DNA of 64,000 bases from the NCBI GenBank assembly GCA_031256445.1, contig JAIRQN010000106.1, forward strand, positions 31,897 through 95,896, given 5' to 3'. Below are positions 1 to 64,000 of this stretch, one piece after another (position 1 is the stretch's first letter; every line of letters starts with the position of its first letter). This DNA is from Treponema sp. GTDB lineage: Bacteria > Spirochaetota > Spirochaetia > Treponematales > Breznakiellaceae. Below the pieces are notes generated by a model that saw nothing but the letters and a program-made list of their open reading frames with translations, was not told the origin of the DNA and did not search any database. The position numbers were made by a program, and so were the translations under genes.

Positions 1-12
1 CTTGGCGCTTTC

Positions 13-987
13 ATGTATCTAAACGCTCCGGCTCAAAACGCGGCGATAACAGAACAGGACGGCATCAGCATCATTGATAATAAAATTTATGTTGAAGTGC
101 GCAGGGGCGAAAGCGCCCGTTCTGTAGGAGCGCGTCTTGAAAGCGCCGGACTTATAAAAAGCAGGCAATTCTGGTATTTATTAAACCGTTATAAAAATGA
201 ACAGTTGAAAACCGGAACATACATACTTGACGTTCCGGCAAGCCAGAGCGCGATTTTCCGCGTTCTTGCATCGGGAAGGCAGATTTTATATCGCGTAACG
301 ATTCCGGAAGGCGTAACATTAAAGAAGACCGCGGTAATACTGGAAGAAGCCGGCATCTGTCCTGCCGTTGAATTTCTGGCCGCCGCCGCGGACAGTGAAA
401 TAATAAAAAGTTACCGCATACCAAACGCTTCTGTAGAGGGCTATCTCTTTCCGGATACATACATGTTCCCCATCAATTTCCCCGCGCATAAAGTAATAAA
501 AACGATGGCGGATAATTTTTTCGGGAAAATAAAAACGTTTGACGCTTCATTCGCGCTCATGGATCCGCAGCAGTTAAACGAAAAAGTAATAATCGCGTCT
601 ATCGTTGAACGCGAGTACCGTGTGCCGGAAGAAGCGGCGTTAATGGCGGGGGTTTTTTATAACCGTCTGCGCATAAATATGGCTCTTCAGTCATGCGCAA
701 CTGTTGAGTATATCATTACCGAGATACGCGGAAGGCCGCACCCCAAAGTGCTGTACAATATAGATCTTGAAATACGCAGTCCGTATAACACTTATATGAA
801 TCCGGGACTGCCTCCGGGTCCGATCTCCGCTCCGGGAGCGGTTGCGCTTCGGGCGGCTTTCTTTCCCGAAAACAGCGATTTTCTTTTTTTCCGCGTAGAC
901 GGCACGCAGAGCGGCAGGCATTATTTTTCAAAAACATACGACGAACATATCAGGGCGGGGCAGTTGTATACAAAGAGCCGGATGTGA
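13..987 (+). CDS. mltG: Endolytic murein transglycosylase MltG (YceG family)
   Basis: 324 aa ORF with YceG-like motifs (VEGYLFPDTYMFP, ASIVEREYRVPEEAALMAGVFYNRL, YNTYMNPGLPPGPISAPG). The true N-terminus may lie upstream of the window. Confidence 0.93.
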   Translation: MYLNAPAQNAAITEQDGISIIDNKIYVEVRRGESARSVGARLESAGLIKSRQFWYLLNRYKNEQLKTGTYILDVPASQSAIFRVLASGRQILYRVTIPEGVTLKKTAVILEEAGICPAVEFLAAAADSEIIKSYRIPNASVEGYLFPDTYMFPINFPAHKVIKTMADNFFGKIKTFDASFALMDPQQLNEKVIIASIVEREYRVPEEAALMAGVFYNRLRINMALQSCATVEYIITEIRGRPHPKVLYNIDLEIRSPYNTYMNPGLPPGPISAPGAVALRAAFFPENSDFLFFRVDGTQSGRHYFSKTYDEHIRAGQLYTKSRM

Positions 988-993
988 GGCGTT

Positions 994-2856
994 ATGGCTT
1001 TTATTTCAAAAACGACAATCCAGGAAGTAAAAGATCGTCTTGACGCCATTGCCGTAATAGGAGAGTATGTCCGGCTTGAAAAAAAAAGCGGAAGATGGTG
1101 GGGACGCTGCCCCTTTCATGCCGGAGGACAGGAAAAAACGCCTTCTTTCAAAGTGGATCCGGACTTAAAGCTGTACCATTGTTTTGGCTGCGGCGCCAAG
1201 GGCAATGTGATTGGTTTTGTTATGGAGATGGAAAAAACCCCGTATCCTGAAACAATTAAAACCCTTGCCCAAAAAATGGGAATAGAAATTATCTATGAAG
1301 ACGGAGGAACAGCGGAAACAAAAATTGATAATTCCAGGAAAGATGAACTTTTTGAACTGTACCGCAGAACGACTGTAACATTTTCACATTTTCTTTGTGA
1401 GAAACAGGAAGGGCAAAAGGCTTTGGATTATATTATAAACAGGGGCATCAGCAAAGAAATGATTGAGCTTTTCAGGCTTGGCTACGCTCCGTCTGACCGG
1501 CGGTTTTTATTCAATTTTTTAACCCAAAAAGGATATTCAGAAGAATTTCTGGAAAAATCAGGCTTGTTTTCATCAAATTATAAAAATATGCCGATGTTCT
1601 CCAACAGGCTTATGTTTCCCATCTGCGACCGGCAGAACAGGGTTATAGCTTTCGGCGGCAGGGCAATGCCCGGCAGCATTCAGAATGACGGCAAAGAACC
1701 GCCGAAATATATTAACTCTCCTGAGACCGAAATCTATAAAAAGGGGCAGACCCTTTACGCCCTTAACCTGGCGCTGCCTGAAATCAGGAAAACAAAGACC
1801 GTATGCCTTGCCGAAGGAAATGTGGATGTAATTGCCCTGCATCAGGCAGGCATTATAAACGCGGTTGCCCCCCTTGGAACAGCGTTCACAGACGAGCAGG
1901 CAAAATTATTGCGGCGATGGGCGGAAAAGATCATTTTGATTCTGGATACCGACGAAGCGGGAGAAAAAGCCGCCTACAAATCAATTTTAATCTGTAGGAA
2001 AAACGGATTATACTGCGATGTAGCCCAGATACAACAGGCAATAATGGCTCAAACCGGCGCCAAAGATATCGAAATAAAAGATCCTGCTGAAATTTTGCAA
2101 AAATTCGGCGCTCAGATATTGAAAAAGATTGTAAATTATACTATAAATGACATGGAATACCTTATTTCCCGCACAAAATCCCGGGGCAATGCGTCAGGAG
2201 GCGGCAGGAATCGCGCGGCGGACTTTTTATTTCCGTATTTGGAGGCGCTTGATTCTGAGATTGAAAGGGAAGAATGTATTACAGTAATCGCAGACAATTT
2301 TGGAGTTGATCGTAGCGCAGTACAGAAAGATTATAACAAGCGGAATAAAGGAGGTTATTCACGGCAGAACGCTTTTGACAAACCGCAGGAGGTTTTGGCA
2401 AATCAGCCGCTCAGAATGAATAACGAACTGTTCCTGCTGACAGTTGTATCCGTAAACATGAATCTGTATCCGGAATTTCGTTCAAACCTGGAGATTAGGG
2501 AAATTGATGATCCTTTTGCAAAAGAGCTCTTTATCGCAATGGAAGAGTGTTATATTCACGACGAAAGAGATACCGATTCCCTGCTCGCAAGGATTACGAA
2601 TGAGCCGTTGAAAGATTTTATCGCAAGCAGGGGCGTTTCCGAAGAATTCAGGGGAGGCCCCGGCAGAGAACCAGGCCGGCTGATGGAGGATGGCATAAAC
2701 GAAATCAAAAAGAAAAGGATCCGCATAAAATTGGCGGATATAAACGCTAAAATCCGGATGAGCGAGAGGACAGCAGGCGAAGAAGAAAATATCAATGAAT
2801 TGCTTGCTGAAAAAAAATACCTCGATTCGCAGATGCGAAAACTCGAAGGAAGATAA
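994..2856 (+). CDS. dnaG: DNA primase DnaG
   Basis: CHC2 zinc finger (CPFHAGGQEKTPSFKVDPDLKLYHCFGCGAKGN) and TOPRIM region (LAEGNVDVIALHQAG... ILILDTDEAGEKAA). Confidence 0.96.
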   Translation: MAFISKTTIQEVKDRLDAIAVIGEYVRLEKKSGRWWGRCPFHAGGQEKTPSFKVDPDLKLYHCFGCGAKGNVIGFVMEMEKTPYPETIKTLAQKMGIEIIYEDGGTAETKIDNSRKDELFELYRRTTVTFSHFLCEKQEGQKALDYIINRGISKEMIELFRLGYAPSDRRFLFNFLTQKGYSEEFLEKSGLFSSNYKNMPMFSNRLMFPICDRQNRVIAFGGRAMPGSIQNDGKEPPKYINSPETEIYKKGQTLYALNLALPEIRKTKTVCLAEGNVDVIALHQAGIINAVAPLGTAFTDEQAKLLRRWAEKIILILDTDEAGEKAAYKSILICRKNGLYCDVAQIQQAIMAQTGAKDIEIKDPAEILQKFGAQILKKIVNYTINDMEYLISRTKSRGNASGGGRNRAADFLFPYLEALDSEIEREECITVIADNFGVDRSAVQKDYNKRNKGGYSRQNAFDKPQEVLANQPLRMNNELFLLTVVSVNMNLYPEFRSNLEIREIDDPFAKELFIAMEECYIHDERDTDSLLARITNEPLKDFIASRGVSEEFRGGPGREPGRLMEDGINEIKKKRIRIKLADINAKIRMSERTAGEEENINELLAEKKYLDSQMRKLEGR

Positions 2857-2874
2857 AATTAACAAGGATGTCCA

Positions 2875-4773
2875 TTGATGTTTAATTTGAATTCCATTTC
2901 CAAAAGAAAAGTTTCTCCCCTTATAAAACATTTTTACAAAAAACCTGCGCGTAACAAAATACGGCAAAAACATCAGCCGCAGACAGCGGTAAATGCCGCG
3001 GCTGCGGCGGCCGCTGCTCTTGACATGGAGCAGACCGCCTCGGATCCGGCCATTATAAAACTGCTTGAATACGCAAAAGAGAAAAAAACCCTGTCATACG
3101 AAGAACTGTCGGATTTTCTTCCTGAGCACATAACAAACTCGGATAAAATTGAACAGGTTCTCGCCCTGCTTGAAACCAATAATGTTCAGCTGATAGAAGA
3201 GGATTCTTCATCGGAAGAAGACGAAAGCGATTCCCGCAAGCATCAGGAAAGCGCCAAAAAAAGATCCTCTTCCGGCAGCGACAAGGATTCTTCCCTTGTT
3301 GACGACCCAATAAGGCTATACCTGCGCGAGATTGGAAGAGAACATCTTCTGACTGCCGAGCAGGAAATTGAACTTTCCAAACAGATGGAAGACGGGGAGA
3401 ATATTGTAAAGGGCGTAATAAAAAGATCGGGCATGGTAATACCCGAATTTTATTATATCGCCCAAAAGGCGTTCTCAAAAAGGGACATGAAGGAGCTTAA
3501 CCTTTCCAAAAAAGAAATAACTGAGCACATGACAGAGTGCCGACGCCTTAACCAATTTTACAAAGATACGTTACGCGCCATTTTAAGCGACCTGCGCAAC
3601 TATATCGAACTGAAAAAGAACCTTATTTCAAGGGATATGGATTACCTTGAGGATAAGGAATGCACCGTCATACGCAGGCGTATCATGAAGATTGTAAAAA
3701 GCACGCAGATACATCCGGATGAAATTCAGGCGTTTTCCGACAAGTTCATAATGGCGGCAAAAAAAATAAAGCGTTATATAAAAGAACAGGAGCGCCTTGA
3801 AAAGCACCTGAAGGTTACCTCAACAAAGGAACTGAGAACTCTCGGACGCTATCTTACAATCAGGGAAGAAAGAGAAAAACTGGAAACCGAACTTGGCCTT
3901 TCCTCTGATGAAATAAAGGAAAAGATCAGGCTGATACAGGTGACGCAGAAGAAAATCAGAACCCTGGAAGCGGAATTTGAAGAGCCGATCGAGAACATCA
4001 ATCAAATGGCGGGTGAAATCAGTCACGGAAGAATAATGATGAAAAACGCCAAGGACAGGCTGATAAGAGCCAATTTAAGGCTGGTGGTTTCTATCGCGAA
4101 AAAATATACAAACAGGGGGCTTCATTTCTTTGATCTTGTCCAGGAAGGCAATATCGGCCTTATTAAAGCGGTTGAAAAATTTGAATATCAGAAAGGTTTT
4201 AAATTCTCAACATACGCTACATGGTGGATAAGACAGGCGATAACGCGCTCCATTTCCGATCAGGCGCGCACTATCCGCGTACCTGTTCATATGATCGAGC
4301 AGATCAACAAGGTTGTCCGTGAATCAAGGCAGCTTATGCAGTCTCTTGGAAGAGAACCCACAGATGAGGAAATAGCGGAAAAACTGGGCGGCAGCTGGAC
4401 CGCGATGCGCGTTAAATCCGTAAAAAATGTCGCGCGCGAACCTATCAGTCTTGAAACCCCTATCGGCGAAGAGGAAGATTCCCTTTTGGGAGACTTTATC
4501 GAAGACAAGGATGTTGAAAATCCGGCCAATCAGACCGCGTTCACGCTTCTTCAGGAACAGCTTAGCGGGGTTCTTTCAACGCTTCCTTCGCGCGAACAGG
4601 AAGTGCTCAAAATGCGTTTTGGCCTTGATGACGGCTATTCGCTGACCCTTGAGGAAGTGGGCTTGTATTTTAATGTGACTCGTGAAAGGATAAGGCAGAT
4701 AGAAGCCAAAGCGCTTCGCAGGCTGCGGCACCCGAAGAGAAGCCGCAAACTAAAGGATTATCTGGATCATTGA
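2875..4773 (+). CDS. rpoD: RNA polymerase primary sigma factor (sigma-70/RpoD)
   Basis: Region 2 ([60 protein letters not shown]) and region 4 ([30 protein letters not shown]). Start is TTG 2875 or ATG 2878. Confidence 0.97.
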
Positions 4774-4793
4774 TATAAATTTCAGGAGGAATT

Positions 4794-5636
4794 ATGGTAA
4801 CCGAGAATGACTTGAATAAATTGCGTACTTTACAGGAGATTATTTTTGAAAAAATAGGCCTGGAAAAGAATGTTCAGGAAATACCCAAACTATTGGGTAC
4901 GCAGGAAGAACTTCTTACAAGGCTTAAAAAAACATTTATCGAGAAAAATCAGGAATATGAGAGAGTTAAATCCGAGGAAGGCGATTTCAGGAACAGGCTT
5001 ATTGATGCTGAAACCGCCAGGGAAAAAGCCGAGAAAAACATGGATGTGATCAACACGCAGCGCGAATATGAAGCTCTTGACAAGGAAATCCGCGACGCAT
5101 CTGAGAAAGAACAGCAGTACCGCAAGGATCTTCAGCAGAGAGAGCGTGTTCTTGTGGAACTTGACGAGCAGATTAAACAGCATGCGGCGTTAATTGAGCA
5201 GCAGGAAATGGAACTGGAAGAACGCAGGAAAAAAATAGAAGCTGAAGTAACGGAAAAAGAAAACCAAATTGACGCTCTGCGGAAGAAGGAAATCAAGTTA
5301 ACCGAAAATCTTGATTCGGAGATGGTTTTTAAATTTGAAAGAATTATAAAAAATAAAATGGGAATTGGAATCGTAGCCATCAAGGGCAATGTCTGCATGG
5401 GCTGCCACATGATTCTCCCTGTTCAGTTCGCAAATCAGGTTCGCCTTGGCGATGAATTTGTTTTTTGCCCTTATTGCTCGCGCATTTTATTTTATGAAGA
5501 ATCCGCCGAAGGCGAAGAGGACTACTTTAACACCGAAGACACAGGCGCTCTTTCCGATCTTGACGATATGGAAGAGGATGATTTTGAAGATGACGATGAA
5601 GAAGAGGAAATCATCAATATAGATTCCGAGGAATAA
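4794..5636 (+). CDS. Coiled-coil C4-type zinc-ribbon protein (DUF164/CdsZ-like) with acidic tail
   Basis: Long N-terminal coiled coil, CMGCH...FCPYCSR zinc ribbon, Asp/Glu-rich C-terminus; preceded by SD AGGAGG. Confidence 0.8.
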   Translation: MVTENDLNKLRTLQEIIFEKIGLEKNVQEIPKLLGTQEELLTRLKKTFIEKNQEYERVKSEEGDFRNRLIDAETAREKAEKNMDVINTQREYEALDKEIRDASEKEQQYRKDLQQRERVLVELDEQIKQHAALIEQQEMELEERRKKIEAEVTEKENQIDALRKKEIKLTENLDSEMVFKFERIIKNKMGIGIVAIKGNVCMGCHMILPVQFANQVRLGDEFVFCPYCSRILFYEESAEGEEDYFNTEDTGALSDLDDMEEDDFEDDDEEEEIINIDSEE

Positions 5637-5655
5637 CCCGGGAGTTTTTAAAAAA

Positions 5656-6168
5656 AACGATGAACCGTAAGCCGGGTTCTGTAATCTGACCGTTAAAAAT
5701 ACCGGCCAGACGCCGCCATCTGTCTGAAAGCGCCGTTTCCGGCGCTTTTTAGCAGTCTACCTGCGCTTAACCAACGGGTCGTTGCCGCGCTGACTTGACT
5801 TTGCTCCTGATGAGGCTTGCAATTTTCCAGCTTCGCTGGAATCTTTCCGGTATTGTTGCCAATACCGAGGTGGGCTCTTACCCCGCCTTTTCACCCTTAC
5901 CTGGCCAAAAATGCCAAAGAAGGCGCCAAAAATCTGGCGTACTTATGACATTTTAAGCGGTCAGGCGGTATTTTTTCTGTGGCGCTGTCTGTCCCCGGCG
6001 CCTAACTCCTGTAATTCAGAAAACAATTGTTTTTGATACATTACTCATCTACAACAGTCAGGCGCCAGGGCCCGGGAATTACCCGGCATCATACCCTGCG
6101 GAGCCCGGACTTTCCTCCCTGTTACAGGCAAAAAATGCCAAATAGAGCGGCAGCCTGGTTCATCGTTT
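5656..6168 (-). ncRNA. rnpB: RNase P RNA, bacterial class A
   Basis: Minus strand carries GAGGAAAGTCCGGGCTCC, ACAGAAAAAATACCGCC, AGGTAAGGGTGAAAAGGCGGGGTAAGAGCCCACC, AGGAGCAAAG and terminal ACAGAACCCGGCTTACGGTTCATCG. P1 pairing CGATGAACC...GGTTCATCG closes the ends, followed by a U-tract. Confidence 0.95.
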
Positions 6169-6265
6169 TATAATTTTATATCAGTTTTCCTGAATTTTCA
6201 AGGAAATATAGCATTTATGCCTAATTGACACTTTATTTATTTTTATAGTAAATTAAAACCAGAAA

Positions 6266-7204
6266 ATGCATAGTAATAAACCCTGGTCCAGATACGGACG
6301 ACATATATACCGTTTTAACAGAATCCTGGCCGTTACGGCGGCGCTCATTGTAATTCTGGCTGTCTCTGTCTCATTATTCCTTGCGACCAGTTTTAAAAGC
6401 GGCGTTAAAAATGAAAAAAGGGATTTGCAGCGGGTATGGAATGCCGGGAATTATGAACAGGCATATGTAATCAGTAAAAACGCGCTTGCGGATAAACCGA
6501 TAGATTATTTCCTGCTTACAACAAACGGCTTTTCCGCGTATCAGCTGGGAATTTCGCAGATAAACAACAATAACACTTTATTTTTTATTGACGAATGCAT
6601 CCGTTCGTTACGCAAAACCCTGCTGCTGAAGGAATCGGCCAATGACGGAAGGGTCTATTATGTTTTGGGAAAGGCTTACAGTTACAAAGGCATGGAATAC
6701 GCCGACCTTGTAATTAAATATCTTGAAAAAGCGAACAGCCTTTCTTACGGCGCTTCTGATATTCCCGAATATCTTGGGCTTGCCTATGCCGCGTGCAGCG
6801 ATTACCGGAGCAGCGTAGAGGCGTTTTCCCGCTCTTTTATTCCGGGTAAGCAGCCGTCAGATACTCTTCTGCTGTCAATAGCGCGTTCCTATATGGCAAT
6901 GGAAGAATATTCCATGGCGGCAGGTTATCTGAAACAGTGCATAGACAGTTCTCCGGATTCAAAATCAGTTATTGTGGCGCTTCTTCTTCTTGCGGAAATT
7001 TATAAAACGACAAATGATTTTGTCAACGCGGAAAAAATGTATGTAAGCATTCTGGACGCTTCGGGTGAAAATGCGGAAGTTCATTATCAATTGGGAGAAC
7101 TTTACAACCTGCAGGGCGATACTACAAAGGCAAGAGCCGAATGGAGAATCGCGTACAGGCAAAATCCGGCCCATTCAAAAGCAAGAGCCAGGTTAAATAT
7201 ATAG
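6266..7204 (+). CDS. Membrane-anchored TPR-repeat protein
   Basis: N-terminal TM segment, then TPR-like repeats (AEIYKTTNDFVNAEKMYVSILDASGENAEVHYQLGELYNLQGDTTKARAEWRIAYRQNP). Confidence 0.75.
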   Translation: MHSNKPWSRYGRHIYRFNRILAVTAALIVILAVSVSLFLATSFKSGVKNEKRDLQRVWNAGNYEQAYVISKNALADKPIDYFLLTTNGFSAYQLGISQINNNNTLFFIDECIRSLRKTLLLKESANDGRVYYVLGKAYSYKGMEYADLVIKYLEKANSLSYGASDIPEYLGLAYAACSDYRSSVEAFSRSFIPGKQPSDTLLLSIARSYMAMEEYSMAAGYLKQCIDSSPDSKSVIVALLLLAEIYKTTNDFVNAEKMYVSILDASGENAEVHYQLGELYNLQGDTTKARAEWRIAYRQNPAHSKARARLNI

Positions 7205-7222
7205 GGGATATAAGGAGTTAAT

Positions 7223-8251
7223 ATGTTTGGCAATATGTCATCTGATCTAGGCATTGATTTGGGAACCTGCAATACGCTTATTTTCATAAAAGGAAAAGGC
7301 ATAGTGCTGAATGAGCCGTCCGTTGTAGCCGTTGAACGCGGCACAAAAAGAATTGTCGCTGTGGGAGCGGACGCGAAAAGAATGTTATGGAAAACTCCGG
7401 AAAATATTATGGCGATAAGGCCGTTACGCGAAGGCGTTATCGCTGACATTGAATCAACGGAAAAAATGATCCGCTATTTTATTTACCGCGTTTTTCCGCG
7501 CTACCGTTTTTTAAAGCCGCGTATGGTTATCGGCGTTCCGTCATGCATAACGGAAGTTGAACGCCGCGCGGTGGAAGAAAGCGCATACAAATCAGGAGCC
7601 CGTGAGGTGCACATTATCGAAGAAAGCCTTGCCGCCGCGATAGGCGCTGATATTCCAATCAGGGAGCCTGCGGGACACATGGTATGCGATATCGGCGGCG
7701 GCACAACGGAAATATCGGTTATCTCGCTGGGCGGCATGGTTGTAACAAGCGCGATACGGATTGGCGGGGATGAATTTGACGATGCCATAATAAAACACAT
7801 TCGCAGCGTTCATAATCTTGTAATCGGCGAACAGATGGCGGAAAAGCTTAAAATTGAAATCGGGAACGCGTCTCCGGACAGGATTATCGAGAAAATGGAA
7901 GTCAAAGGAAATGACGCAATAACAGGGCTTCCGCGCCGGCTTGAGATAGATTCAGTTGAAGTAAGGGAAGCGCTTAAAGATCCAATAACGCAGATAATAG
8001 ACGAAATAAAAGCGGTTCTCGGTAAAACGCCGCCGGAACTGGCCGCGGATATCGTAGACCGCGGTATTGTCATGACAGGCGGCGGCTCTCTGTTAAAAGG
8101 GCTTGATAAATTAATCGCCAAGGAAACGGGAGTTCCGGCGATAATAGCGGATCAGCCGGAAATCTGCGTCGCGCTTGGAGCCGGAAAATATTTTGAGTAC
8201 ATGAGAGGATCCGATCTTACAAAAAATATTTACGACAGACTGAACGGCTAA
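7223..8251 (+). CDS. mreB: Rod shape-determining protein MreB
   Basis: Actin-like motifs: [61 protein letters not shown]. Confidence 0.97.
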
Positions 8252-8254
8252 ATT

Positions 8255-9151
8255 ATGCGGCGCAGTATCTTTGGTATGCTATCGCGGAAAAGCGGCGGCA
8301 GAAAACCAGGGACGCCGCTGAACGCGACTGTCTATGTATTCATATCTCTTGTAATTGTTTCATTTTTGCTGCTCATGTTTTCCAGTCGTTCTTTGATATT
8401 TAATGTCAAAAACGCGGGTTTATCCCTTTTTTCCGGAGTCCGGGGCGGCATTCACGAAATATCTTCTTTTGCTTCAAGAACCGTTCTTTCTGTCAGGGAA
8501 CTTTCCGATTTGCGCAAAGAACACGCGGAGCTGCTGAAGATTCTTGAACGTTACGAGGAACTGGAACGCAGCAACGCGGAAATTTATCAGGAGAATATCC
8601 GGCTGCGCGAACAGCTTGGCTTTTCGCAGGCTCTGCGCTACCGCAGAATCCCAGCGCAGATATCCGGACGCGATCCCGACAATCTTTACTCCGCAATTGT
8701 AATTAACAAGGGCAGCTTTGCCGGCGTTTCCAACGATATGACGGTAGTCGCCTGGCAGAACGGTACCCAGGCTCTGGTGGGAAAGGTGATACAAACGGGC
8801 GCTTTTGAAAGCCTTATAATGCCTGTGTATGACATTAACGCTCTTGTTTCTTCGCGTTTTTCCGTAACGCGGTTTGAAGGCATAATAGAAGGGCAGGGTA
8901 ACAGAGAAGCGCCGCTTTTAATGCGTTTTGTTCCCAAACGCGCCAGGGAAGAAATAAATATCGGCGATATTATCATTTCAAGCGGATTGGGCGGGGTATA
9001 TCCCGAAGGAATTAACATTGGGCGCGTAGGCGCGGTTAATGTTCTGGAGTATGAGACAACTCTGGAACTGGAAGTAATACCCATGATTGATTTTTCCAGA
9101 CTGGAATATTTATTTTTGGTAGAACCAATGACGGAAACGGAAAATGAGTAA
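8255..9151 (+). CDS. mreC: Rod shape-determining protein MreC
   Basis: TM, coiled coil and beta domain typical of MreC (INKGSFAGVSNDMTVV...GLVGKV-like); located between mreB and mreD. Confidence 0.93.
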   Translation: MRRSIFGMLSRKSGGRKPGTPLNATVYVFISLVIVSFLLLMFSSRSLIFNVKNAGLSLFSGVRGGIHEISSFASRTVLSVRELSDLRKEHAELLKILERYEELERSNAEIYQENIRLREQLGFSQALRYRRIPAQISGRDPDNLYSAIVINKGSFAGVSNDMTVVAWQNGTQALVGKVIQTGAFESLIMPVYDINALVSSRFSVTRFEGIIEGQGNREAPLLMRFVPKRAREEINIGDIIISSGLGGVYPEGINIGRVGAVNVLEYETTLELEVIPMIDFSRLEYLFLVEPMTETENE

Positions 9152-9641
9152 ACGTATTATCTGGACAGTAATTTTTTGCGTAGCCGCGGGAATTCTGCAA
9201 TCCGCCGTTTTTCCAAAAATCGCTTTGTTTAAGGTGATTCCCGATTTATCATTGTGCATTCTGGTTTTCGCGGCTTATACAAACGGAACCATGACAGGAC
9301 AGGTTTCAGGGTTTTTCTCGGGCCTGTTCCTGGATTTTCTTTCAGCCGCTCCTCTCGGGCTCAATTGCCTTGTCCGCACTCTGATAGGCGCGCTTGCCGG
9401 AGTTTTTAAGGGCGCATTTTTTCTTGATATTATTTTTATGCCGGTTATTTTATGTTCCCTTGCCACCATTATCAAAGCGTTAATTCTTTTTATTATTAAT
9501 TTATTTATGGGCCATACGGTTCCCGCCTATTCGTTCCTTTCTTCGCTCTTCTGGATTGAATTCGGCCTTAATGTCGTAAGCGCGCCGTTTTTATTTTTCC
9601 TTTTAAAGCGTTTCAGGCCTCTTGCCCCCGGACGGAGCTAG
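9144..9641 (+). CDS. mreD: Rod shape-determining protein MreD
   Basis: Small polytopic membrane protein in the mre operon position; overlaps mreC by 8 bp. Confidence 0.85.
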   Translation: MSKRIIWTVIFCVAAGILQSAVFPKIALFKVIPDLSLCILVFAAYTNGTMTGQVSGFFSGLFLDFLSAAPLGLNCLVRTLIGALAGVFKGAFFLDIIFMPVILCSLATIIKALILFIINLFMGHTVPAYSFLSSLFWIEFGLNVVSAPFLFFLLKRFRPLAPGRS

Positions 9642-9644
9642 ATA

Positions 9645-11522
9645 ATGCAGGAGGTTATCGCAAGGCGCATAATAATAATCAGAATACTGGTTATTCTTGT
9701 CTTCGCAGTTTACAGCCTCAAATTGTTCAGCATGCAAATCCTTTCCGGAGACATTTATCTTTCAAGAGCCCAGGACATTTCGCGAAGATCGTTTACAATC
9801 ACGACTCAAAGGGGAGAAATTTACGATCGGGATTTTACCCGGCCTCTTGTAATGAACAGGGACTCTTTCGCGGTTAATATAACTCCCGCCGAAGTGCCGC
9901 GCGGCAGAATGGATGACGTTATCGGCGCGGTTTCAAAAATACTCGGCGTTTCTGACGAGGAAATCAGATTAAGGCTTCCAAGCCAGTATTATCAGCTTTA
10001 CCAGCCTGTTGAAATTGCGTCTAACGTTCCCTTTAACGCGATTGCCGCTCTTGCCGAAAGAAAAAACACGCTTCCTGGGGTTTCATGGCACAGCAAACCG
10101 GTGCGCAACTATGTGAACACAGGCAGCCTGTCGCATGTTTTGGGATATGTTGGGGATATTACCCGCGATGAGCTTACCACCCTTTATAATATGGGCTATC
10201 AGCAGGGAGATGTAATAGGCAAAGCCGGAATTGAAAAACAGTACGATGAACTTTTGCGCGGCAGTGAAGGCAGAGAAATCAGAACTGTAGATGTCAGGGG
10301 CAGACGCATAACGGGCCGCGAAAACACGGTGCTTGTTCCTCCGGAAATGGGAAAAAATCTTGTATTGACTATCGACACAAAACTTCAGACTCTGGTTGAA
10401 AAGGCGCTTGGAAGGAGAATTGGAGCCGCGGTAGTAATGAAGCCGAACGGTGAAATTCTTGCCATGGTTTCCTATCCCTGGTACGATCCCAACATTTTCA
10501 CAAGCGGGCAGAGTTCCGATTATCAGGTTCTCGCGAACGATCCCAACAAGCCGTTTATCAACAGGGTTATTCAGTCATCTTATCCTCCCGCATCAACATT
10601 TAAAATAGTTATGACTACCGCAATTATCACTGAAAACCTGTTCCCCACAGAACAAACCATACTTTGCCAGGGAATGATGCACTTTGGCAACCGTGACTGG
10701 AACTGCCATATCCGCCGGCCTGGGCACGGAAGGCTTAACCTGCGCGGCGCTCTGGCTCATTCATGCGATATATACTACTGGACGGTCGGCAGGGATTTTG
10801 TCGGCGCGGAAAGAATTGTTTCCTACGCGCGTGAGTACGGTTACGGCGAGTTAACCGGCATTGATCTTCCGGGTGAAATCGCCGGCTTTGTTCCTACGCC
10901 GCAATGGAAAGAGCGCCGTTTTCATGAACGATGGGTCGCCGGAGACACGATGAATATGTCAATTGGTCAGGGATATACGCTTGTTACTCCGATACAAATA
11001 TCAAATATGGTCTGTATGGCATTGAACGACGGCAGAATATATAAACCGCACCTTCTTAAAGAAGTCCGCGATCCTGTTTCAAACGCTGTAGAAATGGATA
11101 TACGCCCGCAGCTCCTGCACGAAAGCAAACTTCCCGCGGAAATATTCAGCACTGTACGCAGTGACATGAGAAGCGTTGTAACGGAAGGAGCCGCGCAATA
11201 TCCGCTTAATATGAGATCCGTACAAATTGCGGCAAAAACAGGCACCGCGGAAGTCGGTTTATCCGATCGCTGGCATTCATGGCTTACCGCGTACGCTCCT
11301 TACAATTTCGGCAGAAGTTCGCAGATGGTTCGTCCGTCAGAAGAAAATGACAACACAATTGTCGTTACCGTTATTGTAGAAGCGTCAAATCCCTGGGAAT
11401 GGTGGGCTACTTACGCGACTGCCATTATTTTCCAGGGGCATTTTGCAAACCAGGAATATGAAGATGCGGTAAGAGCCCTGGGATTGCAGTATCTGGCGCC
11501 GCTGCAGGGAAGAAGAGAATGA
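9645..11522 (+). CDS. mrdA: Penicillin-binding protein 2
   Basis: Dimerisation domain, STFK active site (SSYPPASTFKIVMT), KTGTAE motif; followed by rodA. Confidence 0.95.
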   Translation: MQEVIARRIIIIRILVILVFAVYSLKLFSMQILSGDIYLSRAQDISRRSFTITTQRGEIYDRDFTRPLVMNRDSFAVNITPAEVPRGRMDDVIGAVSKILGVSDEEIRLRLPSQYYQLYQPVEIASNVPFNAIAALAERKNTLPGVSWHSKPVRNYVNTGSLSHVLGYVGDITRDELTTLYNMGYQQGDVIGKAGIEKQYDELLRGSEGREIRTVDVRGRRITGRENTVLVPPEMGKNLVLTIDTKLQTLVEKALGRRIGAAVVMKPNGEILAMVSYPWYDPNIFTSGQSSDYQVLANDPNKPFINRVIQSSYPPASTFKIVMTTAIITENLFPTEQTILCQGMMHFGNRDWNCHIRRPGHGRLNLRGALAHSCDIYYWTVGRDFVGAERIVSYAREYGYGELTGIDLPGEIAGFVPTPQWKERRFHERWVAGDTMNMSIGQGYTLVTPIQISNMVCMALNDGRIYKPHLLKEVRDPVSNAVEMDIRPQLLHESKLPAEIFSTVRSDMRSVVTEGAAQYPLNMRSVQIAAKTGTAEVGLSDRWHSWLTAYAPYNFGRSSQMVRPSEENDNTIVVTVIVEASNPWEWWATYATAIIFQGHFANQEYEDAVRALGLQYLAPLQGRRE

Positions 11523-12826
11523 GTTTTCGTGAAATATTAAAACTGGATTATTTATTATTGCTGCCTGTGATAATTCTTCTTGTATTTGGAATATTATTTA
11601 TATATTCGTCAGGAATTACATCAGCCGGCATTCAGGTTTCAGATGAATATGTAAGGCAGATTATCTGGGCTTCTGGCGGCATGGTAATAGCCCTCGCTCT
11701 TGCCCTGATAGATTACAGGCGTTTTTACAATCTTTCCCTTTACATTTATCTTTTTTCGCTTTTACCGCTTTTGTATACCTTAATTTTCGCCAGGGTTGTT
11801 TACGATACGCGCTGGCTGCGCATAGGTTCATTCGGGATACAGGTATCGGAATTTGTCAAGATTTCGGTTATTATTCTTTTGGCCCGTTTTCTCGCTGATA
11901 CTGAACGCAATTCCAAATCATTTTTCCGGTTCTTTATCTGCTGCGTCATCGTCTTTGTTCCGATGGGTATAGTCCTGCTTCAGCCGGATCTTGGCACATC
12001 TTTGGTTTATATAGCTATCCTTATTACGATGACATTCACCGCCGGAATATCAATGCGTTATGTGGCGTTTATGTGTTCATCTCTTGCTCTCTCCGGGGTT
12101 CTGCTTGTGCTGCCCCTTTGGCAAGCGTATATTCTGCGGAAATCCATGCCTGTAATTACAGTTCTTACAAATCCCAAAATAATCATGCTTGTTATTTTAT
12201 TCCTGCTTGTTATCGCCGGTATCGCGCTCTTCGGTTTTTTAAAATATAAAAAAGGTTATTTTTACTGGCTTGTTTACGGAGCGGCTATCAGCGTTTTTTC
12301 TCTTGGCGTTTCATACGCGGCCCGGCTGATTTTAAAAAATTACCAGGTTATGCGTTTAATTGTTTTTCTGGATCCAAATGTCGATCCGCGCGGCGCCGGC
12401 TGGAACATTATCCAGTCAATAACGGCAATAGGGGCCGGAGGGCTTACAGGCAGAGGTTATTTGCAGGGCACTCAGAGCCATTACCGTTTTCTGCCTGAAC
12501 AGAGCACCGATTTTATATTTTCCATTTTTTCCGAAGAAGCGGGTTTCCTGGGAGGATTGATAGTTTTCCTTATGTATCTGATTATCAGCCTGCGTTTGCT
12601 GCATATTATGAAAACCACCATAGACCCGTTCGCAAAATACGTCTGCGCCGGGTTTATGTGTATGTATTGCTTTCACTTTCTTGTAAACGTGGGGATGACG
12701 ATGGGTATAATGCCAATAACAGGAATTCCTTTGCTTTTTATGTCATACGGAGGTTCGGCAATTTTTTCCGCCATGACAGGCATAGGGCTTGCGTTAAGCA
12801 TTTACGTCAGAAGGCATAACCGTTGA
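11519..12826 (+). CDS. rodA: Rod shape-determining protein RodA (SEDS glycosyltransferase)
   Basis: SEDS motifs: WNIIQSITAIGAGGLTGRGYLQGTQSHYRFLPEQSTDFIFSIFSEEAGFLG and GIPLLFMSYGGSA. Confidence 0.96.
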   Translation: MSFREILKLDYLLLLPVIILLVFGILFIYSSGITSAGIQVSDEYVRQIIWASGGMVIALALALIDYRRFYNLSLYIYLFSLLPLLYTLIFARVVYDTRWLRIGSFGIQVSEFVKISVIILLARFLADTERNSKSFFRFFICCVIVFVPMGIVLLQPDLGTSLVYIAILITMTFTAGISMRYVAFMCSSLALSGVLLVLPLWQAYILRKSMPVITVLTNPKIIMLVILFLLVIAGIALFGFLKYKKGYFYWLVYGAAISVFSLGVSYAARLILKNYQVMRLIVFLDPNVDPRGAGWNIIQSITAIGAGGLTGRGYLQGTQSHYRFLPEQSTDFIFSIFSEEAGFLGGLIVFLMYLIISLRLLHIMKTTIDPFAKYVCAGFMCMYCFHFLVNVGMTMGIMPITGIPLLFMSYGGSAIFSAMTGIGLALSIYVRRHNR

Positions 12827-15312
12827 CAGACAGGGCCGCTGCCGTAGATATAATCGCGCAATTGGGCGGTAAATTACTGAAAGTCGATAAGCCTCAGCGT
12901 TATACCGGCGGCGAATACGGCGCTTATTGCAGAAAAGACGCATATTTACGCACCTTAATAGCGTTTCCAGATTTATATGAAATCGGGATGGGCAATCAGG
13001 CGTTAAAAATTATTTATAACCGCATGAACAACATTCAGGACATAAGCTGCGATCGCGCCTTCGCTGCGGCTCCCGACTTTGAAAAATTGTTACGTGAAAA
13101 CAATATCCCGCTTTACGGCCTTGATACCGGCGCGAGTCTTGGCAGCTTTGATCTTCTGATGTTCACAATTGGCTATGAATTGGGTTTAAACGGCGTTCTT
13201 ACGATGCTCGATGTTTCCGGTATACCCATGCGCTGCGAAGAACGGGATTTCTCCCATCCTGTAATCATCGCGGGAGGCCCCGCTGTTTCAAATCCTCTGC
13301 CGTTCTCTCCTTTTATTGACGCCTTCTGGATAGGAGAAGCCGAGGCCGGTTTTTTTGAACTTGCGTCTTTATTGGCGCGGATGAAAAAAAGAGGGGAGGG
13401 AAGGGCGGCTCTTTTTGATAAAATCGCCTCTCATCCGAATGTATGGGTCAGGGGAAAGAAAAAAGCGTTACGCGCTATCGCATCCGGTTTTTCAGACAGT
13501 AAAACCGAAGATGAAAACGCCGCGGTGTTTCCTGTTCCCTGCATGAAGATAGTCCACAATCACGGCGCGGTGGAAATAATGAGAGGCTGCCCGAACGGCT
13601 GCCGCTTCTGCCACGCGGGATTCTGGTACAGGCCCGCCCGCCAGAAAAGACAGGATTTGATTGTCAGTCAGGTGCGGCAAATGGTAGAAAAAGGCGGATG
13701 GCGGGAAATTAGCCTTTCTTCGCTTTCTTCGGGCGATTATGCCGGCGTCGGGGATCTGGTGGAAAACCTTAATAATCTGTTCAGGGACCGGCACATTTCT
13801 TTTCAGATGCCCTCTTTAAAAGTCACAGGTTTTTCGCTTGATCTGCTGGAAAAAATTTCCGTTACAAGAAAAAGCGGCCTTACTTTCGCTGTTGAGACGC
13901 CGCGTGATATTTGGCAAATGGCAATAAACAAGGAAGTAACCCGCGGCAATGTTACGGCGATTCTGCAGGAGGCAAAAAGACGCGGATGGAAAAGCGCAAA
14001 ATTCTATTTCATGATAGGACTTCCGGTAAAGGAAATAATTGTCAATGAACAATTATCAATGAACAGTGATATAGAAGATATAAGCGATATATCAGAAGTT
14101 TACAGCGAAGAAGAGGAAATTGTTTCGTTCATTACCGATGTCGGAAGAAGAACGCGCATGCATTTCAATATTAATATTGGGATATTTGTTCCCAAGCCCC
14201 ATACTCCGTATCAATGGGCTGCGCAGACAGACGGTTCTCTTGCAGAAGAAAAACTAAATTATATACGTTCCAAATTAAAGCCTATGGGACACAAGGTAAG
14301 CGTGTCTGACATTCTTACTTCCCGGATTGAAGGCATAATGAGCCGGGGAGACGAGAGAGCGGGTTATTTATGCGAACAGGCATGGCGTAACGGAAACAGG
14401 CTTGATGCCTGGAGTGAATATATTGACAAAGAGGTATGGAAGCGGGTTATTGAAGAGAATCGCAATGTTGTTGAACTTATTCTTTCAGGTAAAAACACCC
14501 CCTGGCAGCCAATTGATTCCTGTGTTGAGTCTGAATATTTAAAACAGGAACTTGAAAGATCAAATTCGGCGCAGAGAACATCTTCCTGCAGGGAAAAATG
14601 CAGTTTATGCGGCGTATGCAATAAACATATAAAAACCACCTGTGAAAAAGAAAACAATACAGTATCAGATATACAATTAAATTCTGCCGAAAAAAATATT
14701 TATGTTAACGTATCGCCGCAGCAAGATAACAATGAAGCCATTGACAAGGGCGTTCCGTCTGTTTACAGGATGCTATTTGGTTTCAGTAAAAAAGGACGCG
14801 CTGTTTTTCACGGCCACTTAAGTCTTATAGAAATTTTTTCAATGTCTTTTACAAGAGCCAATCTTCCTGTTATTTATACAGGCGGGTTCAATCCGATTGT
14901 AAAGATGGAATTCGCATCTCCTTTGTCTACAGGCATCAGCGCCTGTATGGAACTGGCAGCTGTTGATTTTTACAGTGATATTAATTCAGGGGATTTTATT
15001 TCCATTCTTAATACATGTTTACCTGAAGGCATAAATCTTGAAAAAGCCGGATGTTTCAAAATTTTAAGCGGAATGAAAAAACATTCGCTTGCGTCACTTT
15101 TTTGGGGTTCCTGTTATAATTCATCTGAAAATGAAAAAGATTATGTTAACTTTAACAATGATAAGGTTTACAGAAAAACAAGGCTTGAAAGTGATTGTTC
15201 ATCCGTATTTGATTTATGCCGCATTGAAGTTCTGGCTAAAAATATAGCCGACAATAGCGTATGGGCGTCATATTTTGATGTTTATAAGTATCTATACGGC
15301 AATAATTTATAA
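12823..15312 (+). CDS. Radical SAM protein (TIGR03960-like) fused to a C-terminal DUF2344/TIGR03936 domain
   Basis: MRGCPNGCRFCHAGFWYRPARQKRQ (CxxxCxxC cluster); C-terminal YRMLFGFSKKGRAVFHGHLSLIEIFSMSFTRANLPVIYTGGFNPIVKMEFASPLSTG. TTG start overlaps the rodA stop. Confidence 0.88.
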   Translation: MTDRAAAVDIIAQLGGKLLKVDKPQRYTGGEYGAYCRKDAYLRTLIAFPDLYEIGMGNQALKIIYNRMNNIQDISCDRAFAAAPDFEKLLRENNIPLYGLDTGASLGSFDLLMFTIGYELGLNGVLTMLDVSGIPMRCEERDFSHPVIIAGGPAVSNPLPFSPFIDAFWIGEAEAGFFELASLLARMKKRGEGRAALFDKIASHPNVWVRGKKKALRAIASGFSDSKTEDENAAVFPVPCMKIVHNHGAVEIMRGCPNGCRFCHAGFWYRPARQKRQDLIVSQVRQMVEKGGWREISLSSLSSGDYAGVGDLVENLNNLFRDRHISFQMPSLKVTGFSLDLLEKISVTRKSGLTFAVETPRDIWQMAINKEVTRGNVTAILQEAKRRGWKSAKFYFMIGLPVKEIIVNEQLSMNSDIEDISDISEVYSEEEEIVSFITDVGRRTRMHFNINIGIFVPKPHTPYQWAAQTDGSLAEEKLNYIRSKLKPMGHKVSVSDILTSRIEGIMSRGDERAGYLCEQAWRNGNRLDAWSEYIDKEVWKRVIEENRNVVELILSGKNTPWQPIDSCVESEYLKQELERSNSAQRTSSCREKCSLCGVCNKHIKTTCEKENNTVSDIQLNSAEKNIYVNVSPQQDNNEAIDKGVPSVYRMLFGFSKKGRAVFHGHLSLIEIFSMSFTRANLPVIYTGGFNPIVKMEFASPLSTGISACMELAAVDFYSDINSGDFISILNTCLPEGINLEKAGCFKILSGMKKHSLASLFWGSCYNSSENEKDYVNFNNDKVYRKTRLESDCSSVFDLCRIEVLAKNIADNSVWASYFDVYKYLYGNNL

Positions 15313-15407
15313 CGATTAGGATATTATTTAGTAGACAGAATATACATTATAGCCAGTAAAATGAATACTGGAAAGTTAAAGATTTATAATACCTGGAGAT
15401 TTACCTT

Positions 15408-16163
15408 TTACATATTTGGCAGCTTGAATACGCCTATATGCGTTGGTTTGCTGTATATCTGAGTAAAAAGCGCGTTATCATAACCTACCGCGACAATATA
15501 CATGGAAACATAGGCATGCCCCTGAATTCCGGAGCGGCCTGAAACATCCGCGTTAACTGTAGCTACGGCGTTTTCATTGCTGCTCAGTCCGGAGGTATTT
15601 CTGAAAAAAAGATCCGGCTGCCCTGTGGGAAGCCTGGGCTGCGGAGATATTAATTCGCTTGAACGGCAAATGCGTATTTCCTCATTATTATTGAATGAAC
15701 CAAGGCTTACGACAGGATAATTTCCGTCCTGGGTTGGAAACCTTATTGACAATGTACCGCCTCTTGAAGGCAATAAACTGCCTATGTCTTCATCCTCAAA
15801 ACAGAGTTCAAAATAGTTCCTGTTTCTGAAATTTGTGTTCACAGATGTGCTTGCGGATGTATTGGTTGGATCGGTGCTTGGAAAAATCGCGTTATAATCA
15901 TTTATAAGATTTGGGCTTATTGAACTGAATTGGCTGTTATCAGAAGACTCAGTTGGATAATTGCTGATGTAAATTCTGTAGAAAATCGAATAGTTTGACG
16001 CGTAATAAAAACCGGAAATCGAAGGAAGATTAATGGTTGCTTCGGTATTTAATCTGGTAATAATGCTTGCCTGCGGTACCTGAGGGAGATAATAGTATTC
16101 CTCAAGGCCGCAGGACAATAGAAGAAGCCCTGCAGTCAAAAACAGCAGCTTCCTGTAAATCAT
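15408..16163 (-). CDS. Putative lipoprotein, unknown function
   Basis: Signal peptide with lipobox-like LLLLSC. Confidence 0.6.
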   Translation of the reverse strand: MIYRKLLFLTAGLLLLSCGLEEYYYLPQVPQASIITRLNTEATINLPSISGFYYASNYSIFYRIYISNYPTESSDNSQFSSISPNLINDYNAIFPSTDPTNTSASTSVNTNFRNRNYFELCFEDEDIGSLLPSRGGTLSIRFPTQDGNYPVVSLGSFNNNEEIRICRSSELISPQPRLPTGQPDLFFRNTSGLSSNENAVATVNADVSGRSGIQGHAYVSMYIVAVGYDNALFTQIYSKPTHIGVFKLPNM

Positions 16164-16834
16164 TTTGATGAATCAAGGACGATTATCCGGCTGTTGGCAA
16201 GATTCGCCCAGACAGTTAAATGCGGCCATTTGCTAAGTACGCCGCGGTACGCGTCAAGCGCGGCCGGAATATCATTAAGTTTTTCGTTAATTCTGCCTGC
16301 CGCGAATTGCGCCCTGACAGCCGCCGGATATTCAAACGGATGAGAGACACAGGCCATGTATAGCTCAAGCGCCTGTTCCAGATTACCCTGCTCTTCCGAA
16401 GCCGCCGCCGCATTAAAGAGCGCTGCCGGAGCCATGTATGTTTTCGGCGCGGCTTTGGCGGCGCTGCGATAAGCCTCTTCCGCCTGCGGCCACTCTTTTC
16501 TTTCCGCATGAATCTGACCGACTATAGACCATGCCCTTCCCGCGGCAAAACCTCTTTTTGATTTGGCAAAATTGCTGATATCTGTAATTAATTCCTGGAC
16601 AACAGCGGCATTTTCCCCGTCATTCAGGGAAGATTTAATCTCGGTAAATTTCCGCGATAATTCCTCTATCTCGCCCATTGATTTTTTATTAAAAAATTCA
16701 TTCAGGGAAACGGTAACAACAAAGCCCGCAATAAGGAAAATTATTACGCCCATACTGATAAAAATAATTCTTCTGTTTCTTTGGACAAAATCGTTAATTT
16801 TGTTCCCCAAACTTACATTGTTGTTCTGCATCAT
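16160..16834 (-). CDS. TPR-like membrane protein (YfgM-like arrangement)
   Basis: Single N-terminal TM and helical repeat residues (AEEAYRSAAKAAPKTYMAPAALFNAAAASEEQGNLEQALELYMACV). Confidence 0.65.
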   Translation of the reverse strand: MMQNNNVSLGNKINDFVQRNRRIIFISMGVIIFLIAGFVVTVSLNEFFNKKSMGEIEELSRKFTEIKSSLNDGENAAVVQELITDISNFAKSKRGFAAGRAWSIVGQIHAERKEWPQAEEAYRSAAKAAPKTYMAPAALFNAAAASEEQGNLEQALELYMACVSHPFEYPAAVRAQFAAGRINEKLNDIPAALDAYRGVLSKWPHLTVWANLANSRIIVLDSSK

Positions 16835-18348
16835 AACTCCTTGGGAATATTTATTTTAAGCTCTTTAATCAATCTTGACAGATATGTACGCTGAATGACA
16901 AGCGCTCTTGACGCGTCTGTCTGATTCCATTCATTTTCTTCCAGTACCTTCCGTATAAAATTTGCCTTAAAGACATTAATTGCGGTTTTTAAATTCCGCT
17001 CTGTTATTTCGCCTTCTCCGTCCTGCGCGGGTTTCAGGAAAAGGTCTTCGCGTTCTATCCATTTGTTTTTTCCGATTACGCACGCTCTTTCAATGCAGTT
17101 CTGAAGCTCGCGAACGTTTCCCGGCCACGAATAGGAAAGCATCGTCTGAAGCGCGTCTTCTGAAAACCCGGAGAACTGTTTTTTTGTTTCTCTCATAAAA
17201 TTCTCAAGGAAAAAACGCGACAGCTCGGGAATGTCTTCCGGCCTTTGCCTTAAAGGCGGGATAAAAATCGGAAGCACATTCAGGCGGTAATACAAATCCC
17301 CTCGGAACTGGCCTTTTTTAACCTGTTCCTCCAGGTCTTTATTGGTAGCCGCTATTATGCGCACATTAACATTAACGGTTGTATCGGAACCTACTTTCTC
17401 AAATTTTCTTTCCTGGATGACGCGCAGGATTTTTGCCTGCAATGACAAAGGCAGATCGCCTATTTCATCAAGAAAGATCGTTCCGCTGTCTGCCATTTCA
17501 AAACGTCCCTGTCTGTTGGAAATCGCGTTTGTAAAAGCGCCTTTTACGTGTCCGAACAATTCGCTTTCCAGCAATCCTTCCGGCAATGCCGCGCAATTTA
17601 CCCTGATAAACGCGCAGCGGCTGCGCGGACTTCGCAGATGTATCTGCTCGGCAAACAGTTCCTTTCCTACTCCGCTTTCTCCCAGCAAAAGAACAGACGA
17701 GTCCGTTTTCGCCACTCTGTCGATAATCTCCATTTTCTCCAGAATGACAGGGCTTTTTGTTATAATGGTATGGTATCCCTGATCTGTTGTTTTAAGTTTT
17801 TCCTGCAATATTTTAATTTCACTGTCAGCTTCTTCCATGCTCTTTGTGTTAACGACAGCCAGAGCGGCCTGATTGGCGAAAACTTCCAGCCATTCAATAT
17901 CGTCCTGGGTAAATTCCGCGTCAGCTTTTTTATTAATAACCTGAAGAACTCCGATACATTCATCTTTAATTCTCATTGGAACTGCTATCATTGTTTTGGA
18001 TTTATAGTTTATTTCCTGCGCGATATTGCTTAAATGCCGTTTATCGTTTGCTACGTCGTTTACAATCACAGATTTGTTATGCAGGGCAACCCAGCCTGCT
18101 ATGCCTTCTCCAAGTTTTACGGTGTACTTTTGAACTTCCTTGCCTTTGGAGCCAAGCGCAACTTCAAAGTACAGTTCCTGTCTTTCCTTGTTCATCAGCA
18201 GCAGACTTGACGCCTCAGCGTCGGAAAGCCTGGTTGCCGATTCCATTATCTGGGAAAGAAGGAGATGAACATCCCTGAAATTGGAATTAATCAGGGAGTT
18301 TATCTCGATTAGAGTATGGAATTTATTTGCGTCGATCTTTGACAGCAT
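16831..18348 (-). CDS. Sigma54-dependent transcriptional activator: GAF, AAA+ and Fis HTH (NifA/NorR-like)
   Basis: N-terminal GAF; LLLGESGVGKELFAEQIH (Walker A), GTIFLDEIGDLPLSLQAKILRVIQE (Walker B); Fis-like C-terminus NQTDASRALVIQRTYLSRLIKEL. Confidence 0.93.
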   Translation of the reverse strand: MLSKIDANKFHTLIEINSLINSNFRDVHLLLSQIMESATRLSDAEASSLLLMNKERQELYFEVALGSKGKEVQKYTVKLGEGIAGWVALHNKSVIVNDVANDKRHLSNIAQEINYKSKTMIAVPMRIKDECIGVLQVINKKADAEFTQDDIEWLEVFANQAALAVVNTKSMEEADSEIKILQEKLKTTDQGYHTIITKSPVILEKMEIIDRVAKTDSSVLLLGESGVGKELFAEQIHLRSPRSRCAFIRVNCAALPEGLLESELFGHVKGAFTNAISNRQGRFEMADSGTIFLDEIGDLPLSLQAKILRVIQERKFEKVGSDTTVNVNVRIIAATNKDLEEQVKKGQFRGDLYYRLNVLPIFIPPLRQRPEDIPELSRFFLENFMRETKKQFSGFSEDALQTMLSYSWPGNVRELQNCIERACVIGKNKWIEREDLFLKPAQDGEGEITERNLKTAINVFKANFIRKVLEENEWNQTDASRALVIQRTYLSRLIKELKINIPKEL

Positions 18349-18363
18349 GGCCGTCCTTAATAC

Positions 18364-20166
18364 TTACTGGGTTTTTTTGGTGTCATCAGAATCCGCAGAT
18401 TCGGAATTTTTTGACTTAAGCACAGAACCCAGCGTATAAGTGGAATCTGAAGACCCTTCATTATCGTACCCCGTCATATAACGGGAGATTTCTTCTCTTT
18501 GCACTTTCTTTTGATAATCACGAATTGAAAAAGCGACTTTTTGCTTATCGCCCTGTATTTCATGAACAATCGCTCTGACCCTGTCTCCTGTCTTGTATTT
18601 TTTCAGGGCTTCATCGGGATCTTCTTCGCGGTTTTCGACAAGATTGGTCTTGTGAATAAGCCCTTCTATACCGCCCGGTATACGCAGGAATATTCCAAAA
18701 TCTGTTACAGAGGCAACCTCTCCTTCCACAGGAGAGCCGATCTTGTAGGTATCGCTGAAGTTCTTCCATGGATCTTCAGAGAGCTGCTTGATGCCCAGCT
18801 TTACATTTCTGTTCACGGTATCAACTGAAAGTACCATTACTTCAACTTCCTGCCCCTGCACAAGACCGCTTCCGGCATTTTTTGCTTTCCTTGTCCAGGA
18901 TATATCGTCAAGATGCAGGAAACCGTCAATACCCTCTTCCAGTTCGATAAAGGCGCCGGCATTCGTAATCTTGACGACTTTTCGCATAACCCTCGCGCCG
19001 ACAGGATATTTTTCCGCGATATTTTCCCACGGGTTATCCTGAACCTGTTTAAGACCGAGCGATACCCTGCCCGCCTGAAGATCGTAACCGAGGATCATAC
19101 ATTCAACAATATCATTGGGCTTTAAAAGATCCTGCGGTTTTTGAATTTTCTTTATCCATGAAAATTCAGAGATATGCGCAAGGCCCTCTATTCCTTCTTC
19201 CAGTTCAATAAACGCGCCGAAGTCCGTAAGTTTTGTTACTTTTCCTTTTACAATATCGTTAACGTGGTATTTTTCTTCAAAGTGTATCCAGGGATCATCT
19301 GTATAATGTTTCAGCGAAAGATTGATCCGTTTTTCCTGACGGTCTATGCGAATTACTTTTAAACGGATTTCCTGGCCCTTTTTTACAAAGTCTTTTGGGC
19401 GCGTAACATGGCCCCAGCTCATATCGTTGATGTGCAGAAGCCCGTCAAAACCTCCAAGATCGATAAACGCGCCGAATGATGTGAAACTCTTTACAACGCC
19501 GTTTATATCAGAGCCGATAGGCGTATTTTCAAAAAAATCGTTTCTCTTGCGCTCAAGTTCTTCTTCCATGCATTTGCGTCTGTTTACCACTATGTTTATC
19601 TTGCCGTCTGAATACAAACGCTCAACATAAACATTAATTTTCATATTAATAATTTTTTCAGGTTTATCCAGTTTTTGAATATCTGACTGACTGACCGGGA
19701 GAAAGGCATGCACTCCTGCGCCAAGATTAACATCAAAGCCGCCTTTAACCTGTTTCTCCACTATTCCTTCCACAGGATGTTTTTCCTGATGCGCCTGTCT
19801 TAAATTTTTCCAGAAGATCTTTGCGTCCGCTTTCTGTTTGGAAACAATTACCTCTCCGTGTTTATTTTCCTTTGCGATGAGAATTACAGGAACTCCATCG
19901 CCGATTTTCGGAATTTCTGTGAATTCAGAGATTGGAATTTTTCCTTCTGACTTGTAACCTACGTCAATAAATACCTGATCAGGGGTAACCTGGATTACTT
20001 TGCCTTCGACCAGCTGACCTTCTTCAAGCTGTTCAAGGGATTTAAGGTATTCTTCCTGTAATTGGGTTTGAATATTCTCTCCGTCTTTTACCGAACTAGT
20101 GTCCAGAGGGGAACCATTAACGGCATTCGCGCCAGAGGTTACCTTTTCCACTTCCATCTCTGCCAT
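18364..20166 (-). CDS. rpsA: 30S ribosomal protein S1
   Basis: Multiple tandem S1 domains (GVVKSFTSFGAFIDLGGFDGLLHINDMSWGHV, GKVTKLTDFGAFIELEEGIEGLAHISEFSW, and others); adjacent to cmk as is common. Confidence 0.95.
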   Translation of the reverse strand: MAEMEVEKVTSGANAVNGSPLDTSSVKDGENIQTQLQEEYLKSLEQLEEGQLVEGKVIQVTPDQVFIDVGYKSEGKIPISEFTEIPKIGDGVPVILIAKENKHGEVIVSKQKADAKIFWKNLRQAHQEKHPVEGIVEKQVKGGFDVNLGAGVHAFLPVSQSDIQKLDKPEKIINMKINVYVERLYSDGKINIVVNRRKCMEEELERKRNDFFENTPIGSDINGVVKSFTSFGAFIDLGGFDGLLHINDMSWGHVTRPKDFVKKGQEIRLKVIRIDRQEKRINLSLKHYTDDPWIHFEEKYHVNDIVKGKVTKLTDFGAFIELEEGIEGLAHISEFSWIKKIQKPQDLLKPNDIVECMILGYDLQAGRVSLGLKQVQDNPWENIAEKYPVGARVMRKVVKITNAGAFIELEEGIDGFLHLDDISWTRKAKNAGSGLVQGQEVEVMVLSVDTVNRNVKLGIKQLSEDPWKNFSDTYKIGSPVEGEVASVTDFGIFLRIPGGIEGLIHKTNLVENREEDPDEALKKYKTGDRVRAIVHEIQGDKQKVAFSIRDYQKKVQREEISRYMTGYDNEGSSDSTYTLGSVLKSKNSESADSDDTKKTQ

Positions 20167-20180
20167 TTTCTTTTCTGTCC

Positions 20181-20819
20181 TTAATCATTAAACTTAATCT
20201 TATCTATTAATCTCTCATAAACTTGGATTATCGTCAAGTCCGATGTATCCAAATATTCCACAGTGTCCGCTATAATAAGACTTCCTTCAATTTTATTTTT
20301 ATCGATATTGTCACGCTGCATAATAGCTGTTTTTATTTCTTCAAGACTTAACTGCGAAACACCCTGATCAAAGCGCCTTTTTGCCCTTGCTTGCGGCGAA
20401 GCGTCCAGATAGAAACGGTGTTCAGCATCCGGGAAAACAACTGTGGTCATGTCTCTGCCTTCCACAACAATATCCTGATCTTTTGCCAGATTTCGGATTA
20501 AATCATTCACAATGTGCCTTACGGGCACGATAGCGGACAGCGGCGCGCTATGGCGGTCAATTTCATCTGTGTGAAGAAGTTCAGTTACATTGTTCCCGTC
20601 CAGGAAAACATCATCTTTTTTATACGATATGTTAATATTTTTCGCAAAATTGATTATTTTTTCACCATCATTGATATCGATCTTTGCCTGTAAACAGCCC
20701 AATGTTATAGCGCGGTATAATTTCCCGGAATTAATGTAAGTATAGTTCATTTTTTCCGCCAGTAATTTGGCTATTGTGCTTTTCCCCGAACCTGCCGGAC
20801 CGTCAATCGCTATTACCAT
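20181..20819 (-). CDS. cmk: Cytidylate kinase
   Basis: MVIAIDGPAGSGKSTIAKLLAEKMNYTYINSGKLYRA; VVEGRDMTTVVFPDAEHRFYLDASPQARAKRR. Start set at MVIAIDG; the open frame extends to 20867. Confidence 0.94.
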   Translation of the reverse strand: MVIAIDGPAGSGKSTIAKLLAEKMNYTYINSGKLYRAITLGCLQAKIDINDGEKIINFAKNINISYKKDDVFLDGNNVTELLHTDEIDRHSAPLSAIVPVRHIVNDLIRNLAKDQDIVVEGRDMTTVVFPDAEHRFYLDASPQARAKRRFDQGVSQLSLEEIKTAIMQRDNIDKNKIEGSLIIADTVEYLDTSDLTIIQVYERLIDKIKFND

Positions 20820-20881
20820 ATATTTTCTCCATAATTTTTTATACCATAAGGGCGCGGAAGGCGTCAAAGAGGTTTTCTATT

Positions 20882-21577
20882 TCATTGGATACAACCTAAA
20901 TCTGTAAGTTCTTTTTTGCTTAGCGGTCTTGAACGGCCTTCGGTGAGGTTTCCCAACAGTACATTTCCGATTCTTACCCTGCGAAGGACTGAAGCATGAA
21001 GATGAAAGTGGGAAAAAACACGGCGAATTTCACGATTCTTGCCTTCAACAAGGACTATCCTTATTGTCTTGCGTCCGGTTTTTTCCGCCGTTTTCGCTTT
21101 ATAAAAGACACCCTCAATTGTAATTCCGCTGTTAAATGCCTCTACAACAGTATCGGGAACAATGCCTGTCGCTTCTACAATGTACTCTTTTTCAAAACCC
21201 GAGCCCGGGTGTCCAAGACGGGCGGCGAAAGAGCCGTCATTTGTAAAAAAGATGAGGCCGCAGGACATGAAATCCAGCCGCCCGACATTATAAAGACGCC
21301 GGCCGGCCTGCGCGAGCAGGTCAAGCGCCAATGGGCGGCCCTGCGGATCGTTTGATGAGCAAATATACCCCGCAGGTTTATTAAGGGCAATGTACAGAAG
21401 CCGGTTTTCCGGTTTAACAGGGCTGCCGTCCAAAAGGACTATATCGCCTTCCTGGACTTTATATCCCTGGGCGGTGATTTTTTCTCCGTTTACTGATACT
21501 CTTCCCTGCGCTATTATTCCTTCCGCCGCCCGCCTTGAGGCAACTCCGGCGGAAGAAAGAAAAACCTGAAGCCTAAT
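20882..21577 (-). CDS. rluB: Ribosomal large-subunit pseudouridine synthase (RluB/RsuA family)
   Basis: S4 domain (RLQVFLSSAGVASRRAAEGIIAQGRVSVNGEKI) and GRLDFMSCGLIFFTNDG catalytic motif. Start uncertain: ATT at 21577 after GGAGGGAG, or upstream TTG/GTG up to 21619. Confidence 0.85.
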   Translation of the reverse strand: MRLQVFLSSAGVASRRAAEGIIAQGRVSVNGEKITAQGYKVQEGDIVLLDGSPVKPENRLLYIALNKPAGYICSSNDPQGRPLALDLLAQAGRRLYNVGRLDFMSCGLIFFTNDGSFAARLGHPGSGFEKEYIVEATGIVPDTVVEAFNSGITIEGVFYKAKTAEKTGRKTIRIVLVEGKNREIRRVFSHFHLHASVLRRVRIGNVLLGNLTEGRSRPLSKKELTDLGCIQ

Positions 21578-22127
21578 ATTTCTCTCCCTCCAGTTCAAAC
21601 TTTTCAATATCCATTTCACCGAGTTTTGGAAGGTCGGCTATTGAGTTAAGGTTGAACACTTTAAGGAATTCTTTTGTGGTTCCGTACATGACAGGCCGGC
21701 CGGGTATATCCTTCTTTCCTGCTTCGCGGACAAGTTCTTTTTCAAGGAGGAGCCTTATCATATTATCAGCGGATACTCCGCGGATTTTTTCTATTTCCGC
21801 GCGAGTTACAGGCTGCGAATACGCGACAATCGCGAGGGTTTCCATGGCAGCCCGTGAAATTTTTCCTTCGGTCTTTCTGCCGTAGCGGCTTTTCAGGTTT
21901 TCCCAATATTCATGTTTAGCCGAGATCATTATTCCGCCGCCAATGCCGGAAAGTTCAAGGCCGCAGTTTTTTTCCGCGTAACGTTCCCTTAAATTCTCAA
22001 GAGCCGCCATTACTGTTTCTTTGGAAAGCCCGCATATGCGGGAGATGCTGCCTTCGTCAAGAGGTTCGCCTTCCATGTATAAAACCGCTTCCACAAGCGC
22101 GGTTTCCTTGTCTAAATTATCAGTCAC
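21573..22127 (-). CDS. scpB: Segregation and condensation protein B
   Basis: Winged-helix ScpB signature (AMETLAIVAYSQPVTRAEIEKIRGVSADNMIRLLLEKELVREAGKKDIPGRPVMYGTTKEFLKVF); adjacent to scpA. Confidence 0.95.
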   Translation of the reverse strand: MTDNLDKETALVEAVLYMEGEPLDEGSISRICGLSKETVMAALENLRERYAEKNCGLELSGIGGGIMISAKHEYWENLKSRYGRKTEGKISRAAMETLAIVAYSQPVTRAEIEKIRGVSADNMIRLLLEKELVREAGKKDIPGRPVMYGTTKEFLKVFNLNSIADLPKLGEMDIEKFELEGEKY

Positions 22128-22885
22128 AATAACTCCTGTTCTGCGGCCTGTGATTCCTGACCTCTGATTAAAATATCACCAAACAGTCTGTTTTGATAGA
22201 GCACTATCATGCGCATTTTCGCGGCTTCCAGCACGGCGAGAAAAGCGCATACAATATCCATCGCGCCGGATCGGACAATAAGATCGGTAAACCGGCACTC
22301 CCCGCGGTTTTCCAGCAATTCAGAAAGCAATGTTGTTTTTTCGTTTACTGTAATTTCTTCATAAAGATCGATAATGCGTTCCGCGGACATGTTTACCGTC
22401 AGGGTGGAAAAGGTTTTTAACAAATCCCATATATCAACCTTTTCCCACATATCGTCGTCGGCAAATGGAAGATTATGCTGAAGCCTGCGCCGCTCTATTA
22501 TCCAGTCGTTTTCTTTTTCTTTCTCTTCCATCAGCTCTGAAAGTTTTTTATATTTTTGATATTCAATAAGACGCTCAACAAGTTCCGCTCTTGGGTCTTC
22601 ATTGTCAAAATCATCGTCCATTTCCACAGGCAGCAGGGTGCGGCTTTTTATATAGAGCAATGCCGCCGCCATTGTGTGAAAAGCGGTAAGATCATCCAGA
22701 TCCATGGTTTCGGCCTGACACAGATACCCGATGTACTGTTCTGTTATCTGCGCTATCGGAATGTCATAAATATTTACTTCGTTTTTCCGGATCATGTAGA
22801 GCAGCAGATCCAGAGGCCCTTCAAATTCGCTCAGTTTAAAACTGCGCCGCGCATCAATACGCGCTGTTTCTGTTTTTACTTCCAT
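22124..22885 (-). CDS. scpA: Segregation and condensation protein A
   Basis: FEGPLDLLLYMIRKNEVNIYDIPIAQITEQYIGYL; AAALLYIKSRTLLP. Confidence 0.95.
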   Translation of the reverse strand: MEVKTETARIDARRSFKLSEFEGPLDLLLYMIRKNEVNIYDIPIAQITEQYIGYLCQAETMDLDDLTAFHTMAAALLYIKSRTLLPVEMDDDFDNEDPRAELVERLIEYQKYKKLSELMEEKEKENDWIIERRRLQHNLPFADDDMWEKVDIWDLLKTFSTLTVNMSAERIIDLYEEITVNEKTTLLSELLENRGECRFTDLIVRSGAMDIVCAFLAVLEAAKMRMIVLYQNRLFGDILIRGQESQAAEQELL

Positions 22886-22911
22886 TCTTTAATATATACA
22901 TGATCAGGTAA

Positions 22912-24072
22912 TTAATCATTCCACCACATTGATATGCCAAGACATACCGAATTTGTATAGATGTTGTCCTTATAGAAAGAACCGCGGTATTTTAAACTCA
23001 GCGCATTTTTGCCGAAAATATGAAGCTCCACGCCTGCGTCAAAAGACAGCGTAAACCAGTCATTGAATACTCCGGACAGATAGCCGAATTTTCCAAAATC
23101 CAACAGTATGTCCGAATATACCCTGATGGTTTTATTGGCAGGCCAAACAATACCGATAACAGGAGAAACAACCCAGTTAAACGCGTTTCCTTCGTCTTGC
23201 GAAAATTTAAAGCCATCGTCATCAAAAACACCAAGAGCGCCGATTCTTCCTGATACTCCTGTTGTCAAAAATGGCAGCAGCGGAATATACAGCTCCGCCT
23301 CAATGCCGCCGCCGGCGGTTTCATTGGGAGACATTTGAGCGTATAAACCCGCGCCAACATATGATCTTTCCGCGTATTTGCCTCTTTCGGATTTGATTTT
23401 TTCAACAGTGCCGCTTGCTTTTTTTGATCTTTCCGCCTGCGCCGTTTTTCTTTCCTGTTTTTTCTGGGCCTGTGTTGTTGCCCGGGAAGCCTGAGTCGCT
23501 TCTTTTTCGCGTTTCTGTTCAGCCAGTTCCGCTTCTTTCCTGAGTTTTTGCAGTTCCTGTTTGCCTTCGGCAGTCAGCTCAATTCCCAACCCGTTCAAAA
23601 GATATTCGGTCGCTTCAAACAATAATGCGGAAAGGGCGCCCTCTTTCAAAAAAGTCACCTTGCGTATGCCTTCGCTTGAGTCTGTTATTGATAACTGAAT
23701 TCTGTATCTGTTAGCTGAAATATTCTGAATTGTGCCGAAAAGAAAATACTGCGCGTTTGCAAGAGCGCCGATTTTTATGTAGTCTTCGTCGCTGTATCTT
23801 CCGCTCACGGCGATATCCTGTTCGGAGATTATTTTATCAATATGCTGCTGTTCAATCAGTCTGACGGCGGAAAACTTGTTAAAATTACTTTTTAGCAAAC
23901 CCTGAATGTATACAAGTTGATCCTTTGGTATATCTCCGTGAGGCTGCGGTTCATAAATGGCTATGCTGATATTCTTTCCGCCGTCTCCGGAAAAATAATC
24001 AACCGAAAAACATGGGGAAAGTACAATAAATGTTAAAAAAACGGCTATGCCCAGCCTGATAAATATTTTCAT
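22912..24072 (-). CDS. Putative surface/outer-membrane protein with CsgG-like N-terminal region, Lys/Glu linker and beta-rich C-terminus
   Basis: Signal peptide; IAIYEPQ...LLKSNFNKFSAVRLIEQQHIDKIISEQDIAVSGRYSDEDYIKIGALANAQYFLFGTIQ resembles CsgG/curli-assembly-like domains; C-terminal barrel-like strands. Confidence 0.55.
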   Translation of the reverse strand: MKIFIRLGIAVFLTFIVLSPCFSVDYFSGDGGKNISIAIYEPQPHGDIPKDQLVYIQGLLKSNFNKFSAVRLIEQQHIDKIISEQDIAVSGRYSDEDYIKIGALANAQYFLFGTIQNISANRYRIQLSITDSSEGIRKVTFLKEGALSALLFEATEYLLNGLGIELTAEGKQELQKLRKEAELAEQKREKEATQASRATTQAQKKQERKTAQAERSKKASGTVEKIKSERGKYAERSYVGAGLYAQMSPNETAGGGIEAELYIPLLPFLTTGVSGRIGALGVFDDDGFKFSQDEGNAFNWVVSPVIGIVWPANKTIRVYSDILLDFGKFGYLSGVFNDWFTLSFDAGVELHIFGKNALSLKYRGSFYKDNIYTNSVCLGISMWWND

Positions 24073-24140
24073 ACTGGAATTTATCCATTATTTTATAAAA
24101 AAGTCAAGCATGAGGGCGCTGTCTTATAAGCCGTATTCTT

Positions 24141-24195
24141 CCACGGAGGCAGCGGAGTCCCTGATAAGTAACCCTTTACTCCGCGCCTTCTGTGG
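24141..24195. repeat. Large imperfect hairpin (CCACGGAGGCAGCGGAGT...ACTCCGCGCCTTCTGTGG), REP-like
   Basis: Nested arms CCACGGAGGC/GCCTTCTGTGG and AGCGGAGT/ACTCCGCG around a 19-nt loop, then TTTTT on the + side; lies just after the recA stop. Confidence 0.7.
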
Positions 24196-24202
24196 TTTTT
24201 AT

Positions 24203-25420
24203 TTAATCACTGGTTTTTCTGGGCCTGCCGCGGGACGCGTGAGCTGTCTCATATTCAGGCGCGCTTTCGGCAACTGCTTCGGCAGGTATATTTACACTAA
24301 CGGCCGTTTTAGCCGCCGCTTTTTGCTCCGCAGAAGCTGTCTTTGCCTGCGCGGGAGATTTAGGCGGGAACTCCCTGCCGGGGAATATTTGAGCGCGCAA
24401 TTTGGTTTCCAGTTCCCGGACAAAATCGGGATTTTGCTCAAGAAATTCACGGGTATTCTCCCTGCCCTGCCCTATTTTTTCTTCTTTATAGGAATACCAT
24501 GCCCCGCTCTTTTTTATTAATTCGTATTTTACAGCGCAGTCCAATAAACTGCCAATTGCGGATATTCCCTTACCGAACATCAGTTCGATTTCCGTTTTTC
24601 TGAAAGGGGGCGCTACTTTGTTCTTTACAACCTTAACGCGAACTCTGTTGCCAATCGCGTCCGCGTCTTTGCTCACTTCGATTGTTTCGGTTTTGCGCAC
24701 CTCCAGCCGTAAAGATGAATAGAATTTTAACGCGTTGCCGCCTGTTGTTGTTTCGGGATTCCCGAAGAAAACGCCGATTTTCATGCGAATCTGGTTGATA
24801 AATATCAGAATTGTACGCGATTTGCCTATTGTGGCGGTAAGTTTTCGCAGAGCCTGGCTCATAAGACGCGCCTGCGCGCCCATTTGAGCGTCTCCCATCT
24901 CGCCTTCAATCTCCGCCTGCGGAGTAAGAGCCGCGACAGAGTCGACAACGATGACATCCACCGCGCCTGAACGGACAAGACTTTCGGTTATCTCCATTGC
25001 CTGTTCGCCGTTATCCGGCTGAGAGACCCACAACTCGTCGATATTTACCCCAAGGTTCCTGGCGTAAACAGGGTCCAGGGCATGCTCGGCGTCCACAAAG
25101 GCGGCGTTTCCGCCCAATTTCTGGGCTTCCGCTATCGCATGGAGCGCAAGCGTGGTTTTACCGGAAGATTCAGGGCCGTATATCTCGATGATACGCCCTC
25201 TTGGATATCCGCCGATTCCAAGAGCTTCGTCCAATAGAATTGAACCTGATGGTATCACTTCGATACCGGCGGCCGCATTATGAGCCCCCAGCTTGATTAA
25301 TGATCCCGCGCCAAATTGCTTTTCAATCTGAAGACGGGCCGCTTCCAGGGCTTTCGCTTTTTCCTCGCTTGACGCGTTAGGATTGCCTCTGGTCTTTTCT
25401 GAATCACTTGATTTTGCCAT
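24203..25420 (-). CDS. recA: Recombinase RecA
   Basis: [90 protein letters not shown]. Confidence 0.98.
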
Positions 25421-25581
25421 AAATATCTCCTCCCCCTATATTTGGCGCGTATATGCATGGCGCTTTGATTTATTGAAAAAATATTATCACAAACCAAAAA
25501 TAATTGCCAGTGATTACTACATGTTTGTCAAGTAATACAACATGGTTGCATTTTTCTTTTTTTTTATCAATACTGAGTATT

Positions 25582-26673
25582 ATGAATGATTTTGTTGTCT
25601 GCGCCACAAGATCGATGCATGCTTACACCTCTGAGGTAATTTCGTGCCTGTCAAAATACTCAAATTTTTCAGAAATGACGGAACAGATAAACGGCATTGA
25701 TTTGCTTAAGACGAACATTTTTGCCAACGGGGAAATGGAAGTATCTGTCAATTCGTCCATACGGGGAAAGGATGTAGTTGTCTTTTCCTCCAGCGCGCGT
25801 AATGAAGCGGGAATCAACGTGGAAGAAGCGAAGATAGAGCTTTACCATACCATTGACGCTCTTATCCGTTGTCAGGCCGGGAACATCATTGTTTTTGAGC
25901 CTTTTATTTCCTGTTCACGTTCAGATCGCACTACTAACCGCAGTTCTGTCGGCTTATGGGTTCATTTAAAGACTCTCTCCAGCCTTGGCGCAAGCCACAT
26001 TGTCACTTTTCAGCTTCATTCCGATAAATCAAAGACCATGCTTGATCCTACGCTCTGCGCGATTGACGATATCCCTGTTTTGGGTCTTTTAAAACGTTAT
26101 CTATGCGATACATATATTAAAAGCAAAGAGAAACTGGAACAGGAAGTGATTCCCAATTGGGCTTTTTGTTCCGTAGACGCCGGCGGAGAGAAACTTGCCC
26201 GCGTTTTTGCCAATGCTTTCAGCGCTCCCCTTGTTGTGGCGCACAAGCAGCGCGATTATTCTAAACCAAATACAATAGAGTCCATTAACATTCTTTCCGC
26301 GGATCCCCTGGAAGGCAAGAGTCTCTGGATAGTGGATGACATGATAGATACCGCGGGTTCTGTGGATAAACTAATACGCGCCCTTACACCGCTTAAGCCG
26401 AAGAATATCAACATAATCGCCGTTCATGCGCTTTTTTCTCCGCCGGCGGCGGAGAAATTTCAATCTCTCATTAGCGAAGGTCTTTTACAGCATATTATTG
26501 TTTCAGATACCGTATACTGTTCCAATCTTTCGCGGCAAATTCAAAATCTGGAAATTGTCAATTCAGCCGAACACGCTTCCAAGATAATAAAAGCCATCAT
26601 CAACAACGAATCGATGAGCAAGCTTCTGCGGCCGTTTAACGCCGGGATCTATCTGCAGTCAATGAATAATTAG
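25582..26673 (+). CDS. prs: Ribose-phosphate pyrophosphokinase
   Basis: MNDFVVCATRSMHAY..., VDDMIDTAGSVDKLIRALTPLKPKNINIIAVHALFSPPA. Frame is open from 25504 but ATG 25582 is the likely start. Confidence 0.85.
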   Translation: MNDFVVCATRSMHAYTSEVISCLSKYSNFSEMTEQINGIDLLKTNIFANGEMEVSVNSSIRGKDVVVFSSSARNEAGINVEEAKIELYHTIDALIRCQAGNIIVFEPFISCSRSDRTTNRSSVGLWVHLKTLSSLGASHIVTFQLHSDKSKTMLDPTLCAIDDIPVLGLLKRYLCDTYIKSKEKLEQEVIPNWAFCSVDAGGEKLARVFANAFSAPLVVAHKQRDYSKPNTIESINILSADPLEGKSLWIVDDMIDTAGSVDKLIRALTPLKPKNINIIAVHALFSPPAAEKFQSLISEGLLQHIIVSDTVYCSNLSRQIQNLEIVNSAEHASKIIKAIINNESMSKLLRPFNAGIYLQSMNN

Positions 26674-26696
26674 CAGTTAGCCAGTCAGGAGAAGGG

Positions 26697-27158
26697 ATGA
26701 AGGCGGTTATTCAGCGGGTGACGGACGCTTCCGTGAGCGTTGACAATATTGTAAAAGGATCGATCAAGTCCGGACTTTTGGTTTACCTGGGCGTTGCACA
26801 TAACGACAGTGAAAAAGACGCCTGCTGGCTTGCTGAAAAAACCGTAAACCTTAGAATTTTTAACGATACTGAAGGAAAAATGAATCTGTCGCTTAGGGAA
26901 ATAATTGCCGCAGGAGAGCCTGCGGGTATTCTTTCAATTTCGCAGTTTACGCTGCTGGCGGACGCGCGCAAGGGCAGGCGGCCTTCATGGAACGGCGCGG
27001 CATTGCCGCAAACAGCGAAAAAGCTCTACGAATATTTCAATAATAAAATTAAAGAGCAGGAAATAATCTGCGAAAGCGGAGAATTTCAGGCGCACATGAA
27101 AGTAACATATACAAATGACGGCCCTGTTACGATTTTACTTGACAGTAAAGAAATTTAA
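26697..27158 (+). CDS. dtd: D-aminoacyl-tRNA deacylase
   Basis: MKAVIQRVTDASVSVDN, SISQFTLLADARKGRRPSW, VTYTNDGPVTILLDS. Confidence 0.96.
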   Translation: MKAVIQRVTDASVSVDNIVKGSIKSGLLVYLGVAHNDSEKDACWLAEKTVNLRIFNDTEGKMNLSLREIIAAGEPAGILSISQFTLLADARKGRRPSWNGAALPQTAKKLYEYFNNKIKEQEIICESGEFQAHMKVTYTNDGPVTILLDSKEI

Positions 27159-27185
27159 CGCAAATTAACTCTTTTTTACCCGTTT

Positions 27186-28304
27186 TTAATCGTTTTCCAG
27201 CCTTCCGGACTGGTAAATCGCCGCCCCTTCAAGCTGAAAATCCGGCGTGCCGTTCCCCTGCAATTTAATTTTACCCAGCACTTCAAGGGGGCGTTCGCTG
27301 TTAAGGGCAACAGGCCTGTCAAATACTACAGGCACTATTCCTTCCAGGGTTCTGCGCGTGTCATATCCTACAAGAAAATCAAAGCGGGTATATTCTTCAA
27401 GCACTTCGACGTTAGTTGCCATTCCCCGCCAGATCACGTATACGTCTCTGTAAATGACAGGTTCATTCTTGACATCTGACAGTGTAAAATTATCTTCCCT
27501 CCTGAAACTGTCAAAACCGGGAGCCGTCATATTCTCAAGCAGAAGGCGGGCCCTGTTTTTTAACCCGTCTGAAGCGTTTGATTCCAGCAAACGGTTAAGA
27601 TTTACTTTCGCCGCTTCGTCCCGCCATGAGGTAAACATGGAAAGAGCCCTGTCGTAAAGACCTATCGCCTGATCTCGGGTAAGTATGTATCTGTACGATC
27701 CGCCGGTTTCTACAGAAGCGTTTCTTTCCTGGACTGAAAGCGTAAATTCCGCTGTTGAACGCTGAGTTTTTACCGGGAAAGGGTTTGGCAGGACATTAAC
27801 CTTTATCAGGATGCCGCATGCCGCGATAACAACCGCCGCTGCAATAAGGGAAACGCCAAAAATTGTTTTTGGCATGATACGCGCGGATGGAATCGGCGGG
27901 AATAATTTATGGAGGTTTTCCGCCATCCAGTCGGACAGTTCTTCCGTCGTAGAATGTTTGCGTATAACAGTAAGCGCCTTTTTCGCGGTTTTATTTTCAG
28001 GATCCATTTCCTGAACGTCAAGGTAATAATCCACTGCCTGCACGGTATCCATGCGCTTAAGATACAGTATCGCGAAACCGAGCAGTAGCATGGGATCCTG
28101 TGGATGTATTTTTCTTGCAAGATTGAAGCTTTTATGCGCTTCCGCGAAACTGCCCGCGTAAAGGCAGATCACGCCATACAGATAATAATATTTAAAGGAG
28201 CCGTAATACCGGTCTTCTTCCTCCTGCATTATTTTCAGCGCGCTTTCAAAGTTGCGCATCCTTGCAAGACGCGCGGCTTTATTCAATACAGGATCGATTT
28301 TCAT
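27186..28304 (-). CDS. TPR-repeat membrane protein
   Basis: N-terminal TPR-like repeats, one TM (IFGVSLIAAAVVIAACGILI) and a periplasmic C-terminal domain. Confidence 0.7.
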   Translation of the reverse strand: MKIDPVLNKAARLARMRNFESALKIMQEEEDRYYGSFKYYYLYGVICLYAGSFAEAHKSFNLARKIHPQDPMLLLGFAILYLKRMDTVQAVDYYLDVQEMDPENKTAKKALTVIRKHSTTEELSDWMAENLHKLFPPIPSARIMPKTIFGVSLIAAAVVIAACGILIKVNVLPNPFPVKTQRSTAEFTLSVQERNASVETGGSYRYILTRDQAIGLYDRALSMFTSWRDEAAKVNLNRLLESNASDGLKNRARLLLENMTAPGFDSFRREDNFTLSDVKNEPVIYRDVYVIWRGMATNVEVLEEYTRFDFLVGYDTRRTLEGIVPVVFDRPVALNSERPLEVLGKIKLQGNGTPDFQLEGAAIYQSGRLEND

Positions 28305-28306
28305 CT

Positions 28307-29347
28307 TTACCGAGCTCCGGGCAGCCGCCGTAAATCCTCCAATTGTCTTGCCCTTCTTCTCAATTCATCGTTTGGATTTTGAATATTTCCGGCTGGCGCT
28401 TCGTTCTCAGGTTCAATCTGTTCAACAGGATTTTCAACGGTTACAGGATAATTCTCGATTAGGGAAAAATCTTCGGATATTTCTTCCGCCAGGATTTGCT
28501 CATCCGCTGAATAATCAGGAATTTGGGTAGATACCGGAGGTTCCTGTCTGACGCTTTCGGTAACTGCGCTATCCTGAACAAAAGAAGCCGGAGTCTGAGT
28601 AAGTTCGGCTATGCGTCTCTGATAGGAGTTTATCGCATTTTCGTATGTTTTAAGTTTTCGCTGATAATCTTCGCTTGTTCTGAGGGATTCCTCATGACTC
28701 CATCGCAAAAGGGCCAAAAGTTCGGTTTCTATCTTTTTTTGTTTAATTAAGTCAATTCTGTAGGAGGCAGCTTCTATTTTCGGACTGCCAGGGTATCTGG
28801 CGATTACCCATGCGTAAAATTTTTCCGCTTCTTCAAACTGTCCCATTGAATAAAGACATTCGCCCATCCAGAAAAAAGCCGCCGCTCTGCGATTTGCCGC
28901 CTGCCCGTCCTGCGAGGGAACATTTTCACTGTACTGCCTGAACAGCAGCAGAGCCTCCTCAAAGAATCCCTGATTAAAATACGCCCTTGCCCTGTGGTAC
29001 GCCATATCCTTGTTGTAGTATGAATCAGGAGCTTTTCTGGCAAGTTCGTCCATATCCTTTATCGCCGAACCATAATCGGCAATTGCCAGTTCCGATAAAA
29101 TTACCCAATACAGCGCATGAGCCCAATCATCCGGGTTTACAGCAATTTCCTGGGCGCCGCGGAATTCTGCAGCGGCTTCCGCCATGCGGGATGAGCTGTA
29201 TAACCTTACGCCGCTGTTAAATTTCCGCGCAAAATCATTGGGAGCCTGCTGGGCTTCCAAAACACCGGCTGTGAACAGCATCAGGCATAACAGCAGCTTA
29301 AAACCGCCGCATAGAGGAACTTTTTTGGTAATAGGAGGAAAATACAT
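28307..29347 (-). CDS. TPR/YbgF-like secreted protein
   Basis: Signal peptide; repeats such as RAYFNQGFFEEALLLFRQYSENVPS and GECLYSMGQFEEAEKFYAWVIARYPGSPK. Confidence 0.7.
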   Translation of the reverse strand: MYFPPITKKVPLCGGFKLLLCLMLFTAGVLEAQQAPNDFARKFNSGVRLYSSSRMAEAAAEFRGAQEIAVNPDDWAHALYWVILSELAIADYGSAIKDMDELARKAPDSYYNKDMAYHRARAYFNQGFFEEALLLFRQYSENVPSQDGQAANRRAAAFFWMGECLYSMGQFEEAEKFYAWVIARYPGSPKIEAASYRIDLIKQKKIETELLALLRWSHEESLRTSEDYQRKLKTYENAINSYQRRIAELTQTPASFVQDSAVTESVRQEPPVSTQIPDYSADEQILAEEISEDFSLIENYPVTVENPVEQIEPENEAPAGNIQNPNDELRRRARQLEDLRRLPGAR

Positions 29348-29413
29348 ACTCTTATTATACTATTTTTCGGTATTATTTGCCAACATATATAGTAAATAGA
29401 ATTTAGTCACTTG

Positions 29414-30064
29414 TTATATTTGCAGTTGTTTAACAAGGCCGCTTTTATCGCCGCTTTTAAAAAAGGAAGAGCCAATAACCAGTATATCCGTTCCCGCTTT
29501 TTTGGCTTCGGGCGCCGTTATTTCGTTAATTCCGCCGTCAACAGAGATAAGAAAGTCAAGTTCGGCTTCTTCCCTCATTTTTGCCAGCTTATTTACTTTA
29601 TTTAAACATTCCGGAATCAGTTTTTGACCGCCAAACCCCGGATTTACCGTCATAATCAGAGCTAAATCTATGAATGGCAATACCTCTTCCAAAACAGAAA
29701 CAGGCGTTGAAGGGACAATTGCAATACCAGCTTTTAACCCCGTGCCGCGTATTTCGGACAGAAATTTCTGGGTATGCGTTTCAGCTTCGTAATGGAATGT
29801 AATACTGTCCGCTCCGGCGTCTGCAAATTCCCAAATATACCGGTTTGGATGAACGATCATCAGATGAACGTCCAAAAATGCCTTTGTTATCCTCCTGACA
29901 GCGCGGACTAAAGAAGGACCGAATGTCAAATTCGGAACAAATGAGCCGTCCATTACATCCATGTGAAGCCAGGACGCGCCTGAAGCGTCAATTTCTGATA
30001 CCGCGCTGCCAATATTGGTAAAATCCGCGGATAAAATTGAAGGTGAAACGATTATTTTGCCCAT
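29414..30064 (-). CDS. rpe: Ribulose-phosphate 3-epimerase
   Basis: VSPSILSADFTNIGSAV, WLHMDVMDGSFVPNLTFG, MTVNPGFGGQKLIPE, SVDGGINEITAPEAKKAGTDILVIGSSFF. Confidence 0.97.
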   Translation of the reverse strand: MGKIIVSPSILSADFTNIGSAVSEIDASGASWLHMDVMDGSFVPNLTFGPSLVRAVRRITKAFLDVHLMIVHPNRYIWEFADAGADSITFHYEAETHTQKFLSEIRGTGLKAGIAIVPSTPVSVLEEVLPFIDLALIMTVNPGFGGQKLIPECLNKVNKLAKMREEAELDFLISVDGGINEITAPEAKKAGTDILVIGSSFFKSGDKSGLVKQLQI

Positions 30065-30072
30065 TAATTAAG

Positions 30073-30101
30073 AATATACCGATTTGATACGCTATTGTCA
30101 A
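30073..30101 (-). promoter_or_regulatory. Putative sigma-70 promoter for rpe
   Basis: Minus strand TTGACA (30101-30096), 17-nt spacer, TATATT (30078-30073), directly upstream of the rpe ATG. Confidence 0.6.
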
Positions 30102-30130
30102 ACCATAAAAAAATAAGGTATTATTAATAA

Positions 30131-31087
30131 GTGGAACAAAAACAGGCGGCTGCGCTGCTGAAGGATGCATATGATAAACTGAAAGCCTCTGACGCAAAAG
30201 AAGCCTGTGTTCTTTTGGAGCAGGCTCTGGATATTGATTTTGAAAATGAAGAGGTAAAATACGCTTTAAAATGCGTACACTGGTGGCTGGAACATGTCAG
30301 GAAAATTGATGAAATCAGGGAACCATACGAAAAGGGAGGTTTTATCCTTTCCCTGTTAAAGCCGTATCATATTTTTTTGGAACAGTTTGACAATGCCTAT
30401 GATCACTGCCAGTATGTGATTCGCTATTATGTATATTCCAAAGCTCTCTTTTTTTTTAAAGGGCTTCTTGGAAGCCCGGCGAATCAGCACGACCCCGGAC
30501 TGCTGCTTTTGGTAGGCCGCTGTTACAAAGGACTTGGCAATTACGAAGAAGCCCTGAATTACCTGGAGCAGGCTGTGCGTTTTAAAAGAGAAGACGCCGA
30601 GACGCTTGCTGAAGTAGCGGATTTGAACGCTCTGTTAGCTGAAACAAAAGCCGCCAAAGCCCTGTTCAGGGAAGCGTTTTTTCTTGATCCTTCAAAGATC
30701 GATATACGCTCTTTGGAGTCGGCCTTTATTCTGGAACTGCGGGACAAGGTAGCCAGGCTGGGATACAGTGAAGATTTGCTTTGCGAGTGGATACCTGTTT
30801 ACGGATATCTGTGGAGCGTGTTTTCCGTAAAACGCGAATTAAAGCAGACGGAAGTAGGCAGGCTAAAACAGTCAATATTTTCGCTTGAAGCCGAATGCGA
30901 GGCGAATCCCGGAAGAAAGGAACTGTTAAAACCGCGGCTTTTAAACCGCTATTTCTGGCTTATTGATCATTATGAAAATAACCATGAGGATCCTTCGCTG
31001 ATCGAAGAGACCCTGTTAAAAATAAAAGTTACCGATCCGGATATTTATCAGAAATATACCGGACAGACGAGGAGTGAAAAAAAATGA
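30131..31087 (+). CDS. TPR-repeat protein
   Basis: GTG start; TPR-like repeats (GRCYKGLGNYEEALNYLEQAVRFKREDAETLAEVADLNALLAETKAAKALFREAFFLDP); overlaps the next ORF by 4 bp. Confidence 0.75.
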   Translation: MEQKQAAALLKDAYDKLKASDAKEACVLLEQALDIDFENEEVKYALKCVHWWLEHVRKIDEIREPYEKGGFILSLLKPYHIFLEQFDNAYDHCQYVIRYYVYSKALFFFKGLLGSPANQHDPGLLLLVGRCYKGLGNYEEALNYLEQAVRFKREDAETLAEVADLNALLAETKAAKALFREAFFLDPSKIDIRSLESAFILELRDKVARLGYSEDLLCEWIPVYGYLWSVFSVKRELKQTEVGRLKQSIFSLEAECEANPGRKELLKPRLLNRYFWLIDHYENNHEDPSLIEETLLKIKVTDPDIYQKYTGQTRSEKK

Positions 31088-33807
31088 GTAATACCGAAAC
31101 AGCCGGGACGCCAGCTTTGTCAGAGCAGGCGCAGGCGCTGCTTAAAAGCCTCCAGGAAATGTTGAATGAGGAAAAATGGACCAGAGCTGCCCTGAATAAC
31201 TATTCAACCAGCCAGTTCAAGGAACTGGACGTTATTCTGAAGAACGCGCGCGAAGAGAAGGTTATAGACGATCTGAAAAAGAACTGCGACGAACATTTAA
31301 CGCATACAAGGAACAGCATTATCGCCCTTTATCTTTCGGGTATGGTCGCCCTTTCCCGCCAGATAATAGACGATTCTGCGATAATTAACCTTGTATCGAT
31401 ATTTCTGGATAACCATAAATGGAGCATTGTAAAATATCTTTGCGAAAGGATTCTGGATTACGGAGAATCAAAGTTCGCGCTGCGCACGCTTGCTGACTGC
31501 CATAAAAACGACAACGAAGAAGAGCTTGTTTTTTCCGTCTGGGAAAGGCTTGTCAAGGTTGATTTTGAGGAAGCAGACATCGCCAAAGCCCTTGCTGAGC
31601 ATTACGAGAAACTCGGCAAAAAGGAAATTACCATAGATTACTATAAAAAGGCGCTGCATCGTTACATTAACAAGGCTCATTTCGCCAATGTCCGCGACAT
31701 CTGGGACAAGCTCATCGCGATAAATTTTGAAGACATTGATTTTTTTCTTCATATTCAGAAAAAAATAGCAAAAGGCATAAGCGATGATAAAACCGTAATT
31801 CTTCTTAATGAGCTTTACGCGAAGTACAAGGATATTGATATTGACATCGCGGTGAACATCCTGAAAATTGTTCTTGATTACGACGAAAGGGACGTGCACG
31901 GAAGAAGGGAAATAATCGAATGTTTCAGGAAAAAGTACGCGGATCACAGTCAGTTGGAAGAATATATCCGCATATCAAACCTTTCGCAGAATTACCGCGA
32001 TGTTCACAAGGCAATATCCGATTTTGAAAAACACATTGCCTTTGACAAGGGCAATTTTGTGTATCACCGCACATGGGGAGTTGGACGTATCGCCAGCATT
32101 CACGGCGATGAAATCAGCATTGATTTCGCAAAAAAGCGCGGCCATTCAATGTCATTGAAAATGGCTGTTGACGCGCTGCAGACGCTTTCCAAAAACCACA
32201 TATGGGTACTAAAAGCGACCAAAAAAAAGGAAGAATTGCGCGAAAAGGTTAAAAACGACTATGTCTGGACATTAAAAATAATAATTAAAAGTTTTGCCAA
32301 CAACTGCGACATGAAAAGAATTAAAGCGGAACTTTCTCCTTCCCTTCTTTCAGCCGGAGAATGGTCAACATGGAGCGGCAAGGCGCGGGATATTCTTAAA
32401 ACCAATCCTGAATTCGGGGTAAGCTCTGACAATAACGAGGTATATATCGTCCGCGACAGGCCGATCAGCGTATCGGAAAAGCTGTACAATGAATTTAACG
32501 CGCAAAGACATTTCTTTGACCGCGTATCCGCTATCCGCGATTATGCCAACAATAAAAACACGGATCCTGATTCTGAATATTTTACAGAGATGATTTCGTA
32601 TTTTACGGCGTTTTTGCGCGGCGCAAATACCGAACAGTCTGTCGCCTCCTATCTGCTTATCAATGAATTATCGTCCAATAAAAGTTACGCTTACCTTAAA
32701 TCCGCAATAACGGTAGATTTCGCCGAAATTTTCGCCGGTATCAGCAGTCTTCCGGCATTATTCAAAAATCTGAAAGACTCAAAACTAAGGGAAGAATTCT
32801 TTATAAACATCAAGCTATTCATAACAGAATGGCCCGATATTTACGTTAAACTCTTCCCGTATACGCTGATTTCCTCAATTACAAAGGATATAGAAAACGC
32901 CGGTTACGAGGATAAGCTGACTGTTATGTGCAACGACTGTTTTGATCATTTCCGCGAAAACCGGGAAGCGGTAGTCTGGCTGTATAAAAATTCCAGAGAT
33001 ACAAGCTGGTTTAAAAATACCAATATAAATTACGAAAAACAGCTGATTACCCTTATCCATATCCTGGATATTACATACCGTGATATTGAAAATCACAAGG
33101 ATACGCCGGAAAACAGAAAAATAAACAAACAGGTTTATAATATCCTGTTCAAAAACGGCGATCTTACCGCTTTTATTGACAATGCCGACGAAGATACAAT
33201 AATAAGAATTTTTACCTTTATAAACGACATAAGGGATTTGGATCCGCAGGATAAACTGAATCTGCGCTCGAGAATAATTGATAAACATCCTGAATTTAAA
33301 TTCTTCGGAGACGCGGAAAAGAAAGTCACAAGAGGGCTTATGGTTACTCTTGTCATGTATGAAGAGAAACAAAGGCAGCTTTCGTTAATTATCAGCGAAG
33401 AAATTCCGGCCAACTCCAAGGAAATTGAGTATGCTCTTTCTTTGGGCGATTTAAGGGAAAACGCCGAGTACAAGGCGGCAAAAGAAAAACAGGAACAGCT
33501 TAACTCCCAGATCGCGAAACTTAAGGAAGATATTGAAAGAGCGCAGATTTTTGATCCGCAGTCCGTAAATACCGCCAGGGTTTCCTTTGGCACAAAAGTC
33601 GCCCTGCGCAATAATACATCGGGACAGCGTGAAGAGTTTACAATTCTGGGTCCCTGGGAATCCGATCCAAATAACAATATTATTTCCTATCTTTCTCCTT
33701 TCGGCAGTGCTATAATTAATAAGACGGCCGGGCAGGAATTTGAATTTGTCATTAATAATGAGAAGGTTTCTTACATGGTTGAAGATATTACGCCGGCAAA
33801 GATTTAA
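31084..33807 (+). CDS. greA: Large spirochaete-type GreA: helical-repeat N-terminus, CarD/Tudor-like segment, GreA C-terminus
   Basis: C-terminus IEYALSLGDLRENAEYKAAKEKQEQLNSQIAKLKEDIERAQIFDPQ is the GreA coiled coil with its DLRENAEY tip, followed by a GreA C-terminal domain; a repeat-like region of about 700 aa precedes it. Confidence 0.88.
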   Translation: MSNTETAGTPALSEQAQALLKSLQEMLNEEKWTRAALNNYSTSQFKELDVILKNAREEKVIDDLKKNCDEHLTHTRNSIIALYLSGMVALSRQIIDDSAIINLVSIFLDNHKWSIVKYLCERILDYGESKFALRTLADCHKNDNEEELVFSVWERLVKVDFEEADIAKALAEHYEKLGKKEITIDYYKKALHRYINKAHFANVRDIWDKLIAINFEDIDFFLHIQKKIAKGISDDKTVILLNELYAKYKDIDIDIAVNILKIVLDYDERDVHGRREIIECFRKKYADHSQLEEYIRISNLSQNYRDVHKAISDFEKHIAFDKGNFVYHRTWGVGRIASIHGDEISIDFAKKRGHSMSLKMAVDALQTLSKNHIWVLKATKKKEELREKVKNDYVWTLKIIIKSFANNCDMKRIKAELSPSLLSAGEWSTWSGKARDILKTNPEFGVSSDNNEVYIVRDRPISVSEKLYNEFNAQRHFFDRVSAIRDYANNKNTDPDSEYFTEMISYFTAFLRGANTEQSVASYLLINELSSNKSYAYLKSAITVDFAEIFAGISSLPALFKNLKDSKLREEFFINIKLFITEWPDIYVKLFPYTLISSITKDIENAGYEDKLTVMCNDCFDHFRENREAVVWLYKNSRDTSWFKNTNINYEKQLITLIHILDITYRDIENHKDTPENRKINKQVYNILFKNGDLTAFIDNADEDTIIRIFTFINDIRDLDPQDKLNLRSRIIDKHPEFKFFGDAEKKVTRGLMVTLVMYEEKQRQLSLIISEEIPANSKEIEYALSLGDLRENAEYKAAKEKQEQLNSQIAKLKEDIERAQIFDPQSVNTARVSFGTKVALRNNTSGQREEFTILGPWESDPNNNIISYLSPFGSAIINKTAGQEFEFVINNEKVSYMVEDITPAKI

Positions 33808-33824
33808 ATAAAGCAGGGGTTAAT

Positions 33825-35576
33825 ATGAAAAGAAACGTAATAGCTTTATTACTGATAATAAGCGCGGTTTTTTGCATATACGGGCAGAGCACGTCCCCGG
33901 TCGATCTTGTACTGCTGCTGGATACATCATCAGCCATGAGTTCTTCATTTGACAAAGTGAACGATTACATAACCGGCGCTTTTCTTTCTGAGTTTTTAAG
34001 GATAGGAGATACATTTCACTTAATTACATTTTCCGGCGCGTCAAAACTGGATGCCGCCCGCAGGATCAACTCAAGAGGAGATGTAGAGACGATTATCGGA
34101 CGGATGCTGCTCCAATACCCTGTAGAAAACGGCAGCAATCCCGCAGCCGCGATAAATTTCACAGAACAGTATATCTCTGCCCTGCCCGTTCGCCAGAAAA
34201 AAGTTGTCATGATAAGCGTAAGCGATGCGGCTGCCGCGGCCAACGCCGCAAAACCCGGATTTAGTTCAAAAAACGCTACGCTGGATTTTGTTTCTGTTAC
34301 TCCGGGTCAGGCATTGGCAAATCTTCCGTCTTCCGGCCGCCCAAGACCGGCAGGTTCCGCCGCTCAAACTGCCGCGGCGCCTGTTTCCCCGGCGCGGCCT
34401 GTGTCGCCTGTTGCGCCCGCTCCACCGGCTCCTGCCCCGCAGACTGCTGCACCCGCTTCTCAGGCTCCTGCGCCGCAGACTGCCGCTCCTGCGCCCGTCG
34501 TACCAGCTCCTGCGCCGGTAACTACTGCTCCGCTCCAGTCAACCGTACCTTCGGATACATCCCCTGCACAGACCTCAGCGGCTTCTTCCCCGCAGGTTCC
34601 AGCCCAGAGAGCCGAATCAACCGCGCAAGAGCCGCCGCGTCAGCCAGAACCTCAGCCGAATCTAAAGGATGAAGGTCCTGACACGCAAACGCCTTCCACG
34701 GAAATTGCAAACGGCGCATCCGAAAAGAAACCGGCGGACAGCGGAAAAAGTTCCGGTACAGCAAAAGCATCGGTGAAACCTGAAAAAATAAAGAAAGCAG
34801 ATTCATCGCTGGATTTTTCTTTTCTTTTAATAATTGGATTGATAATTCTCGCTCTTTTAATTTTGGGTCTTATAATATTTTTCGTTCTGCGCAGATTGGG
34901 TTCAAGCCCTGGCCGCGTAATGGCTGAAGCGGCAAAAGGCGCCAGAGCCGGTGAAAAAGCTCCTGCAAGCGCGGCGCATCCTGCGGCTTCAAAACCTGTA
35001 ACGAAACCTCCCGAGCAATATGCGGCGAAATCTCCCGCGCAAAGCGCAGTCAAGTCTCCCGCACAAAACACAGCGAAGCCTCCAGCGCAGTTTGCCGATC
35101 ACAGCAAGGATCTTGCAAGCTACGCGGCGGCTCAGTCAAGACAGCGGACATCGCCATATTCGGACCGGCACAAAAAAACTGACATTGCACCCGCGCAGAT
35201 CAATCCCGCCGGCCCTCTCCTGTTAAATCTTTTTGTTGAGGATCAAAATACCGCTATTGGCAAAAGAAATATTCACTCGCTGAAATCAGGCTACAGCCTT
35301 ACGGTAGGCGGCGGAAAATCGGATTTCCTTATCTTCCTTGTTCCGATACCCGCCAATATCGGAGAAATAAAAAGGAACGGCACTGAATGTACCTTTATTC
35401 CGAAAAAGCCGAAATATTTCCCGGATTTGGGTTCCAGTGAGTTAAAGGACTGCGTAAATAAAACAATCCGCATTATTTCCGACAGGAACTACGAAATGCG
35501 TTTCAGATTTGAGATGTATGAAGATCCGCTTATTGCGCTTAACAGGTTACTCCATTCGGTTAAAGTACCGGGCTGA
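33825..35576 (+). CDS. von Willebrand factor A-domain protein with Pro/Ala-rich linker, TM and C-terminal beta domain
   Basis: Signal peptide; SPVDLVLLLDTSSAMSS (MIDAS-like DxSxS); long PAPAPQTAAPA linker; TM LIIGLIILALLILGLIIFFVL. Confidence 0.75.
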   Translation: MKRNVIALLLIISAVFCIYGQSTSPVDLVLLLDTSSAMSSSFDKVNDYITGAFLSEFLRIGDTFHLITFSGASKLDAARRINSRGDVETIIGRMLLQYPVENGSNPAAAINFTEQYISALPVRQKKVVMISVSDAAAAANAAKPGFSSKNATLDFVSVTPGQALANLPSSGRPRPAGSAAQTAAAPVSPARPVSPVAPAPPAPAPQTAAPASQAPAPQTAAPAPVVPAPAPVTTAPLQSTVPSDTSPAQTSAASSPQVPAQRAESTAQEPPRQPEPQPNLKDEGPDTQTPSTEIANGASEKKPADSGKSSGTAKASVKPEKIKKADSSLDFSFLLIIGLIILALLILGLIIFFVLRRLGSSPGRVMAEAAKGARAGEKAPASAAHPAASKPVTKPPEQYAAKSPAQSAVKSPAQNTAKPPAQFADHSKDLASYAAAQSRQRTSPYSDRHKKTDIAPAQINPAGPLLLNLFVEDQNTAIGKRNIHSLKSGYSLTVGGGKSDFLIFLVPIPANIGEIKRNGTECTFIPKKPKYFPDLGSSELKDCVNKTIRIISDRNYEMRFRFEMYEDPLIALNRLLHSVKVPG

Positions 35577-36903
35577 TTAAAACGCCGTATCCTTTTGCGC
35601 CCGTATAAATGCCGTCTTTTAAAACAAATTTTCCCCTTACAATCGTAGCGCATACAGTTCCCTGTATGTCAAAACCGTCATAAGGACTCGTTTTGCTTTT
35701 TGAGCGCATATTATTAACATTTATTTTACTTTTATTTTTCATGTCCACAATTGTAAAATCGGCATCCGCTCCGGGCAGCAGGTTTCCTTTTTGCGGGTAC
35801 ACATTCCAGATTTTTGCCGGTGCTTCGCTTGCAAGACGGACAAATTCGTTAATGCTGATTTCTCCTTTGTTAACCTCGTTTAACATAAGGGTAACAAATG
35901 TTTCAGTACCGCATAACCCCGCCGGCGCTTCCCATAAAGGAAGCTGTTTTTCATTAACAGTATGCGGAGCGTGGTCGCTTGCGAGCATGTCTATTGTACC
36001 TGTTTTTACAGCGTCCCAAAGAGCTTTGCGGTCTTCTGCGCTTCGGATCGGCGGGTATACTTTATGCGCTAAATCCTGGCCTGTATCAAACAACAGGTAA
36101 TGGGGGCAGGTTTCCGCTGTCACATTAACGCCTTTCCTTTTCGCTTCGGCAATTATAGCGGCGCCGTCTTTTGAAGTTACATGGTGAATATGTATCTTTG
36201 TTCCTGTATACCGCGCAAAACAGATTGCCGTTTGAATTGCCAGAACCTCCGAAAAAACCGGTCTTGCTTCTGACAGCAGCCTGCTTTCGCTTAAATTTTC
36301 AACTGTTTTGAATATAGAGGTATAATACGCGTTTAAATCCCCTGTTTCCGCATGAAACCCTACGCGCATACCAAGGCTTTCGCATATTTTTGCCTGCCTG
36401 GCAAGAACTGAAGCTGAAGGAGCCGCGATACCGCCGGTTGACGTTCCAAGAAATACCTTAAATCCAAACGCTCCCGCTCTTGTTAAATCTTCAACTTGCG
36501 AAGAATTGTCATTTGCCAGAAGCGCGAAAAGCGCGAAATCAATGCATGATTTTTCCTTAGCAAGTTTTATTTTTTCCTTAAAGAGTTCCGCGGTTGATGT
36601 AACAGGCAGCGTATTGGGCATATCAGCCGCGAGGGTAATGCCGCCAAAAGCCGCCGCGATGCTTCCTGTTTCAAAATCTTCCTTTTCCGTCAATCCGGGA
36701 TCGCGAAAATGAACATGCGCGTCTATAATGCCGGGCAGGATATGTTTGCCCCTAGCGTCATAAATTTCACCGGCTGTATCCGTATCATTAATGGCTGAAT
36801 TTCCAGCGAGGATTATTTTACCGTCTTTTACAGCGATACCGCCCTGAAGGCTTTCTTTTGGAGTAACAAGAGTTCCGTTCTTGATTAGTAAATCGTAATG
36901 CAT
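35560..36903 (-). CDS. pyrC: Dihydroorotase/allantoinase family amidohydrolase
   Basis: DAHVHFRDPGLTEKEDFETGSIAAAFGGITLAADMPNTLPVT; MLASDHAPH; neighbours comF-like and uraA fit pyrimidine metabolism. Allantoinase cannot be excluded. Confidence 0.8.
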   Translation of the reverse strand: MHYDLLIKNGTLVTPKESLQGGIAVKDGKIILAGNSAINDTDTAGEIYDARGKHILPGIIDAHVHFRDPGLTEKEDFETGSIAAAFGGITLAADMPNTLPVTSTAELFKEKIKLAKEKSCIDFALFALLANDNSSQVEDLTRAGAFGFKVFLGTSTGGIAAPSASVLARQAKICESLGMRVGFHAETGDLNAYYTSIFKTVENLSESRLLSEARPVFSEVLAIQTAICFARYTGTKIHIHHVTSKDGAAIIAEAKRKGVNVTAETCPHYLLFDTGQDLAHKVYPPIRSAEDRKALWDAVKTGTIDMLASDHAPHTVNEKQLPLWEAPAGLCGTETFVTLMLNEVNKGEISINEFVRLASEAPAKIWNVYPQKGNLLPGADADFTIVDMKNKSKINVNNMRSKSKTSPYDGFDIQGTVCATIVRGKFVLKDGIYTGAKGYGVLISPVL

Positions 36904-36957
36904 TTTATTTTAAATATTTTAATACGGTTTCCGCTGATTTTCAATTAATGCTGCCTG

Positions 36958-37671
36958 TTAATTATAAAAAAGGCACAGGCCAAAAACATTCCGCGTTCCC
37001 GCTTCTTTCAGCACAGACGCGCAGGCTTCCATTGTGGAGCCTGTCGTTATCACATCATCAATAATAACTGCCGTTTCAGGCGCTTTTCCTTTTATAAATA
37101 TGCGTCCTTTCATGTTGATGATACGGTCTGTGCGATCAAGCTGTTTTTGCGCTCTGGATTTTCTGCGTTTCAGACACCTGCTCACTGTAAGACCGCGATC
37201 TGTTTTTACCAGCTTTTTTATAAGATAGTCAACTTGATCCCAGCCTGTCTGTTTTATCTTGCCAGGACGCGGCGGAACCGGAACGATCACCGCGTCTTTT
37301 AATTCGCAATTCGCGTTTATTACAGGCGGTATCTTCTCCGCCAGAAAATCAGCTAACCCAGGGTTTTTGCGGAATTTATAAGCTCCAAGAAGTTTCCGGT
37401 ATTTGCCGGTATAGGGAAAAAGCGTCCAAAGACGATTATAGGAGCGTTCTTTTTCATTACGGCATGGAAGGCATAAATCCAGTTCAGAAACAAGAGGCTT
37501 ACCGCAAAAACCGCAGTACGGTCCTGGTATACAGGCAAAAGACGATTGGCAACTACCGCAAAGTCCGTAACGCATTTCATCTGCGTTTATTAAACTTTTT
37601 CCGCACAGGGCGCAGCTCTGGGGAAAAATAAAATTCTTTGCCCAAAAGCAAATTTTTCCAAAAGTATTCAT
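36958..37671 (-). CDS. comF: ComF family phosphoribosyltransferase
   Basis: Cysteine-rich N-terminus (CALCGKSL...CGFCGKPL...CLPC) and PRPP motif AVIIDDVITTGSTMEACASVLKEAG. Confidence 0.88.
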   Translation of the reverse strand: MNTFGKICFWAKNFIFPQSCALCGKSLINADEMRYGLCGSCQSSFACIPGPYCGFCGKPLVSELDLCLPCRNEKERSYNRLWTLFPYTGKYRKLLGAYKFRKNPGLADFLAEKIPPVINANCELKDAVIVPVPPRPGKIKQTGWDQVDYLIKKLVKTDRGLTVSRCLKRRKSRAQKQLDRTDRIINMKGRIFIKGKAPETAVIIDDVITTGSTMEACASVLKEAGTRNVFGLCLFYN

Positions 37672-37726
37672 ACCCTATATTGGGATCGCAGGTAAATATT
37701 GCTTTGGTTTAGTAATAGAAAAAAGA

Positions 37727-37765
37727 AGGGCTGTCAGGGAAGCAGCCGGCTTCCTGAACAGCCCT
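37727..37765 (-). terminator. Rho-independent terminator downstream of uraA
   Basis: Minus strand AGGGCTGTTCAGGAAGC-CGGCT-GCTTCCCTGACAGCCCT followed by TCTTTTTTCT. Confidence 0.85.
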
Positions 37766-37798
37766 CACCATGAATCAATTATAAAAAGAAAACCCTGT

Positions 37799-39076
37799 TT
37801 AATCCTCTTTTGCAGTTTTTGGTACGAGCAGGTTAAGGATAATACCCACAACTGTGGCAAGAGCTACGCCCTGAAGAACAAACTGAAGATTCTGCGTAAT
37901 ATTAAAGGCAAGTATACCGCCGCCGATGCCGATTACCAAAATAACAGAGGTAATAGTCAGGTTGCGTTTGTCTTTGTAATCTACGCCGCTTTCAACAATT
38001 GTACGAAGCCCGCTGGAAGCGATAATTCCAAAGAGCAGCATGGAGATACCGCCAAGAACCGGAGCCGGAATTGTCTGGATTATCGCGCCGAATTTTGTAA
38101 AGAACGAAAGTAAAACAGCTATTACAGCGGCTCCTCCTATGACCCAAACAGAGTAAACGCGGGTAATCGCCATTACGCCGACATTTTCGCTGTATGTGGT
38201 ATTTGGAGGCCCGCCCCAGATTGCCGCCCATGTTGTAGCAAGACCGTCTCCTGTCAATGTGCGGTGCAGTCCGGGGTCCTTATAAAAATCCTTTCCGGTA
38301 ATTTTGCTTGTTACAAGCATATCGCCCAGATGCTCGCAGATTGTCGCAAGCGATACAATTATAAATGTCAGTATCGGGACAAAACTGAACCTGGGAACAT
38401 GAAATGACGGCAGTCCAATCCATGCGGCGTCTTTTACAACCTGGAAATCAATTATCGCGTAAGCGGGGATAAAAGCTCCCATGATGAGCGTAAAAAAATA
38501 ACCGGAGATCAGACCAATCAGGATTGGAATGGTACTGAAAAAACCTTTCAGGAAAATATTCGCGATAACAGTTATGCCAAGCGTAACGCCTGCTATTGAA
38601 AGACAGACAAGGCTGTAGTTTCCCTGAGAGTCGTTCATTGCCATGTTCATAGCGACAGGCGCAAGGCAAAGACCGATTACGATTATTACAGAGCCGATGA
38701 CAACCGGAGGAAGAGCTATATCCAGCCATCTTGTACCGGTAATGCGGATTATTGCCGCGATAACGCAGTAGAACAAACCGGCAATCATTGCGCCGCCAAG
38801 TGCGTAAGGAACGCCGTACGCCGCCGAGACGGCGATCAGCGGAGGAATAAACGAAAATGAAGAACCCAGAAAGGCCGGAACCTTCGCGCTGGTACAGAGA
38901 ATGAAGATTAATGTGCCGGTACCCGCTGTAAAAAGCGCGGTAGACGGACTTAATCCCGTTAGAATTGGAACAAGAATTGTCGCTCCGAACATTGCGAATA
39001 CATGCTGAAAAGAGAGCGGAATCCATGCTGAAACTGCCGGTTTGTCCTGCGGCATCAGCATTACTTTTTGAGCCAT
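37799..39076 (-). CDS. uraA: Uracil permease (NCS2 family)
   Basis: Polytopic protein with NCS2 hallmarks (QHVFAMFGATILVPILTGLSPSTALFTAGTGTL; ATICEHLGDMLVTSKITGKDF; GLATTWAAIWGGPPNTTYSENVGVMAITRVYS). Confidence 0.95.
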   Translation of the reverse strand: MAQKVMLMPQDKPAVSAWIPLSFQHVFAMFGATILVPILTGLSPSTALFTAGTGTLIFILCTSAKVPAFLGSSFSFIPPLIAVSAAYGVPYALGGAMIAGLFYCVIAAIIRITGTRWLDIALPPVVIGSVIIVIGLCLAPVAMNMAMNDSQGNYSLVCLSIAGVTLGITVIANIFLKGFFSTIPILIGLISGYFFTLIMGAFIPAYAIIDFQVVKDAAWIGLPSFHVPRFSFVPILTFIIVSLATICEHLGDMLVTSKITGKDFYKDPGLHRTLTGDGLATTWAAIWGGPPNTTYSENVGVMAITRVYSVWVIGGAAVIAVLLSFFTKFGAIIQTIPAPVLGGISMLLFGIIASSGLRTIVESGVDYKDKRNLTITSVILVIGIGGGILAFNITQNLQFVLQGVALATVVGIILNLLVPKTAKED

Positions 39077-39150
39077 TTAAATTACCTCCGGGGATTCAGT
39101 ATACAATATTCCAAAATTAATGGGAACAGGGCGTATTCGCAAATTATGTA

Positions 39151-39214
39151 TGACTGCGCTCGTCCGGTCATGCCGAGTAAACTCGGTCACGACTCTCACT
39201 TCGCTTGTCAATCA
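39151..39214 (-). repeat. Dispersed palindromic repeat family B, copy A
   Basis: Minus strand TTGATTGACAAGCGAAGTGAGAGTCGTGACCGAGTTTACTCGGCATGACCGGACGAGCGCAGTCA, near-identical to the copy at 63845. Confidence 0.9.
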
Positions 39215-41979
39215 AAAAGAGAAAGAGTATTGTCCGCGCTTTTATCTTTTGTTTCCCTGTTTTTTAATTTTTTTTCGTTGCTTATCATGGAAAGTTTACT
39301 GTCAATTGATTGTTCATTATCATCCGTCACCTGAAGGAGTTTTTTCAACTGGCTCAGAACATTTAAGGCTTCAAGAGGCGTCATCTGCTGCGGCTCCAGC
39401 TCCTTTAACATGTTTTCAATTACGCTTTGGTTATCAAAATTATTTTCACTTTGGATTTCTTTATTGTTAACCGTATTTAAGTTAAGGTTAACAATATTTC
39501 CACCGCCGAATGTTTCGCTTAAATCCGCGTCACGTTCTTTTAGAAGACTCATAATTTGTCCGGCTCTGTCAAGAACATCCCCGGAAAGCCCTGCAAGACG
39601 CGCGGCATGGATACCGTACGATTCCGCGGCAGGGCCTTCCTTCAGTTTTCTTAAAAAGACAATATTCTCTCCCTGTTCCAGCACTTCCATGGAACGGTTC
39701 GCGAGCCGGGAATGTCCTAAAAGCGACAGTTCGTGAAAATGAGTCGCAAAAAGCGTCCTGCAGCCGATACGGTTTAGCAGTTCTTCGCTGACAGCCCAGG
39801 CTATAGAAAGTCCGTCATTGGTGCCTGTTCCCCTGCCTACTTCATCCATGATAACAAGACTCTTCTCTGTCGCGGTATTTAAAATAAAAGCGGTCTCGTT
39901 CATTTCAACAAGAAAGGTAGATTCTCCGCGCGCCAAATTATCTGAGGCTCCTACGCGGCAATAAATACGATCGCACAGTCCAATACGCGCTTCTCTTGCA
40001 GGAACAAAGCTGCCTGTCTGCGCCATAATCGCCATAAGAGCCGCGCTGCGCAGATAAGTGGATTTTCCGGCCATATTGGGACCTGTTATCATGGCGAAAG
40101 AAATTCCGTTTTCGGCGTTTAATAAAATATCATTTGGGATAAATTCGCCGCGGTTAAGATGCGCTTCCACAACAGGGTGCCGCCCTTCGTATATTTCCAG
40201 ATTGCCGCTTTCATCCAATACAGGGCGCGTCCAGCCTCTTACAGACGCAGCTTTCGCAAGCGACTGAGCGGTATCAAGTTCGCCGATTCGTTTTGCCGCG
40301 GCGCCCAAAGGCAGTAAAGCCTTTTTTACCAGTTCGCGAATTTCCAGAAAAAGTTTTTTTTCCAGCTCCACTACCCTTTCAGAAGCGCCGTTAATTTCAG
40401 ATTCAAGAGCGGCAAGACGCTCGGTTGAAAAACGCTCTCCTCCCACAATCCCCTGCCGTCTGATAAAATGTCCGGGAACTTTTGGAAGGTATGCTTTTGT
40501 CACCTCAAAAAAATAGCCGATAAGGCGGTTATAGCGTAATTTTAAATTTGTAATTCCTGTCGCCTGTTTTTCTTTTTCAAGATACTGTTCCAGTATCTGC
40601 CTGGAATTATCCCTGACAGAACGCAGGGAATCCAGCCCGGCGTTATACCCGTCTTTAATCAAATTGCCTTCGTTCAATAAAACGGAAGGCTCTTCGCATA
40701 TTCCCTTCTCAAGCAAATCCCGTACCCGCTCAAGCCCGCCAAAATCAATTGCGCCGCTCTCTTTTTCATCGCACTCAAATCTGTATTCTTTGCCTTCCGA
40801 TGCCAGTATAATGTTCATTAATAATTGATAACTGATGATTGCGTTTTTAACCGCCAGCATATCCCTTCCGTGCGCCTTATCCATCGCGATCCTTGAACAT
40901 AGACGCTCAAGGTCGGGAGTTCTGCCGAGCAGTTCACGCAGGTTTCCAAGGCGACTCTGATCGCGGTACAGGTTTTCCACCATGTCAAGACGGGCGTTTA
41001 TCCCGGCTAAATCGCGTAACGGGTGAAGAATGCGGCTTTTAAGCATCCTTCTTCCCATTGCGCAGCGGGTTTCATCCATTACTTCGAGAAGGGAAAAACG
41101 GACGCCGCCGTCCCTGAGATTTGCCATCAGTTCCAGATTACGCTGAGTTGATTCATCAATGCCGGCATATTCGCTGCCGCGGTATACTTTAATGGCTCTT
41201 ATGTGCGGAAGAAGGCTCCTGGATGTTGTATCAAGATAGTCGAGTAACGCTCCTGCGGAAACAATCTCAGGGCTGCCGTCATCAAGGCCGAAACAGTTAA
41301 GGTTTGTTACGCCAAATTGTTTTAGAAGCCTTTCTTTTGCCTGCATAAAATCAAAAAGCCAGTCGGCCCAGCGGTTAAGAACAAGTCCGCTTCTGTTATA
41401 AATGCCGCGCGCCGTGTTTTTATCCTCTTCAAGAAGCGATTCCTGAATGAGAAGTTCCCTGATTTGAAGACGCTCAAGCTCCTCGCGGAGCATCTGCCCC
41501 TCTCCGGCGGGGAAGCTGGTAGCGAAAAATTCGCCTGTAGAAAGATCTATATATGAAAAAGAAAGCGCGTTCCGGCGCGAGGAAGAGGGAACGCACGCGA
41601 GGCATCCCAGATAATTCGAGCTTCCCTTGTCCAGAAAATCTTCATCTACAGTTGTGCCGGGAGTGATTATTTCAACAACATCGCGCTCAATTACCTTGAC
41701 GCCTTTTTCCGGACCGGACATTTGTTCGCAGATGGCGATTTTTTTTCCAAGTTTTAAAAGGCGCGCTATATAGGATCTCGCCGCATGATAGGGAACGCCG
41801 CACATGGGAAGCCCGTTGCGGCTTGTTAATGTAAGGTTTAAAAGCGCGGAAACTTCTATCGCGTCCTGCGCGAACATCTCGTAAAAATCACCGAGACGAA
41901 AAAATAGTATATTTCCTTCCTGTTCTTTTTTTATGCGCCTGTATTGATCCAGCATTGGACTGGAGCGGGACACATCCAT
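39208..41979 (-). CDS. mutS: DNA mismatch repair protein MutS
   Basis: ITGPNMAGKSTYLRSAALMAIMAQTGSFVPA; MDEVGRGTGTNDGLSIAWAVSEEL; N-terminal MLDQYRRIKKEQEGNILFFRLGDFYEMF. Confidence 0.98.
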   Translation of the reverse strand: MDVSRSSPMLDQYRRIKKEQEGNILFFRLGDFYEMFAQDAIEVSALLNLTLTSRNGLPMCGVPYHAARSYIARLLKLGKKIAICEQMSGPEKGVKVIERDVVEIITPGTTVDEDFLDKGSSNYLGCLACVPSSSRRNALSFSYIDLSTGEFFATSFPAGEGQMLREELERLQIRELLIQESLLEEDKNTARGIYNRSGLVLNRWADWLFDFMQAKERLLKQFGVTNLNCFGLDDGSPEIVSAGALLDYLDTTSRSLLPHIRAIKVYRGSEYAGIDESTQRNLELMANLRDGGVRFSLLEVMDETRCAMGRRMLKSRILHPLRDLAGINARLDMVENLYRDQSRLGNLRELLGRTPDLERLCSRIAMDKAHGRDMLAVKNAIISYQLLMNIILASEGKEYRFECDEKESGAIDFGGLERVRDLLEKGICEEPSVLLNEGNLIKDGYNAGLDSLRSVRDNSRQILEQYLEKEKQATGITNLKLRYNRLIGYFFEVTKAYLPKVPGHFIRRQGIVGGERFSTERLAALESEINGASERVVELEKKLFLEIRELVKKALLPLGAAAKRIGELDTAQSLAKAASVRGWTRPVLDESGNLEIYEGRHPVVEAHLNRGEFIPNDILLNAENGISFAMITGPNMAGKSTYLRSAALMAIMAQTGSFVPAREARIGLCDRIYCRVGASDNLARGESTFLVEMNETAFILNTATEKSLVIMDEVGRGTGTNDGLSIAWAVSEELLNRIGCRTLFATHFHELSLLGHSRLANRSMEVLEQGENIVFLRKLKEGPAAESYGIHAARLAGLSGDVLDRAGQIMSLLKERDADLSETFGGGNIVNLNLNTVNNKEIQSENNFDNQSVIENMLKELEPQQMTPLEALNVLSQLKKLLQVTDDNEQSIDSKLSMISNEKKLKNRETKDKSADNTLSLFD

Positions 41980-41987
41980 TGTTGGTT

Positions 41988-42518
41988 TTAGCGTCTGGCC
42001 TTGTTAAGCAGATTGGAAATCAGCTTATCCGTTACGTCAATAGTAGTACTGTGCCAGATTATTCCGTTGTTTTCTTTCAGGTTAATTACCATGGTATACC
42101 CTTCGCTTTCGGCAATATAACGTATTTCATCGTAAATTTGTTCCAAAAAAGAACCTGACTGCATTAATTTCTTTTTTTGATCTTCCAGTTCCGCAGTTTT
42201 GGTTGTGTAATAATCCTTTAAAAATTCCGATCTTCTGTAAACCTGGTTTTCCAGCCGCAGCGATTCTTCCTGTTCTCCGCGCTGAGCCGCGTCAAGCTGT
42301 CTGGATTTTAATTCCTGTATTTCCTTTGACATGCGGTCTATATCGCTTTGTACCTTGGCGCTTCGTTCTTCGAACTGTCTTACAGCCCTTGAATCGCGGA
42401 AAAACGCGGTATAAACCTTCGGCATATCAACAACCGCAATCCGCGTTAATTGCTGGGATTGGGCATGCAGAAATAAGCCGGAAAAGCTTATCAAAAAAAT
42501 TACTATTATCCTGCGCAT
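41988..42518 (-). CDS. skp: OmpH/Skp family periplasmic chaperone
   Basis: Signal peptide MRRIIVIFLISFSGLFLHAQ, coiled coil; located directly downstream of bamA. Frame is open to 42581. Confidence 0.85.
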   Translation of the reverse strand: MRRIIVIFLISFSGLFLHAQSQQLTRIAVVDMPKVYTAFFRDSRAVRQFEERSAKVQSDIDRMSKEIQELKSRQLDAAQRGEQEESLRLENQVYRRSEFLKDYYTTKTAELEDQKKKLMQSGSFLEQIYDEIRYIAESEGYTMVINLKENNGIIWHSTTIDVTDKLISNLLNKARR

Positions 42519-42522
42519 ATTG

Positions 42523-45102
42523 TTAATATGATAACACAAATGAGATAACAAGATCGACTCCCCTGGCAGGATTGGAATCATTTCCGAATTGAAGAGCTCC
42601 CGGTTCCCATTTAAATACCTTGTCTACGGTTCTGAAACGCTTGGCAAGCCCTATGCGGAAAGGAAACTGAGGGATTGTAAAACGAAAACCGCCGCCAAAG
42701 CTGAACCTGAAATTATCTATGGTAAAATTGGAATCTCCTTCATCGTCTTTTCCAAAATAATATCCCTGTCTGGTTTCAACGGCAGCCGCGTCAAAAAACA
42801 GGTCAAACGCAAGGATACTTGGCACTACCGGAAAACGCAGCTCGGCCCAGTTTTCCCATAATAAAAGCCCCTTGTTGCGGTATTCGCTGCTCCATCCTCT
42901 TCCTACAAACATACCGTCTACAGACAGTTTGTTTGAATCTTCAATCGGAGGGATATTTCCGTTATGGTTAAAATCCTTGTTGAATAAAACCGCAAGCCCT
43001 GTGTGTAATCCAAATACGCCTTTAAAATTCCATTTTTCGGTTACAGGAACATTAAACAGGGTAAAAAATATTTCCGCTTTTGTATCGCTGCGGATATAAT
43101 GTTCGCGTTCTTCATTGAAAAAGCCGTAGAACCCTCCGCGCTGATACAGATAAAAACCCCTGGAAGGATCGTAGAATATGTCTCTTTTATCAAGCGCGAC
43201 AGACGCCCAGAAGGAATTCTTAAGCGTCCACTGGTTATTTCTTTCCCTTAACGCAGGATCAAAAGGCCGGAAAATCGCGCCATCATAATCATTTTTAACT
43301 ATACCAAAACGTATTCCTCCGTTAACGCTTAAATTTCCCATAAAGGTAGTCCAGCGGTATCCTGTGGAAAAACCCATCGATATGTACCATTGCATATATT
43401 CCATAAGGTAATCTCTTGGCGGCTGAAAATTATTGGCCTGGTACTCATTATATGAATGGAAGCCGTCAGGATACGCATACGGCTCATTGCCATACCACAA
43501 TCCGGGATTGCCTGGATATGTGCCGTTGTTCATAGCGGCAAGACGCCTTAAGTAATTCGCGGAGAAATCAATGCCTCCGGAGAGCGGCAGTCCGAAAATC
43601 CAGCGATGAAGGTAATTAACGGAAGCTGTGCTGGTATCGGCCACAACAGACGAATTAACCTCGGCTCCAAGCTCGTTTCCGCTTCCGAAAAGATTACGAT
43701 CATTTATTTTTACCATTCCGGATATTGGAAATGTATCAGGGTCGGCGCTTCCCGAAAATGTAAGGCCGAACTGCACTTCCGTAGTCTGCGTTTCCTCCAC
43801 AGTAAAGATAAGATCCATAAGATTTTCTTCGCTTCCCTGAAGCGTTTCCGGATAGACTGCGGAAAAGAACTGAAGGTTATAGAGGTTCCGCATCGCGTCC
43901 ATAACCTTTGTTCTTGAGAATACATCTCCGCTTTCAAGGGGAATTTCCCTTAAGATAACATCGGATTTGGTTTTTTCATTTCCGCGTACCAATATATTTT
44001 CTATGTAGGCTCTTGAACGTTCAACGATTGTTATTTTATAGGATATTACCTGATCTTTTCTTTCTTCCGTTCTTACAATTGAATTGAATATATATCCGTT
44101 CTCATAATAAAGATCCGAAACTCTCTGAAGATCGGCTTCCAGCCTGCTTTTATTAACGGTATCGCCGGATTTGGAATTGATCAGCTTATCCAGCTGATCT
44201 GTCTTGAAAATATTATTGCCCTCAAATTCAACTTTTCCGAATGTGTATATGACTCCCTCATTAATAAGAAAAGTTATAATCATATTGACATTTTTTTCGC
44301 TGATTTCATCTTTGCGCTCATATGTTACCACAGCGTCAATATAGCCGCGGTCGTGGTAATATTTGGCTATCGCTTCCCTGTCGGCGATGAGTTTCGCTTC
44401 CTGAAAAGCGCCGTCGTTTATCAATGATTTGGTTTTTAGCGAAAGCTGACCCTTTAAAGCGTTATTTGAAAATTTCAGAGGCTGGCCGCTTATTATGTTC
44501 TGAAACTCTATGCTCTTAATCGATATTTTTTCGCCTTCCGTTATTTGAAAATTTATCGCGATGGTTGACTCTCCGGTTTTGCTTTCAACGGCGTCGATGA
44601 CGGCGTTCGGGTATCCCTTTTCCGTGTATTTGTTTTTGATGGCGGTAATATCTTCCTGCAGCTTCGCCTGATTGAATATATCGCTGACCTTGGTGGTGAT
44701 CACATCCAACAGCTCGTTTCTGCGAAGGCCGGAATGTCCTATAAAACTAATCCTGCTGATGACAGGTCTTTCAGCTACTGTAAATGTTATTACCACCCCT
44801 GTCCCTGCCGGGTTTGGCTTAATACCGGGGTCTACGCGATCAAAATATTCAAGGGCGTATAATTTCCCCTGAAGCTCCCAGAAAACGCTTTCATCAAAAG
44901 CGCGCTCTTTGTAAGGATTTACCAGCGCTTCAAGTTCAGACAGCTTGATATTTTTAAGCCCTGTAAAAATAATATCTTTTATTGGTTTTCCAATGTACCA
45001 TTCATCATCCTGCTGCTCCTGTGAAAAAACCGGAAAAACCGCAATAAAAAAAATCAGCGCAGTCTGCAGCAATGTCCCCGGCGTAAAAACCTTAAATCGC
45101 AT
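42523..45102 (-). CDS. bamA: Outer membrane assembly factor BamA (Omp85)
   Basis: POTRA repeats and Omp85 barrel (GRGWSSEYRNKGLLLWENWAELRFPVVP; FGGGFRFTIPQFPFRIGLAKRF). Start placed at MRFKVF; frame is open to 45129. Confidence 0.92.
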   Translation of the reverse strand: MRFKVFTPGTLLQTALIFFIAVFPVFSQEQQDDEWYIGKPIKDIIFTGLKNIKLSELEALVNPYKERAFDESVFWELQGKLYALEYFDRVDPGIKPNPAGTGVVITFTVAERPVISRISFIGHSGLRRNELLDVITTKVSDIFNQAKLQEDITAIKNKYTEKGYPNAVIDAVESKTGESTIAINFQITEGEKISIKSIEFQNIISGQPLKFSNNALKGQLSLKTKSLINDGAFQEAKLIADREAIAKYYHDRGYIDAVVTYERKDEISEKNVNMIITFLINEGVIYTFGKVEFEGNNIFKTDQLDKLINSKSGDTVNKSRLEADLQRVSDLYYENGYIFNSIVRTEERKDQVISYKITIVERSRAYIENILVRGNEKTKSDVILREIPLESGDVFSRTKVMDAMRNLYNLQFFSAVYPETLQGSEENLMDLIFTVEETQTTEVQFGLTFSGSADPDTFPISGMVKINDRNLFGSGNELGAEVNSSVVADTSTASVNYLHRWIFGLPLSGGIDFSANYLRRLAAMNNGTYPGNPGLWYGNEPYAYPDGFHSYNEYQANNFQPPRDYLMEYMQWYISMGFSTGYRWTTFMGNLSVNGGIRFGIVKNDYDGAIFRPFDPALRERNNQWTLKNSFWASVALDKRDIFYDPSRGFYLYQRGGFYGFFNEEREHYIRSDTKAEIFFTLFNVPVTEKWNFKGVFGLHTGLAVLFNKDFNHNGNIPPIEDSNKLSVDGMFVGRGWSSEYRNKGLLLWENWAELRFPVVPSILAFDLFFDAAAVETRQGYYFGKDDEGDSNFTIDNFRFSFGGGFRFTIPQFPFRIGLAKRFRTVDKVFKWEPGALQFGNDSNPARGVDLVISFVLSY

Positions 45103-45110
45103 CAAAACTC

Positions 45111-48100
45111 CTAAAATGCCCTGCTCCATAACAGAGTAATTGAATTATCCTTTACCCCCCAGTTTTCCGGATTACTGTAACCCGAAGCGCCGGGGAAAAA
45201 ATTCCAACGGATATTGAACAAGGGATTCTGCATTTCAATGCTGACCTCCGGTTCCAGTCGTAATCCGCCATATTCAGGAATATTCTCGTAATAACGGGCC
45301 AATAACATTCCCTGAATAAACATGTACTGACCAATGTACTTACCTATAGAAACAGTTGTATTATCAAAATAGTTACCTACACGGCTATTCCTGTCAACAG
45401 GGTCAGAACCCTGCATGTTTACATTTGTAGATACGGCATTCGGCAGGATTTTTGTCCTGACGCTGAACATATCCAGCCCAAGGAAATTCCTGATTTGCCT
45501 TTCTATCTGACGCACAGAGATAAATTGATTGAAAAATTCGCTGTTAACAACCAATTGAGCCAGAATATCGGTGGCGGAAGACAGAATAAAGCGCTGCGCC
45601 GCATCCGCATTTTCGATTCCAGCTATGCCTCCAAGATTTTGGCCCAATAATGAATAAATTTCAAGCTGGGTAAGTATGGGATTCGCCTCAAAACGGGGCA
45701 CAAAGCTGAAAAGCGACTCATTTTCTATAATCATTGATATGGTGACAGGCCCTGAATCGGTTCTGTCCCTGATTTCCGCGCGTGCGTTTATCCGCGGATC
45801 AAACTGCTGATCATTCACCCTGAAAAGAAGATTCCCCTGGCGGATATAAAAACTGCGGTCAAAATAGTAAAGTTCGCCTGAACGGATCGTTATATCGCTG
45901 TTAAGCGAATACTGCCCGGTAAACGTATCGGCGAAAACCATTAAAACGGTACCCATCTCCGGAGTTGCCCTTAAAATCGGGCTGTTTTTGTTGGGCCAGA
46001 AAAATTCAACTCTGGCTCCTGTCGTAACCTTCATGTTGACAGTCAGGGGAATTCTGACATTGCGCGTCTCACTGCGGCTCTGTCTTAACTCTTCATAGTT
46101 AATTCCAAGCTCTGAATTATTGGCCATAAGGTCGCCGGACAGATCAATTGCGCTGTTATCCAGAACCAAGTTCAATTTGCCGGAAGCGTCTCCGTTTGCA
46201 AGAAACCCCTTTATGATTAAATCGTAAGGAACCGGGGATTCCCTTGGAATTAAAATATCAAGGCCGACATTCTTCGGAACCCAATTTTCAAAGCGGAACC
46301 ATCCGCTTGCTGTTCCCCCTCCGGAACCGACTGACACGGCGGCAGGAGCGAATGTCATTTCATACCCGTCAAGGGCAAGATTTACCGGGACAGTCCTTAT
46401 ATCCTCTCTGATGTAAGCGGGAACCTTTACCCTTACGCTTGAAGCTCTCGCCGCGCCAAAAAATTGGGGATTTGTGATTGGGCCGCGGATATCCACCTTT
46501 CCCGTGATGTATCCTCCTGCGATACTGAAACTTTCAATTGGCGGCAGTATCGCCCAGAATGCCGATAGATCCATAAAGAAATCGGGGCAGTGCGCGTCTA
46601 TGATGCCGTTATTGAATTTCCCGGCCATTGTGCTTCTTATCGGCATAGGCGAAGACATGCTGGCGAAAAAATTGCCCTCTGTGTCCATTTCAAGCTGCAG
46701 CATGTCTTTAGGGCCGCCGGAAACTGACAGCGCCTTTTTGTTACGCGCTATGCTGATTGAAAACGCGTCATGCTTCAGGTCCGCGTACTGGTTTTTACCG
46801 GCTTTCACATAACCGTCAATCGATTCAAACGCCTGCTTTATGTCAATCCAGGATTCAACCGGATTGAATTTCGCGTCCAGCTCAATTTCGCTTTTAATAA
46901 TCCTGTCGCGCAATACAATGCCGTTAATGTCCATGTTTGCCTTTATCCTGCTCTCGCCAAGGCTTATCTGCAGCAATGGAAAAACTGTTTTTATCTGCGC
47001 ATAATCAAAATTAAAATCCCTGACATTCAGCGTATCGCCGGTTAACAGAATATCGCCTGACGCTTTTATGGGATTCCCCTGAAATCTGGCGCTTGCGGAT
47101 TTTAACATCAGATGCGCGTTAAATGATTTAAGCGAATCCCATGAAACGGAAATATCGCCGTTAAGCAAAATCTCCTCGCTGCTCCTGATAAAACGGTTGA
47201 AGCGCATATTTGAAACAGACGCGAGAATATCAACATGCCTGTTGATTAGCCGGCCTTCCAGATTATATGACTCGCCCGATGAGTTCCTGTCCGCCATTAT
47301 TATTTTAAACTGAACATCGGAAAAATCATTATTCCATAAAAAATCCGCTTTCCCGGACAGCGCTCCGGCATTGTCAGCGAAATAAAGCTCTTTAATGCCG
47401 GCTCCGCCCTGATCCGCCGTTCCTGTTATCCGCAAAACATCGCCTCCGTTTGAGTTACGGACCTGCAAATTCGCGATATCAAGCGACCATTGATCGGATT
47501 TATTATAGCGGAATGTAATGTAAAAATTAAGGTAATCAATGTTCCCGTTTACCGGCATTGGAAAATCAGTGCCTTCCAGATAAAAAGAAACGGCGCCCTG
47601 CGGGGATATGCTTCCGTAAGCGTGAAAGCCGCTAGGATCGCGCAGAATTATTGTCGCCATGTCCAGGATCTGCCCTTCCAAATTCCAGGATAAATCCTCG
47701 TAATTTATATTGAATGAAAAAACAAGATCCGCCAAATTGGAAAAATTCAAATTTGAGGAAATTAAATAATCTTTTTCTTTTATCCTGACTATGCCTTCAT
47801 TAACGGAAAGCCGGCGATCCGTGCCTGAAAGCGAGAATTTTCCCTGCGCGCCGTCCGTTTTGATTATCATTACGGGAGCGTTATATACAATCTGGTTAAA
47901 GTCGGTCATTAAAAATATTTCTGCCGTTATAAAAGTTTTTTTTATATAACCGCTGACGGTTCCGGGAACAGCGGGCGTTTTAACCAACGGACTCAAAATT
48001 CCGGCAATATCCGAAATGCAAAAAGAATCTGAAGTCAAAAAAGCGTCAAGCTGCCTTGTATTGAAATTCATAGCCGCTTCAATGTTTATTTCCGTATTGT

Positions 48101-49592
48101 TTTCAAATAAGGCCGCAGCTGTTACGCTTACCTCCCTGTTGGAAAAAACCGCCTTTAAACCGGCGTCGAAAATGCTATGCCCAAAGGAGGCTTTTTTTCC
48201 GGAAACGCTTATTTCATGCTCCTGACTTGAGATGATAAACGCGGCGTTTATAAAATCGCTTCCTGTCAGGCTGAAATTGCTGAATGAAATAACGCCGGCC
48301 GGCGAAAAGGGATTAAAATCCATGCTCCCGGATAATTTTACCGTCCCCTGAAAAAGGGAACTCATCGCGCCGCGGGGAGCTCTTATATAGAGTTCATCAA
48401 CAGAAATTGAAGCATCGCTGCCGTTGGCGCGGACTTTGTATAATGGCGAAACGGAGTCGTTCCCGCCGCTGAAATCCGCGTAGTAGCGGAGGTTTTTGGA
48501 ATTTTCATAATGCAGTCCTGCGCTGCCCGTAACAGGCTGTGAAAGCAGGTAATTTAAATCCTTAAGATTGTTGGTAAATCTGACAATCTCTGTCAGGGGA
48601 AAACCGCGGCAGTCTACCTGCGCATGCATGCTTTCCGTTTTTGTATTATATTCTAATGAACTGCTGTAGCGCGCGCTTTCATCTAACGTGCGAAGGCTTA
48701 ATATTCCGCCGGAAAAGACAAGCCCGAAAAGGAAATCGTTTGACTCAAAAAGAGTTGTTATGTTGCCTGTCTGCCTGATCTTTGACGAAGTAACAAAAGG
48801 CTGTAAAATGAAAGGCTGTCTTTTTAATGTTTCCTGCTGAAAACCGGAAAACGATGAAAGGAAAACCTCCGCTTCGCCGCTTTGCGTTAAAATGGAATAC
48901 GCGCCCTTTACCGCGGCGGCAGTTTTTACGCTTAAAATTCTGTTTAAAAGATCGGAATAGACAAATTCCCCGTCGAATTTAGCGGAAAGCAGAATTTCTT
49001 TGCTGTTTCCTTTTATTTCAATGTTCATTTCCTGCGTTAGGCAGGTAATATTTCCCGAGCCTGTCTGCGTAGATACGCTTAATGAGCCGCCCCGTATACG
49101 GAAATCCGCCTGTTCGGGGAAAAATTCGGCTAAATCAATGCTATTATCTTTATCCTGGTCTGAAAACAGAGAGGAAAGACGATTTAAAATCTCTCTGTCC
49201 CTTTCCAAATTCAGTTTTATCTCAGGCTGATCGATTATTACGCTTCTTAATACCGATTTTTTGCCGGATAATAAATCCTTCATGGAGAATGACACCCTGA
49301 TCCTTGAAACAGACAGGTACGCTATCTCGTCTTTCATAAATTTCAGGTTTCTGATATCAAATGAACCGAATATTGTCGGCCGGATTGAGGAATAGGAAAG
49401 CTCCATGCCTGTCGCATTTTCGATTTTAGCGATATAATTATCGCGTATTTGGGTAATTCCCCGGTGAAGAGCGCTTTGAACCGGCCGCATAAGAGCCGCG
49501 GACAGTAAAATCAATCCGAAAAAGATGAGGATTTTAAAATAAAACAAGAAGGATGGTCTTTTTTTCCCTTCTTTTTCGGTAAAAATAGTCAA
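45111..49592 (-). CDS. tamB: TamB/DUF490-family translocation and assembly module protein
   Basis: 1493 aa, N-terminal TM, beta-rich body, C-terminal DUF490-like region (ILTQLEIYSLLGQNLGGIAGIENADAAQRFILSSATDILAQLVVNSEFFNQ); upstream of bamA. Confidence 0.85.
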   Translation of the reverse strand: MTIFTEKEGKKRPSFLFYFKILIFFGLILLSAALMRPVQSALHRGITQIRDNYIAKIENATGMELSYSSIRPTIFGSFDIRNLKFMKDEIAYLSVSRIRVSFSMKDLLSGKKSVLRSVIIDQPEIKLNLERDREILNRLSSLFSDQDKDNSIDLAEFFPEQADFRIRGGSLSVSTQTGSGNITCLTQEMNIEIKGNSKEILLSAKFDGEFVYSDLLNRILSVKTAAAVKGAYSILTQSGEAEVFLSSFSGFQQETLKRQPFILQPFVTSSKIRQTGNITTLFESNDFLFGLVFSGGILSLRTLDESARYSSSLEYNTKTESMHAQVDCRGFPLTEIVRFTNNLKDLNYLLSQPVTGSAGLHYENSKNLRYYADFSGGNDSVSPLYKVRANGSDASISVDELYIRAPRGAMSSLFQGTVKLSGSMDFNPFSPAGVISFSNFSLTGSDFINAAFIISSQEHEISVSGKKASFGHSIFDAGLKAVFSNREVSVTAAALFENNTEINIEAAMNFNTRQLDAFLTSDSFCISDIAGILSPLVKTPAVPGTVSGYIKKTFITAEIFLMTDFNQIVYNAPVMIIKTDGAQGKFSLSGTDRRLSVNEGIVRIKEKDYLISSNLNFSNLADLVFSFNINYEDLSWNLEGQILDMATIILRDPSGFHAYGSISPQGAVSFYLEGTDFPMPVNGNIDYLNFYITFRYNKSDQWSLDIANLQVRNSNGGDVLRITGTADQGGAGIKELYFADNAGALSGKADFLWNNDFSDVQFKIIMADRNSSGESYNLEGRLINRHVDILASVSNMRFNRFIRSSEEILLNGDISVSWDSLKSFNAHLMLKSASARFQGNPIKASGDILLTGDTLNVRDFNFDYAQIKTVFPLLQISLGESRIKANMDINGIVLRDRIIKSEIELDAKFNPVESWIDIKQAFESIDGYVKAGKNQYADLKHDAFSISIARNKKALSVSGGPKDMLQLEMDTEGNFFASMSSPMPIRSTMAGKFNNGIIDAHCPDFFMDLSAFWAILPPIESFSIAGGYITGKVDIRGPITNPQFFGAARASSVRVKVPAYIREDIRTVPVNLALDGYEMTFAPAAVSVGSGGGTASGWFRFENWVPKNVGLDILIPRESPVPYDLIIKGFLANGDASGKLNLVLDNSAIDLSGDLMANNSELGINYEELRQSRSETRNVRIPLTVNMKVTTGARVEFFWPNKNSPILRATPEMGTVLMVFADTFTGQYSLNSDITIRSGELYYFDRSFYIRQGNLLFRVNDQQFDPRINARAEIRDRTDSGPVTISMIIENESLFSFVPRFEANPILTQLEIYSLLGQNLGGIAGIENADAAQRFILSSATDILAQLVVNSEFFNQFISVRQIERQIRNFLGLDMFSVRTKILPNAVSTNVNMQGSDPVDRNSRVGNYFDNTTVSIGKYIGQYMFIQGMLLARYYENIPEYGGLRLEPEVSIEMQNPLFNIRWNFFPGASGYSNPENWGVKDNSITLLWSRAF

Positions 49593-49789
49593 AATTTCAT
49601 CCTATTATGATTATTTTCGTATGAGCTTAATACAAATATAACACTTTTTATGGAAGAATGTCACGAGTTATTGAAGAAAATAATAATTTAACACGATCAT
49701 ACATGAACAATCACAGATTTTAATGCGATATTTTATTATAAAACATTTATAAAATTGCGTATTTTTTTGAGTCATGCTATTATCTACAG

Positions 49790-50308
49790 ATGGATTATAA
49801 GAACTATACGAGTACACCCAAAGCCAGTGAAATTGTCGCCTGGAGCAGTAAATTTATGACCGGAATTGAACTTATAGACGGCCAGCATAAAGAACTTGTT
49901 AACCTGACGAATGAACTGTATAACGCCTGTTTTGCAAAAGATGACGACCTTCAGGTCGTTTTTAAAAACGCCATGAGCCGCATGGTTGAATATGTCCGTT
50001 TCCACTTTAACGCCGAATTGAAGTTCCTAAACACGATCAATTACCCGGATTACAGCAGCCACAGGAAGATGCATGAAACTCTGATAAAAAATATTCTTGA
50101 AGCCGCAAAAGAAGCCGGAGAAGGCAAAAAGTTTGTGCCGAACAATTTTGTCCGCACCCTTGTTGACTGGGTTTTCAGCCATATCGCCGTTTATGACAAA
50201 CAGTACAGCGCCTATGTATCTGAACAGGTAAAAAAAGGCGCGCTGACAACAAAAAAGATAAAAGAAGCTGAACACAGCGCGGCTCTGGAAAAACTTGACA
50301 AGTATTAA
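49790..50308 (+). CDS. Bacteriohemerythrin
   Basis: WSSKFMTGIELIDGQHKELVNLTNELYNAC...FHFNAELKFLNTINYPDYSSHRKMHETLIKNI...WVFSHIAVYDKQY matches the hemerythrin H-HxxxE-HxxxH-HxxxxD ligand pattern. Confidence 0.93.
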   Translation: MDYKNYTSTPKASEIVAWSSKFMTGIELIDGQHKELVNLTNELYNACFAKDDDLQVVFKNAMSRMVEYVRFHFNAELKFLNTINYPDYSSHRKMHETLIKNILEAAKEAGEGKKFVPNNFVRTLVDWVFSHIAVYDKQYSAYVSEQVKKGALTTKKIKEAEHSAALEKLDKY

Positions 50309-50353
50309 AAGGCAAAAATAAGGCGATAAGCAAAAGGAGAGTTGAAAGTTAAA

Positions 50354-51094
50354 ATGCAAGCAATTCCCAATATTTATGAGAGCGCGTTAAAACCTGTCAC
50401 AAAAATGAAGGCACGGGCTGTCTCGCTTGATTATGCTTATTCTGATAATGCCTGCGAAATCGACACAGGAATTCGGGAGACAATTAAAGGAGTACGCCTT
50501 TCAATACTTGCTATGGGTATGGGATTGGCTAAAATCAAGAAAAAAGGGCTTTATACAGACCTTGATTGCAAGAGCATGGCAGCTTATATTCAAAAACTGT
50601 GTGATGAAACCAAAATGGACAGAAGCAGCATTTTTAACTGGCTTTACATCGGAGAAGCGTATATAAAATACCGCAATGATCTTGTAAAAATAGGGTTCAG
50701 CGACGATGACGGACCTACTAAACTCCCCTACCTTGAACGCGCTCTTGAAACAAACCGTAAACAGGAAGTTTTCAAAAACATAAAAGATATGTCTTTAAGG
50801 GAATTCATCAATTTTTCCAAAGGCGAATCAGAAGAAGAAGATGAAGAAAAAAACAGTAAAAAAGTGACTATACGCGATAATGAAGTATATATTGGCGGTA
50901 AACAGGCAATACATTTAAGCGAAAACCTTGATTCACGAACCTATAATTATTTTAAAAAAATTATTCTTATTGCCGGAAAAGCAATGGAAGAAAATGAAGT
51001 AGTCCTGCCTGTCCGGCTTTACGATATGGACGAGTTGAAACGGTTTGAAAGAGCGGCCAATAAAATAAAGAAAGAAATGAGGGAAGAAACATGA
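50354..51094 (+). CDS. Conserved-type protein of unknown function, possible HTH/DNA-binding
   Basis: About 247 aa ORF (ATG 50354, alternative TTG 50342); helical segment MAAYIQKLCDETKMDRSSIFNWLYIGEAYIKYRNDL resembles an HTH; acidic/Lys-rich middle. Confidence 0.55.
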   Translation: MQAIPNIYESALKPVTKMKARAVSLDYAYSDNACEIDTGIRETIKGVRLSILAMGMGLAKIKKKGLYTDLDCKSMAAYIQKLCDETKMDRSSIFNWLYIGEAYIKYRNDLVKIGFSDDDGPTKLPYLERALETNRKQEVFKNIKDMSLREFINFSKGESEEEDEEKNSKKVTIRDNEVYIGGKQAIHLSENLDSRTYNYFKKIILIAGKAMEENEVVLPVRLYDMDELKRFERAANKIKKEMREET

Positions 51095-51121
51095 TACTAT
51101 ACACTTGTATAGTATCATGTT
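51088..51121. repeat. Perfect palindrome AACATGATACTATACA-CT-TGTATAGTATCATGTT
   Basis: 16-bp arms with a 2-nt loop; overlaps the stop codon of the 50354-51094 ORF. Confidence 0.95.
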
Positions 51122-51131
51122 ATGTGCACTG

Positions 51132-51168
51132 GACTTGTGAGATAACCAACAGGGTTATCTCACAAGTC
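51132..51168. repeat. Perfect hairpin GACTTGTGAGATAACC-AACAG-GGTTATCTCACAAGTC (family A)
   Basis: 16-bp perfect arms, 5-nt loop. Confidence 0.97.
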
Positions 51169-51193
51169 TATGTAATCCGTTCTGGCTCTATCT

Positions 51194-51936
51194 TCAATCC
51201 ACTACATTACCCTTTGGTATCAATCCCTTTTGGATTATATTGTCAACAAAACCACGAAGTTGTTCATAATCTTCCATCTGTTGTAACAAATTGTACCGTC
51301 CCGCATGATTCGGGTATGGTTTGAATTAACTTTGTGATAATTTCCTTCATCGCGTTTTCGTCCACGGGAATCCCAATTTGGGCACATAATGCACTGTATT
51401 CCGCCTGGTTTGTTGCCGTTTCCGTATCCGTCATATACGTTGGTTAATGTATGTACCCTTTTTAAATGCCTGCATCCGTTGGTTAAATAAATTTGCCTCG
51501 TTTGCGTCCCCAAATTGCCCCAAAATCGCGTTGTTTATTTCATCGTTATAATAGGTATAAGCATGCAGAACGCCATTATCAAAATCAGAACGGCTAGTAA
51601 GTGTACTTTCTATACTCCTTTGGTTGGTATAAATAATATTATCAAATTCTGTTCTGCCATTTTTATATTGGTTTTGCAAGACCTTTGCCTGGCTAACCAA
51701 CCCCGGTCTAAATAATTGTCTAATTGACTTACGACATGGGCTTGGGTGGTACAATTTTTGTTAAAAATCACGTCGTTAACCGTGGCAAAATCACGCAGGT
51801 ACAAATACGGGTCCACGGGTTCGGGCTCGGCAATAGGGATTGGTTCATTGGTTGTGCCGTTTTTACAGGCCGCGAGCCCTGCACACATTGCGGCAACAAT
51901 TGCGGTTGTAAGGAATACAGTCAGTAATTTTTTCAT
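51194..51936 (-). pseudogene. Decayed lipoprotein gene with at least three frameshifts
   Basis: Starts MKKLLTVFLTTAIVAAMCAGLAACKNGTTNEP (lipobox LAAC). Protein-like sequence continues in other minus frames: FRPGLVSQAKVLQNQYKNGRTEFDNIIYTNQRSIESTL..., then TDTETATNQAEYSALCAQIGIPVDENAMKEIITKLIQTIPESCGTVQFV, then QQMEDYEQLRGFVDNIIQKGLIPKGNVVD*. Confidence 0.75.
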
Positions 51937-51985
51937 AAAAAACTCCTTTAAAATTGTCTAATCGCTTAGACGTTTTATATACTGG

Positions 51986-52017
51986 AGTTGTTCGATAACT
52001 TCAGTTATTGAACAACT
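51986..52017. repeat. Hairpin AGTTGTTCGATAACT-TC-AGTTATTGAACAACT
   Basis: 15-bp arms with one G/T mismatch, 2-nt loop. Confidence 0.85.
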
Positions 52018-52029
52018 TCCCTATAAAAA

Positions 52030-52064
52030 TGCATTTTTGTAAGGCTTTAGCCTGAAAAAATGCA
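52030..52064. repeat. Nested hairpin TGCATTTTT...AGGCTTTAGCCT...AAAAATGCA
   Basis: 9-bp outer arms and 5-bp inner AGGCT/AGCCT arms. Confidence 0.75.
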
Positions 52065-52065
52065 G

Positions 52066-52117
52066 AACTTGTGAGACAACTGATCGAACCGAAGGTTCGC
52101 AGTTGTCGAACAAGTCC
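52066..52117. repeat. Long hairpin ACTTGTGAGACAACTGATCGAACC-GAA-GGTTCGCAGTTGTCGAACAAGT (family A)
   Basis: About 23-nt imperfect arms, 3-nt loop; shares ACTTGTGAGA with the 51132 and 52262 hairpins. Confidence 0.88.
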
Positions 52118-52135
52118 ACTATACAAAGGTATAGT
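52118..52135. repeat. Hairpin ACTATAC-AAAG-GTATAGT
   Basis: 7-bp perfect arms; same ACTATAC/GTATAGT core as the palindrome at 51088. Confidence 0.75.
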
Positions 52136-52175
52136 ATATAAACATGTAATTTTCCGGTACAAACAGACCGGTTTT

Positions 52176-52248
52176 TTGATTGACAGGCAAGTGAGAGTCG
52201 CGGCCTGATTGACCTCATGGGCGCTGTCACCTGTGCGGTTCATACCCC
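52176..52248 (+). repeat. Dispersed palindromic repeat family B, copy B (divergent)
   Basis: TTGATTGACAGGCAAGTGAGAGTCGCGGCC...GCGCTGTCACCTGTGCGGTTCATACCCC aligns to the copy at 63845 at both ends; the centre is divergent. Confidence 0.75.
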
Positions 52249-52261
52249 CAATAACACTAAT

Positions 52262-52301
52262 GGACTTGTGAGACAACTCAGGTTAGTTGTCTCACAAGTC
52301 C
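52262..52301. repeat. Perfect hairpin GGACTTGTGAGACAACT-CAGGTT-AGTTGTCTCACAAGTCC (family A)
   Basis: 17-bp perfect arms, 6-nt loop. Confidence 0.97.
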
Positions 52302-52470
52302 GGCATCAGCCGCCATTTATGCGAGTTAAAAGCAAGTATTAGCTGATACTATTGCAAGAGCCCGGACAGTCTCCGTACAGTTTCTTAACGCATGGGGATT
52401 GCTGAATAGCGCGGAGAAAACGCTGCTTTTCTGTTTTTGTTAATATTGGAGCCCATAATCAGTTCGGACT

Positions 52471-52508
52471 TGTTCGTGGTGAATCTCTTCAAAGAAATTC
52501 TACGAACA
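52471..52508. repeat. Imperfect hairpin TGTTCGT...GAAT...ATTC...ACGAACA
   Basis: 7-bp plus 4-bp arms 20 bp downstream of the aspS stop; preceded by GGACT as in family A. Confidence 0.5.
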
Positions 52509-52527
52509 GGACGTGAAATCGTGTAAA

Positions 52528-54333
52528 TTACACTCCTTTCTTTTTTACCGTTATCCCCAATTCGTCAAGCTGCTTCTGGTCAACCTCCGAGGGGCAGTCG
52601 TCCATCGGGCTTACGGCGAAGGAATTTTTCGGGAAGGCGATAACATCCTTTAAAGACGACAGCCCTGCCATTATCATCACAAGGCGGTCAAGGCCCGGCG
52701 CGATGCCTCCGTGGGGAGGCGCTCCGTATTTGAAAGCCTCAGTTAAAAAGCCGAATTTCTTTTCCGCTTCGCCGGGATCAATGCCGGCTATTTTAAAGAC
52801 ACGATTCTGCATTGCGGAATCATGGATACGAATGGAGCCTGACGCCAGTTCATAGCCGTTTAACACAAGATCGTATAAATCGCCCTTTACGGAACCGGGA
52901 TCACTCTCCATTGTTTCATGGTATTTTTCCTGCGGCCATGTAAATAAATGATGAGCCGCTTCCCATTTTTGCCCGTCCTCGTTGAACTCAAACATGGGAA
53001 AATCAATTATCCAGGCGAATTCAAATTTTTTGGGATCGCATAACCCAAGATCGCGTCCCAGTTTTGTTCTTACCGCTCCAAGCGCTGTGTTGGCTATTTT
53101 CCTGTCAGCGTCCGCGATAATAAGAACAAGGTCTCCTTTTTCAGCGCCAAGCCCGTCTATTATCTGCGCGGCATTGCCTGTAAAAAACTTCGCCGCGCCT
53201 CCCTCAAAAGACAACTGCCCGTTATTCGCCGCGCTCTCCGTATTGTTAACCGCTTTCATCCATGCCATGCCTTTGGCTTTGTAAATTTTCGCGTGAGATT
53301 CGAGATCTTCTATCTGTTTGCGCGAATAATCCGCCCTGCCCTTCACTACAAGCGCTTTGACAGTGCCGCCGGCGGATATCGCGTCCTTAAATGCCTGGAA
53401 ACTCCCTGCCTGCGCAAACTGAGAAAAATCCTTAAGCCGCATATCAAAACGGAGGTCGGGCTTGTCGCTCCCGTAGAATTCCATCGCATCTTCCCATGTA
53501 AGACGGCGGAATTCTTGAGGCAATTTTACATTTAATACCTTGTCAAAAACATGTCCCATAAGCCCTTCGGTTATGGATAAAATATCGTCTCTTCCCGCGA
53601 ATGACATCTCAATGTCAATCTGGGTAAACTCAGGCTGCCTGTCTCCCCGCGAATCTTCGTCTCTGTAGCAGCGGGCTATCTGAAAATATTTGTCAAAACC
53701 GCTTACCATCAGTATCTGCTTGTAAAGCTGCGGCGACTGCGGCAGCGCGTAAAATTTACCCGGATACAATCTGGAAGGGACAAGGAAATCGCGCGCTCCT
53801 TCGGGAGTTGATTTTATAAAAGTGGGCGTTTCAATTTCATAAAAGCCGTTAGCTGTCATCCATTCGCGGACGGCGAACGCTGTCCGGCTGCGCATTTTAA
53901 TGCTGTTCTGCATCGCGCCGGATCGAAGGTCAAGGTAGCGGTACTTAAGGCGCAGATCCTCATTTGCCTTGCTTTCTTCGTCGATCTGGAAAGGCAGAAC
54001 TTCGCATTTATTAAGTATAACAATTTTATAAGCGGCAATTTCAATCTCTCCTGTGTCCATAGACAGGTTTATCATATCGTCAGGACGGAGGCAGACTTTT
54101 CCCTCTACGGCGATGCAGTATTCATTGCGCAGTTCATCGCAGACCGCCGCAAGCAGCGCGTCATTTTCAGTATTTACAGTTACCTGGGTAACGCCGTAAC
54201 GGTCCCTCAGATTGATAAAAAAAATTCCGCCGTGGTTGCGTTTTCTGTGAACCCATCCGTTTAAAATCACATTCCGTCCCGCGTCAGCTTTCCGAAGCGT
54301 CCCGCAGTCGGCAGTTCTTTTCATGCTTTCCAT
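52528..54333 (-). CDS. aspS: Aspartyl-tRNA synthetase
   Basis: VILNGWVHRKRNHGGIFFINLRDRYGVTQV; FALPQSPQLYKQ-like motif; CYRDEDSRGDRQPEFTQIDIEMSF; GGIAPGLDRLVMIMAG. Confidence 0.97.
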   Translation of the reverse strand: MESMKRTADCGTLRKADAGRNVILNGWVHRKRNHGGIFFINLRDRYGVTQVTVNTENDALLAAVCDELRNEYCIAVEGKVCLRPDDMINLSMDTGEIEIAAYKIVILNKCEVLPFQIDEESKANEDLRLKYRYLDLRSGAMQNSIKMRSRTAFAVREWMTANGFYEIETPTFIKSTPEGARDFLVPSRLYPGKFYALPQSPQLYKQILMVSGFDKYFQIARCYRDEDSRGDRQPEFTQIDIEMSFAGRDDILSITEGLMGHVFDKVLNVKLPQEFRRLTWEDAMEFYGSDKPDLRFDMRLKDFSQFAQAGSFQAFKDAISAGGTVKALVVKGRADYSRKQIEDLESHAKIYKAKGMAWMKAVNNTESAANNGQLSFEGGAAKFFTGNAAQIIDGLGAEKGDLVLIIADADRKIANTALGAVRTKLGRDLGLCDPKKFEFAWIIDFPMFEFNEDGQKWEAAHHLFTWPQEKYHETMESDPGSVKGDLYDLVLNGYELASGSIRIHDSAMQNRVFKIAGIDPGEAEKKFGFLTEAFKYGAPPHGGIAPGLDRLVMIMAGLSSLKDVIAFPKNSFAVSPMDDCPSEVDQKQLDELGITVKKKGV

Positions 54334-54379
54334 AACATGAAATATATAATTTTTTACCTTTTTATGCTATAATGCCATT

Positions 54380-55147
54380 ATGCGTTTTGAACTGGATAAA
54401 GTCCTGATTGACGATATTATTTTTTTTATGGAAAACCAGGACGGCGAATTTTTAATTGACATCCAGGAAGGACAGGTCATTGACATAAATAACAACGAGA
54501 CGGAAGAAGAACCGGATTACAATGACGGCCGTTTTATTCCCCTGCCCGGGTGGAGTTCTCAGGATGGTTTCCGTTTAATGGAACATTTCACAGCCGGTTT
54601 AAAAAATCCCGTTGCCAGACACGATTTATCTGTCGCTCTTACAAGAAGCAAAGGCGTTTTCCGCGCATTTAAAAATGTTTTGGAATCGTACCCGGAAATT
54701 GAAAAAATGTGGTTCATTTATAAAGATAAAGAAATGAAAAACGAGGTTATCTCCTGGTATAATTCTTTAAGGGAAGAATGGGGTCTTGAACCAATCGGTA
54801 TGGAACCTGATGACACCTCATCTCTTGTTCTGGAAGATTTCTCATTCAGGGAAGGCGATGATGAACTGGGATATCCTTCATTTATTGCCGGGATTAACGG
54901 CGAATCCGCCGGCAGCGTAAGCGCCACTATTAATAACCAAATCATGCATATCGATCATCTGGAAGTAAAATCCGAATACCGCGGCATGGGGCTTGGCAAG
55001 ACTCTGCTTTCCAAACTCATTGAAATAGCCGATGAAAAAAATCTGGACATGACAATAGACGTTCCGGTAGACGCGGAATTTTTTTCCCGTTCATTACTGC
55101 TGGAAAACTTCGTCCCCTGCATGCAGAGATTTATACGAAAAAAATAA
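54380..55147 (+). CDS. GNAT-family acetyltransferase domain protein
   Basis: C-terminal IDHLEVKSEYRGMGLGKTLLSKLIEIADEKNLDMTIDVPVDAEFF is the GNAT acetyl-CoA loop motif. Confidence 0.78.
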   Translation: MRFELDKVLIDDIIFFMENQDGEFLIDIQEGQVIDINNNETEEEPDYNDGRFIPLPGWSSQDGFRLMEHFTAGLKNPVARHDLSVALTRSKGVFRAFKNVLESYPEIEKMWFIYKDKEMKNEVISWYNSLREEWGLEPIGMEPDDTSSLVLEDFSFREGDDELGYPSFIAGINGESAGSVSATINNQIMHIDHLEVKSEYRGMGLGKTLLSKLIEIADEKNLDMTIDVPVDAEFFSRSLLLENFVPCMQRFIRKK

Positions 55148-55177
55148 ACAAACCCTCAGCACGAATAAAAGAATTTT

Positions 55178-56629
55178 TTATACCGTATATGTGCTTGCGC
55201 TGGTAGATCCTCCGTGGCCGGTCCAGTTTGTATGGAAAAATTCGCCGCGCGGTTTATCAATACGCTCGTAAGTGTGCGCTCCGAAATAGTCCCGCTGCGC
55301 CTGTAACAGGTTCGCAGGCAGCCGTTCGCTGCGGTAGCCGTCAAAATACGCAAGCGCGCTTGCCAAAGCCGGCGCAGGGATGCCGTTCTGCACAGCGGCC
55401 GATACTACTCTCCTCCATGAACCCTGAGCGTCTTCAATGACCTTTGCAAAGAAAGGGTCCAGCAGCAGATTTTCCAGTTTTGGGTTTTTATCAAACGCTT
55501 CCTTTATTTTACCCAGGAAGACAGAGCGTATAATGCATCCTCCCCTCCACATAAGCGCGATGCCGCCGTAGTTTAGATTCCACTTGTATTCTTTCGCAGC
55601 TTCCCTCATTAAAAGATAACCCTGCGCATAGGAAACTATCTTTGAAGCATAGAGCGCTTTTTCAAGGTCTTTAATAAAAGACGCTTTATCCGCCTGAACC
55701 GGTGCGGCGGGAGATGAAAAAACTTTGGCCGCCCTTACGCGCTCATCCTTGGCCGCCGAAAGGCATCTGCCAAAAACAGCCTCTCCAATCAAAGTCAGCG
55801 GCACTCCGAATTCAAGAGCCGCGATGCCTGTCCATTTGCCTGTTCCCTTCTGCCCTGCTGTGTCAAGAATTTTTTCCGCCAGCGGCTTGCCGTCATCGTC
55901 TTTGTAACGCAGAATATCCCGCGTTATCTCAATAAGGTAACTGCCAAGGGAGCCGCTGTTCCATTCATCGAACACATTACCCATCTCTTCATAGCTTAAA
56001 CCAAGCGCGTTCTTCATCAGATCGTACGTTTCGCAGATTAACTGCATATCCCCGTATTCTATGCCGTTATGCACCATTTTTACAAAGTGTCCCGCTCCGT
56101 TCTCGCCTACCCAATCGCAGCATGGAGCGCCTCCGTCCGCCTTCGCGCATATCGCCTGCAGCACCGGTTTTACAAAAGACCACGCCGCGGCAGAACCGCC
56201 GGGCATGATGGACGGCCCCTTGAGCGCGCCTTCTTCTCCTCCTGAAACCCCTGTGCCTATATACAACAGCCCTCTGGATTCAACATACTCTGTACGGCGC
56301 ATTGTATCCTGATAATTTGAATTTCCGCCGTCAATTATAATGTCGCCTTTCTCAAAAACTTCCAGAAGCTGATCAATTGTTTCATCTACCGCCTTTCCGG
56401 CCTTTACCATGATCATCGCTTTGCGGGGAACTGACAAAGAGGAAGCCAAATCTTTCAGATTATGACAGCCTGTAATTTTTTTTCCCGCGCCGCGCCCTGA
56501 GATAAATTCATCCACCCTGGAAGCGGTACGGTTATATACCGCGACAGAAAAGCCCTTGCTTTCCAAATTTAAAACCAGGTTTTCACCCATTACCGCAAGC
56601 CCGATAAGACCTATATCCGCATTACCCAT
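55178..56629 (-). CDS. gnd: 6-phosphogluconate dehydrogenase (decarboxylating)
   Basis: IGLIGLAVMGENLVLNLESKGFSVAVYNRT; VSGGEEGALKGPSIMPGG; GHFVKMVHNGIEYGDMQLI. Confidence 0.97.
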   Translation of the reverse strand: MGNADIGLIGLAVMGENLVLNLESKGFSVAVYNRTASRVDEFISGRGAGKKITGCHNLKDLASSLSVPRKAMIMVKAGKAVDETIDQLLEVFEKGDIIIDGGNSNYQDTMRRTEYVESRGLLYIGTGVSGGEEGALKGPSIMPGGSAAAWSFVKPVLQAICAKADGGAPCCDWVGENGAGHFVKMVHNGIEYGDMQLICETYDLMKNALGLSYEEMGNVFDEWNSGSLGSYLIEITRDILRYKDDDGKPLAEKILDTAGQKGTGKWTGIAALEFGVPLTLIGEAVFGRCLSAAKDERVRAAKVFSSPAAPVQADKASFIKDLEKALYASKIVSYAQGYLLMREAAKEYKWNLNYGGIALMWRGGCIIRSVFLGKIKEAFDKNPKLENLLLDPFFAKVIEDAQGSWRRVVSAAVQNGIPAPALASALAYFDGYRSERLPANLLQAQRDYFGAHTYERIDKPRGEFFHTNWTGHGGSTSASTYTV

Positions 56630-56664
56630 TGAAATCTCCTTATCTTGCATTATATCATAGGATT

Positions 56665-58014
56665 ATGGAGAAAACATATGTAGCTTTGGGCGGAGCCGGT
56701 AAAGATCTGTCAAATCAGGAAATGGAAGAACTTTTTTGTGACGCGCTATCCAGGGCATTGGCAGATATAAATGACGCGGGAAAAGTAATCATTCTGCCGC
56801 CTGACATAACACGTTTTCATTCAAGGGCAGGTTTTTTCACAGAAACCGCGTCCGGTCTTTTAAAAGATAAATTAGGCGCGGTACTGCCGGCTCTTGGAAC
56901 GCATATGGCAATGAGCGGCAGCGAGCTTGCGCGGATGTTCGGCAGTACGCCAAAAGACAAGTTCCGTATTCACAACTGGCGCAACGATATAACAGAGCTT
57001 GGCCGGCTGGAAGCGGATTGGGTAGAAAAGACCTCACAGGGCGCTGTCCGCTACGACTGGCCCGTACAGGTGAATAAACTGCTTAGAAGGGATGGTCCTG
57101 ACAGCGGAAATTTTTCCCTTGCTGTAAGCATCGGGCAGGTAGTCCCTCATGAAGTCGCGGGTATGGCAAACCACGCGAAGAATATCTTCGTTGGAACAGG
57201 CGGAAAAGAGGCAATAGACAAGAGCCATTTCGCAGGCGCAGCTTACGGCATGGAACGAATCATGGGAAGGGCGGATACTCCGGTCCGCGCGCTATTTGAC
57301 GAAGGGTTACGCCGTTTCGGGAATGAACTGCCGCCAATTCTTTGGGTACTGACAGTAATTGCCGCGCGTACTGAAAGCGAAACAGCCGGTAAAGAACGCG
57401 GCTCTCTTGCCGTAAGAGGGCTTTTTATCGGTTTTGGCCGCGAGTGTTTTGAAAAAGCCTCTCTTTTGGCGCGGGAAGTCAATGTCAATCTTATGGAAGA
57501 ACCGGTTAATAAAGCTGTTGTATTTCTGGAGCCGGAAGAATACCGCACAACATGGCTTGGAAACAAGGCTGTTTACAGAACGCGCATGGTTATAGCCGAC
57601 GGAGGGGAACTTTTAATCCTCGCTCCCGCGCTTGAACGTTTTGGCGAAGATATCAATATAGACGCTTTAATCCGTAAGCATGGCTACCGCCCGGCGAAAG
57701 AAATACTCGCAAAAGCGGCGTCCGATTCTGAACTTGGCGGAAATCTAAGCGCCGCCGCGCATCTAATTCACGGTTCAAGCGAAGGGCGTTTTACAATCCG
57801 CTACTGCCCAGGCGAAAAAATTTCCCGGCAGGAAATTGAGTCTGTGGGTTTTCAATGGGGAAACCTAAAAGAAGCGCAAGAACGTTATAATATTAAAGAA
57901 CTGTCACCGGGCTGGAACACGCACGCGGACGGAGAAAAATTTTTCTTTGTGCCGAATCCGGCGCTTGGCCTTTGGGCGGAAAAGAAAAAATTTCAAACGC
58001 CGGCTAATCCCTGA
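56665..58014 (+). CDS. LarA-like protein (DUF2088, nickel-dependent racemase superfamily)
   Basis: VIILPPDITRFHSRAG, LGTHMAMSGSELARMFG, VVPHEVAGMANHAKNIFVGTGGKEAIDKSHFAGA. Frame is open from 56629. Confidence 0.8.
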   Translation: MEKTYVALGGAGKDLSNQEMEELFCDALSRALADINDAGKVIILPPDITRFHSRAGFFTETASGLLKDKLGAVLPALGTHMAMSGSELARMFGSTPKDKFRIHNWRNDITELGRLEADWVEKTSQGAVRYDWPVQVNKLLRRDGPDSGNFSLAVSIGQVVPHEVAGMANHAKNIFVGTGGKEAIDKSHFAGAAYGMERIMGRADTPVRALFDEGLRRFGNELPPILWVLTVIAARTESETAGKERGSLAVRGLFIGFGRECFEKASLLAREVNVNLMEEPVNKAVVFLEPEEYRTTWLGNKAVYRTRMVIADGGELLILAPALERFGEDINIDALIRKHGYRPAKEILAKAASDSELGGNLSAAAHLIHGSSEGRFTIRYCPGEKISRQEIESVGFQWGNLKEAQERYNIKELSPGWNTHADGEKFFFVPNPALGLWAEKKKFQTPANP

Positions 58015-58018
58015 TTTT

Positions 58019-58381
58019 TTAATTTATTCTGTCCGGTCTTAATACCTGCGCTCCGTTTATGTACACATGATGAACCTCTGCGCCCTCGTCAAGGTAACAG
58101 TGAACAAGCGCGCGTATTGTCCGCTCAAGCGCGCCTTTGGTTTGCGGTTCCTGAACGCCGAAAAGAGCCAAATGCTCAGCTCTGCCGCCTTTCCTGAGAG
58201 CTGTACATGGATTAATCGCATCCAGATCGGATGTAACAGAAAAAACAAGAGAGACAATATCTCCCTGATCAAGCATATTGGCGCTCAGCAGCTCATCGTA
58301 CATTGAAGCAGTCTGCCTGCAGATATCCTGTTCAGTATTCATGCACTGCGCCGCGCCTCTTAAAGCGTACAGTTTTTTCAT
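58019..58381 (-). CDS. aroH: Chorismate mutase, AroH type
   Basis: YALRGAAQCMNTEQDICRQTASMYDELLSANMLDQGDIVSLVFSVTSDLDAINPCTALR matches the AroH fold family. Confidence 0.9.
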   Translation of the reverse strand: MKKLYALRGAAQCMNTEQDICRQTASMYDELLSANMLDQGDIVSLVFSVTSDLDAINPCTALRKGGRAEHLALFGVQEPQTKGALERTIRALVHCYLDEGAEVHHVYINGAQVLRPDRIN

Positions 58382-58716
58382 CCATTGCCTCCGGTAATTG
58401 AAATGATAATAACATTAAAAAGAAAAATAGCCGCTCCATAAATGGCGGAAAAAATTGAAAGAACAACCTCCAGAACAGGCAGCACAGAAGGGCTTCGGAT
58501 AAGACGAATTATGCTGGTGATCAATAAAAAAACCGAACAGATACAGACTAAAAAAGATGAATACCGGATAAAAGAAAGAAGATAAAACAGTTTTTCATCA
58601 GAAAGTTCATTTTCTTTATAATATGCAATAAAAGCGGCTAATGAGAATATAAAACTGCCAAGAAGCACCCAAAGACAGGGCCGCCTTAAAATTTTTAATT
58701 TGTCCATAATTCCCAT
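58378..58716 (-). CDS. Small membrane protein, unknown function
   Basis: 112 aa with three or so hydrophobic segments; stop overlaps the aroH start. Confidence 0.5.
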   Translation of the reverse strand: MGIMDKLKILRRPCLWVLLGSFIFSLAAFIAYYKENELSDEKLFYLLSFIRYSSFLVCICSVFLLITSIIRLIRSPSVLPVLEVVLSIFSAIYGAAIFLFNVIIISITGGNG

Positions 58717-58756
58717 CTCTTGTAAGTGATCGGCTTTTATACTATTATAACATAGT

Positions 58757-59575
58757 ATGAAAAAAATTTTTTTTACCCTTCTGTCTTTGTTGATCCTTGG
58801 CGGCTGCGGTTTTTTCTTTGGCTGGGCTCAATTAAATGTACCGCAAGGGTCTTTCGGCGTAATCAGCTCAAAAACGCATGGATTTGACGATAAACTGGTT
58901 CAATCCGGGGAGTTTCGCTGGTTATGGTATAAATTAATACCTACAAATGTGCGTATTTCCATCTTCAAGCCGGAGCCGCAAAAATTTTCAATGAATATCA
59001 AAAATTCCCTGCCTTCCGGGAGCGCGTATGCCTCTTTCGCAGGGCTTTCTTCGATGGATTTTTTATGGGAATTCAAAGCGGAATTGGCCTTTCAGCTTAA
59101 CCCTGAAAAATTAATACAGTTGGTCTCCAAAAACAACATCACAGATCAGAAAGAATTGGATAACTACTTAAATGATACCGCAAAAAAAATAGAAGCGGTA
59201 ATACTTCGCGTAATGTCCTCTGATGAAACTGATAATGCGCGTCTTGAAAATCTGCTTGAAGGGAAAAAAGATATTGAGCTTGAAAATGAAATTGCGTCTC
59301 TTTTCCCGGAGATTAGAGATTTTTCGTTCATTATTGAATCGGCGCAATTTCCGGATTTCGCGTTATACAGGCAGGTTCGCCTGTTATATGATGAGTTTTT
59401 AACCAAACAGCGCGAAGTTGTTACGACTACTTTCGGAAAAAGCGCGGAAAACCGCATCGCGGCCCAGCTTCGTTTTGACGAGCTGGATCGTTACGGTGAA
59501 TTGCTTACAAAATACCCAATTCTGCTGGATTACATAGCTCTTGAGCAGAAAATAAATTTAAAAGCCAATGATTAA
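58757..59575 (+). CDS. Putative lipoprotein with SPFH/prohibitin-like features
   Basis: Lipobox-like LGGC; VPQGSFGVISSKTHGFDDKLVQSGEFRWLWYKLIPTNVRISIFKPEP resembles the N-terminal SPFH pattern; helical C-terminus. Confidence 0.5.
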   Translation: MKKIFFTLLSLLILGGCGFFFGWAQLNVPQGSFGVISSKTHGFDDKLVQSGEFRWLWYKLIPTNVRISIFKPEPQKFSMNIKNSLPSGSAYASFAGLSSMDFLWEFKAELAFQLNPEKLIQLVSKNNITDQKELDNYLNDTAKKIEAVILRVMSSDETDNARLENLLEGKKDIELENEIASLFPEIRDFSFIIESAQFPDFALYRQVRLLYDEFLTKQREVVTTTFGKSAENRIAAQLRFDELDRYGELLTKYPILLDYIALEQKINLKAND

Positions 59576-59635
59576 CCGGAGTAACCCCTGTGCAGGTCTG
59601 TTTGTTCTTCATAAATAATAGAAGGAGTTTTTTTA

Positions 59636-60265
59636 ATGCATAAAACCAGAACTATACTCATTATACTGCTGTTGTGTCTGCCGTTTCTTCTATATGCCCA
59701 GAATGATGATTCAAACAATAACGATCCTTCGCGCGAGACAGACTGGGATGATTTTCAAACAGAGCTGTATTCATTCGGAGATCAAACATTTATTATATCT
59801 CTGGGAACGGTATTCCCCGTACTCTTTATGAATAAAGGCGTTCCCATAGAACATAATTTTAACCCTCCGGTTGGAGGCGCCGGTTCTCTTATTTATAATT
59901 TTTACCTTAACTCCCGTTTTTTTATCGGCGGCGAGCTAAACGGCATATTTCTGGCTACCATTGCCAGGGAAACAGCCTATATTATCCCTTTGGGGCTAAG
60001 GGCAGGTTTTCAGTTTATATTATGGCGTTTTGAATTCCCCATTACGCTGACTCTTGGAATGACATGGCATCGTTATCTTGATTACAGATATTTCGGTTTT
60101 TACATGAAAGGCGGAGGGGCGGTTTATTACAGATTTAATCCCGAATGGTCTTTCGGAGTTACAGGCAATTGGTGCTGGTTCCCGGAAATAGGGACAGAGA
60201 ACAGAAACGAAGATGTTCACGGAAATATAGTAGAGCTAACGCTTTCCGCGCGTTATCATTTTTAG
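59636..60265 (+). CDS. Putative outer-membrane beta-barrel-like protein
   Basis: Signal peptide MHKTRTILIILLLCLPFLLYAQ; alternating hydrophobic strands ending in a terminal aromatic (LSARYHF). Confidence 0.55.
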   Translation: MHKTRTILIILLLCLPFLLYAQNDDSNNNDPSRETDWDDFQTELYSFGDQTFIISLGTVFPVLFMNKGVPIEHNFNPPVGGAGSLIYNFYLNSRFFIGGELNGIFLATIARETAYIIPLGLRAGFQFILWRFEFPITLTLGMTWHRYLDYRYFGFYMKGGGAVYYRFNPEWSFGVTGNWCWFPEIGTENRNEDVHGNIVELTLSARYHF

Positions 60266-60281
60266 TGAGTGGAACAAATAT

Positions 60282-61565
60282 ATGAAAAGAAATATTATTT
60301 TTAACTGTTTTTTTGCAATAATGGTTTTTTTCCTTGCGTCATGCAATGATCCTGTGTTCTATGTCATTTCAACGGATGTAAGGCCTTTGGAACCCATAAT
60401 AAAAGGAGTGCCTACCAATTTCGCGGTTTATGACGGCGCGCTGTACGTCGCTTCAGGCAGAGTTCTTTATAAATACTGGAATAATAACCCGGATGATACG
60501 AATAATCCTGCTATATGGTACGGCGGCGAAAGCGTGTCAGCGGTTCCGCAGCCGGCTGTCCCTGGCGGAGGAAGCATAATTCAAATCGCGTCAACAGGGA
60601 ACTATCTGTACGCGCTTTGCTTTTCAGATTCCGGCGGCGGCAGTTCGGCCAGGTCTATTTTACAGCGGTATAACGGCGCTGAATGGGAAGAACTGAACGT
60701 GGAAACCGGGGTAATAATGCTTAATATATTCGCCGCCAATGATTATATATTTATCAAGACGCAGATCCCGGGAGGAGGATTCCGGGTAATGTATGCGGCT
60801 GGAACCGTATCTGCCGGTACCGCGATAATGCCTCTAATGCTGAATAACGAACCGTTCGAAGGAAATATAACCGGAGCCGTTTTTGACGGATCAAATTACT
60901 ATATCTGTACAAGCCAGGGTATTTTTAAAGCGCCGAACCCTGCCTCGGGCGTAACAATAATTTACAGGGATGATTCACCCGGAATTCAATTTATTGGCAT
61001 GATAAACCTTGAAACAGCCAATAATATCATCGCACTTATCACGCGCGGTACCAGTTCGCAAGGCGCAAGATTATACCTGCTTCAGGATGATAATCTCACA
61101 CTTGCAAAAGTAGACGCTACTACAGATATCTCATTGGGAAACCGCATTGCTACAGGAGCGCTTGCTATTTACAGAACCGCCGGCGATCAAAAGCTCCTTC
61201 TTGCAGGAAGGCAGGACAGGCTGAATTACATAGCCGAATCCGGTTTTTCATACGGTTATCTTGAACTTGAGATAGACAGCAACGGCATTAAAACAGAAAC
61301 CAGCGATGACGGAGTAACAAAAAACAAGAATTTTGTTGAACCGGGCAGGAACAGTCCAAGTACAGTCGGTACGGAAAATGTAGAAAGATACACTTTCAGA
61401 TCTACAATCGGGAAGCATCCTGTAAACTACCTTTTCCAGGCGCCGTCAGATATAGACAGGGAAATGATACTTTTTGCGTCAACCCAGAAAAACGGCGTAT
61501 GGTCATACCGTGACCGCAGCGGGAAAGGACAATGGAACGCCGAAGATAACAAACTCCCGCGATAA
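60282..61565 (+). CDS. Putative lipoprotein, beta-propeller-like
   Basis: Lipobox FLASC; repeated short strand pattern (FAVYDGALYVASGRVLYKYW; IQIASTGNYLYALCFSD; AVFDGSNYYICTSQGIFKA). Confidence 0.55.
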   Translation: MKRNIIFNCFFAIMVFFLASCNDPVFYVISTDVRPLEPIIKGVPTNFAVYDGALYVASGRVLYKYWNNNPDDTNNPAIWYGGESVSAVPQPAVPGGGSIIQIASTGNYLYALCFSDSGGGSSARSILQRYNGAEWEELNVETGVIMLNIFAANDYIFIKTQIPGGGFRVMYAAGTVSAGTAIMPLMLNNEPFEGNITGAVFDGSNYYICTSQGIFKAPNPASGVTIIYRDDSPGIQFIGMINLETANNIIALITRGTSSQGARLYLLQDDNLTLAKVDATTDISLGNRIATGALAIYRTAGDQKLLLAGRQDRLNYIAESGFSYGYLELEIDSNGIKTETSDDGVTKNKNFVEPGRNSPSTVGTENVERYTFRSTIGKHPVNYLFQAPSDIDREMILFASTQKNGVWSYRDRSGKGQWNAEDNKLPR

Positions 61566-61613
61566 CAGGTAGCCGCGTTTACCAATCCTGTTTAATATTG
61601 ATTACATACAGCT

Positions 61614-63848
61614 ATGGATGAACTTTTTACATCAAAAAAAGAGTCAGGATCGAGTCCTCTTGCCGACAGAATGCGTCCGCGTTTTCTGGAAGACATGGTC
61701 GGCCAGGATCATATTGTAGGGCAAGGAAGGCTCCTGCGCCGGGCAATCCAGGCGGACCGTCTTTCGTCAATTATCCTCTACGGGCCGCCTGGAACGGGAA
61801 AAACAAGCCTCGCGGCAGTAATCGCCAACACAACAAGAGCCTCATTTGAAAAACTCAACGCGGTTCTTTCCGGCGTCAAGGATATCCGCGAAGTAATTGA
61901 CCGCGCCGATGAGCGCTTCAGGTTATACAGTAAAAGAACAATCCTTTTTGTAGACGAAGTTCACCGCTGGAACAAGGCCCAGCAGGACGCCCTTCTTCCC
62001 TGGGTGGAAAACGGCACTGTTATCCTTGTCGGCGCGACAACTGAAAATCCTTTTTTTGAAGTAAACCGCGCTCTTGTAAGCCGCAGCCGTATTTTCCAGT
62101 TAAAACCGCTGACAGACGCCGATCTGGTTGAAGCGGCGCGGCGCACGTTCGCCGATAAGGAACGCGGATACGGAAACTGGAATGTTAAATTCGAAGAAGG
62201 CGCGCTGGAACATCTTGTTGAAGTTTCCGGAGGGGATGTCCGGTGCCTGCTTAACGCGATAGAACTGGCTGTGGAAACCAGCGTCACTCCGTGGCCTCCC
62301 TCCGCAGGCTGCGATCTGCTGATTTCAATGGAAGCCGCCGAAGAGAGCATCCAGCGCCGCGCGCTTCTTTATGACCGGGACGGCGATTACCATTTTGATA
62401 CCATCAGCGCGTTTATAAAAAGCGTCCGCGGCAGCGATCCTGACGCGGCTCTGTACTGGCTCGCGAAAATGATACGCGCGGGCGAAGACCCAAAGTTCAT
62501 TTTCAGGCGGATGATAATACTGGCAAGCGAAGATGTCGGTCTTGCCGACCCGATGGCGCTTTCCGTTGTTATCTCCTGCGCACAGGCTTTCGAGCGGATA
62601 GGTTTTCCGGAAGGAAACTTTCCTCTTTCCCACGCCTGCCTTTACCTTGCTACAGCCCCAAAATCCAACACTACGCTGGCTTTTTTTGACGCTCTTAAGG
62701 AAGTTGAACGGGAAGACGCCGAAGTTCCCAATCATTTAAGAGACGCAAGCCGTGACGGCGAAGGTTTTGGACATGGCGAAGGCTATGTTTATCCGCATGC
62801 TTACAGGGATCATTGGGCAGCTCAGCAGTACCTGCCCAGCGCTTTAAAAGGCAGGACATTTTATACGCCTTCAATAATCGGATATGAGGGGAAAATTCGG
62901 GAAGACGCGCTTCAAAAACGGGAATTACAGGCAGCAATTGTATTCGGCACTCCCGAAAAAGAGGAATTTTTAACATGGTCTGCGGCAGCAAAAGGAAGAG
63001 AAGGCTGGTATAAACGCATGGAATCTGGAAGAAGCGCGCTTTTATTGAATGACCGTAATGTCATTTTTGACGCAGCACAGCCGGCGCGCCACGACCGCGT
63101 ACTTGTCCCTTTAGCGAATGACGGGCTGTTGTTATGGGAAAGCATGCGCCGCTGTCCGGAAGGTTTAACCGCCTCTGTTGTCAGCGCTCCGGCCGCAAAA
63201 GACGCTCTTTTACGCTATGCCGCGGTACTGGACGCAAACGTCCTTAATGAAGCGGAAAAACCCCAGATTGCCGTCTCACAGGAAATACTTCCTTCTTCTG
63301 AACAATGCGATGAATGGTTTTCCTGCTCAAAATTCGACCATATACTGCTTCGCTGCTGGCGTCTTGCCGCCGAACCTGCATTTCTGGCATCCGCCGCAAA
63401 GCCGCTGCTTGCCAAAAACGGAAATTTTATCCTGTTCTTCTCTCCTCCATCCCTGGGAGAGCGGTTATCCCGGATTATAAAAAATGAGTGTACAAATGAA
63501 AATATCAGTAATAAGGAAATTTCTGCGCTTGAGCAAGCCGAAGAAGCATTTTTTCAGGATACCGGCTCGTTAAAATTGTGGGATTTAAGCAATATCAGCG
63601 CTGTTTTTGATGAGCAAGGATTTAAGCATGATTACCGGCTGCTCGAACAAAAAGAAGAACGATTAATTTCCGGGAAAGACCTATCCTCCTGGTTCAATAT
63701 TGAGCAATCCCGGTGGGGCGCTTTTATGGCGGATAATTTGAAAAAAGCTGAGTTAAAAATGATAGAAAACGCTTTACGGGGAAGAATAGCCAAAGGCCCT
63801 GTTTTTTGGCGCTGGAAATCCGTATGTTTGAAAGCTTCAATAGGTTGA
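61614..63848 (+). CDS. rarA: RarA/MgsA AAA+ ATPase with C-terminal extension of about 290 aa
   Basis: LADRMRPRFLEDMVGQDHIVGQGRLL; YGPPGTGKTSLAAVIA; FVDEVHRWNKAQQDALLPWVENGTVILVGATTENPFFEVNRALVSR; extends to 744 aa where canonical RarA is about 430-450 aa. Confidence 0.93.
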   Translation: MDELFTSKKESGSSPLADRMRPRFLEDMVGQDHIVGQGRLLRRAIQADRLSSIILYGPPGTGKTSLAAVIANTTRASFEKLNAVLSGVKDIREVIDRADERFRLYSKRTILFVDEVHRWNKAQQDALLPWVENGTVILVGATTENPFFEVNRALVSRSRIFQLKPLTDADLVEAARRTFADKERGYGNWNVKFEEGALEHLVEVSGGDVRCLLNAIELAVETSVTPWPPSAGCDLLISMEAAEESIQRRALLYDRDGDYHFDTISAFIKSVRGSDPDAALYWLAKMIRAGEDPKFIFRRMIILASEDVGLADPMALSVVISCAQAFERIGFPEGNFPLSHACLYLATAPKSNTTLAFFDALKEVEREDAEVPNHLRDASRDGEGFGHGEGYVYPHAYRDHWAAQQYLPSALKGRTFYTPSIIGYEGKIREDALQKRELQAAIVFGTPEKEEFLTWSAAAKGREGWYKRMESGRSALLLNDRNVIFDAAQPARHDRVLVPLANDGLLLWESMRRCPEGLTASVVSAPAAKDALLRYAAVLDANVLNEAEKPQIAVSQEILPSSEQCDEWFSCSKFDHILLRCWRLAAEPAFLASAAKPLLAKNGNFILFFSPPSLGERLSRIIKNECTNENISNKEISALEQAEEAFFQDTGSLKLWDLSNISAVFDEQGFKHDYRLLEQKEERLISGKDLSSWFNIEQSRWGAFMADNLKKAELKMIENALRGRIAKGPVFWRWKSVCLKASIG

Positions 63849-63932
63849 TTGACAAGCGAAGTGAGAGTCGTGCCCGAGTAAACTCGGGCACGACCGAACG
63901 AGCGCAGTCACCGAAGGGGTTCATACCCCGCG
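63845..63932 (+). repeat. Dispersed palindromic repeat family B, copy C
   Basis: TTGATTGACAAGCGAAGTGAGAGTCGTGCCCGAGTAAACTCGGGCACGACCGAACGAGCGCAGTCACCGAAGGGGTTCATACCCC; central stem GTCGTGCCCGAGT-AA-ACTCGGGCACGAC has 13-bp arms. Confidence 0.93.
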
Positions 63933-63992
63933 GCTTGCCGCGGAAAGCCAGACCACTTGTAAGTGGTCTGGCGGGTGCAGGGCTTGCCCTGC
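63916..63992. repeat. Series of four short perfect palindromes
   Basis: GGGGT-TCAT-ACCCC; CCGCGGC-TT-GCCGCGG; GCCAGACCACTT-GT-AAGTGGTCTGGC; GCAGGGC-TT-GCCCTGC. Confidence 0.93.
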
Positions 63993-64000
63993 GGTATGAT

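Follow-up and report, generated by a model that had tools for sequence, protein, structure and literature searches.

A dispersed palindromic element of treponeme genomes, very probably a PATE derived from an IS200/IS605-family transposon

The window analysed here is a stretch of 64,000 nucleotides from a Treponema sp. assembly (C5:31897-95896), and both the window and its contig stop inside a copy of a repeated element. This copy, A, abuts a RarA/MgsA-type ORF (61614-63848): its target site, TTGAT, lies at 63845..63849 (+), and the TGA at 63846-63848 is the stop codon of the ORF. The element begins directly afterwards, at TGAC, and occupies 63850..64000 (+), where the contig end truncates it about 9 nt (ACCATTCAT) short of its right end, as judged from complete copies elsewhere. 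It opens with a 5' module (63850..63913, +) composed of TGACAAGCGAAGTGAG, a long hairpin and GACCGAACGAGCGCAGTCA, which is not present in IS200-type relatives. The module is followed by a segment resembling an IS200 left end (GGGTTCATACCCCGCGGCTTGCCGCGG; 63917..63943, +), an exchangeable middle hairpin (CCAGACCACTTGTAAGTGGTCTGG; 63948..63971, +) and a hairpin resembling an IS200 right end (GCAGGGCTTGCCCTGCGGTATGAT; 63977..64000, +). An earlier note on this DNA had described a repeat that included TTGAT, ended at 63932 and had a 2-nt loop. These details need correcting, in that TTGAT is the target site, copy A continues past 64000, the end of contig C5, and the supposed loop marks the midpoint of a perfect palindrome whose predicted fold has a 4-nt loop.

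Two further copies lie in the window, and all three of the dispersed stretches first described are seen in the sequence. Copy C has its target site TTGAT at 39211..39215 (-), whose GAT forms the final codon of mutS (39208-41979, -). The element occupies 39151..39210 (-), its first triplet, TGA (39210-39208), being the mutS stop; the first 60 nt are kept and the right part is missing. The left flanks of A and C are near-identical, as had been claimed: the 22-nt GACAAGCGAAGTGAGAGTCGTG occurs exactly twice, in A from 63845 (+) and in C within 39215-39151 (-), and none of 100 shuffles matched when up to 3 mismatches were allowed. With a 72-position model of the 5' module, copy A was found at E 6e-22 and copy C at E 8e-17. 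The same model matched copy B, from 52176, at only E 0.06. Copy B has a TTGAT target site at 52176..52180 (+) and continues through an intergenic stretch at 52181..52248 (+); we read this copy as a decayed relic because GGTTCATACCCC follows in register downstream. When folded as single-stranded DNA and compared with shuffles, copy A was far more stable (z -6.0), copy C moderately so (z -2.4) and copy B not (z -0.6). A second repeat family, GGACTTGTGAGACAACTC..GTTGTCTCACAAGTCC, is present at 52262-52301 of the window and in the L008 right flank, and nearly all genomes of the genus searched contain similar matches. The window also carries a bacterial class A RNase P RNA (5653-6166, -) that spans 514 nt against a model of 367, and thus contains insertions.

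The element is not limited to these three copies. A DNA search of the 2.79-Mb assembly returned 12 long matches plus fragments, two of these being right-end halves at contig ends, which may pair with left halves at other contig ends. The 5' module model gave 10 matches in this genome at E up to 0.001. We count 10 good copies plus fragments across the genome, so the refuting outcome named in the earlier note, a genome with these three copies only, does not apply. Across related spirochaetes, the element was found in 28 of 200 family genomes, at one to at least 24 copies each, and its distribution is patchy, with most relatives in the genus lacking it by the 5' module model. Many contigs of this assembly terminate within the element, as would happen with any repeat that exceeds the assembler's word in length, and its copies fragment draft assemblies of these genomes. 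In a collection scan, named records with matches were mostly Treponema or Spirochaetaceae MAGs, and the isolate codes suggest that the hosts are apparently spirochaetes from termite guts.

No match to the element was found in the plasmids or phages searched, and the single match in the viral scan, inside an 874-aa ORF, was attributed to chance. Scan matches in Halobacteriales, Burkholderia, Nannocystis, Myxococcales and a Clostridia bin concerned the short pattern only and were excluded from the counts. The right flank TAAAAGAACTTT is common to a copy binned as Tannerella (L184) and a Spirochaetaceae copy with the same sample code (L168), so the Tannerella copy is likely mis-binned. An element of the same architecture, GTTAT followed by TGACGAGCGAAGTGAG..CCTCTTTAT and then T, lies upstream of a gene in a contig labelled Oscillospiraceae (L227:5133-5247); the family may reach beyond spirochaetes, or this contig may be mis-binned. 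We also observed a separate repeat of about 120 bp, beginning GGGCTGTCCG.., which this genome contains in at least 15 near-identical copies (including L007:1-119, L009:1-119 and L013:1526-1570). Two element copies are joined within their core to a copy of this repeat, and a third is followed by a shorter relative.

Aligning 26 near-complete copies showed the anatomy of the element. The full unit measures about 160 bp in this genome and about 80-200 bp elsewhere, and the length between ends (79-222 bp) is too short to encode a transposase. From the left, the target TTGAT or TTTAT is followed by TGAC(A/G)A(A/G)CG(A/G)AG(C/T)GAG, a long hairpin and GACCGA(A/G)CGAG, then by GAAGGGTTTAATACCCCGCGGCTTGCCGCGG, a variable hairpin and GCAGGGCTTGCCCTGCGGTAT, and the right end reads ATACCCTTCAT or ATACCCTTTAT. 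An extra hairpin module of about 65 nt thus precedes an IS200-like core, and this module is what had earlier been described as a flank plus stem. Predicted folds place palindromes near both ends, and for 9 of 32 predicted pairs at least one sequence has changed at both positions and still pairs. Internal hairpins vary by lineage, as with GTCAACTATTGTTGAC in G017. In short copies (79-85 bp) the core is missing, GGGTTT-AATACC...AATACC-CTTTAT being reduced to GGGTTTAATACCCTTTAT, and these sequences would fit a core deletion between AATACC or ATACC direct repeats.

The ends and target were defined across 92 insertions. The left 5-mer was TTTAT in 37, TTGAT in 18, ATTAT in 9, CTTAT in 7 and GTTAT in 6, with rarer forms in the others; its last two letters, AT, were partly imposed by the search patterns and its first three were not. 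The right end was TTTAT in 35 or TTCAT in 26, forms imposed by the finding pattern, and a T, which was not imposed, followed in 52 of these 61. Insertion lies 3' of TTGAT or TTTAT, and the element ends in TTCAT or TTTAT. In this genome a right-end TTCAT also runs directly into a second left end (TGACAAGCGAAGTAAG), as expected if a right end can itself be a target.

A short, non-coding, multi-copy element could be a classical MITE, derived from a DDE transposon and bearing terminal inverted repeats and a target duplication, and in G009 and G050 the flanks are often TTTAT on both sides, which resembles a duplication. We consider this origin extremely improbable. The left terminus, TGAC(A/G)A(A/G)CG, and the right, ..CCCTT(T/C)AT, are not inverted repeats of one another. 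Moreover, in this genome and in G007 the left flank differs from the right end, which is fixed, so that there is no target duplication.

Comparison with relatives revealed several empty sites. KhpA ends LEILD-stop without the element in 15 relatives of the genus; in this genome the element directly follows KhpA LEILD and its TGA supplies the stop. MutS ends SLFD-stop in two relatives, where TTTGAT is followed directly by TAG and by TAA (L157, L135). The mutS GAT codon is followed by the element both here and in G007 (L221, Pfam MutS), the two copies are of different subtypes, and the two species acquired these insertions, exactly at the stop codon of mutS, independently. The acyltransferase gene next to copy L010 has the ending LND-stop in this genome as in most relatives. 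Removing the element in silico produced an immediate stop in sense-strand ORFs of L080, L167, L187, L213 and L243, and at L011 joined GAT to TAA.

Stop-codon overlap and strong hairpins with compensatory changes could also mark a structured RNA or an mRNA 3'-end signal, either terminator or stabiliser, that is selected at gene ends and only secondarily mobile. The same genes in relatives do without the element, however, its hairpins lack a following T-run, and it occurs in both orientations relative to genes. Rfam 15 contained nothing matching the element, either in the window at the gathering threshold or, at E up to 1, in six loci with copies. This explanation is accordingly improbable in our judgement, and strongly so. 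Near an element copy in G050, a match to Flavo-1 RNA (L090:710-793) scored 41.6 bits, just below the gathering score of 42.

The absence of a matching transposase from the window extends to the whole assembly. No Y1 transposase (PF01797) was found in this genome, which is 97.7% complete, while 10 of 14 control genomes had a match; the resident Y1 tnpA that would mark an IS200/IS605 insertion sequence is thus lacking. Since none was found, mobilisation of the copies probably took place in trans, or else predates the loss of the Y1 transposase. One candidate parent, G010:C189, proved to be a decayed tnpA with the element inserted antisense near its 3' end, and at the matching codons some intact relatives (AATCAAGGG) read CCCTTGAT followed by T on the element's strand. 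The Y1 group recovered with this decayed gene is present in 35 of 200 family genomes, and complete relatives of the G010:C189 insertion sequence supplied its ends: on the left, TTTAT followed by TAGGCGAAGCCTATACGGTTTAATACCCCGCGGCTTGCCGCGG; on the right, GATACCGCAGGGCTTGCCCTGCGGTT.TTCAT followed by T.

These ends closely match those of the element. The left hairpin agrees at 27 of 27 nt (G009 copies) and the right hairpin at 19 of 19 nt, junctions 3' of TTTAT and TTCAT are common to both, and local alignment scores were above all 300 shuffles for most pairs tested. The IS200-type elements of the treponeme family (L288-L305) accordingly have the same hairpin cores and junctions at both ends, but carry tnpA and start with TAGGCGAAGCC, whereas the element starts with its TGAC module. 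Y1 elements of another TnpA group, such as L096, were rejected as a parent as their ends do not match.

Palindromes that are extragenic and dispersed, and that would form single-strand hairpins suited to Y1-type chemistry, might alternatively be REPs or REPINs spread by a RAYT (TnpA-REP) domesticated transposase (PMC3116915, PMC3733652), which are likewise non-autonomous and tied to Y1-type enzymes. The GTAG or CGTC tag is absent from the palindrome foot in our alignment, though, and the units measure 80-200 bp compared with 20-40 bp. The search of this genome revealed neither a RAYT nor any other Y1 gene, and the ends match IS200-type elements instead. We therefore think a REP origin very unlikely.

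Altogether, the element is very probably a PATE, a non-autonomous derivative of an IS200/IS605-family transposon. On each point that can be tested it has the defining features: no terminal inverted repeats, palindromes near the ends, likeness to IS605-type elements, no target duplication and no transposase. A mobile, spread, transposase-free unit, as the earlier note had proposed, is supported by the scattered copies, the empty orthologous sites and the defined target and ends; its wording "REP/MITE-like" holds for the mobility, and the features described above speak against both class names. The PATEs of Haloquadratum walsbyi similarly lack terminal inverted repeats, target duplication and a transposase, have near-terminal IS605-like palindromes, have undergone core deletions between direct repeats and contain other inserted small repeats (PMC3119063). 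The element shares the first four of these features, its short copies would fit the same route of core loss, and the GGGCTGTCCG repeat at its copies is reminiscent of the small repeats inserted there. It differs in being bacterial and spirochaetal, in its TT(T/G)AT target, in its extra 5' module and in its frequent overlap with stop codons. ISDra2, a member of the IS200/IS605 family, inserts 3' of TTGAT (PMC2806898), and the element resembles it and other such transposons in this insertion site and in its subterminal hairpins; the element differs in having neither tnpA nor tnpB. As outlined in PMC2775950, IS605 stem-loops in Borrelia plasmids are linked to lipoprotein genes. They too are dispersed in a spirochaete.

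In the proposed mechanism, the end hairpins, formed in single-stranded DNA, would be recognised by a Y1 (HUH) TnpA acting in trans, which would cut 3' of TTGAT or TTTAT in the left flank and 3' of TTCAT or TTTAT at the right end. The excised strand would then be joined 3' of another TT(T/G)AT, leaving the target unduplicated. Copies of 79-85 bp may have arisen when the core was lost between direct repeats (AATACC or ATACC). Against the PATE reading, this genome has no Y1 gene, the left terminus of the IS200-type elements does not resemble the 5' module, and no intact autonomous copy with the module was found. Furthermore, TnpA genes with matching ends do not co-occur with the element: of the 28 genomes with the element 3 carry them, and of the other 172 genomes 32 do. 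This TnpA group is therefore a candidate mobiliser of these copies and no more. The element family represents a large, well-delimited group of bacterial PATEs in treponemes for which the ends of a related autonomous element are identified, and a natural system for how IS200/IS605 derivatives persist without a resident transposase. Its 65-nt 5' module, exchangeable hairpins and stop-codon overlap are distinctive, and we found no paper on it in treponemes in the open-licence literature.

We quantified the stop-codon overlap using 53 insertions having both ends and enough flank, counting the stops of mechanically called ORFs of at least 100 codons. Insertions fell within ORFs in 13 cases, on a stop codon in 17 and elsewhere in 23, as compared with 1143, 32 and 246 control T(T/G)ATT sites in the same flanks. 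Insertions were thus depleted within ORFs (p 2e-17), and among non-genic positions 17 of 40 insertions hit a stop codon, against 32 of 278 control sites (odds ratio 5.7, p 7e-6). Part or all of this excess could reflect selection, in compact genomes, against other positions. A more speculative possibility, to which we give limited credence, is that the element has become adapted to insert seamlessly at stop codons, and would have spread because selection at gene ends does not see it. This idea stems from the TGA contained in TTGAT, the TAA in ATAAA (the reverse of TTTAT) and the TGA that forms the first triplet of the element. If it were true, a gene read into the element would end at once and keep its native length. 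The overlap, including the mutS insertions in two species, makes targeting versus selection testable.

A minor observation concerns khpA and rimM, which are neighbours in relatives. In this genome they lie on different contigs, each abutting an element copy (khpA at G000:C73:3537-3707 and rimM at G000:C52:29892-30398). The cause is either recombination between copies, which would have split the operon, or a mis-join of one contig at the repeat.
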